A stretch of DNA of 64,000 bases from Bradyrhizobium diazoefficiens (GTDB lineage: Bacteria; Pseudomonadota; Alphaproteobacteria; Rhizobiales; Xanthobacteraceae): contig NZ_CP067102.1 of the NCBI RefSeq assembly GCF_016616885.1, forward strand, positions 7,592,501-7,656,500, read 5' to 3'. Position 1 is the stretch's first letter; each line of letters opens with the position of its first letter. A program made the translations under genes and the position numbers. The notes beneath the pieces are model-generated. The model was not told where the DNA came from, searched no databases, and was given only the letters and a program-made list of their open reading frames with translations. Below, piece by piece: positions 1 to 64,000 of the stretch.

Positions 1-1
1 C

Positions 2-1402
2 GTCGGCAGCTTCGTCGGCATCGGCTCCGTCAACACGACGCTGAACAGCGGCCGGCTCTACATCGATATCGGCAGCCCCGACGCGCGGAAATCATCCGCT
101 GCAGCCGTCATGGCGCGGCTCCAACATGCGGCCGAGGGCGTTCACGGCATTACGCTGCATCTGCAGCCGGCGCAGGATCTCCAGATCGAATCGCGCGTCG
201 CGCGCACGCAATACCAATATGCGCTGCAGGATCTCGACGAGGACGAGCTTCGGCTCTGGAGCCGGCGCCTGGTTGAGGCGCTGCGCAAGCGCCCGGAGCT
301 CGCCGACGTCGCCGATGACCGCCAGGACGAAGGCCTGCAAATGTCCGTCACCATCGACCGTCAGCTCGCGGCGAGCTACGGCGTCAGCCTGAACACGATC
401 GACCAGACGCTCTATGACGCGTTCGGGCAGCGCCAGATCGCAACCGTCTTCGGTCCCCTCACCCAGTATCACGTGATCCTCGAGGTCGATCCGGCCCTGC
501 GCAACGATCCCGACATCCTGGGCAAGATCTATCTGACCGCGGCAGCGGCCCAGGCCAGCACCATCGACCAGCAGACCAGCGGCTTCAGCGGCGCCTTCAG
601 CAAGGCCTCCACGCCGGTGCCGCTGTCGGCCTTCGCGCGGATCGAGCGCCAGCACGCGCCGCTGCTGATCTCGCACCAGGGCCTGTTTCCCGCCACGACG
701 ATCTCGTTCAACCTGGCCGACGGCGTTTCGCTGAGCCAGGCGACTGACGCCCTGCGCCGGACCGAGCGCGAGATCGGTCTGCCGGATGCGGTCACCACCA
801 AGCTGATCGGCACCGCCGCCGAGTTCGCCAATTCGCTCTCGGACGAGAAGTGGCTGCTGCTGGCGGCGATCGTGACGGTCTACCTGATCCTCGGCATGCT
901 CTATGAGAGCTACATCCACCCGATCACGATCCTGTCGACCTTGCCGTCGGCGGGCATCGGCGCCTGGCTGGCGCTGATGCTGTACCGGCAGGATCTCAAT
1001 CTGATCTCGCTGATCGGCATCATCCTGCTCATCGGCATCGTCAAGAAGAACGCCATCATGATGGTGGATTTTGCGCTCGCCGCCGAACGCGAGGACGGCG
1101 CCTCCTCGTTCGACGCCATCCGGCAGGCCTGCATCCTCCGCTTCCGTCCGATCATGATGACGACGATGGCCGCGCTGTTCGGCGCGCTGCCGCTTGCGAT
1201 CGGCTCGGGCACCGGCTCCGAGCTGCGCCAGCCGCTCGGCATCGCCATCGTCGGCGGCCCGATCGTCTCGCAAGTTCTCACGCTCTATACGACCCCCGTC
1301 GTCTATCTGGCGTTCGCCTCGCTGCGCACCCGGTTCGGATGGCAATCCGGATCCGCCGATGATCCGACGGCGCTGCCCCAGACGGAGCGGACCGCGCCGT
1401 GA
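2..1402 (+). CDS. RND efflux transporter permease, 3' part (5' end outside window)
   Basis: This is the C-terminal half (about 466 residues) of an inner-membrane RND drug/proton antiporter. The frame is open from base 2, so the true start lies upstream. Visible family features are the porter-domain stretch with GVSLNTIDQTLYDAFGQRQI, then the last transmembrane block beginning near WLLLAAIVTVYLILGMLYESY and the conserved segment KKNAIMMVDFALAAER. The stop overlaps the start of the next RND gene (GTGA), so the two are translationally coupled. Two adjacent, non-identical RND permeases resemble the MdtB/MdtC heteromeric arrangement. The periplasmic adaptor expected upstream is not in the window. 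The substrate cannot be predicted. Confidence 0.93.
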   Translation, partial: VGSFVGIGSVNTTLNSGRLYIDIGSPDARKSSAAAVMARLQHAAEGVHGITLHLQPAQDLQIESRVARTQYQYALQDLDEDELRLWSRRLVEALRKRPELADVADDRQDEGLQMSVTIDRQLAASYGVSLNTIDQTLYDAFGQRQIATVFGPLTQYHVILEVDPALRNDPDILGKIYLTAAAAQASTIDQQTSGFSGAFSKASTPVPLSAFARIERQHAPLLISHQGLFPATTISFNLADGVSLSQATDALRRTEREIGLPDAVTTKLIGTAAEFANSLSDEKWLLLAAIVTVYLILGMLYESYIHPITILSTLPSAGIGAWLALMLYRQDLNLISLIGIILLIGIVKKNAIMMVDFALAAEREDGASSFDAIRQACILRFRPIMMTTMAALFGALPLAIGSGTGSELRQPLGIAIVGGPIVSQVLTLYTTPVVYLAFASLRTRFGWQSGSADDPTALPQTERTAP

Positions 1403-4400
1403 GCGTCACCGCACAATTCGTGCTGCGGCCTGTGGCGACGACGCTCTTGATGATCGGCGTATTCCTGCTCGGTTGCGTCGCCTATTTCCGTCTGCCAATC
1501 GCCTCGCTTCCCGCGGTGGAGCGGCCCACCATCGGGATCTACGCGCCATTCCCCGGCGCGAGCCCGACGACGGTCGCGAACGCGCTGGCGCAGCCGCTCG
1601 AGACCACGCTCGCGCTGATCCCGGGGGTGACGGAAATCACCTCCTTCAGCGCCATGGGCGGCACCAGCATCACCGTGCAGTTCGAGCTCTCCATCGATCT
1701 CGATGCCGCCGCCGGCGCGGTCCAGGCCGCCATCAATTCGGCGGGACCCAATCTGCCGAAGGGACCGTGGCCGCCGACCTATTGGAAGGCGAACCCAGCC
1801 GGCCCTGCGGTCGTGGCGCTCGCCTTGACGAGCGACGTGTTCACACCCGGCGAGGTCTACAGCCTCGCCGACGGCGTGATCTCGCCAAAACTGTCGCAAC
1901 TGCCGGGCGTCGCGCGGATCATCGTCAGCGGCGCCGAGCGAAGCGCGGTGCGCATCCAGGTGTCGCCGGCGCGGCTCGCCGCCATGAACCTGTCGCTGGA
2001 GGCGGCCCGCGTCGCCGTCGTCAACGCATCGCAGAACCTGCCGAAGGGCGCGATCTCGGTCGACGGGCAGCGCCTCACCATCGAGGCCAACGACCAGCTG
2101 CTGCAGGCCTCCGAATATCGCGATATCGTGCTGGCCTGGCGCAACGGCGCCCCGGTCCGCCTGGGCGACGTCGCCTCCGTGACCGACAGCGTCATCAACA
2201 ACCGTCTCGCCGGCTGGTACGGCACCGAGCGCGGCATCGTTCTGTTCGTCTACAAGCAGTCGGACGCCAACATCGTCGAGACCGTCGACGCGATCAAAGC
2301 CGAGCTGCCGGAAATCCAGCTCTGGCTGCCGCCCGGCATCAAGCTGCATACTGTCTATGACCGCACCACGCTGATCCGGGCCGCCGTGAACGACGTCAAG
2401 CTCACGCTCGTGATCGCCTCGGCGCTGGTCGTGCTCGTCATCGCGCTATTCCTCAGGCGCTTTTGGGCCACCGTGATCCCGAGCGTCACCATTCCGGTCT
2501 CGCTGGCCGCGACCCTGTTCGTGATGAGCCTGTGCGGGTTCAGCCTGGACAATCTGTCGCTGATGGCGCTGACCATCGCCGCCGGCTTCGTCGTGGACGA
2601 TGCCATCGTCATGATCGAGAACATCATCCGGCGGATGTCCGAGGGCGAGCCGGCGCTCCAGGCCGCCATCAACGGCGCCCGCCAGATGGCGTTCACGGTC
2701 GTCGCCATCACCGTCGCCCTGATTGCGGCGCTGATCCCGATCCTGTTCATGCCCGATGTCGTCGGGCGCTATTTCCGCGAGTTCGGCGTGACCTTGGTGG
2801 TCGCCATCGTATCCTCGGCGGCGATCTCGCTGACGCTGACGCCGATGATGTGCGGACATCTGCTCGATCGCGGCCGGCAGCGGCTACATAATCCCGGTGC
2901 GGCCCCCGAGCGCCGCACCTTCTATGCCCGCAGCCTCGACTGGACGCTGCGCCACCGTTTTCTCACCGTGCTGATGATCACCGCGCTGACGGGGACCAGC
3001 GTCTGGCTCTATCTGCAGCTGCCGAAAGGTTTCATGCCGACCCAGGACACCGGCGTGATGTTCGTCCGGACGGTCGCCCCGTCGAATATCTCGTTCCTGT
3101 CCATGGAGGACCGGCAGCGTGCGGTCGGCGAGGCGATCCTGCAGGATCCCGCGATCTCGGGTCTGACCTCCTTCATCGGAGAGGGCAACGGCAACGCGCT
3201 CAGCGTCGGCCAGATGCTGGTCGCGCTCAAGCCGCCTGACATCCGCAAGCTGTCGATCCAGCAGGTCATCGCGCGCTTGCGCGAACGCATGAACAGGATC
3301 GACGGCGTCCGGGTCTTCTTCGTGCCGCTGCAGGATCTCAATCTGGGCGTTCAGTCCGGCGGCTCGCGTTATCAATATACGCTCTGGGGCATCGACGAGG
3401 AGCAGGTGCTGCGCGCCGCGGAGAACATGATCCGCCGCGTCCGCGGCATTCCTCAGGTCATCGACGTCATCGCGAGCTGGGAAACCGGAGGCCTCCAGGC
3501 CGGCCTGACCATCGACCGCCTGCGCGCCGCGATGCTCGGCGTCACGCCGCTCGCGGTCGACAACACGCTCAACGACGCCTTCGGCCAGCGCCAGATCAAT
3601 CTGCTGTTCCTTCCGACCAATTATGCGCGCGTGATCTTCGAGGTCGAGCCGCAGGCGGCGAGCGACCCCGGCTCGATGAGCCAGATCTACGTGCCGAGCG
3701 CCAGCGGCCGCGCAGTGCCGCTGACGGCATTGACCCGGCCGCAGCGCGCGCACGCGGCGATGTGGGTCCGCCACAGCGCCCAGTTTCCGGCCGCGACGAT
3801 TTCGTTCGACATCAAGCCCGGCACGTCAATCGGCGACGCGATCGCCTCAATCCGCAACGAGGAGGCCGCGGCCAAGCTGCCCGACGACATCAAGGCGGAA
3901 TTCCGCGGCGAGGCCAAGGAGGCGGACAAGTCGATCGTCAAGCAGGCCGCGCTGTTCGCAGCGGCCCTGATCGCGATCTACATCGCGCTCGGCATGCTCT
4001 ACGAAAGCTATGTCCATCCGCTGACCATTCTCTCGACCTTGCCGCCCACCGCCTTCGGCGCGCTGGTCGCGCTGTGGGCAACTGGAACGCAGTTCACGCT
4101 GGTGACCACGATCGCCTGTATCCTGCTGGTCGGCATGGTGATGAAGAACGCCATCATGATGGTCGACTATGCCCTCGATGCGGAGCGGCATCGCGGCCTC
4201 AGCGCCCACGACGCCATCCTGCTCGCTGCACGGCTGCGGGCGCGGCCGATCACCATGACGATGCTGGCGGCATTCTTAAGCGCCGTCCCGATCGCACTCG
4301 GTACCGGCCCGGGTTTCGAGATCCGCCGGCCGCTCGGCATCACCATCATGGGCGGCCTGGTCGTCGCCCAGCTCTTCACGCTCTACTCGACGCCGGCGAT

Positions 4401-4515
4401 GTACCTGATCCTGGACAGGCTGAGGCGGCGGAAGAAGGCGCCCGCCGCGGGCGCGACTCAGACACTCGCCGCAAGCGCTTCGCCGGCTTCGCCTCTTTCA
4501 GGCCTCGGCGGCTAA
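1399..4515 (+). CDS. RND multidrug efflux permease (MdtC/AcrB-like)
   Basis: A 1038-residue inner-membrane RND pump of normal length. It starts at GTG 1399, overlapping the stop of the preceding RND gene by four bases. The N-terminus FVLRPVATTLLMIGVFLLG is the first transmembrane helix. The paired aspartates of the proton relay in helix 4 are present (GFVVDDAIVMIEN, D400-D401). A second helix block follows after the second porter repeat (LGMLYESYVHPLTILSTLPP; MKNAIMMVDYALDAERHRG). The tail is a short Ala/Lys/Ser-rich cytoplasmic extension. It probably pairs with the upstream permease as a heterotrimer, by analogy with MdtBC. Export of hydrophobic toxicants is inferred from the family. Confidence 0.95.
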   Translation: MSVTAQFVLRPVATTLLMIGVFLLGCVAYFRLPIASLPAVERPTIGIYAPFPGASPTTVANALAQPLETTLALIPGVTEITSFSAMGGTSITVQFELSIDLDAAAGAVQAAINSAGPNLPKGPWPPTYWKANPAGPAVVALALTSDVFTPGEVYSLADGVISPKLSQLPGVARIIVSGAERSAVRIQVSPARLAAMNLSLEAARVAVVNASQNLPKGAISVDGQRLTIEANDQLLQASEYRDIVLAWRNGAPVRLGDVASVTDSVINNRLAGWYGTERGIVLFVYKQSDANIVETVDAIKAELPEIQLWLPPGIKLHTVYDRTTLIRAAVNDVKLTLVIASALVVLVIALFLRRFWATVIPSVTIPVSLAATLFVMSLCGFSLDNLSLMALTIAAGFVVDDAIVMIENIIRRMSEGEPALQAAINGARQMAFTVVAITVALIAALIPILFMPDVVGRYFREFGVTLVVAIVSSAAISLTLTPMMCGHLLDRGRQRLHNPGAAPERRTFYARSLDWTLRHRFLTVLMITALTGTSVWLYLQLPKGFMPTQDTGVMFVRTVAPSNISFLSMEDRQRAVGEAILQDPAISGLTSFIGEGNGNALSVGQMLVALKPPDIRKLSIQQVIARLRERMNRIDGVRVFFVPLQDLNLGVQSGGSRYQYTLWGIDEEQVLRAAENMIRRVRGIPQVIDVIASWETGGLQAGLTIDRLRAAMLGVTPLAVDNTLNDAFGQRQINLLFLPTNYARVIFEVEPQAASDPGSMSQIYVPSASGRAVPLTALTRPQRAHAAMWVRHSAQFPAATISFDIKPGTSIGDAIASIRNEEAAAKLPDDIKAEFRGEAKEADKSIVKQAALFAAALIAIYIALGMLYESYVHPLTILSTLPPTAFGALVALWATGTQFTLVTTIACILLVGMVMKNAIMMVDYALDAERHRGLSAHDAILLAARLRARPITMTMLAAFLSAVPIALGTGPGFEIRRPLGITIMGGLVVAQLFTLYSTPAMYLILDRLRRRKKAPAAGATQTLAASASPASPLSGLGG

Positions 4516-4624
4516 TCCGGCGCTGCGCCGACGGCTCCGCACCAGCTCCCGCCCCTACCCTTGCAAGCGATTATGATCGCGAATTGACCGGACGTCGCAA
4601 GTGCGGAGCCGCCTGCAGAATTCA

Positions 4625-6418
4625 ATGACAGCCTCGAACGCAACAGCGATGAGCACAGCAGCCGCCTTCTGTGACGCGGGCCTTGCGCATTTCAGGGACG
4701 GACGGCATCTCGACGCGCGTGCCTGCTATCAGCAGGCCCTGACGATCGATGCCGAGCACACCGACGCCCAACATCTCATGGGGCTGCTGCTTCTCCAGGC
4801 CAAGCAATACAACGAGGCCCTGCAGTGGATCGTCCGCGCGATCCAGCTCGCACCGAAGCCCGAATATCTTGCGAGCTTCGCAACGGTCCTGCAGCAATAT
4901 GGGCGCGGCGACGAAGCACTCAATGTCATCGACCAGGCTATACAGCTTCGGCCCGACGACGCCGAGCTGTGGCGACGGCGTGGCGACATCTTCATTCAGC
5001 TTGCGCGCCTGGATCAAGCCTTGCCGAATTTTCAACACGCGCTCAAGCTCAATCCACGACATCACGACGCCCTGTATAAGGGCGGGATTGTCCTCCATAA
5101 GCTCGGGCGGAACGAGGAGGCGATCGCTCACCTTGATCTCAGTGACAGCCTGTCTCCAAACCATGCCGCGACGCTGCGGGTGCGCGCATGGGTTCTCTAT
5201 TGCCTGAAACGGTTCGAGGACTCCGCGACCGACGGCAGGCGGGCGCACCAGCTCGATCCCCAAAATGCCGAGATCTGCAACAATCTGGGTCTTTCATTGC
5301 GCCGGCTCGGCAGGAATGAAGAGGCGCTGGCATGGTTCGACAAGGCCATCGAGATCCAACCGCGCTTCGTGGACGCCTTGGACAACAAACTGGTCGCGCT
5401 ATTCCACCTTCATCGCTTCGACGAGGTGTTCGCACTGTCCGATCGCATGAAGTCGCTCGGGCTGAGCAGTACGGTGACCGAGTGGAACGTGTCGCTGGTG
5501 CATCTCCTGACAGGCAATTTCGAAGCCGGCTGGCTCGGACACCAGACCCGGTTGAAGCTGCCTTCGGCAAGACACCCTCAGTTTCAACAACCGATGTGGC
5601 TCGGCGGTGAAGACATCGAGGGAAAGACGATCCTTGTCGCGGCGGACGAGGGATTAGGCGACACCATTCACTTCGTCCGCTACATCCCCATGCTCGCGGA
5701 GCGAGGAGCACGCGTTGTTCTCGTCGTTCAAGACCCGCTGCATCGCCTGATGTCAACGCTAGGCGGTGTATCCCATTGTGTTCCGAGGTCGGCCATGGGC
5801 ACGCTGCCGGCGTTCGATTTGCACTGCCCGATATCCAGCCTGCCGCTCGCGTTCAAGACCCGGCTCGATACGATCCCCTCGGGACCGTATCTGCCCGCCC
5901 CTCCGGATCACCTTGTTCAAGCCTGGGAGACTCGTCTTGGTGCTCGCACCAGGCTTCGGGTCGGCCTGGTCTGGTCCGGCGATCCATTTCACGTGAATGA
6001 CGAGACCCGCTCGATTCCGCTGCGAACGCTGTCCCGTATCCTCGACGTCGATGCCACCTATGTCAGCCTGCAGAAGGCCCCGCGCCTGCATGATGCGGCG
6101 GTGCTGCGGGAGAGAAACGACATTCTCCACCTGACCGCAGATCTCACCGACTTCGCCGACACCGCCGCGTTGATCGCTTGCCTTGATCTCGTGATCACCG
6201 TCGACACCAGCGTTGCCCATCTCGCCGGCGCCCTTGGCCGTCCAACCTGGATCCTGCTGCCATGGACGCCCGACTACCGCTGGCTGCTCGATCGCGCGGA
6301 CAGCCCCTGGTATCCGAGCGTGCGGCTGTTCCGGCAGACCGAAACGCGCGAATTCGAGAGCGTGCTCGATCGCGTGCGGGACGAATTGCGGGCACTGAGC
6401 AGGGCGTTCGGACATTGA
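4625..6418 (+). CDS. TPR protein with C-terminal glycosyltransferase-9-like domain
   Basis: About 597 residues from ATG 4625; an in-frame GTG at 4601 and an ATG at 4649 are alternatives, and none has a convincing ribosome binding site. Residues about 10-300 are a tandem TPR array (for example ALPNFQHALKLNPRHHDALY and NNLGLSLRRLGRNEEALAWF). From about 330 on there is a GT9/ADP-heptose-transferase-like Rossmann region: ILVAADEGLGDTIHFVRYIP, LRVGLVWSGDP, LVITVDTSVAHLAGALGRP and the typical end TPDYRWLLDRADSPWYPSVRLFRQ. No signal peptide is seen. Such TPR-GT proteins are common in rhizobia and are often annotated only as TPR proteins. The acceptor is unknown. It stands alone between the efflux genes and an eroded accessory patch. 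Confidence 0.85.
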   Translation: MTASNATAMSTAAAFCDAGLAHFRDGRHLDARACYQQALTIDAEHTDAQHLMGLLLLQAKQYNEALQWIVRAIQLAPKPEYLASFATVLQQYGRGDEALNVIDQAIQLRPDDAELWRRRGDIFIQLARLDQALPNFQHALKLNPRHHDALYKGGIVLHKLGRNEEAIAHLDLSDSLSPNHAATLRVRAWVLYCLKRFEDSATDGRRAHQLDPQNAEICNNLGLSLRRLGRNEEALAWFDKAIEIQPRFVDALDNKLVALFHLHRFDEVFALSDRMKSLGLSSTVTEWNVSLVHLLTGNFEAGWLGHQTRLKLPSARHPQFQQPMWLGGEDIEGKTILVAADEGLGDTIHFVRYIPMLAERGARVVLVVQDPLHRLMSTLGGVSHCVPRSAMGTLPAFDLHCPISSLPLAFKTRLDTIPSGPYLPAPPDHLVQAWETRLGARTRLRVGLVWSGDPFHVNDETRSIPLRTLSRILDVDATYVSLQKAPRLHDAAVLRERNDILHLTADLTDFADTAALIACLDLVITVDTSVAHLAGALGRPTWILLPWTPDYRWLLDRADSPWYPSVRLFRQTETREFESVLDRVRDELRALSRAFGH

Positions 6419-6480
6419 GCCCGACATGCGCGGCGAACGGCGCCGATCGCCGAGCACCATTGCTTCGCCGTGGGGCTGTG

Positions 6481-6831
6481 ATGCCGCAGCCGATCGCGCG
6501 ATGCGCGACGACGCGGGAGGCGGTCAGATTACTCACGCGAATTCCCCATGGCCAGCCCTTCAATTATTCGATTCTCGATGCAGACGGAGCCGCAGCGGTA
6601 GTTGAGGCTTCGCCAGTGGCAACTTCCGTGCGGGATGGTCGGCAACTCGCTTGCACCAATCATTTCCAGATCGCAACCCTTGGACGATACAACCGACGTA
6701 ACGCGGGGTCACATCGGCGCCTTCCCCCTCTCGAAACTTGGTGTCGCGCCGAACTGTCGATCTCCTTCAAACACCATACCGGGAATAATCGTGTGCAGCG
6801 GCCGCTTGCGAGGCGCGATGTCTTTGAATAG
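6481..6831 (+). pseudogene. Fragment of a C45-type autoproteolytic acyltransferase/hydrolase
   Basis: The frame from 6481 reads ARCATTREAVRLLTRIPHG, then FNYSILDADGAAAVVEASP, then RDGRQLACTNHFQ, NRRNAGSHRRLPPLETW. This order resembles the middle of the C45 / acyl-CoA:6-aminopenicillanate acyltransferase-like family (spacing of FNY, AAVVEASP and CTNHF). The N-terminus with the nucleophilic Cys is absent, and after about 6741 the family resemblance stops although the frame stays open to 6831. I read it as a decayed internal fragment, not a working enzyme. The assignment rests on motif memory without a search. The surrounding 6.42-6.89 kb holds no other gene that I can support. Confidence 0.5.
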
Positions 6832-6902
6832 ACGCGAGGTTACCTGGCGTAAGAGCGGAGGATGCAAAGTCATGCGCATGAGCAAAGCTGCCTTTGCGGC
6901 GT

Positions 6903-7574
6903 ATGGCGGTACCAATCGTGGCGACCGCAGGCTGCGCCCTCGCGGTTATCGTAACTTTGGGCTTCGCCTTTCCAGCTGCTGCGGCCGCGGCTTGTCCGAC
7001 CTGTTTCGGGTTCGAGCGCGAGGCTTCCGGCGTTTATATCGAGCAGAGCGCTTCACCGACGGATCGCACCGAGATAAGCATAATTCTCGACGAAGCGCGG
7101 CAGCGCGTTTCTGGCTTCTACGGCAGCCTTCGCAGCAATCCGCGTATCCTCATCTGTGTAATACCGTCCTGCTACCAGCGCATTGATGGCGGTGAATTGA
7201 AAGGCATGGCGATCATGACTTTCGCATTGTTCTTGTCGCCACATGGCACAACGCCGGTCATTGCCTCACATGAGCTCTCTCATATCGAGTTGCACGCGCG
7301 TTTGGGCCTATGGCAGACTTGGCGTCGCGCAGCACCGCAATGGTTCGACGAGGGCGTCGCCGTCGCCGTTTCAGGCGATCCTCGCTACCTAGCCCCCGTG
7401 AGCGCTACCGTAAAAACGAGATCGTCCGCCAGCAGAGCGTCGAGTACCCTCACCTCTCCGGCAAGCATGGCTACCCGGAGCTGTGCTTCCAGCAAGATCA
7501 CCTGCTCGGTGGGATTAGTCATGAGATATCTCCCCTTTCAGGGTGAACAAAGTTCCCCAAGCAAAAGGGGATGA
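6903..7574 (+). pseudogene. Truncated periplasmic HExxH zinc metallopeptidase, fused to an unrelated antisense tail
   Basis: The frame (TTG 6894 or ATG 6903) starts with a signal peptide, MAVPIVATAGCALAVIVTLG up to an Ala-rich cleavage region. It then reads VYIEQSASPTDRTEISIILD, a zinc site VIASHELSHIELHARLG, and PQWFDEGVAVAVSGDPRYLAP. HELSH followed by an E in WFDEG fits a gluzincin-type (peptidase MA-like) active site. The sense after about 7396 no longer looks like protein: on the opposite strand the same bases encode the start of an NTF2-like gene (separate entry). The open frame to 7574 is therefore a chance fusion across a recombination junction. The product would keep the catalytic residues but lose its C-terminus. 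Confidence 0.55.
7385..7522 (-). pseudogene. N-terminal stub of an NTF2-like (DUF4440/SnoaL-type) protein
   Basis: On the minus strand an ATG at 7522 is preceded by a strong Shine-Dalgarno (AAAGGGGAGATATCTC). It starts a 45-residue frame: MTNPTEQVILLEAQLRVAML, then AGEVRVLDALLADDLVFTVA, ending TGAR and a stop at 7385-7387. The run LLEAQLRVAMLAGEVRVLDALLADDLVFT is typical of the first helix and strand of small DUF4440/NTF2-fold proteins, normally 110-130 residues long. The rest of the fold is missing because the sequence switches to the metallopeptidase gene in the opposite orientation at about 7390-7400. The gene is therefore cut by the same junction that truncates its neighbour. Confidence 0.6.
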
Positions 7575-7789
7575 GGTGCTCACGACCGAAGCAGTGTGCG
7601 CGACTCGTGATCCGCCGTCATCTCCTTGGTCCTGATGACGTTGGATGAGGTCCGCTACTCCGCGCCGATCAGCGGAGAAGCGTACCTGTCGCGTGTCGCT
7701 CGTGCAAATTGGATCACCGATCTGTTCGCAGGGCCCCTCTCCTCGCGCCTGATCGATCGGTCTGACGAATGATCGACAGGCGCCCGGGA

Positions 7790-8785
7790 TCAGCGACCGT
7801 GGAAGGCGGGAAGGCGCTTTTCCCGAAGCGCCCGGAAATATTCCTCGTGGTCGTCGCTCTGCGCAAGTCGGGCAAGTTCGGGGAACAGCGTCGCGTACGC
7901 GGCTTCCTGGCCTTCGCTGAGTGCGCGGTGGGCCGAATTCATTGTCGCTCGAATCCCAAGCGGAGCTGCCGCGGAGATCTTTCGAGCGACCTCAATCGCC
8001 CGATCGAGTTGCTTACCAGGCGGTGTCACGAACTGAACGAGGCCCATCCGGTATGCCTCGTCGGCGCCCCATTCGTCGCCTGTCAGCATATAGCGCATCG
8101 CATTCGCCCAACCCACTTCGCGGACAAAAGTGATCGTTCCGCCACCGGCCGGGAAATGGCCGCGGGTGACCTCCGGCTGTGCGAATACGGTATTGCTTGC
8201 GGCAACCCGGACATCGGCAGCGAGAAAGAGCTCGTGGCCTGCGCCTTGGCACTTGCCCTGCACGGCGACAACGAGCGGCTTCTCCCGACGCGGCGGAATG
8301 GTGCCCACCGGATTGATGAACTGGGGCGTTTCCGGGAAGCGACCAGTACGCAGGACTGGTGCCCAGCTTTCGGCATCAAGGACGCCGCCGACGAAATCCG
8401 CACCTTGAGAGTAGAGGACCGCAACACGGAGAGCGTCATCGTGATCGAGCATATACATCAAACGGCCCAAACCGATTACGCTCGACAGTTCGACGCGGTC
8501 GGTGTCCTGCCGAATGCCTATCATCAGAATCGAGCCGTCCAGCCGCTCCACCCTGACGTTGCTCGGCATCGCTCCCTGACCCGTCGGAGCAGGCGCAACC
8601 GGCGGCTGGCTCTGAGCGAAGGTCGGGCTGGCGGCGAGGACCGTAGCGGTCGCGCCAGCAGCCAAAAAGGCTCGGCGATGCAATCCCCCTGCGTTCGTTC
8701 CGGAGAATGGCTCTGTGGATTGCCGCGGGTGATCTTGCTCGGGTATGTCGCTGCGATTGTTGAACTCAGCAAGGACGTCGGTCAT
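7790..8785 (-). CDS. Crotonase (enoyl-CoA hydratase/isomerase) family protein with Tat signal peptide
   Basis: 331 residues. The N-terminus contains a twin-arginine signal, LHRRAFLAAGATATVLAASP then TFAQ, after a roughly 35-residue leader, so export of the folded protein is predicted. The rest is a crotonase domain: KPLVVAVQGKCQGAGHELFL supplies the oxyanion hole, and the two glutamates equivalent to rat Glu144 (GHEL) and Glu164 (AQPE) are both present, exactly 20 residues apart as in the family. PAGGGTITFVREVGWANAMR and TGDEWGADEAYRMGLVQFV complete the fold. Crotonases normally act on cytoplasmic acyl-CoAs, so the Tat leader is unusual. It lies alone in the accessory patch. Function and substrate are unknown. 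Confidence 0.85.
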   Translation of the reverse strand: MTDVLAEFNNRSDIPEQDHPRQSTEPFSGTNAGGLHRRAFLAAGATATVLAASPTFAQSQPPVAPAPTGQGAMPSNVRVERLDGSILMIGIRQDTDRVELSSVIGLGRLMYMLDHDDALRVAVLYSQGADFVGGVLDAESWAPVLRTGRFPETPQFINPVGTIPPRREKPLVVAVQGKCQGAGHELFLAADVRVAASNTVFAQPEVTRGHFPAGGGTITFVREVGWANAMRYMLTGDEWGADEAYRMGLVQFVTPPGKQLDRAIEVARKISAAAPLGIRATMNSAHRALSEGQEAAYATLFPELARLAQSDDHEEYFRALREKRLPAFHGR

Positions 8786-9064
8786 TGCAGTGTTCCTCCG
8801 CTAACGTTTCGCGTTGGCCAGAAGAGATACGACGGCTTTGCGTTGGCAACTATGGAGGATAACGTTGACAAGCCATGAAGAATATCTTCACAGTCAGACA
8901 AGGCGCGCTCGACTGAGTACGAGTTATTTGGAAGCGTTGCGTCAGCGCATGTTCTCGGAAAACGGCTGTGGCAGTCGGAGCGACTTCGTCGGAAACATGC
9001 GAGATCGCGCGTGCTTTCGTGGCGCTATGATTGAGCGCTCCGCAGTCCGACGAAGCCGCCAAAT

Positions 9065-9439
9065 CTACGCCGCCCTATCCGCGAGCAATCGCCGCATGGC
9101 CTCCGGGTCGCGCTCGATAGCCAGTAGCAATGCGCGGGCCGGCGCGTCGGGTGTGCTCCGACGCTGCTCCCAATCACGCAAAGTCGTGATGGGCAGGTGG
9201 AAGGCTTCCGCAAATTCCGCTTGCGTCATTCCGAGACGCTGTCGCAGCAGCTTGACGCGCGATACGCGGCGCATCGTTGCGAGTTGCTCCGGAGCGAGCG
9301 GTTGCGCATCGGGGTCGGACTGTGCAGCGGCCACGACCTCCTCGTCGGCCATCGCATCGAGTCGCACCCATTCGGTGCCGCCCGTCGGGCGCGGGTCACC
9401 AGGTTTCACGGTCACCCGCGTAATACCGGTCTTGCTCAT
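9065..9439 (-). CDS. HTH (XRE-type) antitoxin partner of BrnT-like toxin
   Basis: 124 residues. The C-terminal half is a helix-turn-helix: KLLRQRLGMTQAEFAEAFHL then PITTLRDWEQRRSTPDAPAR. The N-terminal part (TGGTEWVRLDAMADEEVVAA) matches the toxin-contacting region seen in BrnA-like or HTH-type partners of BrnT. Its start overlaps the 3' end of the upstream brnT-like frame, the usual toxin-antitoxin coupling. BrnA antitoxins are usually ribbon-helix-helix; this is the HTH variant. It probably represses its own operon. With the toxin frameshifted it may now be a solitary antitoxin. Confidence 0.8.
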   Translation of the reverse strand: MSKTGITRVTVKPGDPRPTGGTEWVRLDAMADEEVVAAAQSDPDAQPLAPEQLATMRRVSRVKLLRQRLGMTQAEFAEAFHLPITTLRDWEQRRSTPDAPARALLLAIERDPEAMRRLLADRAA

Positions 9440-9682
9440 GTCGTGTGGCCTTCCGGGCCGAAATGATTCTGCACGTGTCCTCGCCAGGTAGCGTCACAAT
9501 CACGAACAGTACCTGCCGCGAGCCACGCCGATGACCTGAACCCGCTCCTCGTCGTAGACAAACCGGGTGTCGACCTCTTCAATGCGGTTCGGGTGTTCGA
9601 GGGCTGCAATGGCATCGGGAAAATCCACGCCGTGTTTACGAAGATTCGTGGCGGCTTTGCCATTGTCCCATTCATATTGCAC
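9396..9682 (-). pseudogene. brnT: BrnT-family RNase toxin, broken by a 1-bp frameshift
   Basis: From ATG 9682 the minus strand reads MQYEWDNGKAATNLRKHGVD, FPDAIAALEHPNRIEEVDTR, FVYDEERVQVIGVARG, which is the BrnT N-terminus (EWDxxKAxxNxxKHGVxF). It then hits a stop at 9500-9502. Moving by one base at about 9512/9513 restores the family C-terminus: VLFVIVTLPGEDTCRIISAR then KATRHEQDRYY, ending at 9396. The repaired protein is about 95 residues, normal for BrnT. One missing base explains everything, so this is either a recent inactivation or a sequencing error. The C-terminus overlaps the antitoxin start. Confidence 0.85.
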
Positions 9683-9801
9683 ATAGCGAATAGTACCGGA
9701 TATCGGTAGTAACCGCAGTGTGGCGCGATCTGGCCGGTTGGGCGAAGTATGGTTGCGTCGCCCTGGATGATGCCGGCGACCGCAGCGTGCTCTGGCGTAA
9801 G

Positions 9802-9878
9802 TGGCGCGCCCGGAACGATTCGAACGTCCGACCCTCAGATTCGTAGTCTGATGCTCTATCCAGCTGAGCTACGGGCGC
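9802..9878 (-). tRNA. tRNA-Arg (anticodon ACG)
   Basis: On the minus strand the cloverleaf reads: acceptor GCGCCCG, D-arm AGCTCAGCTGGATAGAGC, anticodon stem TCAGA with loop CTACGAA (anticodon ACG) and stem TCTGA, T-arm with GTTCGAATC, acceptor CGGGCGC, discriminator G and an encoded CCA. It decodes CGU/CGC after A34-to-I editing. Its 3' end points towards the eroded accessory patch at 6.4-9.7 kb, the arrangement expected when integrative elements use a tRNA 3' end as attachment site. I found no duplicated 3' end and no integrase. Confidence 0.95.
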
Positions 9879-10026
9879 GTTTTTCGCAGACAGCGCGGGC
9901 GGGGCCCGCAGGCAGCCTCCGGACAGCGCCAGAGGGGTGCGAAAGAGCGCTCTGACTAACCGCTCTAGCCCTGATTGGCAAGGTCCGGGATGAGGAGATT
10001 TTGCAGGGAGATGACGATCTCTCCCC

Positions 10027-10120
10027 GTCGTTCCGGGGCTCGCGAAGCGAGCACCCGGAATCTCGCGCCGAAAATCTCTGGATTCCGGGTTCGGCGCTAC
10101 GCGCCGCCCCGGAATGACGG
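10027..10120. repeat. Palindromic repeat, GTTCCGGGG/CCCCGGAATGACG family
   Basis: Outer arms CGTTCCGGGG and CCCCGGAATGACG face each other, with inner arms CTCGCGAAGCGAG and GGCGCTACGCGCC forming hairpins. It lies between the tRNA-Arg gene and the 3' end of the sensor kinase gene. The same GTCATTCCGGG module recurs at 16.67 kb and 52.30 kb. Confidence 0.75.
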
Positions 10121-10143
10121 ACACAGATCTGCCTCTGACCTAC

Positions 10144-11661
10144 CTACGCCCGCGCCCGCTCGTTGCGGATGGAGAGGAGTTCCACGGGACGGTCGGGGAT
10201 GACGATCCGGAAGGTGGCGCCGATGGTGCCCTCGACCAGATGGATGTCGCCGCCATGGGCGCGGACCAGCTCGGCAGCGATGGCGAGGCCCAGCCCGCTG
10301 CCGCCGGGGCGGCCGGAGGTCTGGAACGCCTCGAACAGATGCTCCCGGGTCTTCGGGGGCACGCCGGGGCCGGTATCGGAGACCTCCAGGATGGCAACCG
10401 CGCCTTCGCGCTTTCCGGTGATGCGGATCTGCTGCGGGCCGCCGTCGCCGGAGGCATGGCTCTCCAGCGCCTGGGCGGCGTTGCGCACCAGGTTGAGCAG
10501 CACGCGGAACAGCTGGTCGGGATCGGCATCGACCACAAGCCCCCGCTCGATCGCGGCGACCCAGGCGATCGAGACGTCATTGCCAAGACCCGCGGTCTCG
10601 CGCACCTCCAGCACGACCGGCTCGATCAGCATCATGCGCCGGTCGGGCGCGGCCTCCTGGGCTCGACCGTAGGACAGCGTCGACTGGCAGAAGGCGATGG
10701 CGCGCTCGAGCGAGCGCACGAGCTTTGGCGCAAAACGCTGCACCCGCGGATCGGGCACGCTGGCGAGCTGGTCCGACAGCAGTTGCGCCGAGGCCAGCAG
10801 ATTGCGCAGATCGTGGTTGATCTTGGAGACGGCGAGGCCCAGCGCGGCAAGCCGGCTTTTCTGATGCAGCATCGACATCAGGTCGCGCTGCATGTCCGAC
10901 AATTCGCGCTCGGCGACGCCGATCTCGTCGCTGCGCTGGCTCGGCACGATGATCCGCGCCGAGCTTTCCGGGTTCTCATGGAAGCCGACCAGGCTCGCGG
11001 TCAGCCGCCGCATCGGCCGCACGAAGAGATAATGGAGCGCGAGATAGACGAGGCCTGCAGTCAAAACGCCGATGATCAGCGCGACCACCACGACGTTGCG
11101 GGAGAAGCGGTACATCGACTGCCGCAGCGGCAGATCGTCGGTGACGATCTCGATGAACTGGGCGTTGCCGACACCGGGGCCGACGATGCGGATCGGCTGG
11201 TTGCCGGTCTCCAGCATCATCTGGAACGAGCCGGTGATGGCCTGCCACACCGTCATGTCGCGCAGGTCGATGTCGTGCTCGATCGTGGCGGGCAGGTTGT
11301 CGCTGGCGAGCAGGCGGCGCTGCTGGCCCATCTTGATCGCGACCGCGCGCGCATTGATGCTTTTGAGGATCTGCCGCGACAGCGAATCCGGCACCATGCC
11401 GAGCGGCGCCGCATCGAGCACCAGCGCCGCCGTGTTGGCCGCCGCGACGCGGTCGTTGAGGCGGTTGACCCAGAAGTTGGCGATCGCCGGCACGTAGAGC
11501 AGGACGGCCGCGATCATCACCAGCGGGACGGTCAGCAGCAGCAGTTTTCCGGACAGGCCAAGCCCATCCGGCCCGCGCGACCGCGTCACCGGCTGGTCCG
11601 CTGGCCGATCCGGATCTTGATCCAGATTTTGGGTCGGCTGCTGGAGGTCTGTCGCTACCAC
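10144..11661 (-). CDS. Orphan sensor histidine kinase
   Basis: 505 residues. A first transmembrane helix (LSGKLLLLTVPLVMIAAVLL, about 36-56) and a second (VVVVALIIGVLTAGLVYLAL, about 190-212) flank a periplasmic sensor region. A HAMP-like linker follows (VRPMRRLTASLVGFHENPES). The phosphoacceptor H-box is VSKINHDLRNLLASAQLLSD. The ATP-binding domain has an N-box (RVLLNLVRNAAQAL), D-box (VSDTGPGVPP) and G-box (GRPGGSGLGLAIA). No response regulator is adjacent, so its partner is unknown. It is divergent from rpmH across a 362-bp intergenic region. Confidence 0.93.
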   Translation of the reverse strand: MVATDLQQPTQNLDQDPDRPADQPVTRSRGPDGLGLSGKLLLLTVPLVMIAAVLLYVPAIANFWVNRLNDRVAAANTAALVLDAAPLGMVPDSLSRQILKSINARAVAIKMGQQRRLLASDNLPATIEHDIDLRDMTVWQAITGSFQMMLETGNQPIRIVGPGVGNAQFIEIVTDDLPLRQSMYRFSRNVVVVALIIGVLTAGLVYLALHYLFVRPMRRLTASLVGFHENPESSARIIVPSQRSDEIGVAERELSDMQRDLMSMLHQKSRLAALGLAVSKINHDLRNLLASAQLLSDQLASVPDPRVQRFAPKLVRSLERAIAFCQSTLSYGRAQEAAPDRRMMLIEPVVLEVRETAGLGNDVSIAWVAAIERGLVVDADPDQLFRVLLNLVRNAAQALESHASGDGGPQQIRITGKREGAVAILEVSDTGPGVPPKTREHLFEAFQTSGRPGGSGLGLAIAAELVRAHGGDIHLVEGTIGATFRIVIPDRPVELLSIRNERARA

Positions 11662-12023
11662 GAAATTCGCCCCTGCTGGCCTTCTGATAGAGCCCGACTG
11701 ATGGAGGATGCGACCCGCCCTGGGGGGTGGTCAAATTACGGATCGCTAATCTGCCAAGGTCGGATGTAGGCGCAGATACCGCGAGTCGCCACCTCAGGAG
11801 TTAAAAACCCCAACGAAACAGTGATATTCACCGGAACTGCGCGGTCCTGCGGCGTTGACGAAAACAAGACGCTCGCATATAAGCCGCGCAAATTGTCCGC
11901 GATGACCCGGTGCGACACCGGGAGCGGCTCTTCTGGGGCCGGAAATGGCCCATTTTGGGCCGCATCTTCCGGACTTTATCATCAATTCTACAGGCAAATT
12001 GCCCGGTCAGCGGAGAAAAACCC
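11662..12023. other. Divergent intergenic region between the sensor kinase and rpmH
   Basis: 362 bp with no supportable gene. It must hold the promoter of the kinase (minus) and the promoter of rpmH (plus, separate entry). A short palindrome CCCGGTGCGACACCGGG lies at about 11910-11926 in the probable rpmH leader. Confidence 0.6.
11855..11883 (+). promoter_or_regulatory. Sigma-70-type promoter for rpmH-rnpA-yidC
   Basis: TTGACG at 11855-11860, a 17-nt spacer, and TATAAG at 11878-11883 make an almost consensus housekeeping promoter about 140 nt upstream of the rpmH start codon. This suits a highly expressed ribosomal protein gene. The transcript start would be near 11890, leaving a leader of about 130 nt. 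Confidence 0.7.
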
Positions 12024-12158
12024 GTGAAGCGGACTTATCAACCCAGCAAACTGGTGCGCAAGCGCCGCCACGGCTTCCGGGCCCGTCTCGCGACCGCCGG
12101 CGGTCGCAAGGTTCTGGCTGCCCGCCGCGCTCGCGGCCGCAAGCGTCTGAGCGCCTGA
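12024..12158 (+). CDS. rpmH: 50S ribosomal protein L34
   Basis: A 44-residue, highly basic protein: [20 protein letters not shown], then [20 protein letters not shown], ending RLSA. It is a textbook L34 of normal length (about 44 residues), starting at GTG 12024 with AGCGGAGAAA upstream. It is the first gene of the conserved rpmH-rnpA-yidC cluster, 27 bp from rnpA. Confidence 0.98.
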
Positions 12159-12185
12159 GCCGGACCCCCTTTTTGGGATTTCATT

Positions 12186-12578
12186 ATGGATCGGCTGAGG
12201 CAGCGGGCGGATTTCCTCGCCGTTGCCAATGGCGCGCGGGTGAATAGTCCCGCGTTCGTCCTGCAAAGCCGTGGTCGCGACGACAGCGGCCCGATCCGGA
12301 TCGGCTTCACCGTTACCAAAAAGAACGGCAACGCCCCCGAGCGCAATCGCATCCGGCGCCGGCTTCGCGAACTGGTGAAGCGGCTCGATCCGGTGTCGAT
12401 GCAACCCCATCATGATTACGTGCTGGTCGGCCGCAGGGACGCGCTTTCGCGCGACTTCACGACCATGCTCGACGATCTGCGCATAGCGTTCACGAAGCCC
12501 GCGCGGCATACGGACAAGGGACTGGCAAGGGGACGCGGGCCGAGGCCCGGCCCAGCCGCCAGCCGCAAACCGGATTGA
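12186..12578 (+). CDS. rnpA: Ribonuclease P protein component
   Basis: 130 residues. It is the protein cofactor of RNase P, which matures tRNA 5' ends together with the RNA subunit. The RNR signature is present: GFTVTKKNGNAPERNRIRRR followed by LRELVKR. DYVLVGRRDALSRDFTTMLDDL is the C-terminal part of the fold. The tail after about residue 105 (KGLARGRGPRPGPAASRKPD) is a lineage-specific basic extension. It is co-transcribed with rpmH and yidC; yidD is not found between them here. Confidence 0.97.
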   Translation: MDRLRQRADFLAVANGARVNSPAFVLQSRGRDDSGPIRIGFTVTKKNGNAPERNRIRRRLRELVKRLDPVSMQPHHDYVLVGRRDALSRDFTTMLDDLRIAFTKPARHTDKGLARGRGPRPGPAASRKPD

Positions 12579-12594
12579 TGACGAGACCATAGTG

Positions 12595-14442
12595 ATGACT
12601 GACAATCGCAATACCATCCTCGCCGTCATTCTCTCCGGCCTGGTGCTGATCGCCTGGCAGTATTTCTACAACGTGCCGGCGATGGAGAAGCAGCGCGCCC
12701 AGCAGCAGACGCAGGCCGAGCTCCAGAAGACCAATCCGCAGCCGACGGCGTCCGCAACACCGGGCGCCACGCCGCAGGCCGGCAGCGCGCCTGCGCCCAC
12801 CACCGCGCCGGGCGCGAACCAGCAGGCCCAGCCGACCGTCAGCCGCGACACCGCGATTGCCGCGAGCCCCCGCGTGAAGATCGACACGCCGCGGCTCTCC
12901 GGCAGCATCTCGCTGAAGGGCGGCCGCATCGACGACCTCGCGCTGCTGCAATTCCGCGAGACGGTCGACCCGAAGTCGCCGCCGATCATTCTCTATTCGC
13001 CCTCGGGCACGGCAGAGCCCTATTACGCCGAGTTCGGCTGGGTGGCGGCAACAGGCGTGACGGCGAAGATGCCTGACGCGCAGTCCGTCTGGCAGCAGGA
13101 GGGCAGCGGCAGCCTGACCCCGACCACGCCGGCGGTGCTGAAGTGGGATAATGGCGAAGGCCTCACCTTCCGCCGCACCATCGCGGTCGACGACCACTAT
13201 CTCTTCACGGTCAAGGACGAGGTGAGCAATGTCGGCAACGCGCCGGTCACGCTTTATCCGTTCGCGCTGATCTCGCGCCACGGCACGCCGCAGGTCTCAG
13301 GCTATTACATCCTGCACGAAGGCCTGATCGGCTATCTCGATGGCTTGCAGGAATACGCCTACAAGAAGATCGACGAAGCCAAGTCGGTGAGCTTCAAGGC
13401 CACCAATGGCTGGCTCGGCATGACCGACAAGTACTGGGCTTCGGCGCTGCTGCCCGACACCAGTGCGCAGCTTCAGGCGAAGTTCTCCTCGAACCTCGTC
13501 GGCAACGTCCATACCTACCAGACCGACTATCTGCTCGACCCCGTCACCGTCGCGATCGGCGGCACGGCGACAGCAAACGCGCGGCTGTTCGCCGGTGCCA
13601 AGGAAGCCGGCGTCGTCGGCGTGTTCCCGTTCGCGGGGCTCGGCGGCTACAACAAGGAGCTCGGGCTGAACCATTTCGATCTCTTGATCGACTGGGGCTG
13701 GTTCTACTTCATCACCAAGCCGATGTTCCTCGGCCTCGACTTCTTCTATCGCTTCTTCGGCAATTTCGGCATCTCGATCCTGCTCGTGACCGTGATCGTG
13801 AAGCTGTTGTTCTTCCCGCTGGCCAACAAGTCCTACGCCTCGATGGCGAAGATGAAATCGGTCCAGCCGCAGCTTCAGGCGCTGAAGGAGCGCTATCCCG
13901 ACGACAAGGTGAAGCAGCAGCAGGAGATGATGGAGATCTACCGCAAGGAGAAGATCAATCCGGTCGCCGGCTGTCTTCCCGTGGTGATCCAGATCCCGGT
14001 GTTCTTCTCGCTCTACAAGGTGCTGTTCGTCACCATCGAGATGCGGCACGCGCCGTTCTTCGGCTGGATCAAGGACCTCTCGGCGCCCGATCCGACCAAT
14101 CTGTTCACGCTGTTCGGACTGATCCCGTTCGATCCGACCACGCTGCCGGTGTTCGGCCATTATCTCGCGCTCGGCATCTGGCCGATCATCATGGGCATCA
14201 CGATGTGGTTCCAGATGAAGCTGAACCCGACGCCGCCGGATCCGACGCAGCAGATCATCTTCAACTGGATGCCGCTGATCTTCACCTTCATGCTGGCGGG
14301 CTTCCCGGCAGGCCTCGTGATCTACTGGGCCTGGAACAACACGCTCTCCGTGCTCCAGCAGAGCTTCATCATGCGCCGCAACGGCGTGAAGGTGGAGCTG
14401 TTCGACAATCTCAAGGCGACGTTCGCGAGGAAGGCGACGTAG
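12595..14442 (+). CDS. yidC: Membrane protein insertase YidC
   Basis: 615 residues from ATG 12595 (an in-frame GTG lies just before at 12592). It inserts and folds inner-membrane proteins alone or with SecYEG. The N-terminal anchor NTILAVILSGLVLIAWQYFY is followed by a long Gln/Pro/Ala/Thr-rich linker (about 35-90) and a periplasmic P1 domain. The conserved C-terminal five-helix domain starts near FGISILLVTVIVKLLFFPLA and contains SYASMAKMKSVQPQLQALKE, NPVAGCLPVVIQIPVFFSLY and a final AGLVIYWAWNNTLSVLQQ. The length is typical of the Gram-negative form. Confidence 0.97.
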   Translation: MTDNRNTILAVILSGLVLIAWQYFYNVPAMEKQRAQQQTQAELQKTNPQPTASATPGATPQAGSAPAPTTAPGANQQAQPTVSRDTAIAASPRVKIDTPRLSGSISLKGGRIDDLALLQFRETVDPKSPPIILYSPSGTAEPYYAEFGWVAATGVTAKMPDAQSVWQQEGSGSLTPTTPAVLKWDNGEGLTFRRTIAVDDHYLFTVKDEVSNVGNAPVTLYPFALISRHGTPQVSGYYILHEGLIGYLDGLQEYAYKKIDEAKSVSFKATNGWLGMTDKYWASALLPDTSAQLQAKFSSNLVGNVHTYQTDYLLDPVTVAIGGTATANARLFAGAKEAGVVGVFPFAGLGGYNKELGLNHFDLLIDWGWFYFITKPMFLGLDFFYRFFGNFGISILLVTVIVKLLFFPLANKSYASMAKMKSVQPQLQALKERYPDDKVKQQQEMMEIYRKEKINPVAGCLPVVIQIPVFFSLYKVLFVTIEMRHAPFFGWIKDLSAPDPTNLFTLFGLIPFDPTTLPVFGHYLALGIWPIIMGITMWFQMKLNPTPPDPTQQIIFNWMPLIFTFMLAGFPAGLVIYWAWNNTLSVLQQSFIMRRNGVKVELFDNLKATFARKAT

Positions 14443-14491
14443 CTTTTCTGGCAGGCGCCCGCCAATGTGATGCGGGCACAATGCTTCCAAG

Positions 14492-14582
14492 TCGTCATGC
14501 CCGGGCTTGTCCCGGGCATCCACGTTTTGGAAGCTTGCTCCGTGGCAAGACGTGGATGGCCGGGACGAGCCCGGCCATGACG
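14492..14582. repeat. Palindromic repeat, GTCATGCCCGGGC family
   Basis: Arms CGTCATGCCCGGGCTTGTCC and its near-complement GGACGAGCCCGGCCATGACG, with inner ATCCACG/CGTGGAT, form a long imperfect hairpin between yidC and yihA. An almost identical copy lies at 42591-42680, and a half copy at about 16623-16655. Confidence 0.85.
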
Positions 14583-14600
14583 AAAGGATAGAGCCTTCGC

Positions 14601-15254
14601 ATGACCGACGACAAAGATGCGAAGCTGATCGAAGCCGGCCGAAAGCTGTTCACCCGCGACTGGCAGTTCATCTGGGCCTCGCCCTCGATTCAAACGCTGC
14701 CGCCGATGGCGGGGCTGGAGATCGCCTTTGCCGGCCGCTCCAATGTCGGCAAGTCGAGCCTGATCAACGCGCTGACCGGCCGCAACGCGCTGGCGCGCAC
14801 CTCGCATACGCCGGGCCGCACCCAGGAGCTGATCTTCTTCGAGGTCCCCGGGAAAACCGACCTGCGTCTCGTCGACATGCCCGGCTATGGCTACGCCAAG
14901 GCGCCGAAGAGCCAGGTCGCGTCCTGGACCGAGCTGATCCACAAATTCCTGCTGGGACGCGCCTCGCTCGCCCGCGTCTACGTGCTGATCGACGCGCGGC
15001 ACGGCTTGAAGGACGTCGATCTCGAGGTCCTCAAGACGCTCGACCGTTCGGCCGTCAGCTATCAGGTCGTGCTGACCAAGGCCGACCAGGTGAAGGCGAG
15101 CGAACTCGAGTCCTGCATCGCCGAGACCGAAGCCGCGCTCGCCAAACATCCGGCCGCGTTCCCGAACGTGATCGCGACCTCGTCGCGCAGCTCGACCGGC
15201 ATGGCCGAACTGCGTGCTGCCATGGCGAAACTTCTGGAAGAGCGGACCAAGTGA
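14601..15254 (+). CDS. yihA: Ribosome biogenesis GTP-binding protein YihA/YsxC
   Basis: 217 residues, a cytoplasmic TRAFAC GTPase for assembly of the large ribosomal subunit. G1 is AFAGRSNVGKSSLINALTGR, G2 the Thr in ARTSHTPGRTQEL, G3 LVDMPGYGYAKAP, G4 VLTKADQ, and G5 lies near ATSSRSSTGMAELR. The position after yidC and before argB is usual in Bradyrhizobium-type genomes. The stop overlaps the start of the next gene (TGATG). Confidence 0.97.
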   Translation: MTDDKDAKLIEAGRKLFTRDWQFIWASPSIQTLPPMAGLEIAFAGRSNVGKSSLINALTGRNALARTSHTPGRTQELIFFEVPGKTDLRLVDMPGYGYAKAPKSQVASWTELIHKFLLGRASLARVYVLIDARHGLKDVDLEVLKTLDRSAVSYQVVLTKADQVKASELESCIAETEAALAKHPAAFPNVIATSSRSSTGMAELRAAMAKLLEERTK

Positions 15255-15619
15255 TGGCCCGCCTGCTGGTCGCCCTTGCCGGTCTGATGGGCGCCGCCGG
15301 CGTCGTGCTGGCCGCAGCCTCCGCCCATGGCGCCGACGCCACCCGGCTTGCCTCAGCGAGCGCCATGCTGCTGTTTCATGCAACTGCCATATTGGCCTGC
15401 GTCGCCCTGCTCGCGGGCGGCCTTCTGCACGGCGGAATTGGCCTGATCGCCGCGTTCGGCTTCGTGATCGGCGCCGCGCTGTTCGCGGGCGACCTCACTG
15501 TGCTGCAATATGCCGGCCATTCGCTGTTTCCGTTCGCGGCGCCGACCGGCGGAACGACAATGATTTTGAGCTGGCTGGCGGTGACGCTGGCGGCGGTGGC
15601 GGCGAAGCGCGGCCCGTAG
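15254..15619 (+). CDS. DUF423 family small membrane protein
   Basis: 121 residues with four hydrophobic segments: LLVALAGLMGAAGVVLAAAS, LFHATAILACVALLAGGLLH, IGLIAAFGFVIGAALFAGDL and TTMILSWLAVTLAAVAAKRG. The pattern HG...RL....A..L.FHA..L and GHSLFPFAAPTGGTTMILSW is that of DUF423 (YwdK-like) membrane proteins of unknown function. Its start ATG overlaps the stop of yihA by one base, so they are coupled. Confidence 0.88.
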   Translation: MARLLVALAGLMGAAGVVLAAASAHGADATRLASASAMLLFHATAILACVALLAGGLLHGGIGLIAAFGFVIGAALFAGDLTVLQYAGHSLFPFAAPTGGTTMILSWLAVTLAAVAAKRGP

Positions 15620-15706
15620 CAGCGGCATGGCAGTCACACTTTGCGCCTCGCCCGCCAATCAGATAGAACGCTGGCCGCGTTAGTCCCGCAAGCCGAGATC
15701 CGCCTC

Positions 15707-16594
15707 ATGACCGAAATCTCCCCGCTCGACCAGGCCCGCATCCTGTCCGAAGCGCTGCCGCACATGCAGCAATACGACGAAGAAACCATCGTCATCAAAT
15801 ATGGCGGGCATGCCATGGGCGACGAGGAGACCGCGAAGAATTTCGCCCGCGACATCGTGCTGCTGGAGCAGACCGCGATCAATCCGGTGGTGGTGCATGG
15901 CGGCGGCCCGCAGATCGCGACCATGCTCAAGCGCCTCGGCATCGCCTCCGAATTCGCCGCCGGCCTGCGCATCACCGATGCAGCGACCATCGAGATCGTC
16001 GAGATGGTGCTCGCCGGCTCCGTCAACAAGCAGATCGTCGGCTACATCAACGAAGCCGGCGGCAAGGCCGTGGGTCTCTCGGGCAAGGACGGCAACATGG
16101 TGAAGGCGTCGAAGACGACGCGCACCATCATCGATCCGGACTCGCATATCGAGAAGGCGGTCGATCTCGGTTACGTCGGCGATCCCGAGAAGGTCGACCT
16201 CACGCTGCTCAATCAGTTGATCGGCTACGAGCTGATCCCGGTGCTGGCGCCGCTCGCGACCTCCAAGGACGGCCTGACGCTGAACGTCAACGCCGACACC
16301 TTTGCCGGTGCGGTGGCCGGCGCGCTGAAGGCCAAGCGCCTCTTGCTGCTCACCGACGTGCCCGGCGTGCTCGACAAGTCGAAGAAGCTGATTCCGCAGC
16401 TCTCGGTGAAGGACGCGCGCAAATTGATCGCCGACGGCACCATTTCCGGCGGCATGATCCCGAAGGTCGAGACCTGCATCTACGCGCTCGAGCAGGGCGT
16501 CGAGGGCGTCGTCATCATCGACGGCAAGATGCAGCATGCGGTGCTGCTCGAGCTCTTCACCAACACGGGCACGGGAACGCTGATCCACAAGTGA
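15707..16594 (+). CDS. argB: Acetylglutamate kinase
   Basis: 295 residues; start chosen at ATG 15707 ([20 protein letters not shown]), which matches the family, rather than the upstream in-frame ATG 15641. It phosphorylates N-acetyl-L-glutamate, the second step of arginine biosynthesis. Motifs are the phosphate-binding [13 protein letters not shown], the substrate loop [34 protein letters not shown] and [13 protein letters not shown]. The C-terminal [10 protein letters not shown] and a [10 protein letters not shown] end match the amino-acid kinase fold and the arginine-sensitive type. A clear orthologue. Confidence 0.98.
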
Positions 16595-16622
16595 TGAGCG
16601 AACACGAGCAGCGGAAAAAGGT

Positions 16623-16709
16623 CGTCATGCCCGGGCTTGACCCGGGCATCCACGGCTCTCGCCTTGCTCAGTCATTCCGGGGCGCCCAAAGGGCGAATCC
16701 GGAATGACG
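16623..16709. repeat. Composite palindromic repeat (half GTCATGCCCGGG unit joined to a GTCATTCCGGGG unit)
   Basis: The left part CGTCATGCCCGGGCTTGACC...GGGCATCCACGG matches the half-unit of the 14.5-kb repeat. The right part GTCATTCCGGGGCGCCCAAAGGGCGAATCCGGAATGAC is the other family. Two repeat families are therefore fused in one intergenic space. The ATG at 16704 of the next gene lies in the last bases of the repeat. Confidence 0.75.
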
Positions 16710-17738
16710 AGAGACACGCGGCACCACCGTACGCCTCTGACGCGTCTCCTGATGACGCTGCCCGCCGCGGCCGTCTCGCTTTTCTTCTCGTCCGCGCCGG
16801 CCTTCGCCGACCTCAAGATCTGCAACCGCATGTCCTACGTCGTCGAGGCCGCGATCGGCATCGACGACAAGGCGGCGACCGCGACGCGGGGCTGGTTCAG
16901 GATCGATCCCGCCACCTGCCGCGTGGTGGTGCAGGGCACGCTCACCGCCGACCGCATCCTGCTCAACGCCCGCGCGCTCGGCGTCTATGGCGCCTCGCCG
17001 ATCCCGCAGAACGGCAGGGACACGCTGTGCGTGGCGCAGGACAATTTCGTCATCGCGGCCGCGCGGCAGTGCCGCAGCGGACAGACGCAAGCCGCCTTCA
17101 CCCAGATCACGCCGACGCAAGGCGACGACGGCAATCTCGTCGCCTATCTCGCCGAGGATTCCGAATATGACGACGAGCAGGCCCGGCTCGCCGGCATCCA
17201 GCGGCTGCTTGTGATCGCGGGTTACGACATCGGCGCGATCGACGGCGTCGACGGACCGAAGACGCAGGCCGCACTGGCTGCGTTCCTGAAGAGCCGCGGG
17301 CTGTCCACCGACGTGGTCGCATCGCCGAATCTCTTCAAGACCATGGTCGATGCGGCGCAGACGCCGTCCACCAGCGGGCTCACCTGGTGCAACGACACGC
17401 CGCACAAGGTGATGGCGGCGGTCGCGACCGACGACGGCAAGTCGGTGACGAGCCGCGGCTGGTACCGCATCGATCCCAGGACATGCCTGCATCCTGATGT
17501 GAGCGGGCAACCGAAGCAGATCTTCAGCTTCGCGGAAGCGGTCGATGGCGACAACCGCGCCGTCAAGCTGAAGGACAAGCTGCTGAACTGGGGCGGCGAC
17601 AAGCAGCTCTGCACGCGCGAGACCAAATTCGAAACCAACGAGCAGACCGATTGCGGCGCGCGCGGATTTGCGGCGACGGGCTTTGGCGTGGTGGACATGT
17701 CGAGCGGCGGCAAGACGCTGCGCTTTGCGGTGCCTTGA
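16704..17738 (+). CDS. Exported DUF1036 protein with two DUF1036 repeats around a peptidoglycan-binding-like segment
   Basis: Up to 344 residues. A signal peptide runs through LLMTLPAAAVSLFFSSAPAF. Two related halves follow: LKICNRMSYVVEAAIGIDDK...RGWFRIDPATCRVVVQG and LTWCNDTPHKVMAAVATDDG...SRGWYRIDPRTCLHPDV, the DUF1036 pattern. Between them IQRLLVIAGYDIGAIDGVDG then PKTQAALAAFLKSRGL is a PG_binding_1-like three-helix module. The start is uncertain: ATG 16704 sits in a palindromic repeat, and ATG 16752 gives a shorter leader without basic residues. Envelope location is predicted. The function is unknown. Confidence 0.82.
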   Translation: MTRDTRHHRTPLTRLLMTLPAAAVSLFFSSAPAFADLKICNRMSYVVEAAIGIDDKAATATRGWFRIDPATCRVVVQGTLTADRILLNARALGVYGASPIPQNGRDTLCVAQDNFVIAAARQCRSGQTQAAFTQITPTQGDDGNLVAYLAEDSEYDDEQARLAGIQRLLVIAGYDIGAIDGVDGPKTQAALAAFLKSRGLSTDVVASPNLFKTMVDAAQTPSTSGLTWCNDTPHKVMAAVATDDGKSVTSRGWYRIDPRTCLHPDVSGQPKQIFSFAEAVDGDNRAVKLKDKLLNWGGDKQLCTRETKFETNEQTDCGARGFAATGFGVVDMSSGGKTLRFAVP

Positions 17739-17752
17739 TTGAGAGAGTTTTG

Positions 17753-18445
17753 ATGAAATCTCCCCGCGCGTTTACCCACGTCGACACCTGGGTGTTCGAC
17801 CTCGACAACACGCTCTATCCGCATCACGTCAATCTGTGGCAGCAGGTCGATGCGCGGATCGGGGAGTTCGTGTGCAACTGGCTGCAGGTCGGCCCGGAGG
17901 AAGCGCGCAGGATCCAGAAGGACTATTACCTGCGCTTCGGCACCACCATGCGCGGCATGATGACCCTGCATGGCGTGCGCGCCGACGACTATCTCGCTTA
18001 CGTGCACAGGATCGACCATTCGCCGCTGGAGCCGAACCCGGCGCTCGGCGCGGCCATCGCAAAATTGCCGGGGCGAAAACTGATCCTGACCAACGGCTCG
18101 GTCGACCATGTCGATGCGGTGCTGGCGCGGCTCGGGCTCGGCTCACATTTCGACGGCGTGTTCGACATCATCGCCGCCGAGTTCGAACCGAAGCCCGCGG
18201 CGCTGACCTACCGGAAATTCCTCAGCCTGCATGCGGTCGACCCGACCAAGGCCGCTATGTTCGAAGACCTCGCCCGCAACCTCACCGTCCCGCATGAGCT
18301 CGGCATGACCACGGTGCTGGTGGTGCCTGACGGCACCAAGGAAGTGGTGCGCGAGGATTGGGAACTGGAAGGCCGCGATGCCGCCCATGTCGACCACGTC
18401 ACGGATGATCTGGCCGGGTTTTTGGCCAGGGTGTCGCCACGCTAA
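17753..18445 (+). CDS. Pyrimidine 5'-nucleotidase-like HAD hydrolase
   Basis: 230 residues. HAD motif I is [20 protein letters not shown] (nucleophile and general-acid Asp), motif II is LILTNGS, the motif III Lys is in [15 protein letters not shown], and motif IV is [11 protein letters not shown]. The YP after DNTL and the helical cap [20 protein letters not shown] are typical of the SDT1/PYNR-type pyrimidine 5'-nucleotidases. It starts 15 bp after the DUF1036 gene and may be co-transcribed with it. The substrate is inferred from family only. Confidence 0.9.
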
Positions 18446-18451
18446 CCGCCG

Positions 18452-18485
18452 ACGTCCCGGGGCGCGAAGCGAGCCCGGGACGACG
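18452..18485. repeat. Short palindromic hairpin
   Basis: CGTCCCGGGGCGCGAAGCGAGCCCGGGACG lies between the nucleotidase gene and dapD. It is a degenerate member of the intergenic palindrome set and could also act as a terminator-like structure, though it has no T-run. Confidence 0.6.
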
Positions 18486-18572
18486 GTGGAGTATGCCTTG
18501 ACTCCACCTCTCCAAATCCCGAAAAAGCGCCCCAATCCATCAAAATTCCCGTCTGCCACTGAGGAAATCCCG

Positions 18573-19418
18573 ATGTCCCTGTCCGCCCTGGAATCCACCA
18601 TCAACAGCGCCTTCGACGCGCGCGACGGCATCTCGACATCGACCAAGGGCGAAGTGCGCGAGGCCGTGAACCAGTCGCTGGAGATTCTGGACAAGGGCGA
18701 GGCACGCGTTGCCGAGCGCGGCACTGATGGCAAGTGGAAGGTCAATCAGTGGCTGAAGAAGGCCGTGCTGCTCTCCTTCCGCCTCAACGACATGGACGTC
18801 ATTCCCGGCGGCCCGGGCCAGGCGAACTGGTGGGACAAGGTGCCCTCGAAGTTCGAAGGCTGGGGCCCGAACCGTTTTCGCGATGCCGGCTTTCGCGCGG
18901 TGCCCGGCGCCGTGGTGCGCCGCTCGGCCTTCATTGCCAAGAACGTCGTGCTGATGCCGTCCTTCGTCAATCTCGGCGCCTATGTCGATGAGAGCACCAT
19001 GGTCGACACCTGGGCGACCGTCGGCTCCTGCGCGCAGATCGGCAAGCGCGTGCACATCTCCGGCGGCGCCGGCATCGGCGGCGTGCTCGAGCCGCTCCAG
19101 GCCGAGCCCGTCATCATCGAGGACGACTGCTTCATCGGCGCGCGCTCCGAGGTCGCCGAGGGCGTCATCGTGCGCAAGGGCGCGGTGCTGTCGATGGGCG
19201 TGTTCCTGGGCGCCTCGACCAAGATCGTCGACCGCGAGACCGGCGAGATCTTCATGGGCGAAGTGCCGGAGTATTCGGTGGTGGTGCCCGGCGCGCTGCC
19301 CGGCAAGCCGATGAAGAACGGCCAGATCGGCCCGAGCACCGCCTGCGCGGTGATCGTCAAGCGCGTCGACGAGCGCACGCGGTCGAAGACCAGCATCAAC
19401 GAGCTGCTGCGGGATTAA
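18573..19418 (+). CDS. dapD: 2,3,4,5-tetrahydropyridine-2,6-dicarboxylate N-succinyltransferase
   Basis: 281 residues from ATG 18573, the family start ([20 protein letters not shown]), not the upstream in-frame ATG. It transfers succinyl from succinyl-CoA to tetrahydrodipicolinate in the succinylase branch of lysine/meso-DAP synthesis. The C-terminal half is a left-handed beta-helix of hexapeptide repeats ([60 protein letters not shown]). Its product is used two steps later by dapE, which lies directly downstream. Confidence 0.98.
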
Positions 19419-19490
19419 GTTCTACCGCGAACTGGAATTTGTCCCGCCCAGCGCTAGCCCACCCGGCGGCATGCATGTTAAGCGGGGCGC

Positions 19491-20657
19491 ATGACCGATG
19501 CCCTGTCCATTGCCCGCGACCTCATCCGCTGCCCCTCCGTCACCCCGGCTGACGCCGGTGCACTGGGAGTGCTCGAAAAGGCTCTCAATGAAGCCGGCTT
19601 CACCTGCCACCGTGTGACCTTCAGCGAACCCGGCACCGCCGATGTCGACAATCTCTACGCGCGGATCGGCACAGAAGGGCCGCACATCAGCTTCGCCGGC
19701 CATACCGACGTGGTGCCGCCCGGCGACGAAAGCGCCTGGAGTGTCGGGGCGTTCTCGGGCGAAGTGAAGGACGGTTTCCTGCACGGCCGCGGCGCAGTCG
19801 ACATGAAGGGCGGCATCGCCTGCTCGGTCGCCGCGGTGCTGGAGCATCTCGCCGCCAACGACGGCAAGCCGCGTGCGGACGGCACGGGCTCGATCTCGTT
19901 CCTGATCACCGGCGACGAGGAAGACGTCTCGATCAACGGCACGATCAAGCTGCTGAAATGGGCGGCGGAGCGCGGCGAGACATTCGATCATTGCGTGCTC
20001 GGCGAGCCCTCCAATGTCGAGACGCTGGGCGACACCATCAAGGTTGGCCGCCGCGGCTCGCAATCCGGCACGCTGTATGTCGACGGCGTTCAGGGCCACG
20101 TCGCCTATCCGCATCGCGCGGCCAATCCGGTGCCGGACATTTCGAGGCTGATCGTGGCCATCAGCGACGAACCGCTCGATCATGGCAGCGCGCAGTTCCA
20201 GGCGTCCAATCTCGAATTCACCTCGGTGGACGTCGGCAACAAGGCCAACAACGTCATCCCCGGTGAGGCCCGCGCAAAGTTCAACATCCGCTACAATGAC
20301 AACCATACGCAGGCGAGCCTGCGCGAGCTGGTCGAGACGCGACTGACAAAAGCCTGCGGCAACCGCATCCGCGCCCGCATTGTCTGGGAGCCCTCGAACT
20401 CCAACGTGTTCGTCACCAAGCCCGGCCCGTTCACCGACCTCGCAGTGTCCGCGATCGAGGAAGTGACGGGCCGCAAGCCGGAGCTGTCGACCTCAGGCGG
20501 CACCTCGGACGCCCGCTTCATCTCGAGCTATTGCCCGGTGATCGAGTTCGGTCTGGTCGGCCAGACCATGCACCAGGTCAACGAGCGCGTGCCGGTCAAG
20601 GATCTGGAGAAGCTGACGCAGGTGTATCGCGGGATTTTGACGCGGTATTTTGGGTAG
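19491..20657 (+). CDS. dapE: Succinyl-diaminopimelate desuccinylase
   Basis: 388 residues, an M20 zinc peptidase that removes succinate from N-succinyl-LL-diaminopimelate. Metal and catalytic motifs are [18 protein letters not shown] (His, with the catalytic Asp), [15 protein letters not shown] (bridging Asp), [14 protein letters not shown] (catalytic Glu pair) and [20 protein letters not shown] with a C-terminal His in [11 protein letters not shown]. The start ATG 19491 follows dapD by 72 bp, so the two DAP genes probably form one unit. Confidence 0.98.
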
Positions 20658-20684
20658 GGTGCTGTTGTCGCCACAAGCTCCGCT

Positions 20685-20804
20685 GTCATCGCCCCGCCTT
20701 GTGCGCAATTGCGCACTGGGGCGGGCGATCCAGTATTCCAGAGACGGTGCTTGAGCCGAGAAGCCGCGGCGTACTGGATGCCCGCCTTCGCGGGGCATGA
20801 CACC
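20685..20804. repeat. Palindromic repeat, CCCGCCTTCGCGGGGCATGACA/TACTGGAT family
   Basis: The left arm GTCATCGCCCCGCC and right arm GGGGCATGAC enclose CCAGTATTCC and GTACTGGATGCCCGCCTTCG. Related copies are at 24443-24543 and 45292-45471. This one sits between the convergent ends of dapE and truA and may serve both as terminator and boundary. Confidence 0.75.
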
Positions 20805-20847
20805 GAGGGCGTAGTGAGAGCGCGCGTACTCCGCACTCTCGCTCACC

Positions 20848-21585
20848 TCAATAATCCACCTTCACCAGATACAGCCCCTCAGGCGGCGCGACGATGCCGC
20901 AGGCGGCGCGGCTGCGGGCCTCTAGCGCTGCGGAGAGATCGTCCGCGGTCCAGCGGCCTTCGCCGACCCAGACCAGCGAGCCCACCATCGAGCGCACCTG
21001 ACTGTGTAGGAACGAGCGCGCCGACGTGACGATGGTGATCTCGCGCCCATCGCGCAGCACATCGAGCTGATCGAGCGTCTTCTCGGGCGATTTCGCCTGG
21101 CACTCGGTGTCGCGAAAGGTCGTGAAGTCGTGCTTGCCGAGCAGGCGCTGCGCCGCTGCATGCATCGCGTCGGCATCGAGCCGCCGCGGCACGCGCCAGG
21201 CATGGCCGATATCGAGCGCGAGATTGGCGCGGGTGTTGATGACGCGGTAGCGATAATGGCGCTTCACGGCCGAGAAGCGCGCTTCGAACGTGTCGGGCAC
21301 GATCTCGGCCTCGAGCACCGCAATCGGATGCGGGCGCAGATGCGCGTTCAGCCCGTCACGAAAACGGCCCGGCGGAAATTGCTTCTCGATGTCGACATGC
21401 GCAACCTGGCCGCGCGCATGCACGCCGGCATCCGTGCGGCCGGCGCCATGCACCCGCAGATCCGCGCCGGTCATCGCCTTCACCGCCGCTTCCAGCGCAC
21501 CCTGCACCGAGGGCAGCGTGTCCTGGACCTGCCAGCCGAAGAACGGCGCGCCGTCATATTCGATGGTGAGCTTGTAGCGGGGCAT
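20848..21585 (-). CDS. truA: tRNA pseudouridine synthase A
   Basis: 245 residues. It isomerises uridines 38-40 in the tRNA anticodon stem-loop. The catalytic Asp is in [19 protein letters not shown], and the N-terminus [19 protein letters not shown] is typical. [24 protein letters not shown] sequence ([20 protein letters not shown]) near the C-terminus is the second conserved block. The start codon overlaps the stop of fmt by one base, giving the order def-fmt-truA. Confidence 0.98.
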
Positions 21586-22520
21586 CAGATGAGCCGCATG
21601 GGCGGCTCGACCTTCACGCCGCGCAAGAAGTCCACCGCCTGCATCCGGGCCTTGCCTTCGCGCTGCAGCTCGAGGATGCGGATCGCACCCTCGCCGCAGG
21701 CGATGGTGAGCTGGCCATCGAGCACCTCGCCCGGCGCACCGGCGCCCTTTGCGAGCTCACAGCGCAAAATTTTTACGCGCGCATTCTCCGTAATACCGGC
21801 GAGCTCTGCCCAGGCGCCGGGAAACGGCGACAGGCCGTGGATGTGGCGCAGCACCGCGTGCGCGGACTTGCTCCAGTCGATCCGCGCCTCCGCCTTGTCG
21901 ATCTTGGCGGCATAGGTGACCCCGTCCTCGCTCTGTTTTTTGAGCTGGAGCGCGCTGCGGTCGAGCGCGGCCATCGCGCGCACCATCAGATCGGCACCAA
22001 GCCGGGACAGGCGATCGTGCAGATCGAGCGCGGTCATATTGTCGGTGATCGCGAGCCGCTCGGCCATGGCGACGTCGCCAGTGTCGAGACCGACATCCAT
22101 CTTCATCACCATCACGCCACTCTCGGCATCGCCGGCCATGATCGCGCGGTTGATGGGCGCCGCGCCGCGCCAGCGCGGCAGCAGCGAGGCGTGAAGGTTG
22201 TAGCAGCCGAGCTTTGGCGCATCGAGGATCGCCTGCGGCAGGATCATGCCGTAGGCGACGACGACGGCGGCATCGGCGTCAAACGCGCTAAACGCGTCGA
22301 GCGCTTCCTGCGTCTTCAGCGTCTTCGGCGTCAGCACGGGCACGCCGAGCTTTCGCGCAGCCTCTTCAACCGGGGTTGGCTGCAATTGCAGCCCGCGCCG
22401 GCCGCCCGGCTTCGGCGCGCGGGTATAGACGGCCACGATCTCGTGGCCGTGCGCGACGAGCGCGAGCAGCGTCGGCACGGAGAAATCGGGCGTGCCCATG
22501 AAGATCAGGCGGAGGGGCAT
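21585..22520 (-). CDS. fmt: Methionyl-tRNA formyltransferase
   Basis: 311 residues. It formylates initiator Met-tRNA using 10-formyl-THF. The N-terminus [20 protein letters not shown], the catalytic N-H-D set around [20 protein letters not shown] and [15 protein letters not shown], and the C-terminal OB-like domain ([31 protein letters not shown]) are all present. It is 12 bp downstream of def and one base overlapping with truA, the standard deformylase-formyltransferase operon. Confidence 0.98.
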
Positions 22521-22532
22521 CGACGGAGAACC

Positions 22533-23057
22533 TTACTCCGCGCGCTTGGCGGCTTTCTCGAACTTCTTGATCACGCGGTCGCGCTTGAGCTTTGAGAGAT
22601 AGTCGACGAACAGCACGCCGTTGAGATGGTCGATTTCGTGCTGGATGCAGGTGGCGTAGAGGCCTTCGGCATCCTCCTCGTGCACCTTGCCGTCCAGATC
22701 CGTGAAACGCACGCGCACTTTCGCCGGCCTCTCGACTTCCTCGTAATATTCGGGGATCGACAGGCAGCCTTCCTCGTAGACCGACAGATCCTCGGACGAC
22801 GCGATGATCTCGGGATTGATGAAGACGCGTGGCTCCGGCTTGGTCTCGCCGTCCTGGTTGGGCTTGGCGAGGTCCATGGTGATCAGCCGTAGCGGCTGCG
22901 CAATCTGGATCGCCGCCAGGCCAATGCCGGGCGCGTCGTACATGGTTTCGAACATGTCATCGGCAAGCTTGCGGATCTCCGGCGTGACCTTCTCGATCGG
23001 CTTGGAGACCAGACGCAGCTGCTTGTCGGGCAGGATGATGATTTCTCTGAGGGCCAT
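22533..23057 (-). CDS. def: Peptide deformylase
   Basis: 174 residues from ATG 23057 ([20 protein letters not shown]). It removes N-formyl groups from nascent proteins. All three metal/catalytic motifs are canonical: [21 protein letters not shown] (ligand Cys) and [14 protein letters not shown] (two ligand His, catalytic Glu). The C-terminal extension [20 protein letters not shown] is typical of type 1B enzymes. It is the first gene of def-fmt-truA and is divergent from rmuC. Confidence 0.98.
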
Positions 23058-23109
23058 GGCGGGCGATTTAAGCCGCGCGCGACAAGCGGTCAATGCGGCC
23101 GGGAACGCG

Positions 23110-23177
23110 TTAACACTCCGCTAACCATAAAACTTGTTTCGTTAATCATAAAAATTAGGGGTCGATTAACCATAAAT
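23110..23177. promoter_or_regulatory. Divergent def/rmuC control region with repeated TTAACCATAAA-like boxes
   Basis: An AT-rich stretch in a GC-rich genome. TTAA at 23110-23113, seven bases, then CTAA at 23121-23124 resembles the CtrA box TTAA-N7-TTAA with one mismatch. Three similar blocks follow one another: CTAACCATAAAA (23121-23132), GTTAATCATAAAAA (23141-23154) and ATTAACCATAAAT (23165-23177). A GAATC (CcrM GANTC) site lies at about 23205. Cell-cycle control is inferred from these motifs only. Confidence 0.4.
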
Positions 23178-23225
23178 GTTCGCTATTCGTTCGTATGACC
23201 TGGCGAATCGGCTAGAAGGGCTGGC

Positions 23226-24428
23226 ATGAACGAGATCATTTTCATGCTTGGCGACTGGCCGCTGCGTACACTCGATGCGCTGATCGGCTTCGGCGCCCTG
23301 GTCCTCATCCTGCTGATCATCATTGCGGTCGTGATCGCGCGGTCCGGGCGGCGCGGCGCGGAACTCGCGATGGCGAGCGCCATCCGCGCCGACGAGCTGG
23401 AGGAGCGCCTCAGCCAGGTCCTGCACGCCCAGAGCGAGGCCGCCGGCCGAGCCGACGCCATGACCCAGGCACTGGCCGGCCGCCAGGCCGAGATGGCCCG
23501 GGCGGTCAACGAGCGGCTGGATTCGGTGACCCATCGGGTCGGCCAGTCCATGGAACACTCGACCCGCAACACCATGGAGAGCCTGCGCGCGCTGCACGAG
23601 CGGCTCGGCATCATCGACAACGCGCACAAGAACCTCACCGACCTCACCACGCAGGTGACGACGTTGCGCGACGTGCTCGCCAACAAGCAGTCGCGCGGCG
23701 CCTTTGGCCAGGCGCGGATGGAGGCGATCGTCCAGGACGGCCTGCCGAAGGGGGCTTACGAATTCCAGTTCACGCTCTCGACCGGAAAGCGGCCCGATTG
23801 CGTCGTGTTCCTGCCCGACAAGCGCCCGCTCTGTATCGACGCAAAATTTCCGCTGGAGGCGATGACCGCGCTGCACGACGCCCGCACCGACGAGGAGAAG
23901 CGCGCCGCCACGCAGCGGCTGCGCGGCGACGTGATGAAGCATGTCAGCGACATCGCGGAAAAATACCTCGTCACCGGCGAGACCCAGGAAATGGCGCTGA
24001 TGTTCGTGCCATCGGAATCGGTCTACGCTGAGATCCATGATGGTTTCGACGACGTGATCCAGAAGGCCTATCGCGCCAAGGTCGTGCTGGTGTCGCCCTC
24101 GCTGCTGATGCTCGCGATCCAGGTGATGCAGCAGATCATGAAGGACGCGCGCATGCGCGACGCCGCCGACCAGATCCAGACCGAGGTGATCAAGCTCGGC
24201 GACGATCTCGGCCGCCTGCGCGACCGCGTGCTGAAACTGCAGAAGCACTTTGCCGACGCGAACGAGGACGTCCGCCAGATCCTGATCTCCGCCGACAAGA
24301 TCGAGAAGCGCGCAGGGCGAATCGAGGAGCTCGATTTCAGCAAGACCGACGCGCCCGCGGACGGCCCGCGGCTGGTGGCGTCAGGCGCGGCCGAGTTGTT
24401 TCCGAGGAAGCTCCAGGCGGGGGAGTGA
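23226..24428 (+). CDS. rmuC: DNA recombination protein RmuC
   Basis: 400 residues. RmuC limits inversions at short inverted repeats and carries an endonuclease-like fold. An N-terminal membrane anchor (ALVLILLIIIAVVIARSGRR) is followed by a coiled-coil (ELEERLSQVLHAQSEAAGRA to about 130) and the RmuC domain: RPDCVVFLPDKRPLCIDAKF (PD-(D/E)xK-type D...DAK) and LVTGETQEMALMFVPSESVY. The gene is close to a genome full of inverted repeats, but this linkage is only suggestive. Confidence 0.95.
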   Translation: MNEIIFMLGDWPLRTLDALIGFGALVLILLIIIAVVIARSGRRGAELAMASAIRADELEERLSQVLHAQSEAAGRADAMTQALAGRQAEMARAVNERLDSVTHRVGQSMEHSTRNTMESLRALHERLGIIDNAHKNLTDLTTQVTTLRDVLANKQSRGAFGQARMEAIVQDGLPKGAYEFQFTLSTGKRPDCVVFLPDKRPLCIDAKFPLEAMTALHDARTDEEKRAATQRLRGDVMKHVSDIAEKYLVTGETQEMALMFVPSESVYAEIHDGFDDVIQKAYRAKVVLVSPSLLMLAIQVMQQIMKDARMRDAADQIQTEVIKLGDDLGRLRDRVLKLQKHFADANEDVRQILISADKIEKRAGRIEELDFSKTDAPADGPRLVASGAAELFPRKLQAGE

Positions 24429-24442
24429 GATTGAGGCGCACT

Positions 24443-24543
24443 GTCATGCCCCGCGAAGGCGGGTATCCAGTACGCTGGGACGGCTGTGGTTGAATCCAGA
24501 CGCCGGTGGGTACTGGATCGTCCGCCTTCGCGGACGATGACAC
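24443..24543. repeat. Palindromic repeat, CCCGCGAAGGCGGG/TACTGGAT family
   Basis: The left unit GTCATGCCCCGCGAAGGCGGGTATCCAGTA and right unit TACTGGATCGTCCGCCTTCGCGGACGATGACA are inverted relative to each other between rmuC and the AmpG-like gene. It belongs to the same family as 20685-20804. Confidence 0.8.
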
Positions 24544-24597
24544 CGAGAAGGCGACGACACCTCCCTCGTGGCCCCCAGAATCTGCTAACACCTTCCC

Positions 24598-25962
24598 ATG
24601 ACCGCACCCGACGCGACCTCGCCCGCCGGAACTGATGCCCCCGCGACCTCCTGGCACGACAGCCTGGCTGTTTACCTGCAACCGCGGGTGCTGATCGTGC
24701 TGTTCCTCGGCTTCTCCTCGGGGCTGCCGCTGGCACTGTCGGGGTCGACGCTGCTGGTGTGGATGCGCGAGGCCGGCGTCGATCTCAAGACCATCGGACT
24801 GTTTGCGCTGGTCGGCACGCCCTACACGCTGAAATTCCTCTGGGCGCCGCTGGTGGACGCGCTGCATGTGCCGCTGTTCACCCGCGCCTTTGGCCGGCGG
24901 CGCGGCTGGCTGCTGTTCTCGCAATTGCTGCTGATCATCGCGATCCTGCTGCTGGCGATGACCGATCCCGCGCGCTCGCCGTTCTACGTCGCACTCGGTG
25001 CGCTCTTGGTGGCAACGACCTCGTCGACGCAGGACATCGTGGTCGACGCCTTCCGCGTCGAGAGCCTGCCCGAGAGCGAGCAGGCCGCCGGCATGGCCGC
25101 CTACGTCGCGGCTTACCGCATCGGCATGCTGGTCTCGACTGCCGGGGCGCTGTTCATGGTCTCCGGCTTCGAGAGCACCGGCATCACGCGCAGCTCGGCC
25201 TGGATGTGGGGCTATGTGGTGATGGCGTCGATGGTGCTGATCGGAACGATCACGGCACTCGTGGCGACCGAGCCCGAGCCATCGGTACGGGCGGAAGCTG
25301 CGACGCACGAAGAGTCCGCATTCACGCGCGTGCTGCACGCGGCGATCGGCGCCTTCTCCGAATTCCTGTCGCGCAAGGACGCGCTCGCGGCGCTCGCCTT
25401 CGTCGTGCTGTTCAAATTCACGGACGCGTTCTCGGGCACCATGACCGCGCCGTTCGTGATCGACCTCGGCTTCACCCGCAACGACTATGCGGCGATCGTG
25501 AAGGGCGTCGGCCTCGCCGCGACCCTGATCGGCGGCTTTGCCGGCGGTTTTGTCGCGCGGCGTTACTCGCTGGCGACTTCGCTCTGGATCGGCGGCGTGG
25601 TGCAGGCGCTGGCCAATTTGACCTTCTCCTGGCTCGCCATAGTCGGCACCAATCAATGGGCACTGGCGCTCGCGATCTGCGCCGAGAATTTCACCAGCGC
25701 CATCGGCACCGTGATCTTCGTCGCCTATCTCTCGGCGCTGTGCCAGAACCCGCTGCACACGGCGACACAATATGCGCTGCTCACCGCGCTTGCAGCGGTG
25801 GGGCGGACCTATCTGTCGTCAGGGGCCGGTTTCGTGGCGGATACGACCGGCTGGCCGCTGTTCTTTGTGATCTGCGTGCTGGTGGCGATCCCGAGCCTGG
25901 TGCTGCTGACCTGGTTGCAGAAGCGCGGGCATTTTGAGGCGCTGGGGCCGGTGCGGGTGTAG
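24598..25962 (+). CDS. AmpG-like MFS permease (muropeptide or related substrate)
   Basis: 454 residues with about 12 hydrophobic segments. The N-terminal signature VLIVLFLGFSSGLPLALSGS then TLLVWMREAGVDLKTIGLFA and LKFLWAPLVDALHVP followed by FGRRRGWLLFSQLLL is that of the PAT/AmpG family. STQDIVVDAFRVESLPESEQ continues the family match. AmpG imports anhydromuropeptides for recycling and beta-lactamase signalling; whether this one does so or takes another solute is not shown by context. No ampC/ampR lies nearby. Confidence 0.88.
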   Translation: MTAPDATSPAGTDAPATSWHDSLAVYLQPRVLIVLFLGFSSGLPLALSGSTLLVWMREAGVDLKTIGLFALVGTPYTLKFLWAPLVDALHVPLFTRAFGRRRGWLLFSQLLLIIAILLLAMTDPARSPFYVALGALLVATTSSTQDIVVDAFRVESLPESEQAAGMAAYVAAYRIGMLVSTAGALFMVSGFESTGITRSSAWMWGYVVMASMVLIGTITALVATEPEPSVRAEAATHEESAFTRVLHAAIGAFSEFLSRKDALAALAFVVLFKFTDAFSGTMTAPFVIDLGFTRNDYAAIVKGVGLAATLIGGFAGGFVARRYSLATSLWIGGVVQALANLTFSWLAIVGTNQWALALAICAENFTSAIGTVIFVAYLSALCQNPLHTATQYALLTALAAVGRTYLSSGAGFVADTTGWPLFFVICVLVAIPSLVLLTWLQKRGHFEALGPVRV

Positions 25963-25974
25963 AGCCGCGCCCTC

Positions 25975-26409
25975 CTACTTCCTCACCAAACTCCACTTCG
26001 TGATCACGGCCTCGCTCATCTGGCCGGGATCGCTGGCGCAGGCGACCTCGTCGACCTTGACCGAGATCTCCTTGCCGGCGAACGATTTCAGCTGCGCGGC
26101 TTGCGCGTCGCCGTTGGGAACGAGCTGGAAGGTCTCAGGCCCGGTCTCGAGATCGCACAGCCCGTTCGGCGCCGGCAGGCGGCGCGGCTCGGAGGTGATC
26201 TGGTACATCGCAATCCGCTTGCCGGCGTTCTTGACGTCGCGCACTTTCATGGCGTTCAGCTCGCCCGAGAGCACCTCGCCGGCGCCGATCGGCTTGCCGG
26301 GCTTCGAGGGCAGCGGCGCCTCGCCGTCCTGCTGCGCGGCGATGGCCGGGGTCACCAGCAGCAGCATCGTCGCGACCAAAGCCGATCGTGTGGCGAATCG
26401 TTTCGTCAT
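25975..26409 (-). CDS. Exported hypothetical protein
   Basis: 144 residues with a signal peptide (RFATRSALVATMLLLVTPAI then AAQQDG). Mature sequence contains GEVLSGELNAMKVRDVKNAG and LCDLETGPETFQLVPN, plus two Cys (LCDL, VACASD) that could form a disulfide. I do not recognise a domain. It lies 27 bp downstream of recR on the same strand and may be read through from that cluster. Confidence 0.8.
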   Translation of the reverse strand: MTKRFATRSALVATMLLLVTPAIAAQQDGEAPLPSKPGKPIGAGEVLSGELNAMKVRDVKNAGKRIAMYQITSEPRRLPAPNGLCDLETGPETFQLVPNGDAQAAQLKSFAGKEISVKVDEVACASDPGQMSEAVITKWSLVRK

Positions 26410-26436
26410 GTCGTCCGTTCCGTCAAGTCTGGATGG

Positions 26437-27039
26437 CTAGAACAGGGTCCGCTGCCGCATCGCGGCCGATAGCGTGCCCTCATCGAGATAATCAAGCTCG
26501 CCACCAACAGGCACACCATGGGCCAGCCGGGTTACTTTTACGTTGGCGTCCTGAAGCAGGTCGGTGATGTAATGCGCGGTGGTCTGGCCGTCGACGGTCG
26601 CATTCAGCGCCAGGATGATTTCGTGCACCTCGGCCGCATGCGCACGCGCGACCAGCGCGTCGATGGTGAGGTCCTGCGGCCCGACACCGTCGAGCGGCGA
26701 CAAGGTCGCGCCCAGCACGTGGTAGCGCCCTTGGGTCGCATTGGCCCGCTCCAGCGCCCAGAGATCGGCGACGTCGGCCACAACGACGATGATGGCGGGA
26801 TCGCGCTTCGGATCGGTGCAGACGGTGCAGGGATTCTGCGTGTCGATGTTGCCGCAGGTCTTGCAGACTTGCACCTTATCGAGGGCGACCTGCAGGGCCG
26901 AGGATAGCGGCATCATCAGCGCTTCGCGCTTCTTGATCAGATGCAGCGCCACGCGTCGCGCGGAGCGCGGGCCCAGGCCCGGCAGCCGTGCGAGAAGCTG
27001 GACCAGCCGCTCGATTTCGGGACCTGCAACCGCGCCCAT
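26437..27039 (-). CDS. recR: Recombination mediator RecR
   Basis: 200 residues from ATG 27039 ([20 protein letters not shown]). It acts with RecF/RecO to load RecA on gaps. HhH motif [19 protein letters not shown], zinc finger [16 protein letters not shown], Toprim domain [20 protein letters not shown] and C-terminal [20 protein letters not shown] are all present. It starts 1 bp after ybaB, in the conserved dnaX-ybaB-recR operon. Confidence 0.98.
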
Positions 27040-27040
27040 A

Positions 27041-27361
27041 TTACTGGCCGAGCAGCCCCGGCGGCAGGCCGAGCCCGCCGGTGAGCGACTGCATCTTCTC
27101 CTGCATCGCGGTCTCCGCCTTGCGGCGAGCATCACCGAGCGCGGTCACGAGCAGATCTTCCAGCACCTCGCGCTCTTCGGCCTTCATCAGCGAGGGATCG
27201 ATCTTGACGCCCTTGACGTCCATCTTCGCGGTCATGCGCACGGCGACGAGACCGCCGCCGGAGATGCCCTCGACCTCCACATTGGCGAGCTGCTCCTGCA
27301 TCTCCTGCATCTTGGATTGCAGCTGCGCCGCCTGCTTCATCATGCCGAGAAAATCAGCCAT
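27041..27361 (-). CDS. ybaB: YbaB/EbfC nucleoid-associated protein
   Basis: 106 residues: [20 protein letters not shown] starts the family helix. The middle [20 protein letters not shown] then [10 protein letters not shown] is the beta-sheet signature, and the C-terminus is Gly/Leu-rich ([15 protein letters not shown]). It binds DNA as a homodimer, with no enzymatic role known. It sits between dnaX (23 bp) and recR (1 bp), the universal arrangement. Confidence 0.97.
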
Positions 27362-27384
27362 GGTTGCTTGTCCTTAAAACTGGC

Positions 27385-29226
27385 TCAGAGATCGTCGTCG
27401 GCGTCGGAACCGTCGGGCGGATCATCAGAGCCATAGTCGGCGTTAATATTGGATTCCGGCGCCTCGGGGGCAAGCCTGCGGACCTCGACGACCTTCGCAC
27501 CGGGGAAGCGCGACAGCACCTCCTGCACGCGCGGATCGGCCTCGGCGGTGCGCGCATGTTCCTGCTTGGCGGCCTGGCTCACCGAACGCAGCGTCGCCTG
27601 GCCCTGCTCGTTGGAAACAATGATGGTCCAGCGGCGGCCGGTCCACAACTCGAATTTTCGCGCGAGCTCGGAGATCATCGTTTTCGACGCGTTCGGCTCG
27701 AGCGCGACTTCCAGCCGGCCCTCCTCGAAACGGACGAGGCGCATCTCGCCTTCGAGCGCGCCCTTGGTCATGAGGTCGCGCTTCTGCCCAGCGAGCGCAA
27801 CGAGCTGGGTGAAGCTGGTGACGCGGAGCTGGGGTGCGACAGCTTGCGGATCCGGCGCGGGCGCCGCCATCTGCGGCCGGGCGCCGCCGCCGAACGCAGT
27901 CGGCGATGAGGTCGGCATGCGAACCGGCGCAGCAGAGGTCACGGACGCCGCTGAGGATATTGGTGCCGCCGGCGCGCCGCTGCGCGCAGCACCGCCGCCG
28001 CTCACGACCGGCGAACCGCCGCCGTTCTGCTCCAGCATCCTGATCGCTTCGTCCGGCGTCGGCAGGTCGGCGACATAGGCGATGCGCACCAGCACCATCT
28101 CGGCGGCGGCAGCAGGGCGCGTCGCGGCCTGCACCTCGGTGATGCCCTTGAGCAGCATCTGCCACATCCGCGACAGCACGCGCATCGAGATCTTCGCGGC
28201 GAAATCCTTCGCGCGCACGCGCTCGGTCTCGCCATAGGCGGCATTGTCGGCGGTCGCCGGCACGATCTTCACGCGGGTGACGAAATTGACGAATTCGGCG
28301 AGGTCCGAAAGCACGACGATGGGATCGGCGCCGACGTCGTACTGATCGCGGAACTCCTTGAACGCGGCCGCGATATCACCGCGCGCCAGCGAATCGAAGA
28401 GGTCGATCACACGAGTACGATCGGCAAGCCCCAGCATCTGCCTGACCGCATCGGCCTTCACGGTGCCTGCCGCATGCGCGATCGCCTGGTCGAGCAGCGA
28501 CAGCGAGTCGCGCACCGAGCCTTCGGCGGCGCGCGCGATGATGCCGAGCGCTTCGGGCTCGATCTCGACGTTTTCCTTCGCAGCAATATTGGCGAGATGC
28601 TTCATCAGCACGTCGGCCTCGACCCGGCGCAGGTCAAAGCGCTGGCAGCGCGACAGCACCGTGACCGGAACCTTGCGGATCTCCGTCGTGGCGAACACGA
28701 ACTTGGCGTGCTCCGGCGGTTCCTCCAGCGTCTTCAGGAAGGCGTTGAAGGCCGCCGTCGACAGCATGTGGACTTCGTCGATGATGTAGACCTTGTAGCG
28801 GGCACTGGCCGGGGCATAGCGCACGCTATCATTGATCTGGCGGACGTCGTCGACGCCGGTATGTGATGCCGCGTCCATCTCCAGCACGTCCATGTGCCGG
28901 CTTTCCATGATCGCCTGGCAATGCACGCCCAGCGTCGGCATGCGGATGGTCGGCCCCTTCACCGAGCCGTCCGGCACCTCGTAGTTGAGCGCACGGGCCA
29001 GAATGCGCGCGGTGGTGGTCTTGCCGACACCGCGGACGCCGGTGAGAATCCAGGCCTGCGGAATCCGCCCGGTCTCGAACGCATTGGAGACGGTGCGGAC
29101 CACGGCCTCCTGGCCGATCAGATCGTCAAAGCTTGAGGGGCGGTATTTGCGCGCCAGCACCCGGTAAGGTGCGTTGCCGGCCTGGCCGGCGCTGTCGGGA
29201 TTGGGAGGGGCGCCAGCGTCGGTCAT
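27385..29226 (-). CDS. dnaX: DNA polymerase III subunit gamma/tau
   Basis: 613 residues, the clamp-loader ATPase. YRPSSFDDLIGQEAVVRTVS, Walker A GVRGVGKTTTARILARAL, Walker B VYIIDEVHMLS, sensor 1 and SRC motif VTVLSRCQRFDLRRVE are intact. Between about 70 and 90, where E. coli DnaX has four zinc-binding cysteines, only one Cys (GVHCQAIM) remains. A Pro/Ala-rich linker (about 410-470) precedes a C-terminal tau domain (LRVTSFTQLVALAGQKRDLM). No slippery frameshift site is apparent. First protein gene of dnaX-ybaB-recR. Confidence 0.97.
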   Translation of the reverse strand: MTDAGAPPNPDSAGQAGNAPYRVLARKYRPSSFDDLIGQEAVVRTVSNAFETGRIPQAWILTGVRGVGKTTTARILARALNYEVPDGSVKGPTIRMPTLGVHCQAIMESRHMDVLEMDAASHTGVDDVRQINDSVRYAPASARYKVYIIDEVHMLSTAAFNAFLKTLEEPPEHAKFVFATTEIRKVPVTVLSRCQRFDLRRVEADVLMKHLANIAAKENVEIEPEALGIIARAAEGSVRDSLSLLDQAIAHAAGTVKADAVRQMLGLADRTRVIDLFDSLARGDIAAAFKEFRDQYDVGADPIVVLSDLAEFVNFVTRVKIVPATADNAAYGETERVRAKDFAAKISMRVLSRMWQMLLKGITEVQAATRPAAAAEMVLVRIAYVADLPTPDEAIRMLEQNGGGSPVVSGGGAARSGAPAAPISSAASVTSAAPVRMPTSSPTAFGGGARPQMAAPAPDPQAVAPQLRVTSFTQLVALAGQKRDLMTKGALEGEMRLVRFEEGRLEVALEPNASKTMISELARKFELWTGRRWTIIVSNEQGQATLRSVSQAAKQEHARTAEADPRVQEVLSRFPGAKVVEVRRLAPEAPESNINADYGSDDPPDGSDADDDL

Positions 29227-29323
29227 CGGTCGATCCGCAATGAAATGTCTCTCGGCCGGCTTTTGCGGAAACGAGCGCGCTGGCGGGAAGCCCGCCGGCG
29301 CAATTTGCTCGAAAAAACAGGTA

Positions 29324-29425
29324 GGAGACTGACGAGCGACCCGATCCGGACCTCGTTAGGGCTGCTTCCTTCCGGACCTGACCCGGTTGGCGAGTGGCTC
29401 GTCCACCGCCAATCTCCCGGTCCCT
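29324..29425 (-). ncRNA. ffs: Signal recognition particle RNA (4.5S type)
   Basis: The minus strand contains the universally conserved SRP domain IV core GGGTCAGGTCCGGAAGGAAG followed by CAGCCC, about 29360-29390, with the asymmetric internal loop and GGAA tetraloop. Flanking sequence (GGACGAGCC / GCTCGTC, GGAGA / TCTCC) pairs to extend the hairpin to roughly 100 nt. Ends are approximate. It lies just upstream of dnaX on the same strand, the usual alphaproteobacterial location. The RNA binds Ffh for co-translational targeting. Confidence 0.92.
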
Positions 29426-29601
29426 ATTTGGGGCCAAAAGGTCGGGAAAGCAAGCGGGTATCACCCCGAACGACCACGGCTTGCCCAGCATCCGGGCAAT
29501 TCCCCGGCTGCCCAGCCGATAGGCTGTGCTTTCACTGCTTGAGGCGCCTTGGTAAGAACGCTCAGCTGAACCCCTTCCAACCAGAAAAGCGATTGATCCC
29601 A

Positions 29602-30456
29602 ATGGTTACACGTCGTGATGTTGCATCGATCGTCGGACTTGGCGCCATCGGCGCAGTGACCGCGGGCGCGCTGGCCTCTCCGGCCGTGGCCCAGGCCGCC
29701 GATCCCAACGAATCGACCTTTGCCCGCATCCGCCGCACCAAGAAGATGCGGATCGGCGCGGTCGGCGGCGGCGCGCCCTATTACATGAAGGACCTTGCCA
29801 GCGGTCAGTGGAAGGGTTTTTACGTCGACATCGCCAAGGCGCTCGCCGACGACATGGAAGCCGAGCTCGAGATCACCGAGACCACCTGGGGCAATTCGGT
29901 GCTCGATCTCCAGTCCAACAAGATCGACATCTTCTTCGGTCTCAACCCGACGCCGAAGCGTGCGCTGGTGGTCGACTTCTCGGTGCCGGTCTTCAACAAC
30001 GCCTTCGGCATCCTCTGCAAGAAGGATTTCAAGCCGAAGAGCTGGGCCGAGCTGAATTCGCCTGACATCAAGATCGCAGTCGACCAGGGCTCGTCGCACG
30101 ACCAGGTCGTCAGCCGCCTGACGCCGAAGGCGCAGATCTCGCGGCTGAAGACCGCAGACGACGCCACCGCCGCGCTGCAGACCGGACGCGTTGACGCACA
30201 GTGCCTGATCACCATGCTGTCGCTGACCGTGCTGAAAAAGAACCCCTCGCTCGGTCAGTTCGTGCTGCCGACGCCGATCTTCGCCACGACGTCGAATGCC
30301 GGCTTCCGCCGCGAGAACGACAAGACCTTCCGCGACTATGTCAACACATGGATCGACTTCAACAAGGGCCTCGGCTTCATCCGCAACGCGATCATCACCA
30401 ACATGGAGCTGGTCGGCGTGACGGAGGCCGACATTCCGCCGGGCGTTTCGTTGTAA
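29602..30456 (+). CDS. Amino-acid ABC transporter substrate-binding protein
   Basis: 284 residues from ATG 29602. The leader VTRRDVASIVGLGAIGAVTA then GALASPAVAQAADP has a TRRD motif and may be Tat-type. The mature part is an SBP family 3 domain: KKMRIGAVGGGAPYYMKDLA, GFYVDIAKALADDMEAELEI, DLQSNKIDIFFGLNPTPKRA. It would capture a polar amino acid or derivative in the periplasm. It starts an operon continued by permease, ATPase, SDR-like and enolase-superfamily genes, separated from the permease by a palindromic repeat. Confidence 0.93.
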   Translation: MVTRRDVASIVGLGAIGAVTAGALASPAVAQAADPNESTFARIRRTKKMRIGAVGGGAPYYMKDLASGQWKGFYVDIAKALADDMEAELEITETTWGNSVLDLQSNKIDIFFGLNPTPKRALVVDFSVPVFNNAFGILCKKDFKPKSWAELNSPDIKIAVDQGSSHDQVVSRLTPKAQISRLKTADDATAALQTGRVDAQCLITMLSLTVLKKNPSLGQFVLPTPIFATTSNAGFRRENDKTFRDYVNTWIDFNKGLGFIRNAIITNMELVGVTEADIPPGVSL

Positions 30457-30494
30457 GTATGTCTGGGCGTGCTGCATCGACAGGAGCGGTGCGC

Positions 30495-30623
30495 TCCCTC
30501 GCCCGCTTGCGGGAAAGGGTTGGGGAGAGGGTATCTCCACCATGAAGAACCCCAATGAGGAGAGAGCCCTCACCCGCGTCGCATCTTCGATGCGACACGA
30601 CCTCTCCCGCAAGCGGGAGAGGT
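30495..30623. repeat. Palindromic repeat, CTCGCCCGCTTGCGGG / CCCGCAAGCGGGAGAG family
   Basis: CCTCGCCCGCTTGCGGGAAAG at the left pairs with CTCTCCCGCAAGCGGGAGAG at the right, with GTCGCATCTTCGATGCGAC between. It lies inside the ABC operon between the binding-protein and permease genes. Such a position could protect the upstream mRNA segment and allow more binding protein than permease. Confidence 0.8.
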
Positions 30624-30640
30624 AAAGCAAGTAGGCACGC

Positions 30641-31303
30641 ATGTATCAGTGGGACTTCGGCATCCTCTGGAGCTATCGCTGGCTCTTTCTCAACGGGCTC
30701 GGCGTCACCGTCGGCTTCACCGTCGTCATCGTGGTGCTCGGACTGGTGTTCGGTCTGTTCGGCGCATTCGGTACCCTGTCGCGCTTCAAGACGGTGCGTC
30801 TGATCGCCCTCACCTTCATCGAGGCATTCCGCTGCACGCCGATCCTGGTGCAGCTGATCTGGTTCTATTATGCGCTGCCGATCCTGGCGGGTGTCGAGAT
30901 GACCCCGATCACGGCGTCGGCGCTGGCGCTCTCGCTCTATGGTGGCTCGTTTTACTCGGAGATCATCCGCGGCGGCATCATCTCGATCGACCGCGGTCAG
31001 ACCGAAGCCGGCGCGGCGCTCGGCATGACGCCGGGGCAGAGCATGCGCCGCATCGTGCTGCCGCAGGCGATCAAGCGCATGATCCCGGCGCTGATGAACC
31101 AGTCGATCATCCAGTTCAAGAACACCTCGCTGGTCTCGGTGCTCGCGGTGCCTGATCTGGTCTATCAAAGCCAGGTCGCGGCCCATGACAGCTACCGGCC
31201 GCTGGAAACCTACACCGCCGTCGCGGTCGCCTATGCCGCGATCCTGATCCCGCTCACCATCATCGTCCGCCGCGGCGAGAAGCGACTGGCGGTCGGCGAA
31301 TGA
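30641..31303 (+). CDS. Amino-acid ABC transporter permease
   Basis: 220 residues. The N-terminus [20 protein letters not shown], the segment [20 protein letters not shown] and the EAA loop [20 protein letters not shown] then [16 protein letters not shown] mark a HisM/GlnP-type permease with about five membrane helices. The stop overlaps the ATPase start by four bases (ATGA). It likely forms a homodimeric channel, since only one permease gene is present. Confidence 0.95.
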
Positions 31304-32094
31304 GCGACACGTCGAAAATCGAGATCCGTGGCCTGCGCAAGAGCTTCGGCAGCAACGAGGTCCTGAAGAACATCAGCCTCGATGTTGCCAAGGGCGGCGT
31401 CGTCGCACTGATCGGGCCGTCCGGCTCGGGCAAGTCTACCCTGCTCCGCTGCATCAATCTGCTGGTCGCACCCGATGGCGGCAGCGTCCGGGTCGGCGAT
31501 ACACGCTTTGCATTCGGCGATGGTTCGAAACTGCCCGACGTAAAGGCACTCGCGAGATTCCGCGCCTCCACCGGCATGGTGTTCCAGCACTTCAATCTCT
31601 TCCCGCACATGACGACGCTCCAGAACGTGATGGAGGGGCCGGTCACGGTGCGCCGTATGGCCAAGGCTGACGCCGAAAGGCTCGCACGTGCCCAGCTCGC
31701 CAAAGTGGGCCTTGCGGAGAAGGCCGACCAATACCCGGCAACGCTCTCCGGCGGCCAGAAGCAGCGCGTCGCGATCGCGCGCGCGCTGGCGATGGAGCCG
31801 GATGTCATGCTGTTCGACGAAGCCACCTCGGCACTTGATCCCGAACTCGTCGGCGAGGTGCTGAACGTGATCCAGCAGCTGGCCTCCGAGGGCATGACCA
31901 TGGTGATCGTGACCCATGAGATCGCGTTCGCGCGCGAGGTCGCCGACCGCCTCATCTTCATGCGCGACGGCGTCGTGGTCGAGGAAGGCCCGGCGCGGCA
32001 GGTGATCGACAATCCGCAAGCTACCGCGACGCGCGCCTTCCTCAGCCATTTCCACCGCACCGGCGCGCTGCCGCCGGCCACCGCGACACCGTGA
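31300..32094 (+). CDS. Amino-acid ABC transporter ATP-binding protein
   Basis: 264 residues: Walker [21 protein letters not shown]-loop [20 protein letters not shown], signature [17 protein letters not shown], Walker [21 protein letters not shown] and H-loop [18 protein letters not shown]. These are of the GlnQ/HisP polar-amino-acid class. It overlaps the permease start and shares its stop region with the SDR-like gene (GTGATG), so translation is coupled. Confidence 0.96.
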
Positions 32095-32849
32095 TGCCCG
32101 ATATCGACCGCGTCTATCTCGTCACCGGTGCCGCCAGCGGCATCGGTCGCGCCACTGCAAAATTGCTCGCCGCCCCTGGCGTCGCGCTTCTGCTGCACAC
32201 GCGCGCGAATGCGGAAGGCCTCGACGCCACCGCTGCGGACACCGAGGCGAAGGGCGCCGTGGTGGCAAAATGCCTCGGCGATCTCGCCGAGGAGGCTGTC
32301 GTCACTGATGCCATCGCCGCCACGCAACGCGCTTTCGGCCGGCTCGACGGATTGATCCTCGTCGGCGGACACGCCCGTCGTGGCAGCGCCATCGGCACGC
32401 CGGCCGATCAGTTTCGCCAGGCGATGGACGAATCTGCGCTGGCCTTTACACGTCTCGTCGAAGCCGCGCTGCCGCTGCTGCGCGCCGGGCAAGATCCACG
32501 GATCGTCGCGGTGTCGTCCTTTGTGGCACATGCGATCCGGCCCGAATTCGCGCCCTTTGCCGCCACTGCCGCGAGCCGCGCCGCGCTGGAAGCGCTGGTG
32601 CGGCTGACCGCGAACGAGCTTGGGAAGGACGGCATCACCGTCAACGCGGTCGCGCCGGGCCTCATCGTCAAGGACAAACCCAGCGAGAGCCGGCTGTCGC
32701 CCGAACAGATCGCCGCGACCGAGGCGCTGATCCCGATGCGCCGGCGCGGGCGGCCGGAAGAGGTCGCCGAGATCATCGCCTTCCTGGCGTCGCCCAAAGC
32801 ATCCTACGTCACCGGCCAGATCTGGCACGTCAATGGAGGCCTGACATGA
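32094..32849 (+). CDS. SDR-fold protein with degenerate catalytic motif
   Basis: 251 residues. The NAD(P)-binding motif is normal ([20 protein letters not shown]), and the C-terminus has [20 protein letters not shown] then [13 protein letters not shown], typical of classical SDRs. The active-site YxxxK is replaced: where YSASKAAL is expected the sequence reads TAASRAAL (T158, R162). A standard SDR dehydrogenase reaction is therefore doubtful. It may be a non-catalytic or altered-chemistry member. Overlaps the ATPase gene upstream and the enolase-superfamily gene downstream (ATGA), so it belongs to the transporter operon. Confidence 0.9.
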
Positions 32850-33973
32850 TCGAAGCGACCGTCGAACGTCTCCGCCTGTTCCTGATCGAGAGCCCGATCA
32901 AGATGGCGCGCCTGCAAGGTGTCGGCAACGTCAAGGGCACGGTGAAGCGCGTGCTGGTCGAGCTGACGTCCAGCGACGGCGTGATTGGCTGGGGCGAGGC
33001 GGCGCCGTGGGAGGTGTTCACGGGAACGCCTGAAGCGGCGTTCTCGGCGCTCGACATCTATCTGCGGCCGATTCTGCTCGGCAAGTCCGTGCGCCGCATT
33101 CGCGCGCTGATGGCGGAGCTCGACCGCGCGCTGGTCGGCCATGCCGAGGCCAAAGTCGCGATCGAAATGGCGCTGCTCGACATCGTCGGCAAGTCATCAG
33201 GGCTGTCGGTCGCCGACCTGCTCGGCGGCCGCGTGCGCGACACGATCCCGCTGTCGTTCTCGATCGCCGATCCCGATTTCGCCGCCGATCTCGAACGCAT
33301 GCGAAAAATGGTTCCGGACGGCAACGTGATCTACAAGGTCAAGACCGGCGTAAAACCGCATCGCGAGGACCTCGATCACCTCGCGGCGATCCGCAAAGAA
33401 TTCGGCGACAAGATCGATTTGCGTGTCGACTACAATCAGGCGCTGGCGCCGTTCGGTGCGATCAAGATCCTGCGCGATGTCGAGGAGTTCGCACCGACCT
33501 TCATCGAGCAGCCGGTGCCGCGCAAATTTCTCGACGTGATGGCGCAGCTCACCGCCGCGCTGGAAACGCCCGTGCTCGCCGACGAAAGCTGTTTCGATCG
33601 CCGCGACATGATGGAGGTGGTGCGCCGCGAAGCGGCCGATGCCGTCTCGATCAAGCTGATGAAGGCCGGCGGCCTGTTCGAGGCGCAGGCGATCATGGCG
33701 ATCGCCGACATCGCCGGCCTGCCCGGCTATGGCGGCACGCTGTGGGAGGGCGGCATTGGACTAGCCGCCGGCACGCAGCTGATCGCGGCGACGCCGGGCA
33801 TCTCGCTCGGCTGCGAGTTTTATATGCCGCATCATGTGCTGACCGAGGACGTGCTCGAGGAGCGGGTCGCGAACCGCGGAGGTCACGTTGTCGTGCCCGA
33901 TGGCCCCGGCCTCGGCATTCGCGTCAGTGAGGCCTCGGTTCGCGCCAATGCGCGGGTGCTGGCAGAGGCCTAG
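32846..33973 (+). CDS. Enolase-superfamily enzyme of the muconate-lactonizing/epimerase subgroup
   Basis: 375 residues. The capping domain ([20 protein letters not shown]) is followed by a TIM barrel with the subgroup's catalytic layout: KVK at 164-166, metal ligands in [17 protein letters not shown] and VLADESCFD, and the opposing Lys in [10 protein letters not shown] (K270). Lysines on both barrel faces suit cycloisomerases and amino-acid or dipeptide epimerases. The adjacent amino-acid ABC transporter suggests that an imported amino-acid-like compound is the substrate, as in known epimerase clusters; that is inference. Last gene of the operon. Confidence 0.92.
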
Positions 33974-34107
33974 ATTCTGTCATTTGGGGGCGCGCGCAGC
34001 GCACCTGGAATGCCGACCGCGTATGCGGCTCCGATCCTTCCCCTATCGGAATCGGTATCGTATGGTCCCGCCAAACGTGCCCGCCCCCGGGCAATCTGGA
34101 AACGCAT

Positions 34108-34527
34108 ATGTCCGATCCCGCCTGGTCGCTGCACTCCCGCCTGAAAGAGGACACCATCGACATCGGCGATTTGCCGCTGTCGAAAGTGCTCGTCATCAAG
34201 GATGCGCACTATCCCTGGCTGCTGCTGGTGCCGCGGCGCACAGACGCGGTCGAGATCATCGACCTCGACGAGGTGCAGCAGGCGCAATTGATGACCGAGA
34301 TCTCCCGCGTCTCGCGCGCGCTGAAGGAGATCACCAAATGCGACAAGCTCAACGTCGCAGCGCTCGGCAATCTCGTGCCGCAGCTTCACGTTCACATTAT
34401 CGCGCGCCGGACGAGTGACGCTGCCTGGCCGCGGCCGGTCTGGGGCGTGATGCCGCCTCTGGCGCATGACGCCACTGAGGTACAGAATTTCATCAGCGCG
34501 CTTCGCCGAAAAATCTGGTTGGGTTGA
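34108..34527 (+). CDS. HIT-family nucleotide-binding protein (Q-x-H-x-H variant)
   Basis: 139 residues. SDPAWSLHSRLKEDTIDIGD and YPWLLLVPRR are typical of proteobacterial HIT proteins. The triad segment reads VPQLHVHIIARR, so the first His of HxHxH is Gln while the middle and last are kept. Such QxHxH members are known and are usually annotated as HIT or Ap4A-hydrolase-like, with unproven activity. It is 12 bp upstream of nudC, a nucleotide pyrophosphatase, so both may deal with dinucleotides. Confidence 0.9.
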   Translation: MSDPAWSLHSRLKEDTIDIGDLPLSKVLVIKDAHYPWLLLVPRRTDAVEIIDLDEVQQAQLMTEISRVSRALKEITKCDKLNVAALGNLVPQLHVHIIARRTSDAAWPRPVWGVMPPLAHDATEVQNFISALRRKIWLG

Positions 34528-34538
34528 AAGAACAAGAA

Positions 34539-35477
34539 ATGTCAGCATTCGACTCGTTTCCGCTGGGGCAACCGGCCTTCGTCACCAATGTCCTCGACCG
34601 CGCCGCGCATTTGCGCCGTGACGACGAACAGCTGTTTGCGATGGAACAAAGATCATCGTCGCGCGCCTATGTCGTCTATCGCGATTCGCTGCTGGTGAAG
34701 CACGAGGGCGACAAGACGCGCGCGCTGCTCTCGATCGACGAGGCGCTGAAATGCGGCGCCAATCCCGGCACGATCTTTCTGGGCTTGCGCGACGACGCCG
34801 CGATCTTCGGCATGGGCCTGGCACAGGCCGCCGCCGAGAAGCTGATCGGCCGCGAGGATTACACTGTCACCGAGCTGCGCGGCATGGCGATGCAGGGCGC
34901 AATCCCGTCCAACGAGCTCTCGGCGGTCGCGATGGCGAAGTCGATGGTCGGCTGGCACCAGCGCCACGGCTATTGCGCCAATTGCGGCACCCGCAGCGCG
35001 ATGAAGGAAGGCGGCTGGAAGCGCGAGTGCCCTGCGTGCAAGGCCGAGCATTTTCCGCGCACCGACCCGGTCGTGATCATGCACGTCTCTTCCGGTGACA
35101 AATGCCTGCTCGGCCGTCAGAAGCAGTTTCCGCCGGGCATGTATTCCTGCCTCGCCGGCTTCGTCGAGGCCGCCGAGACCATTGAGGACGCGGTGCGCCG
35201 TGAAATCCTGGAAGAGTCAGGCATTCGCTGCACCGACGTGCAGTATTACATGACCCAGCCCTGGCCCTATCCGTCGTCGCTGATGATCGGCTGCAGCGCG
35301 CGGGCCTTGAACGAGGACGTCGTCGTTGATCGCTCCGAGCTCGAGGATGCGCGCTGGTTCACGCGCGAAGAGGCGGCGCTGATGCTGACCCGGACCCATC
35401 CCGACGGGCTCGCCGGCCCGCACCCCTTCGCCATCGCGCATCATCTGCTCGGCCGCTGGGTGCACAACAAGAGCTGA
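34539..35477 (+). CDS. nudC: NAD(+) diphosphatase / RNA de-NADding Nudix enzyme
   Basis: 312 residues from ATG 34539. It has an N-terminal NUDIX-like domain, a zinc ribbon CANCG...CPAC (YCANCGTRSAMKEGGWKREC) then KAEHFPRTDPVVIM, and a full Nudix box GFVEAAETIEDAVRREILEE then SGI. The NudC hallmark SQPWPFPxS appears as TQPWPYPSSLMIG. It hydrolyses NADH/NAD+ to NMN and AMP and removes NAD caps from RNA. Cytoplasmic. It starts 12 bp after the HIT gene, and a PfkB kinase gene starts 6 bp after it. Confidence 0.96.
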   Translation: MSAFDSFPLGQPAFVTNVLDRAAHLRRDDEQLFAMEQRSSSRAYVVYRDSLLVKHEGDKTRALLSIDEALKCGANPGTIFLGLRDDAAIFGMGLAQAAAEKLIGREDYTVTELRGMAMQGAIPSNELSAVAMAKSMVGWHQRHGYCANCGTRSAMKEGGWKRECPACKAEHFPRTDPVVIMHVSSGDKCLLGRQKQFPPGMYSCLAGFVEAAETIEDAVRREILEESGIRCTDVQYYMTQPWPYPSSLMIGCSARALNEDVVVDRSELEDARWFTREEAALMLTRTHPDGLAGPHPFAIAHHLLGRWVHNKS

Positions 35478-35482
35478 CCGCG

Positions 35483-36406
35483 ATGGCTGTATCAGGGATC
35501 GCGCCGCGCATCCTCTGCATCGGCATTCCCGTGCGCGACCTCACCTTTCGGGTCGAAGCCGTGCCGGAGCGCGGCAGCAAGGCGAATGCCAGCCACCTCG
35601 CGGAGATCTGCGGCGGCAACGCGCTCAATGCCGCGATCGCAATGGCGCGGCTCGGCGGATGCGTCGCGTTTGCGGGGCCGATGGGCGATGCGCGGGAGAC
35701 GTCGAGCAGCTTCATTCTCGAGCGGATGGCGGCCGAGGGCATCGACATCAGCCATATCGTACGCATGCCGGATGTGGCCACGCCCGTCTCTGCGATCATC
35801 ATCGACGCGACCGGCGAGCGAACACTGACGATCTTTCGCGATCCCGCGCTGTGGACCGCGAAGCTGTCAGATGCAGACGAGCTCCTCGCCGATTGTCAGG
35901 CTGTCCTCGTCGAAAGCCGCTGCGGCGCCTTCTGCATCGATCTCTGCGCCGAGGCGCGCCGGCGGGGCATTCCCGTCATCGTCGGCGTCGATCGCGCGAT
36001 GGCGCTGACTGATGGCCTGCTCACGGCCGCCTCGCATCTGCTGTTTTCCAGCGAGCAGCTACAGGAGACCGCCGGCGTCGCTGACGACGGCGCGGCCTTG
36101 AAACGTCTGGCCGGGCTGACATCCGCCTTCGTCGCCGCCACCCGCGGCCCCCATGGCACGATCTGGCTGAACGACGCGGGCACGCTGGAGGAGACGCCGG
36201 CCTTCCCGGTCGAGGCCGTCGACACGCTCGGGGCCGGCGACGTCTTCCACGGCGCCTTCACGCTTCGGCTTGCCGAGGGAGGCGGCGTACGCGAGGCGCT
36301 GCGATTCGCCGCGGCCGCAGCGGCCCTGAAATGCACCCGCCATGGCGGCGGCCAAGCCGCTGCACAACGCATTGAAGTTGAAGGATTTTTACGAGCCAGG
36401 CTTTAG
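35483..36406 (+). CDS. PfkB-family carbohydrate kinase
   Basis: 307 residues. The N-terminal di-Gly region ICGGNALNAAIAMARLGGCV and the C-terminal signature VDTLGAGDVFHGAFTLRLAE (anion hole GAGD with catalytic Asp) are those of ribokinase/PfkB kinases. The substrate sugar or nucleoside is not deducible. It lies in a tight HIT-nudC-pfkB row with 6-12 bp gaps. Its last 100 bp run into an AT-rich control region for the next gene. Confidence 0.92.
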   Translation: MAVSGIAPRILCIGIPVRDLTFRVEAVPERGSKANASHLAEICGGNALNAAIAMARLGGCVAFAGPMGDARETSSSFILERMAAEGIDISHIVRMPDVATPVSAIIIDATGERTLTIFRDPALWTAKLSDADELLADCQAVLVESRCGAFCIDLCAEARRRGIPVIVGVDRAMALTDGLLTAASHLLFSSEQLQETAGVADDGAALKRLAGLTSAFVAATRGPHGTIWLNDAGTLEETPAFPVEAVDTLGAGDVFHGAFTLRLAEGGGVREALRFAAAAAALKCTRHGGGQAAAQRIEVEGFLRARL

Positions 36407-36438
36407 AGCCATTCTGTCTTCCTGCCGAGATTATGGAC

Positions 36439-36467
36439 TTGCGATAGAAGATTTTGCTATATATGAG
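36439..36467 (+). promoter_or_regulatory. Candidate promoter of the Lrp-family gene
   Basis: TTGCGA at 36439-36444, 17 bases, then TATGAG at 36462-36467 (overlapping TATATG), inside an AT-rich stretch of about 80 bp that contrasts with the flanking GC-rich genes. It ends about 37 bp before the ATG at 36504. The repeated TATAT could also be a site for autoregulation by the Lrp-type protein. Not conclusive by eye. Confidence 0.45.
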
Positions 36468-36503
36468 GTATATCAACCCTCTTTATGGAACAAAGTTCTT
36501 CAA

Positions 36504-37013
36504 ATGACCGATGTCGCTGTCCAACTCCCTGAGACCAGCCGCCGCCTTGACGCCATCGACCGCAAGATCCTGATGGTACTCCAGGAGGATGCCTCTCTGT
36601 CCGTTGCCGAAATCGGCGACCGCGTCGGGCTGTCCTCGACCCCCTGCTGGAAGCGCATCCAGCGCCTGGAGGCCGATGGCGTAATCCTGAAGCGGGTGGC
36701 GCTGGTCGATCAGAACAAGATCGGGCTCGGCATCTCCGTGTTCGTGTCGGTGGAGAGCTCGGATCATTCCGACGCCTGGCTGAAGAAATTCGCCGAAGCG
36801 GTCAGCGCCATGCCCGAGGTGATGGAATTCTATCGCATGGCCGGCGACGTCGATTACATGCTGCGCGTCGTGGTCGCCGACATGCAGGCCTATGACATCT
36901 TCTACAAGAAGCTGATCAGCGCCGTGCCGCTGAAGAACGTCACCTCGCGCTTCGCGATGGAGAAGATCAAGTCAGTGACCGCGCTACCGATCCCGGCCGT
37001 GGTCGCGGCGTAA
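36504..37013 (+). CDS. Lrp/AsnC-family transcriptional regulator
   Basis: 169 residues from ATG 36504; the longer in-frame ATG at 36342 reads through the upstream gene and is rejected. The N-terminal winged helix is RRLDAIDRKILMVLQEDASL with recognition helix GLSSTPCWKRIQRLEADGVI. The C-terminal RAM/ligand domain has VMEFYRMAGDVDYMLRVVVA. Members sense amino acids; the neighbouring genes give no direct target, though an amino-acid transporter operon lies 3 kb upstream. Confidence 0.95.
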   Translation: MTDVAVQLPETSRRLDAIDRKILMVLQEDASLSVAEIGDRVGLSSTPCWKRIQRLEADGVILKRVALVDQNKIGLGISVFVSVESSDHSDAWLKKFAEAVSAMPEVMEFYRMAGDVDYMLRVVVADMQAYDIFYKKLISAVPLKNVTSRFAMEKIKSVTALPIPAVVAA

Positions 37014-37031
37014 GTCTCACCACACGGAAGC

Positions 37032-37072
37032 CGTCATCGCCCGGTCAAGCCGGTCAAGCCGGGGCATGACAG
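37032..37072. repeat. Degenerate palindrome after the Lrp gene
   Basis: CGTCATCGCCCGGTCAAGCC followed by GGTCAAGCCGGGGCATGACAG contains a 10-bp direct duplication (GGTCAAGCCG) inside the hairpin. It lies between convergent genes and could end both transcripts. Confidence 0.6.
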
Positions 37073-37110
37073 TGGAGAGGGAGGGATAGATCACGCCTCC
37101 CTTGAGCCGT

Positions 37111-38610
37111 TCAAATCTTCTGATTGTACTCACCAACTTCCGGATGGGTGCGCAGCACGCTGTTCACCATCTCGAACATGTCGTGCATGCGCTGCTCGGA
37201 GACCGGGCTCTCGACCACGACCACGAGCTCGGGCTTGTTCGACGAAGCGCGCACCAGGCCCCAGCTGCCGTCCTCGACCGTGACGCGCACGCCGTTGACG
37301 GTGACGAGATCGCGGATCGCCTGGCCGCCGATCTTGGCGCCCTTGGCCTGCAGGCCCTCAAAATGCTTCACCACCTGGTCGATGACACCATACTTGGTCT
37401 CGTCGGCGCAATGCGGCGACATGGTCGGCGACGACCAGGTCTTCGGCAGCGCGTTATTCAGATCGGCCATCGACTTGCCGGGCGCGCGGTCGAGCATGTC
37501 GCAGATCGCGAGCGCCGACACCAGGCCGTCGTCATAGCCGCGTCCATACGGCTTGTTGAAGAAGAAATGGCCTGATTTCTCGAAGCCCGCGAGCGCGCCG
37601 GTCTCGTTGGTGCGGCGTTTCATGTAGGAATGGCCGGTCTTCCAATAGGCGGTTTTGGCGCCCTGCTTCTGCAGGATCGGATCGGTGATGAACAGGCCGG
37701 TCGACTTCACGTCGACGATGAAATGCGCATCCTTGTGGATCGCCGACATGTCGCGCGCCAGCATCACGCCGACCTTGTCGGCAAAGATCTCCTCGCCGGT
37801 GTTGTCGACGACGCCGCAGCGGTCGCCGTCGCCGTCGAAGCCGAGGCCGACATCGGCCTTGTGATGCAGCACCGCATCGCGGATCGCGTGCAGCATCTCC
37901 ATGTCCTCAGGATTCGGATTGTATTTCGGGAAGGTGTGATCGAGCTCGGTGTCGAGCGGGATCACCTCGCAACCGATCGCTTCCAGCACCTGCGGCGCGA
38001 ACGCGCCGGCGGTGCCATTGCCGCAGGCCGCGACGACCTTGAGCTTGCGCTTGAGCTTCGGGCGGTTGGTGAGGTCGGTGATGTAGCGCGCCGGATAATT
38101 CTCGTGGAACTGGTAGGCGCCGCCTGCCTTGTTCTTGAATTCGGCGTTGAGCACGATCTCCTTCAGCCGCGTCATCTCATCAGGACCGAAGGTCAGCGGG
38201 CGATTGGCGCCCATCTTCACGCCGGTCCAGCCATTGTCGTTGTGAGAGGCCGTGACCATGGCGACACAGGGCACGTCGAGATCGAACTGCGCGAAATAGG
38301 CCATCGGCGTCACCGCAAGGCCGATGTCGTGCACCTTGCAACCGGCGGCCATCAGGCCGGAGATCAGCGCATATTTGATCGACGCCGAATAGCCGCGGAA
38401 ATCATGCCCGGTGACGATCTCCTGCTTGACGCCGAGCTCGGCGATCAGCGCTCCCAGGCCCATGCCCAGCGCCTGCACACCCATCAGGTTGATTTCCTTC
38501 TGGAACAACCAGCGCGCGTCGTATTCGCGAAAACCGGTGGGCTTCACCATCGGCTCGGATTCGAAGGCGTAGGTGTTGGGCAACAAGACGGATTTCGGCT
38601 TGGGAAACAT
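37111..38610 (-). CDS. Phosphomannomutase/phosphoglucomutase
   Basis: 499 residues, alpha-D-phosphohexomutase family. The phosphoserine loop is MVTASHNDNGWTGVKMG, the metal loop is LGFDGDGDRCGVVDNTGEEI, and the sugar-binding part includes KTGHSYMKRRTNETGALAGF (with FEKSGHFFF). It interconverts hexose 1- and 6-phosphates and so feeds nucleotide-sugar and exopolysaccharide synthesis; ugd, 4 kb away, uses the same pool. It is slightly longer than the AlgC type. Transcribed alone, with a likely promoter in the 160 bp above 38610. Confidence 0.94.
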   Translation of the reverse strand: MFPKPKSVLLPNTYAFESEPMVKPTGFREYDARWLFQKEINLMGVQALGMGLGALIAELGVKQEIVTGHDFRGYSASIKYALISGLMAAGCKVHDIGLAVTPMAYFAQFDLDVPCVAMVTASHNDNGWTGVKMGANRPLTFGPDEMTRLKEIVLNAEFKNKAGGAYQFHENYPARYITDLTNRPKLKRKLKVVAACGNGTAGAFAPQVLEAIGCEVIPLDTELDHTFPKYNPNPEDMEMLHAIRDAVLHHKADVGLGFDGDGDRCGVVDNTGEEIFADKVGVMLARDMSAIHKDAHFIVDVKSTGLFITDPILQKQGAKTAYWKTGHSYMKRRTNETGALAGFEKSGHFFFNKPYGRGYDDGLVSALAICDMLDRAPGKSMADLNNALPKTWSSPTMSPHCADETKYGVIDQVVKHFEGLQAKGAKIGGQAIRDLVTVNGVRVTVEDGSWGLVRASSNKPELVVVVESPVSEQRMHDMFEMVNSVLRTHPEVGEYNQKI

Positions 38611-38770
38611 TGAGACAATCTCGTGAAATGGGCATGATTTGATGCAGCCTTAGCGAATGCCGGGCCGCAGCGGAAGGCGGGAATGACGGCTTATGGCCGA
38701 TAATTGCGGCAGTTTGGTAACACGGACGAGACCGGCGAGAACCATTAGCCAAGCATGCCTGGTCCGACCG

Positions 38771-39118
38771 CTAACCCTCGAGGCGGGCGATCTCCTCTTC
38801 GACGATCGCTCTTAGAGGTAAAAGGGCCTGTTGAACGGTTTCCCACACGAAATGAGCTGCGACGTCCTCATAGTTGTGGCGATAGACATTCCCTGCGGCG
38901 GCCATCTGCTTCCATGCGATCGCCGGGTGTCGCGTCTTCAGTTCGTCAGGCAGACGGCGGGATGCTTCTGAAATGATCTCCAGGCATCGCGTAACTGCAT
39001 AAACCGTCCGCACGTCTGCCGCGAATGCCTCGCGATCAAGGCCGCCGGCGAATCGAATCGCCAAATCGATGTGATGCAGGATGTCGCGGAGAGTTCCGTC
39101 GATGCGATCAGAAGGCAT
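38771..39118 (-). CDS. HepT-like (DUF86) toxin of a MntA/HepT pair
   Basis: 115 residues, all-helical DUF86/HEPN. The active region reads AAGNVYRHNYEDVAAHFVWE: the classical HepT motif Rx4HxY has Gly in place of the Arg, the GNxxRHxY variant that is common in this family. HEPN toxins cleave RNA and are silenced by AMPylation of the motif Tyr by MntA. The start overlaps the end of the nucleotidyltransferase gene by 11 bp, so they are co-translated. Confidence 0.85.
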   Translation of the reverse strand: MPSDRIDGTLRDILHHIDLAIRFAGGLDREAFAADVRTVYAVTRCLEIISEASRRLPDELKTRHPAIAWKQMAAAGNVYRHNYEDVAAHFVWETVQQALLPLRAIVEEEIARLEG

Positions 39119-39404
39119 AGACAGCGTCGGCCGTTGCGGCGGGAGCGACGTATGATTTCAGGCCGTCGCGGTTGACGACGTCAACCGGCTCATCAAAGAG
39201 ATTGGCAATATATTCCTTGAGCTCGACGTAATCGAAAACTGTGATCCGCGCATCCGGATCGATCTCGACCATGATATCGACATCGCTCCCGGAATGGTTT
39301 TCACCCCTCGCCGCCGAGCCAAACAACGCAGCATGCAAAACGCCCCGCTTGCGCAAGGCGGCCTCGGACCGTCGCAGGATCGCTATCGCGTCGGGACTGT
39401 TCAT
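39108..39404 (-). CDS. MntA-like minimal nucleotidyltransferase antitoxin
   Basis: 98 residues from ATG 39404. The nucleotidyltransferase signature is LHAALFGSAARGENHSGSDV followed by DIMVEID, i.e. GSx10DxD with a second acidic residue later (EPVDVVNRDGL). Minimal NTases of this type AMPylate the partner HEPN toxin. It is upstream of and overlapping the HepT-like gene, the standard order. It lies between a phosphomannomutase gene and an aspartic-protease gene with no other mobile features. Confidence 0.87.
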   Translation of the reverse strand: MNSPDAIAILRRSEAALRKRGVLHAALFGSAARGENHSGSDVDIMVEIDPDARITVFDYVELKEYIANLFDEPVDVVNRDGLKSYVAPAATADAVYAF

Positions 39405-39462
39405 GGACGGAATATAGCACCCCGCCTGTCCCGACGGGAGGCCCCTACTAAGGCCGTTAGAC

Positions 39463-39978
39463 TTACTGCTCCAGCACCATCTGCCCGTTGGCGTACTCAA
39501 AGCGCTTCAGGCGGGACAGGAAGGAGAGACCGAGCAGGTTCTCCGACAACGCCTCGTCGGGCAGCACCATGGCGTCGACGTCGCGCACGATGAGACCACC
39601 GACGTCCAGCATGGCGATGCGGGTGCGCGCGGCCTTGATGGTGCCGTTGGCGGTGGTGACGTTGGCATTGTAGTCGCTGCGCGAGGGACGCAGACCGAAG
39701 CGGGCGGCCGAGGTCTCGTTCAGCGCCACCACGGAGGCGCCGGTGTCGACCATGAAGCCGATGCGCTGGCCGTCGATGCGGCCGTCGGTCTGGAAGTGAC
39801 CACGGCCGTCGCGGGGGATGTTGAGGCTGCGGCCGCCGGCCGGCGCCGTGGTCGCAACCGCGACCGTCGTATGCGGTGCTGACGTGGCGGAGGCGGAGCT
39901 CATCTTGTCTGCCATCTGCGCCATGAAGGTGCCGAGCCCGATCAGAATGGCCGCGAAGATCATTATGTTACGCATCAC
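39463..39978 (-). CDS. Membrane-anchored retropepsin-like aspartic protease (TIGR02281 type)
   Basis: 171 residues. A single N-terminal transmembrane helix (NIMIFAAILIGLGTFMAQMA) is followed by a Ser/Thr/Ala-rich linker. A single retropepsin-like domain follows with DTG active site GFMVDTGASVVALNETSAAR and a C-terminal LLGLSFLSRLKRFEYANGQM. Such clan AA proteases act as dimers with the domain outside the cytoplasmic membrane. The substrate is unknown. Starts at ATG 39978 or 39975. Confidence 0.9.
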   Translation of the reverse strand: MMRNIMIFAAILIGLGTFMAQMADKMSSASATSAPHTTVAVATTAPAGGRSLNIPRDGRGHFQTDGRIDGQRIGFMVDTGASVVALNETSAARFGLRPSRSDYNANVTTANGTIKAARTRIAMLDVGGLIVRDVDAMVLPDEALSENLLGLSFLSRLKRFEYANGQMVLEQ

Positions 39979-40102
39979 ACCACTTCCGAGCCGGAAAGCT
40001 CGATTTGACCACGCGGCACGCCCGTCCGCGAGCGACGCCGTGGCAGAGCCGGCGTCATTTTGACGAAAAGGATGAGCGTACGGTTAATGGAGGGACGTGA
40101 TC

Positions 40103-42577
40103 TCACGTCCCGCGCGGCTTGACCCGCCGGGTCGGCAGCGCGCTTGCCGGATCTTCGGGCCAGGGATGGCGGGGATAGCGGCCGCGCAGGTCGGAGCGCA
40201 CGGCGGCGTAGCTGCCACGCCAGAAGCCGGGGAGATCACGCGTCACCTGCACCGGGCGCTGCGCCGGCGACAGCAGTTCCAGCACCAGCGGCACCTTGCC
40301 GGCGGCGATCGACGGATGAGTGTTGAGCCCGAACAATTCCTGGAGCCGCACCGCGATGGTCGGCCCCTGCTCGGCCTCGTAGTCGATCGCGAGCACGCTT
40401 CCGGTGGGTGCCTCGAAATGGGTCGGCGCCTCGCGGTCGAGCCGCGTGCGCATCTCCCACGGCAATAGCGCCATCAGCGCATCGGAGAGATCGCCGGCGG
40501 AAATGTCCTTCAGCGCGATCTTGTCGTAGAGCGCCGGCACCAGCCAGTCGTCGCGCCGCGCGATCAGCCCGTCGTCGGAGAGATCGGGCCAGCTCTCGCC
40601 CTCGGCCTTGCGCAAGAACATGACGCGGTCGCGCCATTGTTTGGCGGCCTTCGACCAGGGCAGCCGGTCGAGGCCGGCAGCAATCAGCCCATCGGCAAAA
40701 ATGCGCGCGGTGTCCTCGGAGGGCGACACGGCAAGCGTGGCCTCGGACAGCGTGATCGCATGCAGCACGCGCTTGCGCCGCGCGCGCAGCGCCATCGCGC
40801 CGCGGTCGAAGGATATCTCGTCGGTCGTGTCGATATGCTCGGCGAAATGCCGCTCGATGTCGTCCTCGGCGATTTGCGCGGCGAGCAGGATGCGGCCGCT
40901 CGCAGCCGTCCCCGTCATCTCGCCGATCGCGATATAGGGGGCGCGGGCGAGCGACGAGGTCTGCTCCATCGCGGCGCCACGACCGTTGGCGAGCACGAAA
41001 CTGCCATTGCCACGGTTGCGCGCGACACGATCCGGGAAGGCATAGGCGAGCATCAGGCCGGTCGAGAGATCCTCCTGCTGTCCCGCTTTCTCGGACGCGG
41101 CGACCTGCGAGGCCCAGCGCCTTGCCAGGTCGCGCGCACTTGCGGCCCGCGGCGAACGGTCACGGCGGAACTGGTCGCGCCGATGCTCGAGATCGGCGCT
41201 GTCGCCGCCGAGCCCGCGCTCGGTGAGAATGGCCGCGATCTCGGCCGCCTCTTCGCCCGCGCCGGCACGATGCGAATCCACGATCATGCGCGCCAGCCGC
41301 GGCGGCAGCGCCAGCGCGCGAAGGCTCTTGCCCTCCGCCGTGATACGGCCGTCGCCATCGAGCGCGTTCAGCTCGGAGAGCAGGCTCTTCGCTTCCTTCC
41401 ACGCCGGCTGCGGCGGCGGATCCAGGAAGGACAACGCGGCAGCGTCGGCGACGCCCCATTGCGCGAGATCGAGCACCAGCGAGGAGAGGTCCGCGCTCAA
41501 AATTTCCGGCTGGGTATAGGGCGCGAGCGAGGCCGTCTGCGGCTCGTCCCAGAGCCGATAGCACACGCCGGGCTCGGTACGGCCGGCGCGGCCGCGGCGC
41601 TGGTCGACTGCGGCACGCGCAGCGCGCACGGTCTCGAGCCGCGTCAGGCCGATATCCGGCTCATAGCGAGGCACACGGGCGAGACCGGAATCAACGACGA
41701 TGCGCACGCCTTCGATCGTCAGCGACGTCTCCGCAATCGAGGTCGCCAGCACGACCTTGCGCATGCCTTTGGGAGCGGGCGAGATGGCGCGGTCCTGCAC
41801 GGCGGCATCGAGCGCGCCGAACAACGGCACGATCTCGATGGAAGCATCCTGCACGCGTTCGCCGAGAAAGGTCTGGGTGCGGCGGATTTCGGCGGCGCCC
41901 GGCAGGAAGGCGAGCACCGAACCGCTATCAGCTCGCAGGGCCGAGGCAATCGCATCGGCCATCTGCCGCTCGATCGGCGCATCTGCCTTGCGGCCGAGAT
42001 AGCGGGTCTCCACCGCAAAGGCGCGGCCCTCGCTCTCGACGACGGGCGCCTCGCCGAGCAGCTTTGCGACGCGCGCGCCGTCGAGCGTGGCCGACATCAC
42101 CAGGATGCGCAGATCCTCGCGCAGGCCGAGCTGCGCATCGCGCGCCAGCGCCAGCCCCATGTCGGCGTCGAGCGAGCGTTCGTGGAATTCGTCGAACAGG
42201 ATCGCGGCAACGCCGGAGAGCTCGGGATCGTCGAGGATCTGGCGGGTAAAAATGCCTTCGGTCACGACCTCGATGCGAGTCGCGCGCGAGATCTTCGAGC
42301 CGAAGCGGATGCGATAGCCGACAGTTTCGCCGGCGCGCTCGCCAAGCGACTTGGCCATGCGATCGGCGCTGGCCCGCGCGGCGATACGCCGTGGCTCCAG
42401 CACGATGATCTTTTTGCCCTTGGCCCAGGGCGCATCGAGCAGCGCCAGCGGCACGCGCGTGGTCTTGCCAGCGCCGGGCGGGGCCACCAGCACGGCCGCA
42501 TTGTGCGCCTCCAGCGTGCGCGAGAGGTCGTCGAGCACGGCATCGATCGGGAGGGGCGTGTCGAAGTTGCGGGGCAA
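40103..42577 (-). CDS. hrpB: ATP-dependent helicase HrpB
   Basis: 824 residues, DEAH/RHA-type helicase of the HrpB family. Motif I VAPPGAGKTTRVPLALLDAP, motif II ILFDEFHERSLDADMGLALA (DEFH), motif III MSATLDG and motif VI DQRRGRAGRTEPGVCYRLWD are all present. The C-terminal HrpB domain ends with HFEAPTGSVLAIDYEAEQGP and DLPGFWRGSYAAVRSDLRGR then YPRHPWPEDPA. Cytoplasmic; its RNA targets are poorly known. Stand-alone gene. Confidence 0.97.
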   Translation of the reverse strand: MPRNFDTPLPIDAVLDDLSRTLEAHNAAVLVAPPGAGKTTRVPLALLDAPWAKGKKIIVLEPRRIAARASADRMAKSLGERAGETVGYRIRFGSKISRATRIEVVTEGIFTRQILDDPELSGVAAILFDEFHERSLDADMGLALARDAQLGLREDLRILVMSATLDGARVAKLLGEAPVVESEGRAFAVETRYLGRKADAPIERQMADAIASALRADSGSVLAFLPGAAEIRRTQTFLGERVQDASIEIVPLFGALDAAVQDRAISPAPKGMRKVVLATSIAETSLTIEGVRIVVDSGLARVPRYEPDIGLTRLETVRAARAAVDQRRGRAGRTEPGVCYRLWDEPQTASLAPYTQPEILSADLSSLVLDLAQWGVADAAALSFLDPPPQPAWKEAKSLLSELNALDGDGRITAEGKSLRALALPPRLARMIVDSHRAGAGEEAAEIAAILTERGLGGDSADLEHRRDQFRRDRSPRAASARDLARRWASQVAASEKAGQQEDLSTGLMLAYAFPDRVARNRGNGSFVLANGRGAAMEQTSSLARAPYIAIGEMTGTAASGRILLAAQIAEDDIERHFAEHIDTTDEISFDRGAMALRARRKRVLHAITLSEATLAVSPSEDTARIFADGLIAAGLDRLPWSKAAKQWRDRVMFLRKAEGESWPDLSDDGLIARRDDWLVPALYDKIALKDISAGDLSDALMALLPWEMRTRLDREAPTHFEAPTGSVLAIDYEAEQGPTIAVRLQELFGLNTHPSIAAGKVPLVLELLSPAQRPVQVTRDLPGFWRGSYAAVRSDLRGRYPRHPWPEDPASALPTRRVKPRGT

Positions 42578-42590
42578 GAAATCATCCGGT

Positions 42591-42680
42591 CGTCATGCCC
42601 GGGCTTGTCCCGGGCATCCACGTTCTTTCACCTGGCAGTGAACAAGACGTGGATGGCCGGGACAAGCCCGGCCACGACGG
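42591..42680. repeat. Palindromic repeat, GTCATGCCCGGGC family
   Basis: CGTCATGCCCGGGCTTGTCC, GGGCATCCACG, then inverted CGTGGATGGCCGGGACAAGC and CCGGCCACGACGG. Almost the same as 14492-14582 including the inner ATCCACG/CGTGGAT arms. It fills the space between hrpB and ugd. Confidence 0.87.
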
Positions 42681-42707
42681 ATTTCGGTCAAGAACAATAT
42701 GTAGCGA

Positions 42708-44024
42708 TCAGCCCTGTACCGGCGGCCGGCCGACGCTCTCATAGGTGAAGCCGGCGGCAGCCATGTCCTCGGGGCTGAAGATATTGCGGAGGTCGACGAC
42801 GACGGGCTGCGCCATGACGCTCTTCAGCCGGTCGAGATCGAGGCCGCGGAACTGCACCCACTCGGTGACGACGACCAGTGCGTCTGCACCTTGCGCGCAG
42901 GAATAGGCGTCCTCGGAGTAAGTGATGCTGGGTAGCTCGCCCTTGGCCTGCTCCATCCCGACGGGATCGTAAGCCTTGACCTTCGCGCCCATGTCGAGGA
43001 GGCCAGTCACCAGCGGGATCGACGGCGCGTCGCGCATGTCGTCGGTATCGGGCTTGAAGGTGAGGCCGAGCACGGCGATGGTCTTGCCACGCAAGGAACC
43101 GCCGAGCGCCTGGCTCACTTTCCGCGCCATCGCGCGTTTGCGGTTCTCGTTGACCGCGAGCACGGATTCGACGATGCGCAGGCTCACGTCGTAGTCCTGC
43201 GCGATCTTGATCAGCGCCTTGGTGTCCTTCGGGAAGCAGGAGCCGCCGAAGCCGGGACCGGCGTGCAGGAATTTGGTGCCGATGCGGTTGTCCAGGCCAA
43301 TGCCGCGCGCGACCTCCTGGACGTTGGCGCCGACCTTTTCCGAGAGATCCGCGATCTCGTTGATGAAGGTGATCTTGGTCGCGAGGAACGCATTCGCGGC
43401 GTATTTGATCATCTCGGCGGTGCGGCGCGCGGTGAACATCAGCGGCGCCTGATTCAGCGACAGTGGGCGATAGACATCGCCCATCACCTTGCGGCCACGC
43501 TCGTCGGACGTGCCGACGACGACGCGATCGGGATACTTGAAGTCGCGGATCGCAGCGCCCTCGCGCAGGAACTCCGGATTGGAGGCGACGACGACGTCGG
43601 CCTTGGGATTGGCCTCGCGGATGATGCGCTCGACCTCGTCACCGGTGCCGACCGGCACGGTCGACTTCGTCACCACGACGGTGAAGCCGGACAGCGATTG
43701 CGCGATCTCTTTCGCCGCAGCGTAGACGTAGGAGAGATCGGCATGACCGTCGCCGCGACGCGACGGCGTGCCGACCGCGATGAACACGGCGTCGGCATCC
43801 GCGACCGGCTTCGACAGGTCGGTGGTGAAGTCGAGCCGCTTGGCCTTCACATTGGTCGCGACCAGCTCGTCGAGGCCGGGCTCGTAGATCGGAATCTCGC
43901 CGCGCTGCAGGCTAGCGATCTTCTTCTCGTCCTTGTCGACGCAGGTGACGTCGTGACCGAAATCCGCAAAGCAGGCTCCGGACACCAGTCCCACATAACC
44001 CGTGCCGATCATCGCGATGCGCAT
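42708..44024 (-). CDS. ugd: UDP-glucose 6-dehydrogenase
   Basis: 438 residues. The NAD-binding start is MRIAMIGTGYVGLVSGACFA. The catalytic Cys is in PGFGGSCFPKDTKALIKIAQ, the conserved Lys lies in the ATKITFINEIADL block, and VLGLTFKPDTDDMRDAPSIP marks the UDP-binding domain. It makes UDP-glucuronate for exopolysaccharide or LPS. The acyltransferase gene divergent from it (193 bp away) could modify the same polymers. Confidence 0.96.
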   Translation of the reverse strand: MRIAMIGTGYVGLVSGACFADFGHDVTCVDKDEKKIASLQRGEIPIYEPGLDELVATNVKAKRLDFTTDLSKPVADADAVFIAVGTPSRRGDGHADLSYVYAAAKEIAQSLSGFTVVVTKSTVPVGTGDEVERIIREANPKADVVVASNPEFLREGAAIRDFKYPDRVVVGTSDERGRKVMGDVYRPLSLNQAPLMFTARRTAEMIKYAANAFLATKITFINEIADLSEKVGANVQEVARGIGLDNRIGTKFLHAGPGFGGSCFPKDTKALIKIAQDYDVSLRIVESVLAVNENRKRAMARKVSQALGGSLRGKTIAVLGLTFKPDTDDMRDAPSIPLVTGLLDMGAKVKAYDPVGMEQAKGELPSITYSEDAYSCAQGADALVVVTEWVQFRGLDLDRLKSVMAQPVVVDLRNIFSPEDMAAAGFTYESVGRPPVQG

Positions 44025-44217
44025 GAAAATCCCTGTTCTAGCTTGGTTAACGAAGCCCCAATCCGGGGCGGTTTAGCATTTTCCCGTCGGGAAGGAAGAG
44101 CCCGCGGTCAGAAACCGGCACGCGATTTGTACCGGTAAAGAAGTCGGAAACCACTGGGCGCCACACTGCCTCACGCCCGCACAGGACCGGGCGGAACACG
44201 CCTCGAAACGAGACACC

Positions 44218-45288
44218 ATGGCATCAACAGGCACAATCGCCGCGACTGGGGGGCTTCCAAAAGCCTCCGCAGCCGCGCGTGTCGACTGGATCGACTATGC
44301 CAAGGGCATCTGCATCGTCATGGTCGTGATGATGCATTCGGTGCTGGGGGTCGAGCTCGCCGCCGGCGAGACCGGTTTCATGCATGTCCTGGTGGCCTTC
44401 GCAAAGCCGTTCCGGATGCCGGACTTCTTCATGATTTCGGGCCTGTTCCTGCCGCTGGTGATCGATCGGGACTGGCGGACCTATCTCGACCGCAAGGTGG
44501 TGCATTTCGCTTATTTTTATGTCGTCTGGGTGACAATCCAGTTCGGCTTCAAGGCCCCTGCTTTCGCGGCCGAAATCAGCTGGCGCGACGCCGGCCTGCT
44601 CTATCTCGAATCCTTCATCGAGCCGTTCGGCACGCTCTGGTTCATCTACTTGCTGCCGATCTTCTTCATCGTCACAAAATTGACACGAAAATTCCCGCCG
44701 CTCGCGATCTGGCTCGTGGCGGCCGCGCTGGAGACGGCGCGCATCGCGACCGGCTGGACCGCGATCGACGAGTTCTGTGCGCGCTTCGTCTATTTCTATT
44801 CAGGCTATCTGTTCGCGCCTTATGTGTTCGCGCTGTCGGATCGCGCGCGCAGCCATCCCACCCTGGCACTCGCAGCGCTCGCGTGCTGGGTGCTGGTCAA
44901 TGCCGGCCTCGTCGCATTCGGTGCCAGCGAATGGAAGATCGTGTCGCTCGTGCTCGGCTTCGCCGGCGCCTGTGCCATCATCACGATCGGCGCGCTGCTC
45001 GCGCGCGCGCATTGGTGCAACTTCTTGCGCTTCTGCGGCGAGCACTCGATCGTGATCTATCTCGCCTTCTTCCTGCCGATGGCGGCAACGCGGACGCTGC
45101 TCTTGCGCAGCGGAATCATCACCGACATCGGCGCGGTGTCGCTGATCGTCACCATCGTCGGCGTGCTGGGATCGCTGGCGATCTGGCGGGCCGCGCTGCG
45201 GTTACGCGCCGACTTCCTGTTCGAGCGGCCGGATGCGTTCTGGATCGCGCCGAAGAAGGCCGGGCCGATGTTGCAGGCGGCGGAGTAG
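44218..45288 (+). CDS. Acyltransferase-3 family membrane protein
   Basis: 356 residues with about ten membrane segments. DWIDYAKGICIVMVVMMHSV carries the His of the family's acyl transfer site, and FRMPDFFMISGLFLPLVIDR then DWRTYLDRKVVHFAYFYVVW is the second conserved block (FMISG, R...K). FGTLWFIYLLPIFFIVTKLT matches the LWF motif. Such proteins add acetyl or succinyl groups to surface glycans in the inner membrane. The substrate is unknown. Confidence 0.9.
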   Translation: MASTGTIAATGGLPKASAAARVDWIDYAKGICIVMVVMMHSVLGVELAAGETGFMHVLVAFAKPFRMPDFFMISGLFLPLVIDRDWRTYLDRKVVHFAYFYVVWVTIQFGFKAPAFAAEISWRDAGLLYLESFIEPFGTLWFIYLLPIFFIVTKLTRKFPPLAIWLVAAALETARIATGWTAIDEFCARFVYFYSGYLFAPYVFALSDRARSHPTLALAALACWVLVNAGLVAFGASEWKIVSLVLGFAGACAIITIGALLARAHWCNFLRFCGEHSIVIYLAFFLPMAATRTLLLRSGIITDIGAVSLIVTIVGVLGSLAIWRAALRLRADFLFERPDAFWIAPKKAGPMLQAAE

Positions 45289-45291
45289 CTC

Positions 45292-45471
45292 GCCGTCGTC
45301 GCCCGGCTTGCCGTCTTCGCCAAAGCTTCGCCGGCCCATCACCGAAGAGCCCGGCGAAGCCTTAGCATAGCCGGGACCGGGCGACCCAGTACGCCGAGAC
45401 GCCAGTGATTGAGCCGAGAAGCCGCAGCGTACTGGATTCCCCGCTTTCGCGGGGAATGCCAGTGGGGATGC
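45292..45471. repeat. Tandem/composite palindromic repeats before polA
   Basis: GTCGTCGCCCGGCTTGCCGT, two further arms CCCGGCGAAG and GGGACCGGGCGACC, then CCAGTACGCCGAGACGCCAG and GTACTGGATTCCCCGCTTTC ending GCGGGGAATGCCAG. The right part belongs to the TACTGGAT family seen at 20.7 and 24.4 kb. Together with the next 90 bp, this 270-bp gap holds no gene. Confidence 0.7.
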
Positions 45472-45561
45472 GGGGAATGACAATGGGGATAGTGGCGCCA
45501 GCGGCCCAAAAATCCCCCTCCCAAGGCTGTCAAAGGCCGCAAAAATTCATACATTGCGGCC

Positions 45562-48500
45562 ATGCCCAAAACCTCACCAAAGACATCCCCGAAGACCGCC
45601 GCCAACGCTGACACCAAGGGTGCTGCGCCCAACGCTGCAGACACCAAGCCCGCCGCTGCGCCAGCTGCTGCCAAACCGGTCGCGGCGAAGGCGGCAGGAA
45701 AAGGCGACCATGTCTTCCTGGTCGATGGTTCCGGCTACATCTTCCGCGCCTATCACGCGCTGCCGCCGCTGAACCGCAAGTCCGACGGCCTGCAGGTCAA
45801 TGCCGTGCTGGGCTTCTGCAACATGCTGTGGAAGCTCTTGCGCGAGATGCCGGAGGACAACCGGCCGACGCATCTCGCGATCGTGTTCGACAAGTCGGAG
45901 GTCACCTTCCGCAACAAGATCTATCCCGAATACAAGGCGCATCGGGCGCCGGCGCCGGACGATCTGATCCCGCAATTCGCGCTGATCCGTGAAGCCGTGC
46001 GCGCCTTCGACCTGCCCTGCCTGGAACAGGTGGGCTTCGAGGCCGACGATCTGATCGCGACCTATGTGCGGCAGGCCTGCGTGCGCGGCGCGACCGCGAC
46101 CATCGTCTCCTCCGACAAGGATCTGATGCAGCTCGTCACCGATTGCGTCACCATGTACGACACCATGAAGGATCGCCGCATCGGCATCCCCGAGGTGATC
46201 GAGAAGTTCGGCGTGCCGCCGGAGAAGGTGGTGGAAGTGCAGGCGCTGGCCGGCGATTCCACCGACAACGTGCCTGGAGTTCCCGGCATCGGCATCAAGA
46301 CCGCGGCGCAGCTGATCGTCGAATATGGCGATCTTGAACAATTGTTGTTCCGCGCCACCGAGATCAAGCAGCCGAAGCGCCGCGAGGCGCTGATCGAGAA
46401 TGCCGAGAAGGCGCGGATCTCACGCCAGCTCGTGCTGCTCGACGACAAGGTCGATCTCGAAGTGCCACTGGACGATCTCGCCGTCCACGAGCCTGACGCG
46501 CGAAAACTGATCGCCTTCCTGAAGGCGATGGAATTCACCACGCTGACGCGCCGCGTCGCCGACTATTCGCAGATCGACCTTGCCAGCGTCGATGCAGATC
46601 CCGGCTATGCGAGCGGTGCCAGCGTATTCTCGCCGCTGCCGCCCTCGGACGTCGTACCCGCGCCAGGAGCGGGCACACCGGCACAAGCCCGGCCGGGCGA
46701 GCGCAACACATCTGCGAGCAAGGAAGACAAGGCCGCCAGTCCGAAAGGCGCACCGGTCTCACTCGCCGCAGCGCGCGAAGAGACGCTGCGCAAGCTGCCG
46801 GTCGATCGCAGCAAATATCAGGCGATCAAGTCGCTGAAAGAGCTCAACGCCTTCATCGCACGCATCCATGATGCCGGCCACGTTGCGATCGAGATCCGAG
46901 GAAACTCGATCGATCCGATGCAGGGCGATTTCTGCGGCATCGCGCTGGCCCTGGCACCGAACGAGGCCTGCTACGTGCCGCTGGCGCACAAGCAGTCCGG
47001 CGGCGGCGCCGGCCTGTTCGACGCGGGCCTTGCGCCGGATCAGGTCAAGCACGAAGACGCGATTCAGGCGCTGCGGCCCGTGCTGGAATCGACGGGTATT
47101 CTCAAAATCGGCTTCGACGTCAAATTTGCCGCCGTGATGCTGGCGCAGCACGGCATCACCCTGCGCAATGCCGACGATGCGCAGCTGATCTCTTATGTGC
47201 TCGACGCCGGGCGCGGCTCGCACGCGTTGGAATCGCTGTCCGAGCGCTGGTTCGGCCATGCCATGCTGAAGGAGAGCGAGCTGCTCGGCAGCGGCAAGGG
47301 CAAGATCACCTTCGACCAGGTGCCGATCGACAAGGCGGCACCATTGTCGGCCGAAGGCGCCGACATGGCGCTGCGCGTCTGGCGCGTGCTGAAGCCGCGC
47401 CTCGTCGCCGAGCACATGACCACGGTCTACGAGACGCTGGAGCGGCCGCTGGTCTCCGTGCTGGCACGGATGGAACGGCGCGGCATCTCGATCGACCGCC
47501 AAGTCTTGTCGCGCCTCTCCGGCGACTTTGCGCAGACCGCAGCGCGCGTCGAAGCCGAGATCCAGGAGATCGCCGGCGAACCCGTCAATGTCGGCAGCCC
47601 CAAGCAGATCGGCGACATCCTGTTCGGCAAGATGGGATTGCCCGGCGGCACCAAGACAAAGACCGGCGCGTGGTCGACCACCGCGCAGGTGCTCGACGAG
47701 CTCGCCGAGCAGGGTCACGACTTCCCGAAGAAGATTCTGGAGTGGCGCCAGGTCTCGAAGCTGAAATCGACCTACACCGACGCGCTGCCGACCTATGTCA
47801 ATCCGCAGACCCATCGCGTGCACACGACCTACGCGCTGGCGGCGACCACGACGGGGCGGCTGTCATCGAACGAGCCGAACTTGCAGAACATCCCGGTGCG
47901 CACCGAGGACGGTCGCAAGATACGTCGCGCCTTCATCGCGACGCTGGGACACAAGCTGGTCTCCGCCGACTATTCGCAGATCGAGCTGCGCCTGCTGGCC
48001 GAGATCGCCGACATTCCCGTGCTGAAGCAGGCGTTCCGCGATGGGCTCGACATTCACGCGATGACGGCCTCGGAAATGTTCGGCGTGCCGATCAAGGGCA
48101 TGCCGAGCGAGATTCGCCGCCGTGCCAAGGCGATCAATTTCGGCATCATCTACGGCATCTCGGCGTTCGGCCTCGCCAACCAGCTCGGCATCGCCCGTGA
48201 GGAGGCGTCGGCCTACATCAAGAAGTATTTTGAGCGCTTCCCCGGCATCCGCGCCTATATGGACGAGACGCGGGATTTCTGCAGGAGCCACGGCTATGTC
48301 ACTACGCTGTTCGGCCGCAAGTGCCACTATCCTGATATCAAGGCCTCCAACGCCTCGGTGCGCGCCTTCAACGAGCGTGCCGCGATCAACGCGCGGCTTC
48401 AGGGCACCGCCGCCGACATCATCCGCCGCGCCATGACGCGCGTGGAGGATGCGCTGGCCGAGAAGAAGCTCTCGGCGCAGATGCTGCTGCAGGTGCATGA

Positions 48501-48654
48501 CGAATTGATCTTCGAGGTGCCGGACGCGGAAGTCGAGAAGACGCTTCCTGTCGTGCAGCACGTGATGCAGGACGCGCCGTTCCCGGCCGTGCTGCTGTCG
48601 GTGCCGCTGCATGTGGATGCGCGCGCGGCTAATAATTGGGACGAGGCGCACTGA
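45562..48654 (+). CDS. polA: DNA polymerase I with degenerate 3'-5' exonuclease domain
   Basis: 1030 residues. A Lys/Ala/Pro-rich N-terminal tail of about 50 residues precedes the 5' nuclease (VFLVDGSGYIFRAYHALPPL, EADDLIATY, SSDKDLMQLV, GDSTDNVPGVPGIGIKTAAQ). The polymerase domain is intact: motif A SADYSQIELRLLAEI, motif B RRRAKAINFGIIYGIS and motif C LLQVHDELIFEV. The middle domain has lost its exonuclease residues: Exo I DxE is ExR (E444, R446), the Exo II N...D is D519...A523, and the Exo III Y...D is L595...G599. It should polymerise and remove RNA primers but not proofread. Confidence 0.96.
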   Translation: MPKTSPKTSPKTAANADTKGAAPNAADTKPAAAPAAAKPVAAKAAGKGDHVFLVDGSGYIFRAYHALPPLNRKSDGLQVNAVLGFCNMLWKLLREMPEDNRPTHLAIVFDKSEVTFRNKIYPEYKAHRAPAPDDLIPQFALIREAVRAFDLPCLEQVGFEADDLIATYVRQACVRGATATIVSSDKDLMQLVTDCVTMYDTMKDRRIGIPEVIEKFGVPPEKVVEVQALAGDSTDNVPGVPGIGIKTAAQLIVEYGDLEQLLFRATEIKQPKRREALIENAEKARISRQLVLLDDKVDLEVPLDDLAVHEPDARKLIAFLKAMEFTTLTRRVADYSQIDLASVDADPGYASGASVFSPLPPSDVVPAPGAGTPAQARPGERNTSASKEDKAASPKGAPVSLAAAREETLRKLPVDRSKYQAIKSLKELNAFIARIHDAGHVAIEIRGNSIDPMQGDFCGIALALAPNEACYVPLAHKQSGGGAGLFDAGLAPDQVKHEDAIQALRPVLESTGILKIGFDVKFAAVMLAQHGITLRNADDAQLISYVLDAGRGSHALESLSERWFGHAMLKESELLGSGKGKITFDQVPIDKAAPLSAEGADMALRVWRVLKPRLVAEHMTTVYETLERPLVSVLARMERRGISIDRQVLSRLSGDFAQTAARVEAEIQEIAGEPVNVGSPKQIGDILFGKMGLPGGTKTKTGAWSTTAQVLDELAEQGHDFPKKILEWRQVSKLKSTYTDALPTYVNPQTHRVHTTYALAATTTGRLSSNEPNLQNIPVRTEDGRKIRRAFIATLGHKLVSADYSQIELRLLAEIADIPVLKQAFRDGLDIHAMTASEMFGVPIKGMPSEIRRRAKAINFGIIYGISAFGLANQLGIAREEASAYIKKYFERFPGIRAYMDETRDFCRSHGYVTTLFGRKCHYPDIKASNASVRAFNERAAINARLQGTAADIIRRAMTRVEDALAEKKLSAQMLLQVHDELIFEVPDAEVEKTLPVVQHVMQDAPFPAVLLSVPLHVDARAANNWDEAH

Positions 48655-48665
48655 CGGCTGTCCCG

Positions 48666-49205
48666 ATGAAGATCGCCGCCATCTCCGGCAGCCTGCGGGC
48701 GGGGTCTAGCAATACCGCAGTACTCCGGGCAGCAGCGCGGCTCGCGCCTGCCGGTGTTGACGTGATCCTGTTCGAGGGAATTGCAGACCTGCCCTTTTTC
48801 AATCCGGATCTGGATGGCGATGATGTGCCTGCGCCGGTCCGCGCGATGCGCGAGCTGATCGGACGCGTCGACGGCCTCCTGATCTCGAGCCCCGAATATG
48901 CCCGCGGTGTCGCCGGCGTGCTAAAGAACGCGCTCGACTGGCTTGTCGGCAGCCACGAATTTCCGAGCAAGCCGGTTGCGCTGATCAACACGTCACCGCG
49001 CGCGACGCACGCGCTGGCCGCCCTGACGCTGACGCTCGAGACGATGTCCGCCCGGCTCGACACGGAGGCCTGCGTGACGCTGCCGCTGCTCGGCGGCGCT
49101 TGGGACGAGCATGGCATCGCTGCCGATCCTGCGCTGGCAGAGCTGATACGTTCGGCGATGGAGCGTTTCGTAACATTTATCAGTACCGTACGATCTGAGG
49201 CGTAG
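48666..49205 (+). CDS. NAD(P)H-dependent FMN reductase family flavoprotein
   Basis: 179 residues from ATG 48666. IAAISGSLRAGSSNTAVLRA is the FMN phosphate loop (SGSLR.gS.N), and LLISSPEYARGVAGVLKNAL then DWL is the conserved PEYn.s.pg.LKNalDW block of the flavodoxin-like NADPH-dependent FMN reductases. Cytoplasmic quinone, azo or chromate reductase-like activity is possible; the true substrate is unknown. It starts 11 bp after polA and may be read from the same message. Confidence 0.93.
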   Translation: MKIAAISGSLRAGSSNTAVLRAAARLAPAGVDVILFEGIADLPFFNPDLDGDDVPAPVRAMRELIGRVDGLLISSPEYARGVAGVLKNALDWLVGSHEFPSKPVALINTSPRATHALAALTLTLETMSARLDTEACVTLPLLGGAWDEHGIAADPALAELIRSAMERFVTFISTVRSEA

Positions 49206-49294
49206 GACCAGCGAATTGTCCTCCGTGCAATTGCGCGATGGTCTCGCCGTGCCGCGCATATTAGAACCTGTGCATCTCCCGCACGGGTTCATCC

Positions 49295-49930
49295 ATGCCC
49301 CATACCTCTGCCTTGCTCGGCTTCGCCCTCGTCTGTCTTGGTCTCGTGCTCACGCCCGGGCCGAACATGATCTATCTGATCTCGCGCTCGATCACGCAGG
49401 GGCCGGCGGCCGGCATCGTCTCGCTCGGCGGCGTGGCGCTCGGCTTCGTGTTCTACATGCTGTGCGCGGCGTTCGGCATCACGGCGCTGCTGCTCGCGAT
49501 TCCCTTTGCTTATGACGCGCTGCGCTTTGCCGGCGCCGGCTACATGCTTTGGCTCGCCTGGCAGGCGGTGAAGCCAGGCGGACGCTCTCCGTTCCAGGTG
49601 AGGAAGCTCGCAATCGACAGCCCGCGCAAATTGTTCGCGATGGGACTCGTCACCAATTTGCTCAACCCGAAGATCGCGATGCTGTATCTGGCGCTGCTGC
49701 CGCAATTCATCGATCCCACCGCCGGCAGCGTGCTGACGCAGTCGGTGGTGCTGGGCGCGATCCAGATCGCGATCAGCGTCAGTGTCAACGCGATGATCGC
49801 GCTCGGAGCCGGATCGATCGCGCTGTTCCTGGCGAGCCGGCCGAGCTGGATGCTGGTGCAGCGCTGGTTGATGGGCACCGCGCTCGCCGGGCTTGCGGTG
49901 CGGATGGCGGTGGAGGCGCGGAAGGTGTGA
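49295..49930 (+). CDS. LysE/RhtB-family exporter
   Basis: 211 residues with about six membrane segments: LLGFALVCLGLVLTPGPNMI is the family N-terminus with TPGPN. A GFVFYMLCAAFGITALLLAI helix, FAGAGYMLWLAWQAVKPG and FAMGLVTNLLNPKIAMLYLA (NxxNPK) follow. Exports amino acids or homoserine-lactone-like compounds; the cargo is not shown. It is convergent with the GST gene across a short hairpin. Confidence 0.94.
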   Translation: MPHTSALLGFALVCLGLVLTPGPNMIYLISRSITQGPAAGIVSLGGVALGFVFYMLCAAFGITALLLAIPFAYDALRFAGAGYMLWLAWQAVKPGGRSPFQVRKLAIDSPRKLFAMGLVTNLLNPKIAMLYLALLPQFIDPTAGSVLTQSVVLGAIQIAISVSVNAMIALGAGSIALFLASRPSWMLVQRWLMGTALAGLAVRMAVEARKV

Positions 49931-49940
49931 GGCAAACTGG

Positions 49941-49963
49941 ATCGCCCGGTCGAGCCGGGCGAT
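49941..49963. terminator. Hairpin between the convergent lysE-type and gst genes
   Basis: ATCGCCCGG TCGAG CCGGGCGAT is a 9-bp perfect stem 11 bp after the exporter stop and 14 bp after the GST stop. There is no T-run, so it may be a palindromic-repeat relic that works as a bidirectional terminator. Confidence 0.5.
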
Positions 49964-49976
49964 GACACCGGTCACC

Positions 49977-50603
49977 TCAATCCAGCTTCGCGTCCATGCC
50001 GCGCTTCACCGCCGGGCGGGCCATCAGCGCGTCGTACCAGCGCTTGACGTTGGGGAAATCGGCGAGCTCCACCTTGTGGCGAGGATGCCGCCAGGCCCAG
50101 CCCAGAATGGCGAAATCGGCGACCGAAAGATCGCCGGCGACGAAATCGCGGGCCTCTAAGCGGCGGTCCAGCACGGCGTAGAGCCGGCGGGTCTCGGCCA
50201 TGTAACGCTTCAGGCCATAGGCGCGGTCCTGCTCGTTCTCGAGCGCGATGAAATGGTGCACCTGGCCTGGCATCGGCCCGAAACCGCCCATCTGCCACAT
50301 CAACCATTCATAGACGGGAATGCGCTCGCGAAGCGATTTCGGCAGGAATTTGCCGGTCTTTTCGCCGAGATAGAGCAGGATCGCACCGGACTCGAAGATG
50401 CTGACGGGCTTGCCGTCCGGCCCCTCGGGGTCGAGGATCGCGGGGATCTTGTTGTTGGGGGAGAGCTTGAGGAACCCCGGCGCCATCTGCTCGCCCTTGG
50501 TGATGTTCACCGGGACCACCTTGTAGGGCAGCCCCATTTCCTCCAGCGCGACGGAGATTTTGCGGCCGTTCGGCGTGTTCCAGGTGTGCAGCTCGATGGT
50601 CAT
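49977..50603 (-). CDS. Glutathione S-transferase family protein
   Basis: 208 residues from ATG 50603. [20 protein letters not shown] is the thioredoxin-like N-terminus of the YghU/Ure2p-like (Nu) class, with [29 protein letters not shown] and [20 protein letters not shown] (ES of the glutathione site). The C-terminal helical domain includes [20 protein letters not shown] then [11 protein letters not shown]. Members act on disulfide-bond or peroxide substrates with glutathione; the specific role is unknown. Confidence 0.94.
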
Positions 50604-50776
50604 TTGCCTTGTTTCCTTCCCGAAGTCCCGGGCATCCACCTACTCCAGAAGGTTGCACCCCCACAACCGGCGGACCGGGATGGCCGATCCCTGTTGACGG
50701 GCGGCGCTCCCTCTGGAATGTCGCGGCCGTCGCGGATAAATTCCGCCACCTCTCAAAACCCTCCCGAGGGACCGCC

Positions 50777-51340
50777 GTGTCGAAATCAGCCTCCCGCGCC
50801 CGCCTGTTCGAAATCATCCGCCGCCGCTCCTTCGGGCGCGGCGAGGTGACGCTCGCGTCTGGCCGCAAGAGCGATTTCTATTTCAATCTCAAGCCGACCA
50901 TGCTGGACCCGGAGGGCGCGACGCTGCTGGCCGAGCTGACCTATGAGACGCTGAAGGACGACAACCTCGATTTCATCGGCGGCCTCGAGATGGGCGCGGT
51001 GCCGCTGGCCGGTGCGCTGGCGCAGATCTCCTGGATCAAGGGCCATCCGATCGCGGCCTTCTTCGTGCGCAAGAAGCCGAAGGAGCATGGCGCCAAGCTC
51101 GCGATCGAAGGCCTGCCAAGGGGCGAGACGCTCGACGGCAAGCGCGTCGTGATCGTCGAGGACGTCACCACCACCGGCGGCTCGGCGATGAAGGCTGTGG
51201 AATCCGTGCGCGAGACCGGCGCCGAAGTGGTGCTGGTGCTGACCATGGTCGACCGCGAGGAAGGCGCCGACGACACCTTCGGTGCTGCCGGCCTGCCGTT
51301 CCGCTCGCTGTACAAGGCGTCGGAGTTTTTGAAGGCGTAA
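50777..51340 (+). CDS. pyrE: Orotate phosphoribosyltransferase
   Basis: 187 residues from GTG 50777 ([20 protein letters not shown]). It joins orotate and PRPP in pyrimidine synthesis. [20 protein letters not shown] is the substrate loop, [18 protein letters not shown] the catalytic flexible loop, and [20 protein letters not shown] the PRPP-binding motif. A clear orthologue, standing alone. Upstream 170 bp contain a half palindrome (CCCGGGCATCCACC). Confidence 0.97.
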
Positions 51341-51475
51341 ACGCCATCGCTGCGGCCGCGCTGCATCGCATTCGGCCCACCTTCAACCCCTCATTTACCA
51401 TCCCGCTTTATGGTGAATCATGTGCTGAGACCCTGATGGTCCCGGCCGGTTCAGTAGCGTCGGGTGGAGTAAGCG

Positions 51476-52291
51476 TTGCGTACGATTGTGTCCCATGCGC
51501 GCCAGCGGCGTCGCGCGATGCTCGTGGCCGCCACCCTTGCAGCACCGCTGCTTGCAGCTCCGGCCCCGGTTGCGGCCGAAGGCCTGTTCGACTTCCTCTT
51601 CGGCGGCGCCCAGCAGCGCCCGCAGCGCGACGTGCCGCAGGCGAACTCCTACGTCGATCCCTTCGCCAGTCAGCAAAACCCGGCCATACAGCCGCAATAT
51701 GTGCCACCCACCCGCTCGGCGGCGGCCGGCGGCTCCGGCCCGGCGTTCTGCGTGCGCAGTTGCGACGGCAAATATTTTCCGCTGATGCGCGGCGTCGCTT
51801 CACCGGCGCAGATGTGTCAGGCTTTCTGTCCTGCCAGCACGACCAAAATCTTTTTCGGCTCCTCGATCGACAGCGCCTATAGCCAGACCGGCGAGCGCTA
51901 TGCCGACAGCGAGAATGCCTTCGCCTACCGCAGGGCGCTGCGCGCCGATTGTACCTGCAACGGCCGCGAGCCGGCCGGGCTCGCTCCGGTCGATTTGACG
52001 CTGGACAGTTCGCTGAAGGCCGGCGACGTCATCGCCACCTCCGATGGCCTCGTTGCCTATACCGGCGTCCGCCTCGGCATGGAGCAAACCGCGGAGTTCA
52101 CCCCGGTCGCCTCCTATCCCGGCCTCACCGCGCAGGTCCGCGCCCGGCTCGGCGAGATGAAGGTGGCCCCGGTGCGCGCGGAAACGGTGGCGGCAGACGC
52201 ACCGGCAGCCGAAATCGCGCGCGAGACGCTGCCTGACGTGACGGTGCCGAAGACGCCGGCGAAGTCGGCGAAGCGCGCGGGTTTGGATTGA
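51476..52291 (+). CDS. Exported DUF2865 protein
   Basis: Up to 271 residues. TTG 51476 follows a GGAG; GTG 51488 and ATG 51518 are alternatives. The signal peptide RAMLVAATLAAPLLAAPAPV is followed by a Gln-rich linker and the DUF2865 block: AFCVRSCDGKYFPLMRGVAS, MCQAFCPASTTKIFFGSSID and RADCTCNGREPAGLAPVDLT. Six cysteines in that block probably pair as disulfides in the periplasm. Family function is unknown; it is widespread in Bradyrhizobium and relatives. Confidence 0.85.
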   Translation: MRTIVSHARQRRRAMLVAATLAAPLLAAPAPVAAEGLFDFLFGGAQQRPQRDVPQANSYVDPFASQQNPAIQPQYVPPTRSAAAGGSGPAFCVRSCDGKYFPLMRGVASPAQMCQAFCPASTTKIFFGSSIDSAYSQTGERYADSENAFAYRRALRADCTCNGREPAGLAPVDLTLDSSLKAGDVIATSDGLVAYTGVRLGMEQTAEFTPVASYPGLTAQVRARLGEMKVAPVRAETVAADAPAAEIARETLPDVTVPKTPAKSAKRAGLD

Positions 52292-52294
52292 ATT

Positions 52295-52336
52295 CGTCAT
52301 TCCGGGACGATGCGCTAGCATCGAACCCGGAATGAC
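52295..52336. repeat. Palindromic repeat, GTCATTCCGGG family
   Basis: GTCATTCCGGG at 52296 and CCCGGAATGAC ending at 52336 are perfect inverted arms around GATGCGCTAGCATC, itself a palindrome. It lies between the convergent DUF2865 gene and the next minus-strand gene. Confidence 0.75.
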
Positions 52337-52344
52337 AGTTGAAA

Positions 52345-52776
52345 TCACCGCCCAATAATCACCCCGATCACATTCGGCGCCGCCAGATATTTCTCCTCGA
52401 TCGCCGCACGCGCGGCAGCGCGGTTTTCGGCGGTCAGCAGGCCGCGCTTCTCGGCCAAAATCATCCAGCAAAAGCCCCACCAGTCGGTCAGCATGCCCGT
52501 CTCGCTGACGAGGTCATAGCCCTGCTCGGCCGCGAAGATCCGCGCATGCGCTTCGTCCAGCGTGTCGAGGAAATGATGATCCTCGGGTGCGAACAGATCG
52601 TCGCTGATGTCGTCGATCGTGTAGCCCCAGATTGACTGGCACACCGCGTTGAACTCGCGGTCGAACTGGTCGTCGTCGACGGTATAGCGCCGCGCCGCCT
52701 GATGCAGCCGCGACAGTGACCGCGCGAAATCGGCGATCCGGGTGAGAGCAAACTGATCGAAGGCAATGGTGGACAT
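52345..52776 (-). CDS. Hypothetical cytoplasmic protein
   Basis: 143 residues from ATG 52776 (MSTIAFDQFALTRIADFARS). Acidic and helical with no signal peptide; DLFAPEDHHFLDTLDEAHAR and LTDWWGFCWMILAEKRGLLT are the most distinctive parts. I do not recognise the family. An AT-rich stretch above the start (about 52810-52880) likely holds its promoter. Confidence 0.75.
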   Translation of the reverse strand: MSTIAFDQFALTRIADFARSLSRLHQAARRYTVDDDQFDREFNAVCQSIWGYTIDDISDDLFAPEDHHFLDTLDEAHARIFAAEQGYDLVSETGMLTDWWGFCWMILAEKRGLLTAENRAAARAAIEEKYLAAPNVIGVIIGR

Positions 52777-52905
52777 GTAGTCCTCGCGACGGCTGTCAGA
52801 CCCTAGATATTGTGTCGGCAATGCGCCGAATCACAATGATATATCAAAGACTTGCTAAAGTGTTCTTAATTTGTTCTGATGCTGAGCAAAGGATTATCGG
52901 TGGCC

Positions 52906-52942
52906 GTCGTCCCGGCGAAGGCCGGGACCCATAGCCACCGCT
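52906..52942. repeat. Left arm of 37-bp inverted repeat flanking the GIY-YIG gene
   Basis: The arm begins GTCGTCCCGGCGAAGGCCGG and ends with CCATAGCCACCGCT. It is the exact reverse complement of 53268-53304 over 37 bases; after one mismatch the match extends four more bases (TCAG). Its first 20 bases are themselves an imperfect palindrome, GTCCCGG-CGAAGG-CCGGGAC. It ends 30 bp before the gene's ATG. Confidence 0.93.
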
Positions 52943-52972
52943 GTCAGACGTTTTCGGAAATGGGGCCCAGCG

Positions 52973-53266
52973 ATGAATGCACCCGCCGCGTACTATGTTT
53001 ACATTCTCGCGAGCCGGCGCTACGGCACGCTTTACATCGGCGTCTGCAATGACATCAGCAACCGGCTCACATTGCATCGCTCGGGACGAGGCTCGAAGTT
53101 CGTCAAGAAGTATGGCGTGACACGGCTGGTCTACGTCGAGACGTTTGCATCGCCATCTGAAGCGATCGCACGCGAGAAAGCATTGAAGGAATGGCAACGC
53201 GACTGGAAAATCCGCCTGATTGAGCAGGGAAATCCAGATTGGCGCGATCTCTCACATCTCATCTGA
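52973..53266 (+). CDS. Single-domain GIY-YIG nuclease family protein
   Basis: 97 residues consisting almost wholly of a GIY-YIG domain: YYVYILASRRYGTLYIGVCN holds the two beta-strand halves (VYIL...LYIGV). DISNRLTLHRSG supplies the conserved Arg, and EAIAREKALKEWQRDWKIRL the conserved Glu. This is the UvrC/SLX1-type nuclease fold, but no partner domain is attached. The gene is enclosed by the arms of a 37-bp inverted repeat, one 30 bp before the start and one 1 bp after the stop. Known single-domain members lack a defined role; cutting of the flanking hairpins is my inference. Confidence 0.93.
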   Translation: MNAPAAYYVYILASRRYGTLYIGVCNDISNRLTLHRSGRGSKFVKKYGVTRLVYVETFASPSEAIAREKALKEWQRDWKIRLIEQGNPDWRDLSHLI

Positions 53267-53267
53267 G

Positions 53268-53304
53268 AGCGGTGGCTATGGGTCCCGGCCTTCGCCGGGA
53301 CGAC
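53268..53304. repeat. Right arm of 37-bp inverted repeat flanking the GIY-YIG gene
   Basis: The arm begins AGCGGTGGCTATGGGTCCCG and ends GCCTTCGCCGGGACGAC, the exact reverse complement of 52906-52942. It starts one base after the TGA of the GIY-YIG gene, so it can also act as that gene's terminator hairpin. Confidence 0.93.
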
Positions 53305-53329
53305 ACCATCTTTGTTGCGCAAGTCGGGC

Positions 53330-53560
53330 TCAATTCACCGCCGACATCAACTTATCCCCGCACGCGCTCGCGTAAAACTTGCCGCCGCATTGGCGCTTGA
53401 TGGCGGCGCAACGGGCGGAAGGAGATGCATTTTGCGGAAGCGAGAAGCCGCAGCTGAGGCCATCGGCGCTGCGGCCCTTGCCGGCGGCGAAGGCGGCGCT
53501 CGACGTGGCGATGCAGATGACAAGAAGCGCTGCGGCAGCGATTTCGATCAGCAGTCTCAT
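53330..53560 (-). CDS. Small exported cysteine-containing protein
   Basis: 76 residues from ATG 53560. The signal peptide is RLLIEIAAAALLVICIATSS then AAFAAG. The mature part is about 50 residues with four Cys (GLSCGF, ARCAAI, RQCGGKF, SACGDK), likely two disulfides, and a basic middle. No family recognised. An in-frame ATG 57 bases upstream would spoil the signal peptide and is rejected. Confidence 0.65.
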   Translation of the reverse strand: MRLLIEIAAAALLVICIATSSAAFAAGKGRSADGLSCGFSLPQNASPSARCAAIKRQCGGKFYASACGDKLMSAVN

Positions 53561-53718
53561 GGGGCGTCTCCTCCACACTGCTGGCTGAATCTGTGCCCAA
53601 TGTAGCACCAAATTCACGGTCCCCCGTGCTCGTCCGGGTTCCCAAGTCGGCCCGTTCCTTGCATAATTTTACGCCAACGCAGTGCACGGCCGCGCCAGCG
53701 ATGGTTCCGGTGCAGGGG

Positions 53719-53767
53719 CAAGACGCGTAGGTTAGAACAAGACGCGTAGGTTAGAAGACGCGTAGGG
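53719..53767. repeat. 19-bp tandem repeat upstream of glgP
   Basis: CAAGACGCGTAGGTTAGAA occurs at 53719-53737 and again, exactly, at 53738-53756, followed by a partial third copy GACGCGTAGGG. It ends about 28 bp before the glgP start codon, so it lies in its promoter or leader. Copies contain ACGCGT, a potential regulator half-site. Confidence 0.85.
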
Positions 53768-53794
53768 TTTTAGTGGTGTTCTCGCGACCAGGAA

Positions 53795-56329
53795 GTGACG
53801 GCCTTGCAAGATCAATCGTTCCAGCCAAATTTCCCCACCCCCGGTCAGCCCATCGACGAACTCGCGTTGTCGGAGATCAAGGGCGCGATCCTGGCGAAGC
53901 TGCGCCTTGCCATTGGCAAGGATGCCGGCATGGCGACCAGGCATGACTGGTACCAGGCCGCGGCGCTCGCACTGCGCGACCGCATCGTGCATCGCTGGCT
54001 CTCGGCCGAGAAGCGCAGCTACGACGCAGGCCGCAAGCGCGTCTATTATCTCTCGCTCGAATTCCTGATCGGCCGCCTCTTCACCGACGCGCTCAACAAC
54101 ATGGGCCTCTTGAATATCTTCGAGGTCGCGCTCGGCGATCTCGGCGTGTCGCTGCCTGAGCTGCGCAAATGCGAGCCGGACGCGGCGCTCGGCAATGGCG
54201 GCCTCGGCCGCCTCGCCGCCTGCTTCATGGAGAGCATGGCGACACTGTCGATTCCCGCGATCGGCTACGGAATCCGCTACGATTACGGCCTGTTTCGCCA
54301 GATCATCAACCAGGGCTGGCAGCAGGAATATCCGGACGAATGGCTCGGCTTCGGCAACCCCTGGGAATTGCAACGGCCGGAAGTGATCTACGACATCAAT
54401 TTCGGCGGCGGCGTCGAGCATGTCGATGACAAGGGCCGCGACCGCGCGATCTGGCACGCGAGCGAGACGGTGCAGGCGATCGCTTATGACACGCCGATCG
54501 TCGGCTGGCGCGGCCAGCACGTCAACGCGCTGCGGCTGTGGTCGGCACGCTCGCCCGATCCGCTCAAGCTCGATGCCTTCAACAAGGGCGACTATGTCAG
54601 CGCCAGCGCCGAGCAGTCGCGCGCCGAAGCGATCTGCAAATTTCTCTATCCGAACGACGAGAGCCCGGCGGGCCGCGAGCTGCGGCTGCGCCAGGAATAT
54701 TTCTTCGTCTCGGCGTCGCTGCAGGATCTCATCAAGCGGCATCTCGCCTCCGACGGCCAGCTGCGCAGCCTGTCGTCCAAGGTCGCGGTGCAGCTCAACG
54801 ACACCCATCCGAGCCTCGCCGTCACCGAGCTGATGCGCATCCTCGTCGACCTCCACAACTTCCGCTGGGACGAGGCGTGGAAGATCACGGTCGCGACGCT
54901 GTCCTACACCAATCATACGCTGCTGCCGGAAGCGCTGGAGACCTGGCCGGTCGAGCTGTTCGAGCGGCTGCTGCCGCGCCATCTCGAGATCATCTACCGC
55001 ATCAACGTGCAGCATCTTGCGCTCGCCGAAGCGCGTGCCCCCGGTGATATCGACTTCCGCGCCTCGGTCTCGCTGATCGACGAGAAGAGTGGCCGCCGCG
55101 TCCGCATGGGCCAGCTCGCCTTCGTCGGCTCGCACCGCATCAACGGCGTCTCGGCGATGCATTCGGATCTGATGCGCGAGACTGTGTTTCACGATCTCAA
55201 CCATCTCTATCCAGGCCGCATCACCAACAAGACCAACGGCATCACCTTCCGCCGCTGGCTAATGCTGGCGAACCCGAAGCTCACCGATCTCCTGCGCGAG
55301 ACCTGCGGCGAGGCCGTGCTCGACGACCCGACCCAGCTCTCGCTGATCGAGGCCCGCGCCAGCGACGTCGAATTTCAGAAAAAATTCCGCAGCGTCAAGC
55401 TTCACAATAAGACCGCGCTGGCGCGCCTGATCGGCGAACGGATCGGCATCAAGGTCGACCCGACCGCACTGTTCGACGTGCAGATCAAGCGCATCCACGA
55501 ATACAAGCGTCAGCTCCTCAACGTCGTCGAGACAGTCGCGCTGTATCAGTCGATCAAGGACGATCCCAACGGCAATTGGGTGCCGCGGGTGAAGATCTTT
55601 GCCGGCAAGGCTGCTGCGAGCTACCGCTACGCCAAGCTGATCATCAAGCTGATCAACGACGTCGCCGAGGTCGTCAACAACGATCCCGCTATCGGCGGCA
55701 GACTGAAGGTCGTCTTCCTGCCCGACTACAATGTCAGCCTCGCCGAGATCATCATCCCCGCGGCCGACCTCTCCGAGCAGATCTCGACCGCCGGCATGGA
55801 AGCCTCCGGCACCGGCAACATGAAGCTGGCGCTCAATGGCGCCATCACCATCGGCACGCTCGACGGCGCAAATATCGAGATCCGCGACCAGGTCGGCGCG
55901 GAGAACATCGCGATCTTCGGCATGGAGGCCGGCGACGTCATGATCCGACGCAAGCAGGGGTTAGATGCCTCCGACGCGGTCCGGAAGTCGCCAAAGCTCC
56001 AGCGCGCCATCAATGCGATCGGCACCGGCGAGTTCTCGCCCGGCGATCCCGGCCGCTTCGAATCCATCGCGCATGCGCTGCGCTATCTCGACCACTACAT
56101 GGTCAGCGCCGATTTCGATTCCTATTACGAGGCGCAGCGTGCGGTCGACGCGCGATGGCAGGTGGCGCCGGCCTGGACCCGCGCCTCCATCCTCAACGTC
56201 GCGCGCATGGCGTGGTTCTCCTCCGACCGCACCATCCGCGAATACGCCGAGGAGATTTGGAACGTGCCGGTCAATCCGATCACGCCGCCATTCCAGATGG
56301 CAGAGGATCTGCACGACGCCGCGAGCTGA
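53795..56329 (+). CDS. glgP: Glycogen/starch/alpha-glucan phosphorylase
   Basis: 844 residues from GTG 53795. It releases glucose 1-phosphate from glycogen ends. The N-terminal RKRVYYLSLEFLIGRLFTDA and the GNGGLGRLAACFMESMATLS block match GT35. The PLP lysine lies in EASGTGNMKLALNGAITIGT, and RIHEYKRQLLNVVE is another hallmark. It is not next to other glg genes in this window. Unusual 19-bp tandem repeats lie immediately upstream. Confidence 0.97.
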   Translation: MTALQDQSFQPNFPTPGQPIDELALSEIKGAILAKLRLAIGKDAGMATRHDWYQAAALALRDRIVHRWLSAEKRSYDAGRKRVYYLSLEFLIGRLFTDALNNMGLLNIFEVALGDLGVSLPELRKCEPDAALGNGGLGRLAACFMESMATLSIPAIGYGIRYDYGLFRQIINQGWQQEYPDEWLGFGNPWELQRPEVIYDINFGGGVEHVDDKGRDRAIWHASETVQAIAYDTPIVGWRGQHVNALRLWSARSPDPLKLDAFNKGDYVSASAEQSRAEAICKFLYPNDESPAGRELRLRQEYFFVSASLQDLIKRHLASDGQLRSLSSKVAVQLNDTHPSLAVTELMRILVDLHNFRWDEAWKITVATLSYTNHTLLPEALETWPVELFERLLPRHLEIIYRINVQHLALAEARAPGDIDFRASVSLIDEKSGRRVRMGQLAFVGSHRINGVSAMHSDLMRETVFHDLNHLYPGRITNKTNGITFRRWLMLANPKLTDLLRETCGEAVLDDPTQLSLIEARASDVEFQKKFRSVKLHNKTALARLIGERIGIKVDPTALFDVQIKRIHEYKRQLLNVVETVALYQSIKDDPNGNWVPRVKIFAGKAAASYRYAKLIIKLINDVAEVVNNDPAIGGRLKVVFLPDYNVSLAEIIIPAADLSEQISTAGMEASGTGNMKLALNGAITIGTLDGANIEIRDQVGAENIAIFGMEAGDVMIRRKQGLDASDAVRKSPKLQRAINAIGTGEFSPGDPGRFESIAHALRYLDHYMVSADFDSYYEAQRAVDARWQVAPAWTRASILNVARMAWFSSDRTIREYAEEIWNVPVNPITPPFQMAEDLHDAAS

Positions 56330-56363
56330 TTTTTCCGCAGCGTGAAATCGGCGTTACCTGCGG

Positions 56364-56458
56364 GGTCATTGCATCTCGCAGAGGGGATGATGATATGATT
56401 ATCGTCATCCCCCAAGTGCCATCGATCTGGATTGCGTCGCTGCGCTCGCAATGACGAT
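56364..56458. repeat. Palindromic repeat, GTCATTGCGAGC family
   Basis: GGTCATTGCATCTCGCAGAG at left and GGATTGCGTCGCTGCGCTCG then CAATGACGATGG at right, with TATGATTATCGTCATCCCCC between. It is a degenerate unit of the family that is also found at 60541-60600 and, as a half site, at 57313. Confidence 0.7.
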
Positions 56459-56481
56459 GGGGTCGGCATCGAGGACCAAGA

Positions 56482-57297
56482 ATGCACGCCAAGCTCCCGC
56501 ACCCCTTCGACGACGCCACCCGCATCACCGCCGGTGACAGCAGCTGGCAGGGGCACACCAGCGATGACTACTGGGCCTTCGTCGGACCGTTCGGCGGCGC
56601 GACTGCGGCGACCATCCTGCGCGCGCTGATCGAGCATCCACAACGCGCCGGCGATCCGCTGGCGCTGACCGTCAATTACTGCGCACCGATCGCCAAGGGT
56701 CCGTTCGATCTCGACCTCCGGCTGGTGAAGGCCAACCGCTCTAGCCAGCACTGGAGCGTCGAACTGTCGCAGGGCGGCGGCGAGGTCGCTACGCTCGCCA
56801 CCGCGGTATTCGCGGAGCGCCGGCCGTCCTGGGAGCACAGGGTGGCGCAATATCCGGATACAAAGCCGTTCGAACAGACGCTGCCATTTCCGAAGATCGC
56901 AGCGTCCTGGGCCAACCAGTACGAATTCCGCTTCGTCGAGGGCGAAATGCGGCTCGGCCCGCCGCGGCCAGAGCTCGCGAGCACTTACTCGAAGCTCTGG
57001 ATCAGCGATCGCGAGCCGCGCAGGCTCGACATGCTGTCGCTGATGTCGATGTCGGACGCCTTCTTCGGCCGCATCTTCCACGCACGCCGCGAGCTGGTGC
57101 CATTCGGCACGGTGTCGCTGACGACCTATTTCCACACTGACGCGGAGGAGCTCGCAGCCGAAGATATTACGCGCGTGCTTGCGACCGCTGATTCGAAGAT
57201 CATGCACAAGAGCTACGCCGACCAGAACGCTGAGTTGTGGTCGCCGAACGGCAGGCTGCTCGCGACGACGACGCAGATTGCGTATTTCAAGGCGTAA
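56482..57297 (+). CDS. Acyl-CoA thioesterase family protein (double hotdog)
   Basis: 271 residues. FVGPFGGATAATILRALIEH, SLMSMSDAFFGRIF and LTTYFHTDAEELAAEDITRV are typical of the TesB-like/thioesterase-family double hotdog proteins, each half having one hotdog fold. Such enzymes cleave acyl-CoA thioesters in the cytoplasm. The specific chain length is unknown. It is the last gene before the insertion-sequence cluster. Confidence 0.88.
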   Translation: MHAKLPHPFDDATRITAGDSSWQGHTSDDYWAFVGPFGGATAATILRALIEHPQRAGDPLALTVNYCAPIAKGPFDLDLRLVKANRSSQHWSVELSQGGGEVATLATAVFAERRPSWEHRVAQYPDTKPFEQTLPFPKIAASWANQYEFRFVEGEMRLGPPRPELASTYSKLWISDREPRRLDMLSLMSMSDAFFGRIFHARRELVPFGTVSLTTYFHTDAEELAAEDITRVLATADSKIMHKSYADQNAELWSPNGRLLATTTQIAYFKA

Positions 57298-57324
57298 GCG
57301 TTTTCACGACCTCGTCATTGCGAG

Positions 57325-57559
57325 TTTAGCACCGGCCGGTGGCCGACCCGCGCTTGATGTAACGGCGTCGAGGTCGGAAGATGGGGAGCTGCCGGCAGCG
57401 AGGTCGGCTGCTGTCTGGTGCCGAGAGCCCGATTGCGAGTTTGGACCCGGGATGCCTTGATGACCCCAACTGGAGCCCGGGGCGAGAGCCCCGGAGCCCG
57501 CTTCTTAGACTTCCTATCGATGAGGCCCCACGCCGGCAGTGCAAGCGTTGGAGGCGCCA
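57325..57559 (+). ncRNA. Candidate bridge-RNA region of the first IS110-family element
   Basis: 235 bp between a half palindromic repeat (CGTCATTGCGAG) and the transposase start hold no gene. IS110-group elements are known to encode a bridge RNA in such left-end non-coding sequence. The stretch contains GC-rich inverted repeats, for example GGAGCCCGGGGCGAGAGCCC with CGGAGCC next to it. An 11-bp direct repeat ATTGCGAGTTT occurs at 57317-57327 and 57432-57442, leaving the exact left end uncertain. RNA identity is inferred from position, not from sequence similarity. Confidence 0.4.
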
Positions 57560-58831
57560 ATGGATGTCTTATACGAACGAGTGGCCGGATTGGATGTGCA
57601 TAAGGCGACGGTCGTTGCCTGTGTGCGGAGAACGACGGCAGGGAAGGTGGAGCGGGAATGCCGCACCTTTGAGACGACGACGGCAGGGTTGCTGGCCTTG
57701 CTCGAGTGGCTGAGAGAAAGCAAGTGCACGCATGTCGCCATGGAGGCCACCGGCGTGTATTGGAAGCCGGTCTGGAACATTCTGAGCGATGGCGCTTTCG
57801 AGCTCATCCTGGCCAACGCCGCGCATATCAAGAACGTGCCTGGCCGCAAGACCGACATGAACGATGCGATGTGGATCGCCGATCTCGTGGCATGCGGCCT
57901 GCTGAAGGCGAGCTTCGTACCCAAGGAACGGCTGCAGGAGCTGCGCTCGCTGATGCGGACCCGCAAACAGCTTACGCGCGAGCAGACGCGGCATGTGCAG
58001 AGAATCGACAAGACGCTGGAATCTGCCAACATCAAGCTCGGTTCGGTGATCTGCGAGGTCATGGGTGTCAGCGGCCGACGCATGATCGAGGCGATGATCG
58101 CGGGGGTGCGTGACCCGAGCAAGCTGGCAGCGTTGGCTCATGCGCAGATCAAGGCCTCTCCCAAACAGCTTTATGACGCGCTCCATGGTCGGCTGACTGA
58201 GCATCATCGTTTTCTCCTGCAATTGCACATCGGGCAATACGATGCCCTGAGTGCGGCCATCGATCAGATCGATCGGCAAGTCGACACCGCGATTGCCAGG
58301 CTGGATAAGGAGGCCGCCGACGGCCAGGCCTCCTTTCGCGATCTGATCTCGCTCCTTTGTACGATCCCAGGTGTCAGCACCTTGGCTGGCACATCGATCC
58401 TGGCCGAGATTGGCCGCGACATGAGCCGCTTCCCGAGCGCAGGCCATCTCGTCGCCTGGGCTGGGTTGTGTCCGGGACAGAATGAGAGCGCCGGCAAGCG
58501 CAAACGCACGCGGCTGCGCAAAGGAGCGCCATGGCTGAAGACCATGCTCGTGCAGTGTGCCTGGGCCGCCAAGCGAAAGAAGGACAGCTTCTACAATGCC
58601 CGCTTCAACCGCCTGAGCCGCCGCCGTGGACCACAGAAAGCCATCTGCGCCGTGGCAGCCTCCCTGCTCACCGCCATCTATCATATGTTCAAGGACGGAA
58701 CCGAGCACCACGACTTAGGCGCCGCGCATTTCGATCATCGCTCAACCGCCGCAAAGGCCAGACGTCTCGTCGCCCAGCTAGCCAAGCTTGGTTATGCCGC
58801 TCAGCTCCAGCCACTTCCGGAGGCCGCCTGA
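57560..58831 (+). CDS. IS110-family transposase (DEDD)
   Basis: 423 residues from ATG 57560. The N-terminal RuvC-like domain has AGLDVHKATVVACV, HVAMEATGVYWKPVWNIL and VPGRKTDMNDAMWIADLVA (D-E-D-D residues). The C-terminal transposase_20 part has LCTIPGVSTLAGTSILAEIG, WAGLCPGQNESAGKRKRTRL then RKGAPWLKTMLVQCAWAA, with the conserved Ser in NESAGK. The frame is complete and of normal length, so the element may still move. These enzymes work with an element-encoded RNA that pairs with donor and target. Confidence 0.95.
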   Translation: MDVLYERVAGLDVHKATVVACVRRTTAGKVERECRTFETTTAGLLALLEWLRESKCTHVAMEATGVYWKPVWNILSDGAFELILANAAHIKNVPGRKTDMNDAMWIADLVACGLLKASFVPKERLQELRSLMRTRKQLTREQTRHVQRIDKTLESANIKLGSVICEVMGVSGRRMIEAMIAGVRDPSKLAALAHAQIKASPKQLYDALHGRLTEHHRFLLQLHIGQYDALSAAIDQIDRQVDTAIARLDKEAADGQASFRDLISLLCTIPGVSTLAGTSILAEIGRDMSRFPSAGHLVAWAGLCPGQNESAGKRKRTRLRKGAPWLKTMLVQCAWAAKRKKDSFYNARFNRLSRRRGPQKAICAVAASLLTAIYHMFKDGTEHHDLGAAHFDHRSTAAKARRLVAQLAKLGYAAQLQPLPEAA

Positions 58832-58941
58832 TCCAGCCTAGTTACTTCTTAGCGCAGCGAGGATTCCATGGGGAGTGGATAGCGACCAGATCTGAGGCCA
58901 GACTGAGGTTGCTAAATCCATTCAACCTGGAGACGACGATA

Positions 58942-60095
58942 TTGCTCGATCATCCTTCCGACGGACCGGCCGCTATCCGCACGCAGTTTGGCGCAATTTT
59001 TGTGTCATTGGAACTGAGCCGCTCGACATGGCTGGTGACCTCGCTGTCGCCCGGCAAGGGCGAGAAGATGTCCAGACACAGCGTGGAGGCCGGTGATATT
59101 GCGGCACTCTTGAAGCTGTTTGCAGAGCTGAAACAGAAGGCCCTGGCCCGAACGGGGGAGAACTATCCGATCATCACCATCCAGGAGGCTGGACTGGATG
59201 GGTTCTGGCTTCACCGCGCTTTGCAGCAGGAGGGCATTGAAAGCCACGTGGTCGATCCGGCCTCGATCGCGACGCCGCGCCGGCGCCGGCGGGCCAAGAC
59301 GGACAGGCTCGATGGCGAGACGCTGCTGCGGTCGCTTCTGGCCTACAAGCGCGGCGAGCCGCGGGTCTGCGCGATGGTGGTTGCTCCTTCACCGGAGGAC
59401 GAGGATCGCCGCCGACTTTGCCGCGAGCGGCGGACATTGATCGCGGAGCGGATCGAGCACGTCAACCGGATCAAGGGGCTGCTGTTTGCACAAGGGATAT
59501 CCGGCTATGTGCCGCTGCGGCGCGACCGCAAGGCACGGCTCGAGGCCTTGCGCACCGGGGACGGGCGCCCGTTGCCGCAGCATTTGAAGGCGCAGGTCGG
59601 CCGCGAGCTCGCCCGGCTCGAACTGCTGCTCGAGCAGATCGCGGCGGTGGAGCGCGAGCAAGAGGCGCTACTGACGGCGAGCAAGCCAACCGGCGAGAAG
59701 GCTGCATCGGACCCGGTCACCATGCTGCTCGGCCTGAAGAGCCTGGGCCCGAACTTCGCTGCCGTTCTCTGGACGGAAGCCTTCTGGCGCCAGTTTGCCA
59801 ACCGCCGCCAGGTCGCCTCCTATGCGGGGCTTGCGGCCACGCCATCGGTATCGAGCGCGAGCAGGGCGTGTCGAAGGCCGGCAATCCGCGGCTGAGAACC
59901 ACGATGATCCAGCTCGCCTGGTTGTGGATACGCCACCAGCCCCAATCGGCTCTGACCCAATGGTTCAAGGCCAACAGCCAGCGCGGCCGCAAGCGCGCGA
60001 TCGTGGCGTTGGCGCGCAAGCTGCTGGTCGCCTTGTGGAAGTATGTCACCCAGGGCGTCGTGATCGAGGGGGCCGTGATGAAGCCTGCCGCCTGA
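58942..60095 (+). pseudogene. Second IS110-family transposase, inactivated by a small deletion
   Basis: From about 58942 (TTG; start uncertain) one frame reads IFVSLELSRSTWLVTSLSPG, IQEAGLDGFWLHRALQQEGI and AKTDRLDGETLLRSLLAYKR up to RQVASYAGLAATP at about 59846. The family sequence then continues in another frame, GIEREQGVSKAGNPRLRTTM to GAVMKPAA at 60095. The expected W-x-S-G between TP and IERE is missing, so a deletion of about 7 or 10 bases both shifts the frame and removes the conserved Ser. The product would stop at 59895. The element is non-autonomous. Confidence 0.85.
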
Positions 60096-60540
60096 GCCCT
60101 CTTCACCACCTCAAAACCAATCTGCCGAGGTCCGATCGAACCTCGGCTGATCCGGGTGACGAACCGATGGATTGCATGGCTTCAAACGCCGCAACGAAGA
60201 ATGGCCTCGTCCTCTCGAGCCTGCCCGCCGCAAGCGGAATGTTGGTGCTGTCGCTATCACGCGACGACCGAATGTGAGTTTGATCTGGCAAGCAAAACCA
60301 GATTGTCAAAACTGGCTCGAACCTGAGATCGCCTGACGACAAGGAGTTATCCGCCCGACCACCAAAGCCTGATGGCGTGCTCGCTCAAGTCAAGGTCAAG
60401 CCGCTTCGCAGCGGCCCTACGGGCCGACCTTGACTCGATCTGCGCGCGCCATCCGAAGGGCCCCACGGTCGGGACGAAGAGCTGGCTGCAATCGAACAAA
60501 AAGCTGAACTACCACCTTGACACACCAAATCCCCATGTGA
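60096..60540 (+). other. Non-coding right flank of the second IS110-type element
   Basis: 445 bp without a supportable gene. It contains a hairpin CCGAGGT-CCGATCGA-ACCTCGG at 60124-60145. A compact three-way-junction structure lies at 60389-60434: outer stem GTCAAGGTC/GACCTTGAC, inner hairpins CCGCTTCGCAGCGG and GGCCCTACGGGCC. IS1111-type members of the family carry their bridge RNA downstream of the transposase, so this flank could be or contain one. The right boundary is probably where the palindromic repeat starts at about 60541. Confidence 0.45.
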
Positions 60541-60600
60541 GCAATCCAGACTGCCGCCGCAGAGGGATTCTGGATTGCTTCGCTGCGCTCGCAATGACGG
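60541..60600. repeat. Palindromic repeat, right part of a GTCATTGCGAGC unit
   Basis: GCAATCCAGACTGCCGCCGC then AGAGGGATTCTGGATTGCTT and CGCTGCGCTCGCAATGACGG. The right arm (GGATTGCTTCGCTGCGCTCG) lacks most of its partner, which should begin CGTCATTGCGAGC. That missing start appears 3.2 kb away at 57313-57324, on the far side of the insertion sequences. Confidence 0.75.
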
Positions 60601-60621
60601 TGGAGAGAATTCGCGAGAAAC

Positions 60622-60650
60622 AAAAAGGGCGGCCTCGCGGCCGCCCTTTT
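60622..60650 (-). terminator. pckA: Rho-independent terminator of pckA
   Basis: On the minus strand AAAAGGGCGGCCGCGAGGCC then GCCCTTTTT forms a perfect stem (AAAAGGGCGGCC with GGCCGCCCTTTT, loop GCGA) followed by T residues, 22 bp after the pckA stop. It is the clearest intrinsic terminator in the window, and its symmetry may let it serve both strands. Confidence 0.88.
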
Positions 60651-60671
60651 GCGTTCCAAGCGATACGAAAT

Positions 60672-62288
60672 TTACTCCGCCGCGAGCTTCACGTCGGGCG
60701 CAGCGGCACGCACCTCGGCGTCGACCTGGGCTTCGAACTTGGCAAAGTTCTTCTGGAACATGCCGACCAGGCTACGTGCGGTCTTGTCGAACTCGTCCTT
60801 GTCCTTCCAGGTGTTGACCGGATTGAGGATCTCGCTCGGCACGCCCGGCAGCGCGGTCGGGACCGCGAAGCCGAAATATTGGTCGGTGCGGAATTCGACG
60901 TTGCGCAAGCTACCGTCGAGCGCGGCGGTGAGCAGCGCGCGCGTCACCTTGATCGGCATGCGCGAGCCGGTGCCGTACTTGCCGCCGGTCCAGCCGGTGT
61001 TGACCAGCCAGCAATCGACATTGTGCTGGGCGATCAGGTCGCGCAGCATGTTGCCATAGACGCTGGGATCGAGCGGCAGGAAGGGCGAACCGAAGCAGGT
61101 CGAGAATTCCGGCTGGGGTTCGTTGCCGAGACCGCGCTCGGTGCCGGCGACCTTGGCGGTGTAGCCCGAGAGGAAGTGGTACATCGCCTGCGCCGGCGAC
61201 AGCTTGGCGATCGGCGGCAGCACGCCGAAGGCGTCGGCGGCGAGCATCACCACGTTCTTCGGCTGCGGCGCGCGGCCGGTGCGCGAGGCGTTCGGGATGA
61301 AGTCGAGCGGGTAGGCCGAGCGCGTGTTCTCGGTCTTGGAGCCGTCGTCGAAATCGACGATGCGGGTGTCCTCGTCGAGCACGCAGTTCTCGAGCACAGA
61401 GCCGAACCGGGTTGACGCCGCGTAGATCTCGGGCTCGGCTTCCTGTGAGAGCTTGATGCACTTGGCGTAGCAGCCGCCTTCGAAGTTGAACACGCCGTTC
61501 GGGCCCCAGCCGTGCTCGTCGTCACCGATCAGCGTGCGATTGGGATCGGCCGACAGCGTGGTCTTGCCGGTACCGGATAGCCCGAAGAAGATCGCCGTGT
61601 CGCCATTGGCGCCGACATTGGCCGAGCAATGCATCGGCATCACGCCGCGCTCGGGCAGATAATAGTTCAGCGTGGTGAAGACCGACTTCTTCATCTCGCC
61701 GGCATAGTAGGAGCCGCCGATCAGCACGATCTTGCGGGCGAAGTCGATCGCGACGACGTTCTCCGAGCGCACGCCGTGACGTTTCGGATCGGCGCGGAAG
61801 CTCGGCATGTCGATGATGGTGAGCTCCGGCGTGAAGGTCGACAGCTCGACCGTCTCGGGACGGATCAGCAGCGTGCGGATGAACAGCGAGTGCCAGGCAA
61901 GCTCGGTGAAGACACGGGTCTTGATCCGGTAGGCCGGGTCGGCGCCGCCATAGAGGTCCTGCGCGAACAGGCTCTTGCCCTCGGCGTGCTTGATGAAATC
62001 CTGGTAGAGGGTCTCGAACTGCTCAGCAGTGATCGACTGGTTGCCGGCCCACCACATCTTCTTGTCGGTGGTGGCGTCACGCACCGTGAACTTGTCCTTC
62101 GGGCTACGGCCGGTGAACTCGCCGGTATCGGCGCAGAGCGAACCGTTGGCGGAGAGCACCGCCTCGCCCGCGGAGAGCGAGTACTGATACAGTTGCGGCG
62201 CGCCGAAGTTCCAGTGAACCTGCTTGAGATTCTTTAAGCCGAATTTGTCGGCGCCGAAGGCACCGTTGCGCACGCCCGTCTCTTGCAC
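60672..62288 (-). CDS. pckA: Phosphoenolpyruvate carboxykinase (ATP)
   Basis: 538 residues from GTG 62288, 9 bases after a strong AGGAGG. It converts oxaloacetate and ATP to PEP, the first step of gluconeogenesis from dicarboxylates. [20 protein letters not shown], the kinase-1a loop [20 protein letters not shown], the metal region [20 protein letters not shown] and [18 protein letters not shown] are all canonical. In rhizobia it supports growth on C4 acids. Transcribed alone, with a terminator at 60.63 kb. Confidence 0.98.
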
Positions 62289-62570
62289 GAAAAAATCCTC
62301 CTAGAACCCGCGACACATAGCGCGACCTAACTTTGGCGCCATCGCGGTCACCGTGAACTACAGGCCGTCGGGCCTCGGTTGGATGACCTAATACTGATGA
62401 ACGCCGACGTTGCCAAGCTGATCCCGCAGGATTTGGTTTATTCAAGGACCGCGCCAAACGCCGCGCATGTCAGCCCTGAGCAGGCTGATGCAAAAATCAC
62501 GAATGATCGCGCAACCAAACGCGTGTTTCAGCGTTATCAAGTGTTTTGCGACGCACAATGCTGCGCCGCG

Positions 62571-64000
62571 CTATCGTACCGCACCTTCGCCGATCAGCGC
62601 GAATGGCCCCCACATCGCGGGGTAGGCATTGCGGGACGACGAGGTATCGTCGACGTACGTTACCATCGCGCGCCGCAGAGCTTCGGCTCTGCCGATTTTT
62701 GGTTCGTTTTTGAGCAGATCGAAGGTCGAAGTGGTCAAGCGGGTGGCAGCCTCCGAATCCACGGCCCAATGCGAAACCAAGAGCGCGCGCGCACCGGCAT
62801 AGAAGAAAGCGCGCGCCAGTCCCGACAGGGCCTCGGCGCCCGGCTTGTCGCCGGCGATCGTGTTGCAGGCCGACAGCACGACCCAATCGGCATTGAGCTT
62901 GAGCTGGGCGACTTCGCTCGCCGTGAGCAGGCCATCATCGAGCTCCGAGGGCTGGCCGGGAATCGAGAGCGCAAGCGATGGCTCGCCCACGCCTTTGATG
63001 TCGCCGGCGACGAGGCCGTGGGTCGCAAAGTAGATGATGCTGTATTGAGCAAGCGGTGCACGCTTGAGCGTCGCTTCGCTGGCGTCGCGGCCGAGATGAA
63101 TGTCGGCATCAGTCGCACCGACATCTTTCGCCACGGCATTCAGCTCGTCTGCTGTATCGGGCAGTTGCGGCAGCGCCTGCGCAAGCCGCGCGCGATCGAC
63201 GCCGGCGCCGCGCCAGAAATCGGTATAGGCTGACGTCACGATGCTGCGCGCGGCAACCGTGCCGCTTGCAGCGCGGCGATCGGCGGGACCTTCCTGCGCC
63301 GGGTTGAATACGGGATCGCCAAAGCCCGTCATCGGCTTGACGCCCTGATCCTTGCGCGCAAAGGCACGCAGCGATTTCAGGCTGACCACCGATGGCAGCA
63401 CCGAGACAGCTTGACGCCGCAGCAACCAGGCAGCGCTGCGATAACCTTCGAGCGTCTCGGGGATCGCAGCTTGCGGTGCCTCCGTGACGAGCAGATGAAA
63501 CGGCAGCGCGGTAAGCGCGCCCGACGGCACGGTGAGCAGGCTGCGCTTGTCCCTGGTCAGCGCCTCGACCGGGCCGAGCAGCGTGACATAGAGCTCGTTG
63601 GCGAGCGCGAGGTCGAACAAGCCTGATTTGCCGGAGCCATCGCGTGCCTTGCCGACATCGAGACCTCGGCGGAAAGCCGTGACCTTCTGCGCCAGCGCAT
63701 CTGCGCCAAGCGGAATTTCCTTCCAGTCGGCACTCTCCCGCGTGATGGCAATGACATAGCTGCGCTTGTCGACGACGGAATAGAGCACCATCGCTTCGTC
63801 GGCCGACAGCAGGGGCTGGACGTCCTTGACCGTCAGAGGCAGCGGGTTGGAGAGCGAGGCGTAATCGGGGAATTCAATGGCGAGCGTCTTCTGCAGGCCG
63901 GCGCGCTCGCTTGCGATGACCGCGATCCGCCCGCGGCTGCGCTGCTCGGAGGCGACGTCGCGCTGCGCCGACGGCTTCGATACGGCCGTGATGATCGCCT
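62571..64000 (-). CDS. CHAT-domain (caspase-like) protein, 5' part outside the window
   Basis: At least 476 residues; the frame stays open to the window edge, so the true start lies beyond 64000 and the ATG at 63791 is internal. The C-terminal CHAT domain has the His in IIYFATHGLV and the Cys in WVVLSACNTIAGDKPGAEAL, the HC dyad of clan CD peptidases, then GLARAFFYAGARALLVSHWA. Upstream sequence (LSNPLPLTVKDVQPLLSADE then AMVLYSVVDKRSYVIAITRE) is the usual linker after TPR repeats, which are expected outside the window. Such proteins occur in signalling and defence contexts; the role here is unknown. Confidence 0.9.
   Translation of the reverse strand, partial: AIITAVSKPSAQRDVASEQRSRGRIAVIASERAGLQKTLAIEFPDYASLSNPLPLTVKDVQPLLSADEAMVLYSVVDKRSYVIAITRESADWKEIPLGADALAQKVTAFRRGLDVGKARDGSGKSGLFDLALANELYVTLLGPVEALTRDKRSLLTVPSGALTALPFHLLVTEAPQAAIPETLEGYRSAAWLLRRQAVSVLPSVVSLKSLRAFARKDQGVKPMTGFGDPVFNPAQEGPADRRAASGTVAARSIVTSAYTDFWRGAGVDRARLAQALPQLPDTADELNAVAKDVGATDADIHLGRDASEATLKRAPLAQYSIIYFATHGLVAGDIKGVGEPSLALSIPGQPSELDDGLLTASEVAQLKLNADWVVLSACNTIAGDKPGAEALSGLARAFFYAGARALLVSHWAVDSEAATRLTTSTFDLLKNEPKIGRAEALRRAMVTYVDDTSSSRNAYPAMWGPFALIGEGAVR

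Follow-up and report, generated by a model that had tools for sequence, protein, structure and literature searches.

Why does a gene for a small nuclease lie between two arms of a perfect inverted repeat, and could its product be the enzyme that spreads those arms? The question arises in the window, the whole 64,000-nucleotide stretch of Bradyrhizobium diazoefficiens DNA analysed here, where a stand-alone GIY-YIG gene is enclosed by two hairpins (Table 1). REPs are common repeats of bacterial chromosomes. The GTAG REPs have a proposed mobilising enzyme (RAYT). For the CGTC REPs, a 2013 survey found a dedicated enzyme to be seemingly missing: this superfamily "apparently lacks a dedicated transposase" (PMC3733652). 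A gene that lies between scattered hairpin repeats and recurs in this setting in many relatives is a strong candidate for the missing spreading enzyme. The pairing puts forward one concrete candidate, a protein of 97 aa whose likely substrate is a defined hairpin, and makes the question directly testable.

The gene, its arms and its product

The original prediction held that the GIY-YIG gene is placed between two 37-nt arms that are perfect reverse complements, that each arm folds on itself and that one arm starts a single base past the stop codon. All three points were borne out over positions 52906-53304. The match between the arms reaches 43 nt at 98% identity (52906-52948 with 53262-53304) and is perfect over 37 nt. 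The gap between stop codon and downstream arm is a single base; that between the upstream arm and the ATG is 30 nt. Each arm forms an 8-bp stem (GTCCCGGC/GCCGGGAC) closed by a 4-nt loop, GAAG/CTTC, with a folding energy of -10.5 kcal/mol as single-stranded DNA; equally stable folds arose in 1/200 and 0/200 shuffles of the two arms. Chance palindromes were rejected as an explanation. When the surrounding 1 kb was shuffled 200 times by mononucleotide, perfect inverted repeats reached 16 nt at most. The 22-nt arm core (up to 3 mismatches) has just these two occurrences in the window's 64 kb, and 100 shuffles averaged 0.00. The unit is compact: a short GIY-YIG nuclease gene with a CGTC-type REP hairpin on either side, the tags pointing outward.

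Table 1. Positions in the window of the GIY-YIG gene, the inverted-repeat arms and the hairpins
Feature	Position	Strand	Remarks
GIY-YIG nuclease gene, stand-alone, 97 aa	52973..53266	+	ATG to TGA; Pfam match
Upstream arm of perfect 37-nt inverted repeat	52906..52942	+	43 nt at 98%: 52906-52948
Downstream arm	53268..53304	-	perfect reverse complement of 52906-52942
Upstream CGTC-type REP hairpin	52905..52931	+	tag outward
Upstream hairpin parts	tag CGTC 52905-52908; stem 52909-52916 / 52921-52928; tail CCA 52929-52931	+	
Downstream REP hairpin	53279..53305	-	tag outward
Downstream hairpin parts	tag TGTC 53302-53305; stem 53294-53301 / 53282-53289; tail CCA 53279-53281	-	

In the available text of the survey (Di Nocera, De Gregorio and Rocco 2013, PMC3733652), CGTC REPs carry an unpaired CGTC (TGTC, CCTC) tag at one end, a stem of 8-9 bp, a loop of 4-5 nt and a CCA tail, and they form head-to-head dimers. 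They are mainly alphaproteobacterial, with hosts that include Bradyrhizobium, Rhodopseudomonas palustris, Sinorhizobium meliloti, Azospirillum lipoferum and Neisseria, and they comprise Neisseria dRS3 and Rickettsia RPE-4/RPE-6; Wolbachia and Caulobacter are among the listed carriers too (PMC3733652). The window's pair shares the CGTC (upstream) or TGTC (downstream) tag, the 8-bp stem, the 4-nt loop, the CCA tail and the head-to-head arrangement; it differs in enclosing a GIY-YIG gene, whereas the same text reports no associated transposase gene. The survey further gives A-T at the first and second stem position "almost invariably" (PMC3733652), and the window's stem deviates from this rule with G-C at pair 1 and T-A at pair 2. 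Since the first pair is G-C against the A-T of the survey, we name the arms CGTC-type and state the deviation; by their layout, they are CGTC-type REPs with one deviation at the first stem pair. Among 28 distinct 27-nt arms adjoining homologues, chosen because their outer 6 bp pair exactly, pair 1 was A-T in 14 and G-C in 14, and stem positions varied between arms as matched pairs; because of this choice only the variety of pair types is informative. In REP hairpins of L003, L120 and L129, a longer inner palindrome (around GTGCGCAATTGCGCAC) takes the place of the loop; outer stem, tag and CCCA end are kept.

The 97-aa protein matched the Pfam family GIY-YIG (PF01541; E 3e-15, 56.7 bits against a cut-off of 22.6). 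This was its sole Pfam match, with neither NUMOD nor any other DNA-binding domain among the Pfam results, and NCBIfam gave no family for it. Residues Y21, G23, R31 and E68 were invariant in 22 sequences and Y10 nearly so, giving the conserved Tyr, Gly, Arg and Glu core. The AlphaFold2 model had a mean pLDDT of 91.7. Its nearest folds were UPF0213 (E 3e-5) and, more weakly, Slx1 (E 0.01), a structure-selective nuclease that cuts branched DNA; the PDB relative of the protein was 1zg2 (UPF0213; E 2.3e-9). Fold and core motifs are shared with Slx1 and with the UPF0213 stand-alone proteins (PDB 1zg2, 1ywl), which we take to be YhbQ-type. The REP-linked subfamily differs in a C-terminal signature, REKxLKxWxRxWKixLIExxNPxWxDL, conserved in the REP-linked set (186 sequences) and absent from 27 distant GIY-YIG sequences. 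This conserved stretch is a candidate for hairpin recognition. An antiphage defence gene was considered and rejected, as PADLOC gave only one match (E 0.021). The own genome holds two more distant GIY-YIG homologues, L015 (36% identity) and L016 (33%), which scored 16 and 7 in the inverted-arm test described below.

Arms around homologues and the match of arm type to protein group

Inverted arms were found around 128/241 homologues overall and around 69/80 at an identity of at least 62%, where any inverted repeat scoring at least 20 within 250 nt was accepted, which may include the arm of a neighbouring dimer. By identity the counts were 22/24 (at least 74%), 47/56 (62-74%), 46/91 (50-62%), 13/37 (42-50%) and 0/33 (below 42%); arms thus went undetected at about half of the loci in the 50-62% band and at two thirds of those in the 42-50% band. 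The set was drawn from 264 fetched loci, 253 of them located, after 7 duplicates, 2 short matches and 3 loci without flank had been dropped; orthologous loci were counted singly and are not independent. Random windows in the fetched loci gave inverted arms in 0/580 cases, and those in class, phylum and plasmid loci in 12/660.

A motif search gave a second measure. With the strict form GTC-stem-loop-CCA (tail CCA only), an inward CGTC-type hairpin within 200 nt was present on at least one side in 119/175 loci and on both sides in 78/175 (184 located, 177 distinct, 175 tested), against an expectation, from the density farther from the gene, of about 0.01 per 200-nt window and strand. Outward-facing motifs occurred upstream in 29/175 loci and downstream in 39/175, none of them at an identity of at least 74%; they may partly belong to whole dimers adjoining the gene. 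Forty further homologue loci (about 40-57% identity), taken from matches outside the earlier fetched set, were positive in 17/40 cases by inverted arms and in 20/40 by motif.

Two kinds of unrelated or distant loci served as controls, for which, as for loci of other bacteria, the motif was accepted with a CCA, CCC or CCG tail. Other GIY-YIG genes of like size at 28-41% identity, a subset of the class below 42%, had arms in 0/29 cases (40 fetched, 29 located by tblastn and tested). Matches to the Y1 transposase, found in 12/20 genomes, had the motif within 900 bp in 0/29 loci; these loci stem from those 12 genomes, and some are adjacent fragments of one gene. On this count we rejected the idea that CGTC arms enclose a Y1 transposase gene. 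The original prediction had asked whether homologues are flanked by arms more often than by chance and had allowed that the arms might be so frequent everywhere that the pairing is fortuitous. The first expectation held, and the second was dismissed by the random windows, the motif density and the distant GIY-YIG and Y1 loci. At the level of sequence, one GIY-YIG subfamily turns out to be tied to CGTC-type arms.

The association reaches beyond the lineage to which the original prediction referred; arms were found around homologues in other genera too. Protein matches occurred in 81/190 class genomes and 137/249 phylum genomes, numbers that include the distant armless subfamily. By motif, the gene lies inside a facing pair of CGTC-type hairpins in Azospirillum lipoferum 4B (where its neighbours are sufB and sufC), on a Sphingobium plasmid and in Aeromonas caviae, whose downstream hairpin overlaps the end of the reading frame. 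For S. meliloti pSymB and Novosphingobium aromaticivorans, inverted arms showed up by alignment alone. In Photobacterium, dimers lie on the gene's downstream side only, and in N. gonorrhoeae dRS3-like hairpins of mixed orientation surround the gene. The homologue loci of Planktothrix and Spirosoma showed no CGTC-type motif. Phage or plasmid cargo was rejected as an account of the gene: two phage records (36% relatives) and 35 records of the plasmid collection had a match, the latter all below 60% identity (nine were fetched). On a plasmid of Planktothrix agardhii (L227), a GIY-YIG homologue without REP arms lies between an MmeI-type restriction enzyme gene and the DISARM gene drmA.

Bradyrhizobium has several separate GIY-YIG loci, and the arm sequence largely follows the protein group. 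Arms at the window's locus are CCCGGCGAAGGCCGGG and CCTGGCGAAAGCCAGG, for two protein groups about 70% identical. A third protein group goes with CCCTGCGAACGCAGGG, which recurs around similar proteins in five flank clusters, and ATTCCGGGG..., GTCGCCCGGCTTGACCGGGCGAC and others occur elsewhere in the genus. The protein groups, called clades below, are named by identity band and arm, with no tree behind them. Exceptions to the match are L060 and L053, with different arm types on their two sides, L067 (72% identity), with type-1 arms, L160 and L162, with two different stems, and L165 from another genus (57% identity), with type-3 arms.

Copy numbers of the arms point the same way in broad terms. 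Median counts of type-1 arms were 68 in 19 clade-1 genomes, 60.5 in 20 clade-2 genomes, 47 in 11 genomes with a broken gene and 4 in 96 genomes with none at the window's locus (gene at the locus versus none, Mann-Whitney p 3e-16, a test that ignores phylogeny). These classes were set by hand over orthologous loci that are not independent; the 96 include G033 and G101, where the flank was not found, G128 was classed as intact though it lacks the downstream arm and the C-terminal end, and G143 and G053 were classed without an integrity check. Type-2 medians were 24 (clade 1), 48.5 (clade 2), 5 (broken) and 0 (none). Clade-2 genomes are rich in both types, with more type-1 than type-2 arms, which argues against a strict one-to-one use; arms are thus not confined to genomes with the matching gene. 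At least 20 type-1 or type-2 arms were present in 10/96 genomes without a gene at the locus, and fewer than 20 in 5/39 with one. For type-3 arms the median was 23 in 34 clade-3 genomes versus 2.5 in 110 without (p 2e-8, again ignoring phylogeny), where some clade-3 copies (e.g. G054, G039, G058, G009, G044 and G043) were assigned from identity and place, unfetched. At least 10 type-3 arms were counted in 36 of the 110 genomes without a clade-3 gene. Two genomes with stop-interrupted clade-3 copies, left out of this test, hold 85 and 189 type-3 arms.

Dispersed dimers and whole units

With up to 3 mismatches allowed, the 26-nt arm core was found at 13 places in the own single-contig genome of 8.09 Mb; 7 are exact matches, and the reversed control gave 0. 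The original prediction had proposed to look for solo arms elsewhere; arms do occur elsewhere, mostly as facing pairs. Inspection by eye gave a facing partner for 12 of the 13, a number that includes the unit's own two arms, and the partner is often a variant with a longer loop. Facing pairs without a gene span roughly 90-140 bp, with spacers that are partly shared. Across the genus, type-1 arms (up to 1 mismatch) were present in 137/146 genomes at 0-155 copies, type-2 arms in 59/146 and type-3 arms in 105/146; the reversed control pattern again gave 0. Among the places listed, facing pairs less than 600 bp apart were, by eye, about 86-112 bp apart, with two exceptions (G050 and G043) that span a GIY-YIG gene.

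At the window's locus, between the genes at 52345 and 53795, the latter presumably encoding a glycogen phosphorylase, 30 relatives showed intact, decayed and empty states. The closest homologues (at least 74% identity) occur once per genome among the matches listed, at the same place wherever the flank was also found. The GIY-YIG gene at this locus looks like an old, vertically inherited and repeatedly lost one. Decayed remnants of the unit lie at the locus in L077, L083, L084 and L089, some with recognisable arms. In the orthologous locus L087 (G014), an arm is followed by the reversed 3' end of the GIY-YIG gene at the contig end, as if the interior had flipped between the arms.

The original prediction also asked whether empty sites lack the whole unit. 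The unit at its locus and one dimer are present in some relatives and not in others. For the window's unit, none of the relatives compared offered a clean empty site with a footprint, the emptiest locus (L085) having diverged flanks. No target-site duplication was readable at the window's unit or at two dimers. Both results follow from the divergence of the intergenic flanks. The varying dimer, at 249974-250089 of the own genome, is also present in G063 and not intact in 16 other relatives, some of which appear as two loci in this comparison. Five of the 16 genomes have only 1-15 nt between the conserved flanks, and G143 and G034 retain a portion of the dimer or a different hairpin.

Whole units at different sites were found in g173, a genus of another family of the order (G376, G380, G394, G442 and G487), in which eight loci were compared. 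In 8/28 unit pairs the alignment runs over 514-529 columns with both borders at most 7 nt from the outer tags, the left border being ...CTTCGTCAT and the right ATGACGAAG...; alignments of the remaining pairs break off at the stop codon or inside the downstream arm, or continue into shared flanks. Two copies in one genome (L202 and L368) have unrelated flanks outside the tags. The borders of the mobile unit in g173 are the outer tags. Defined ends and whole-unit movement, the marks of an insertion sequence, were thus seen in g173 and not for the window's copy.

A candidate mobiliser for CGTC-type REPs

Taken together, we infer that the nuclease recognises its own hairpin and mobilises both the unit and the gene-less dimers, much as in RAYT-REPIN systems and with a non-homologous enzyme; judged from genomic data, we give this a probability of about two in three. 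The nuclease would recognise the CGTC tag, stem and CCA tail, probably when the hairpin is extruded or single-stranded at replication forks, and would cut there. The cut would allow the unit to be copied or moved to new intergenic sites, and the gene-less dimers likewise in trans. In Bradyrhizobium the dimers would then be the dispersed population and the gene at the window's locus the seemingly old, vertically inherited partner, as in RAYT-REPIN systems. With a little more reserve, we also consider it probable that this is a second class of REP system unrelated to RAYTs, in which a GIY-YIG subfamily acts as the dedicated mobiliser of CGTC REPs in Alphaproteobacteria and some other Proteobacteria, with co-evolution of nuclease and hairpin and a non-HUH chemistry of movement. 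If so, two unrelated nuclease folds would have converged on the same design of a nuclease gene plus a population of hairpin pairs.

An unlikely alternative sees the protein as a nuclease domesticated by the host. It would trim or resolve REP hairpins (cruciforms, stalled forks), or employ them as regulatory elements or terminators, without spreading them, and the dimers would be amplified by other means. The shared location of the gene in many relatives, the kinship of its fold to UPF0213 and structure-selective Slx1, and a downstream arm right next to the stop codon, the expected position of a terminator, all agree with such a role. It would leave unexplained the upstream inverted arm, the units with outer-tag borders at different sites and the higher arm numbers in gene-bearing genomes.

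Rather less probably, the unit would act as a minimal insertion sequence whose transposase is the GIY-YIG protein, and the dimers would be simply its MITE-like deletion derivatives. Inverted ends, whole units at different sites in g173, and dimers that share the ends and partly the spacers would fit. Single copies at a shared place, as seen for the closest homologues among the matches listed, are unlike a multicopy insertion sequence, no gene remnants were seen in the listed dimer spacers (by eye, unaligned to the gene), and target duplications were not found. We know of no GIY-YIG transposases. The idea that REPs are merely common between genes, with the GIY-YIG gene a chance neighbour or passenger in a dimer and RAYTs or other transposases spreading the arms, draws on the predominant placement of REPs downstream of genes in the available text of the survey (PMC3733652) and on the Y1 matches noted above, and is very improbable and strongly disfavoured in view of the Y1 and distant GIY-YIG loci, the control windows and the agreement of arm type with protein group.

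Mobilisation by the GIY-YIG nuclease would place the unit beside RAYT/TnpA-REP genes and their REPINs, since both combine inverted palindromes around a nuclease gene with many gene-less pairs. The enzymes belong to different protein families: RAYTs are tyrosine (HUH) enzymes tied to GTAG-tagged REPs, whereas the window has a GIY-YIG enzyme, a CGTC/TGTC tag, no Y1 (HUH) transposase and no GTAG tag at the unit. The original prediction of a RAYT-like pairing with an unrelated nuclease stood as far as flanked homologues, dispersed arms and units mobile in g173 are concerned; the repeats themselves belong to an already described superfamily (PMC3733652). GIY-YIG domains are also linked to mobile DNA in homing endonucleases (I-TevI) and Penelope retroelement endonucleases, according to the available text of a phylogenomics paper that raises the question of whether other family members may act as molecular parasites (PMC1564403). 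The window's protein is unlike these enzymes in its 97 aa, its single GIY-YIG match in Pfam and its place between REPs.

Taken singly, the CGTC repeats, the nuclease fold and the parallel with RAYTs were known before, and the link between GIY-YIG gene and REPs is the part that looks new. In term searches, "palindrom" was absent from the searchable text of the phylogenomics paper (PMC1564403), and later papers citing the survey (PMC12306157, PMC6006769 and PMC5896051) had CGTC in their reference lists only and no GIY term in the text searched. Full-text searches of open-access PubMed Central, judged by hit counts, titles and the openings of abstracts, showed no report of the link; an earlier report elsewhere is possible.

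Two further features lie near the unit in the window. A 430-aa ORF at 57539-58831 (+) is, we assume, an IS110-type transposase. Just downstream of the gene at 51476-52291, a palindrome at 52294-52337 (CGTCATTCCGGG ... CCCGGAATGACAG) is symmetric, with GTC at both ends, and in its stem it matches the arms that accompany another of the genus's GIY-YIG groups (ATTCCGGG).
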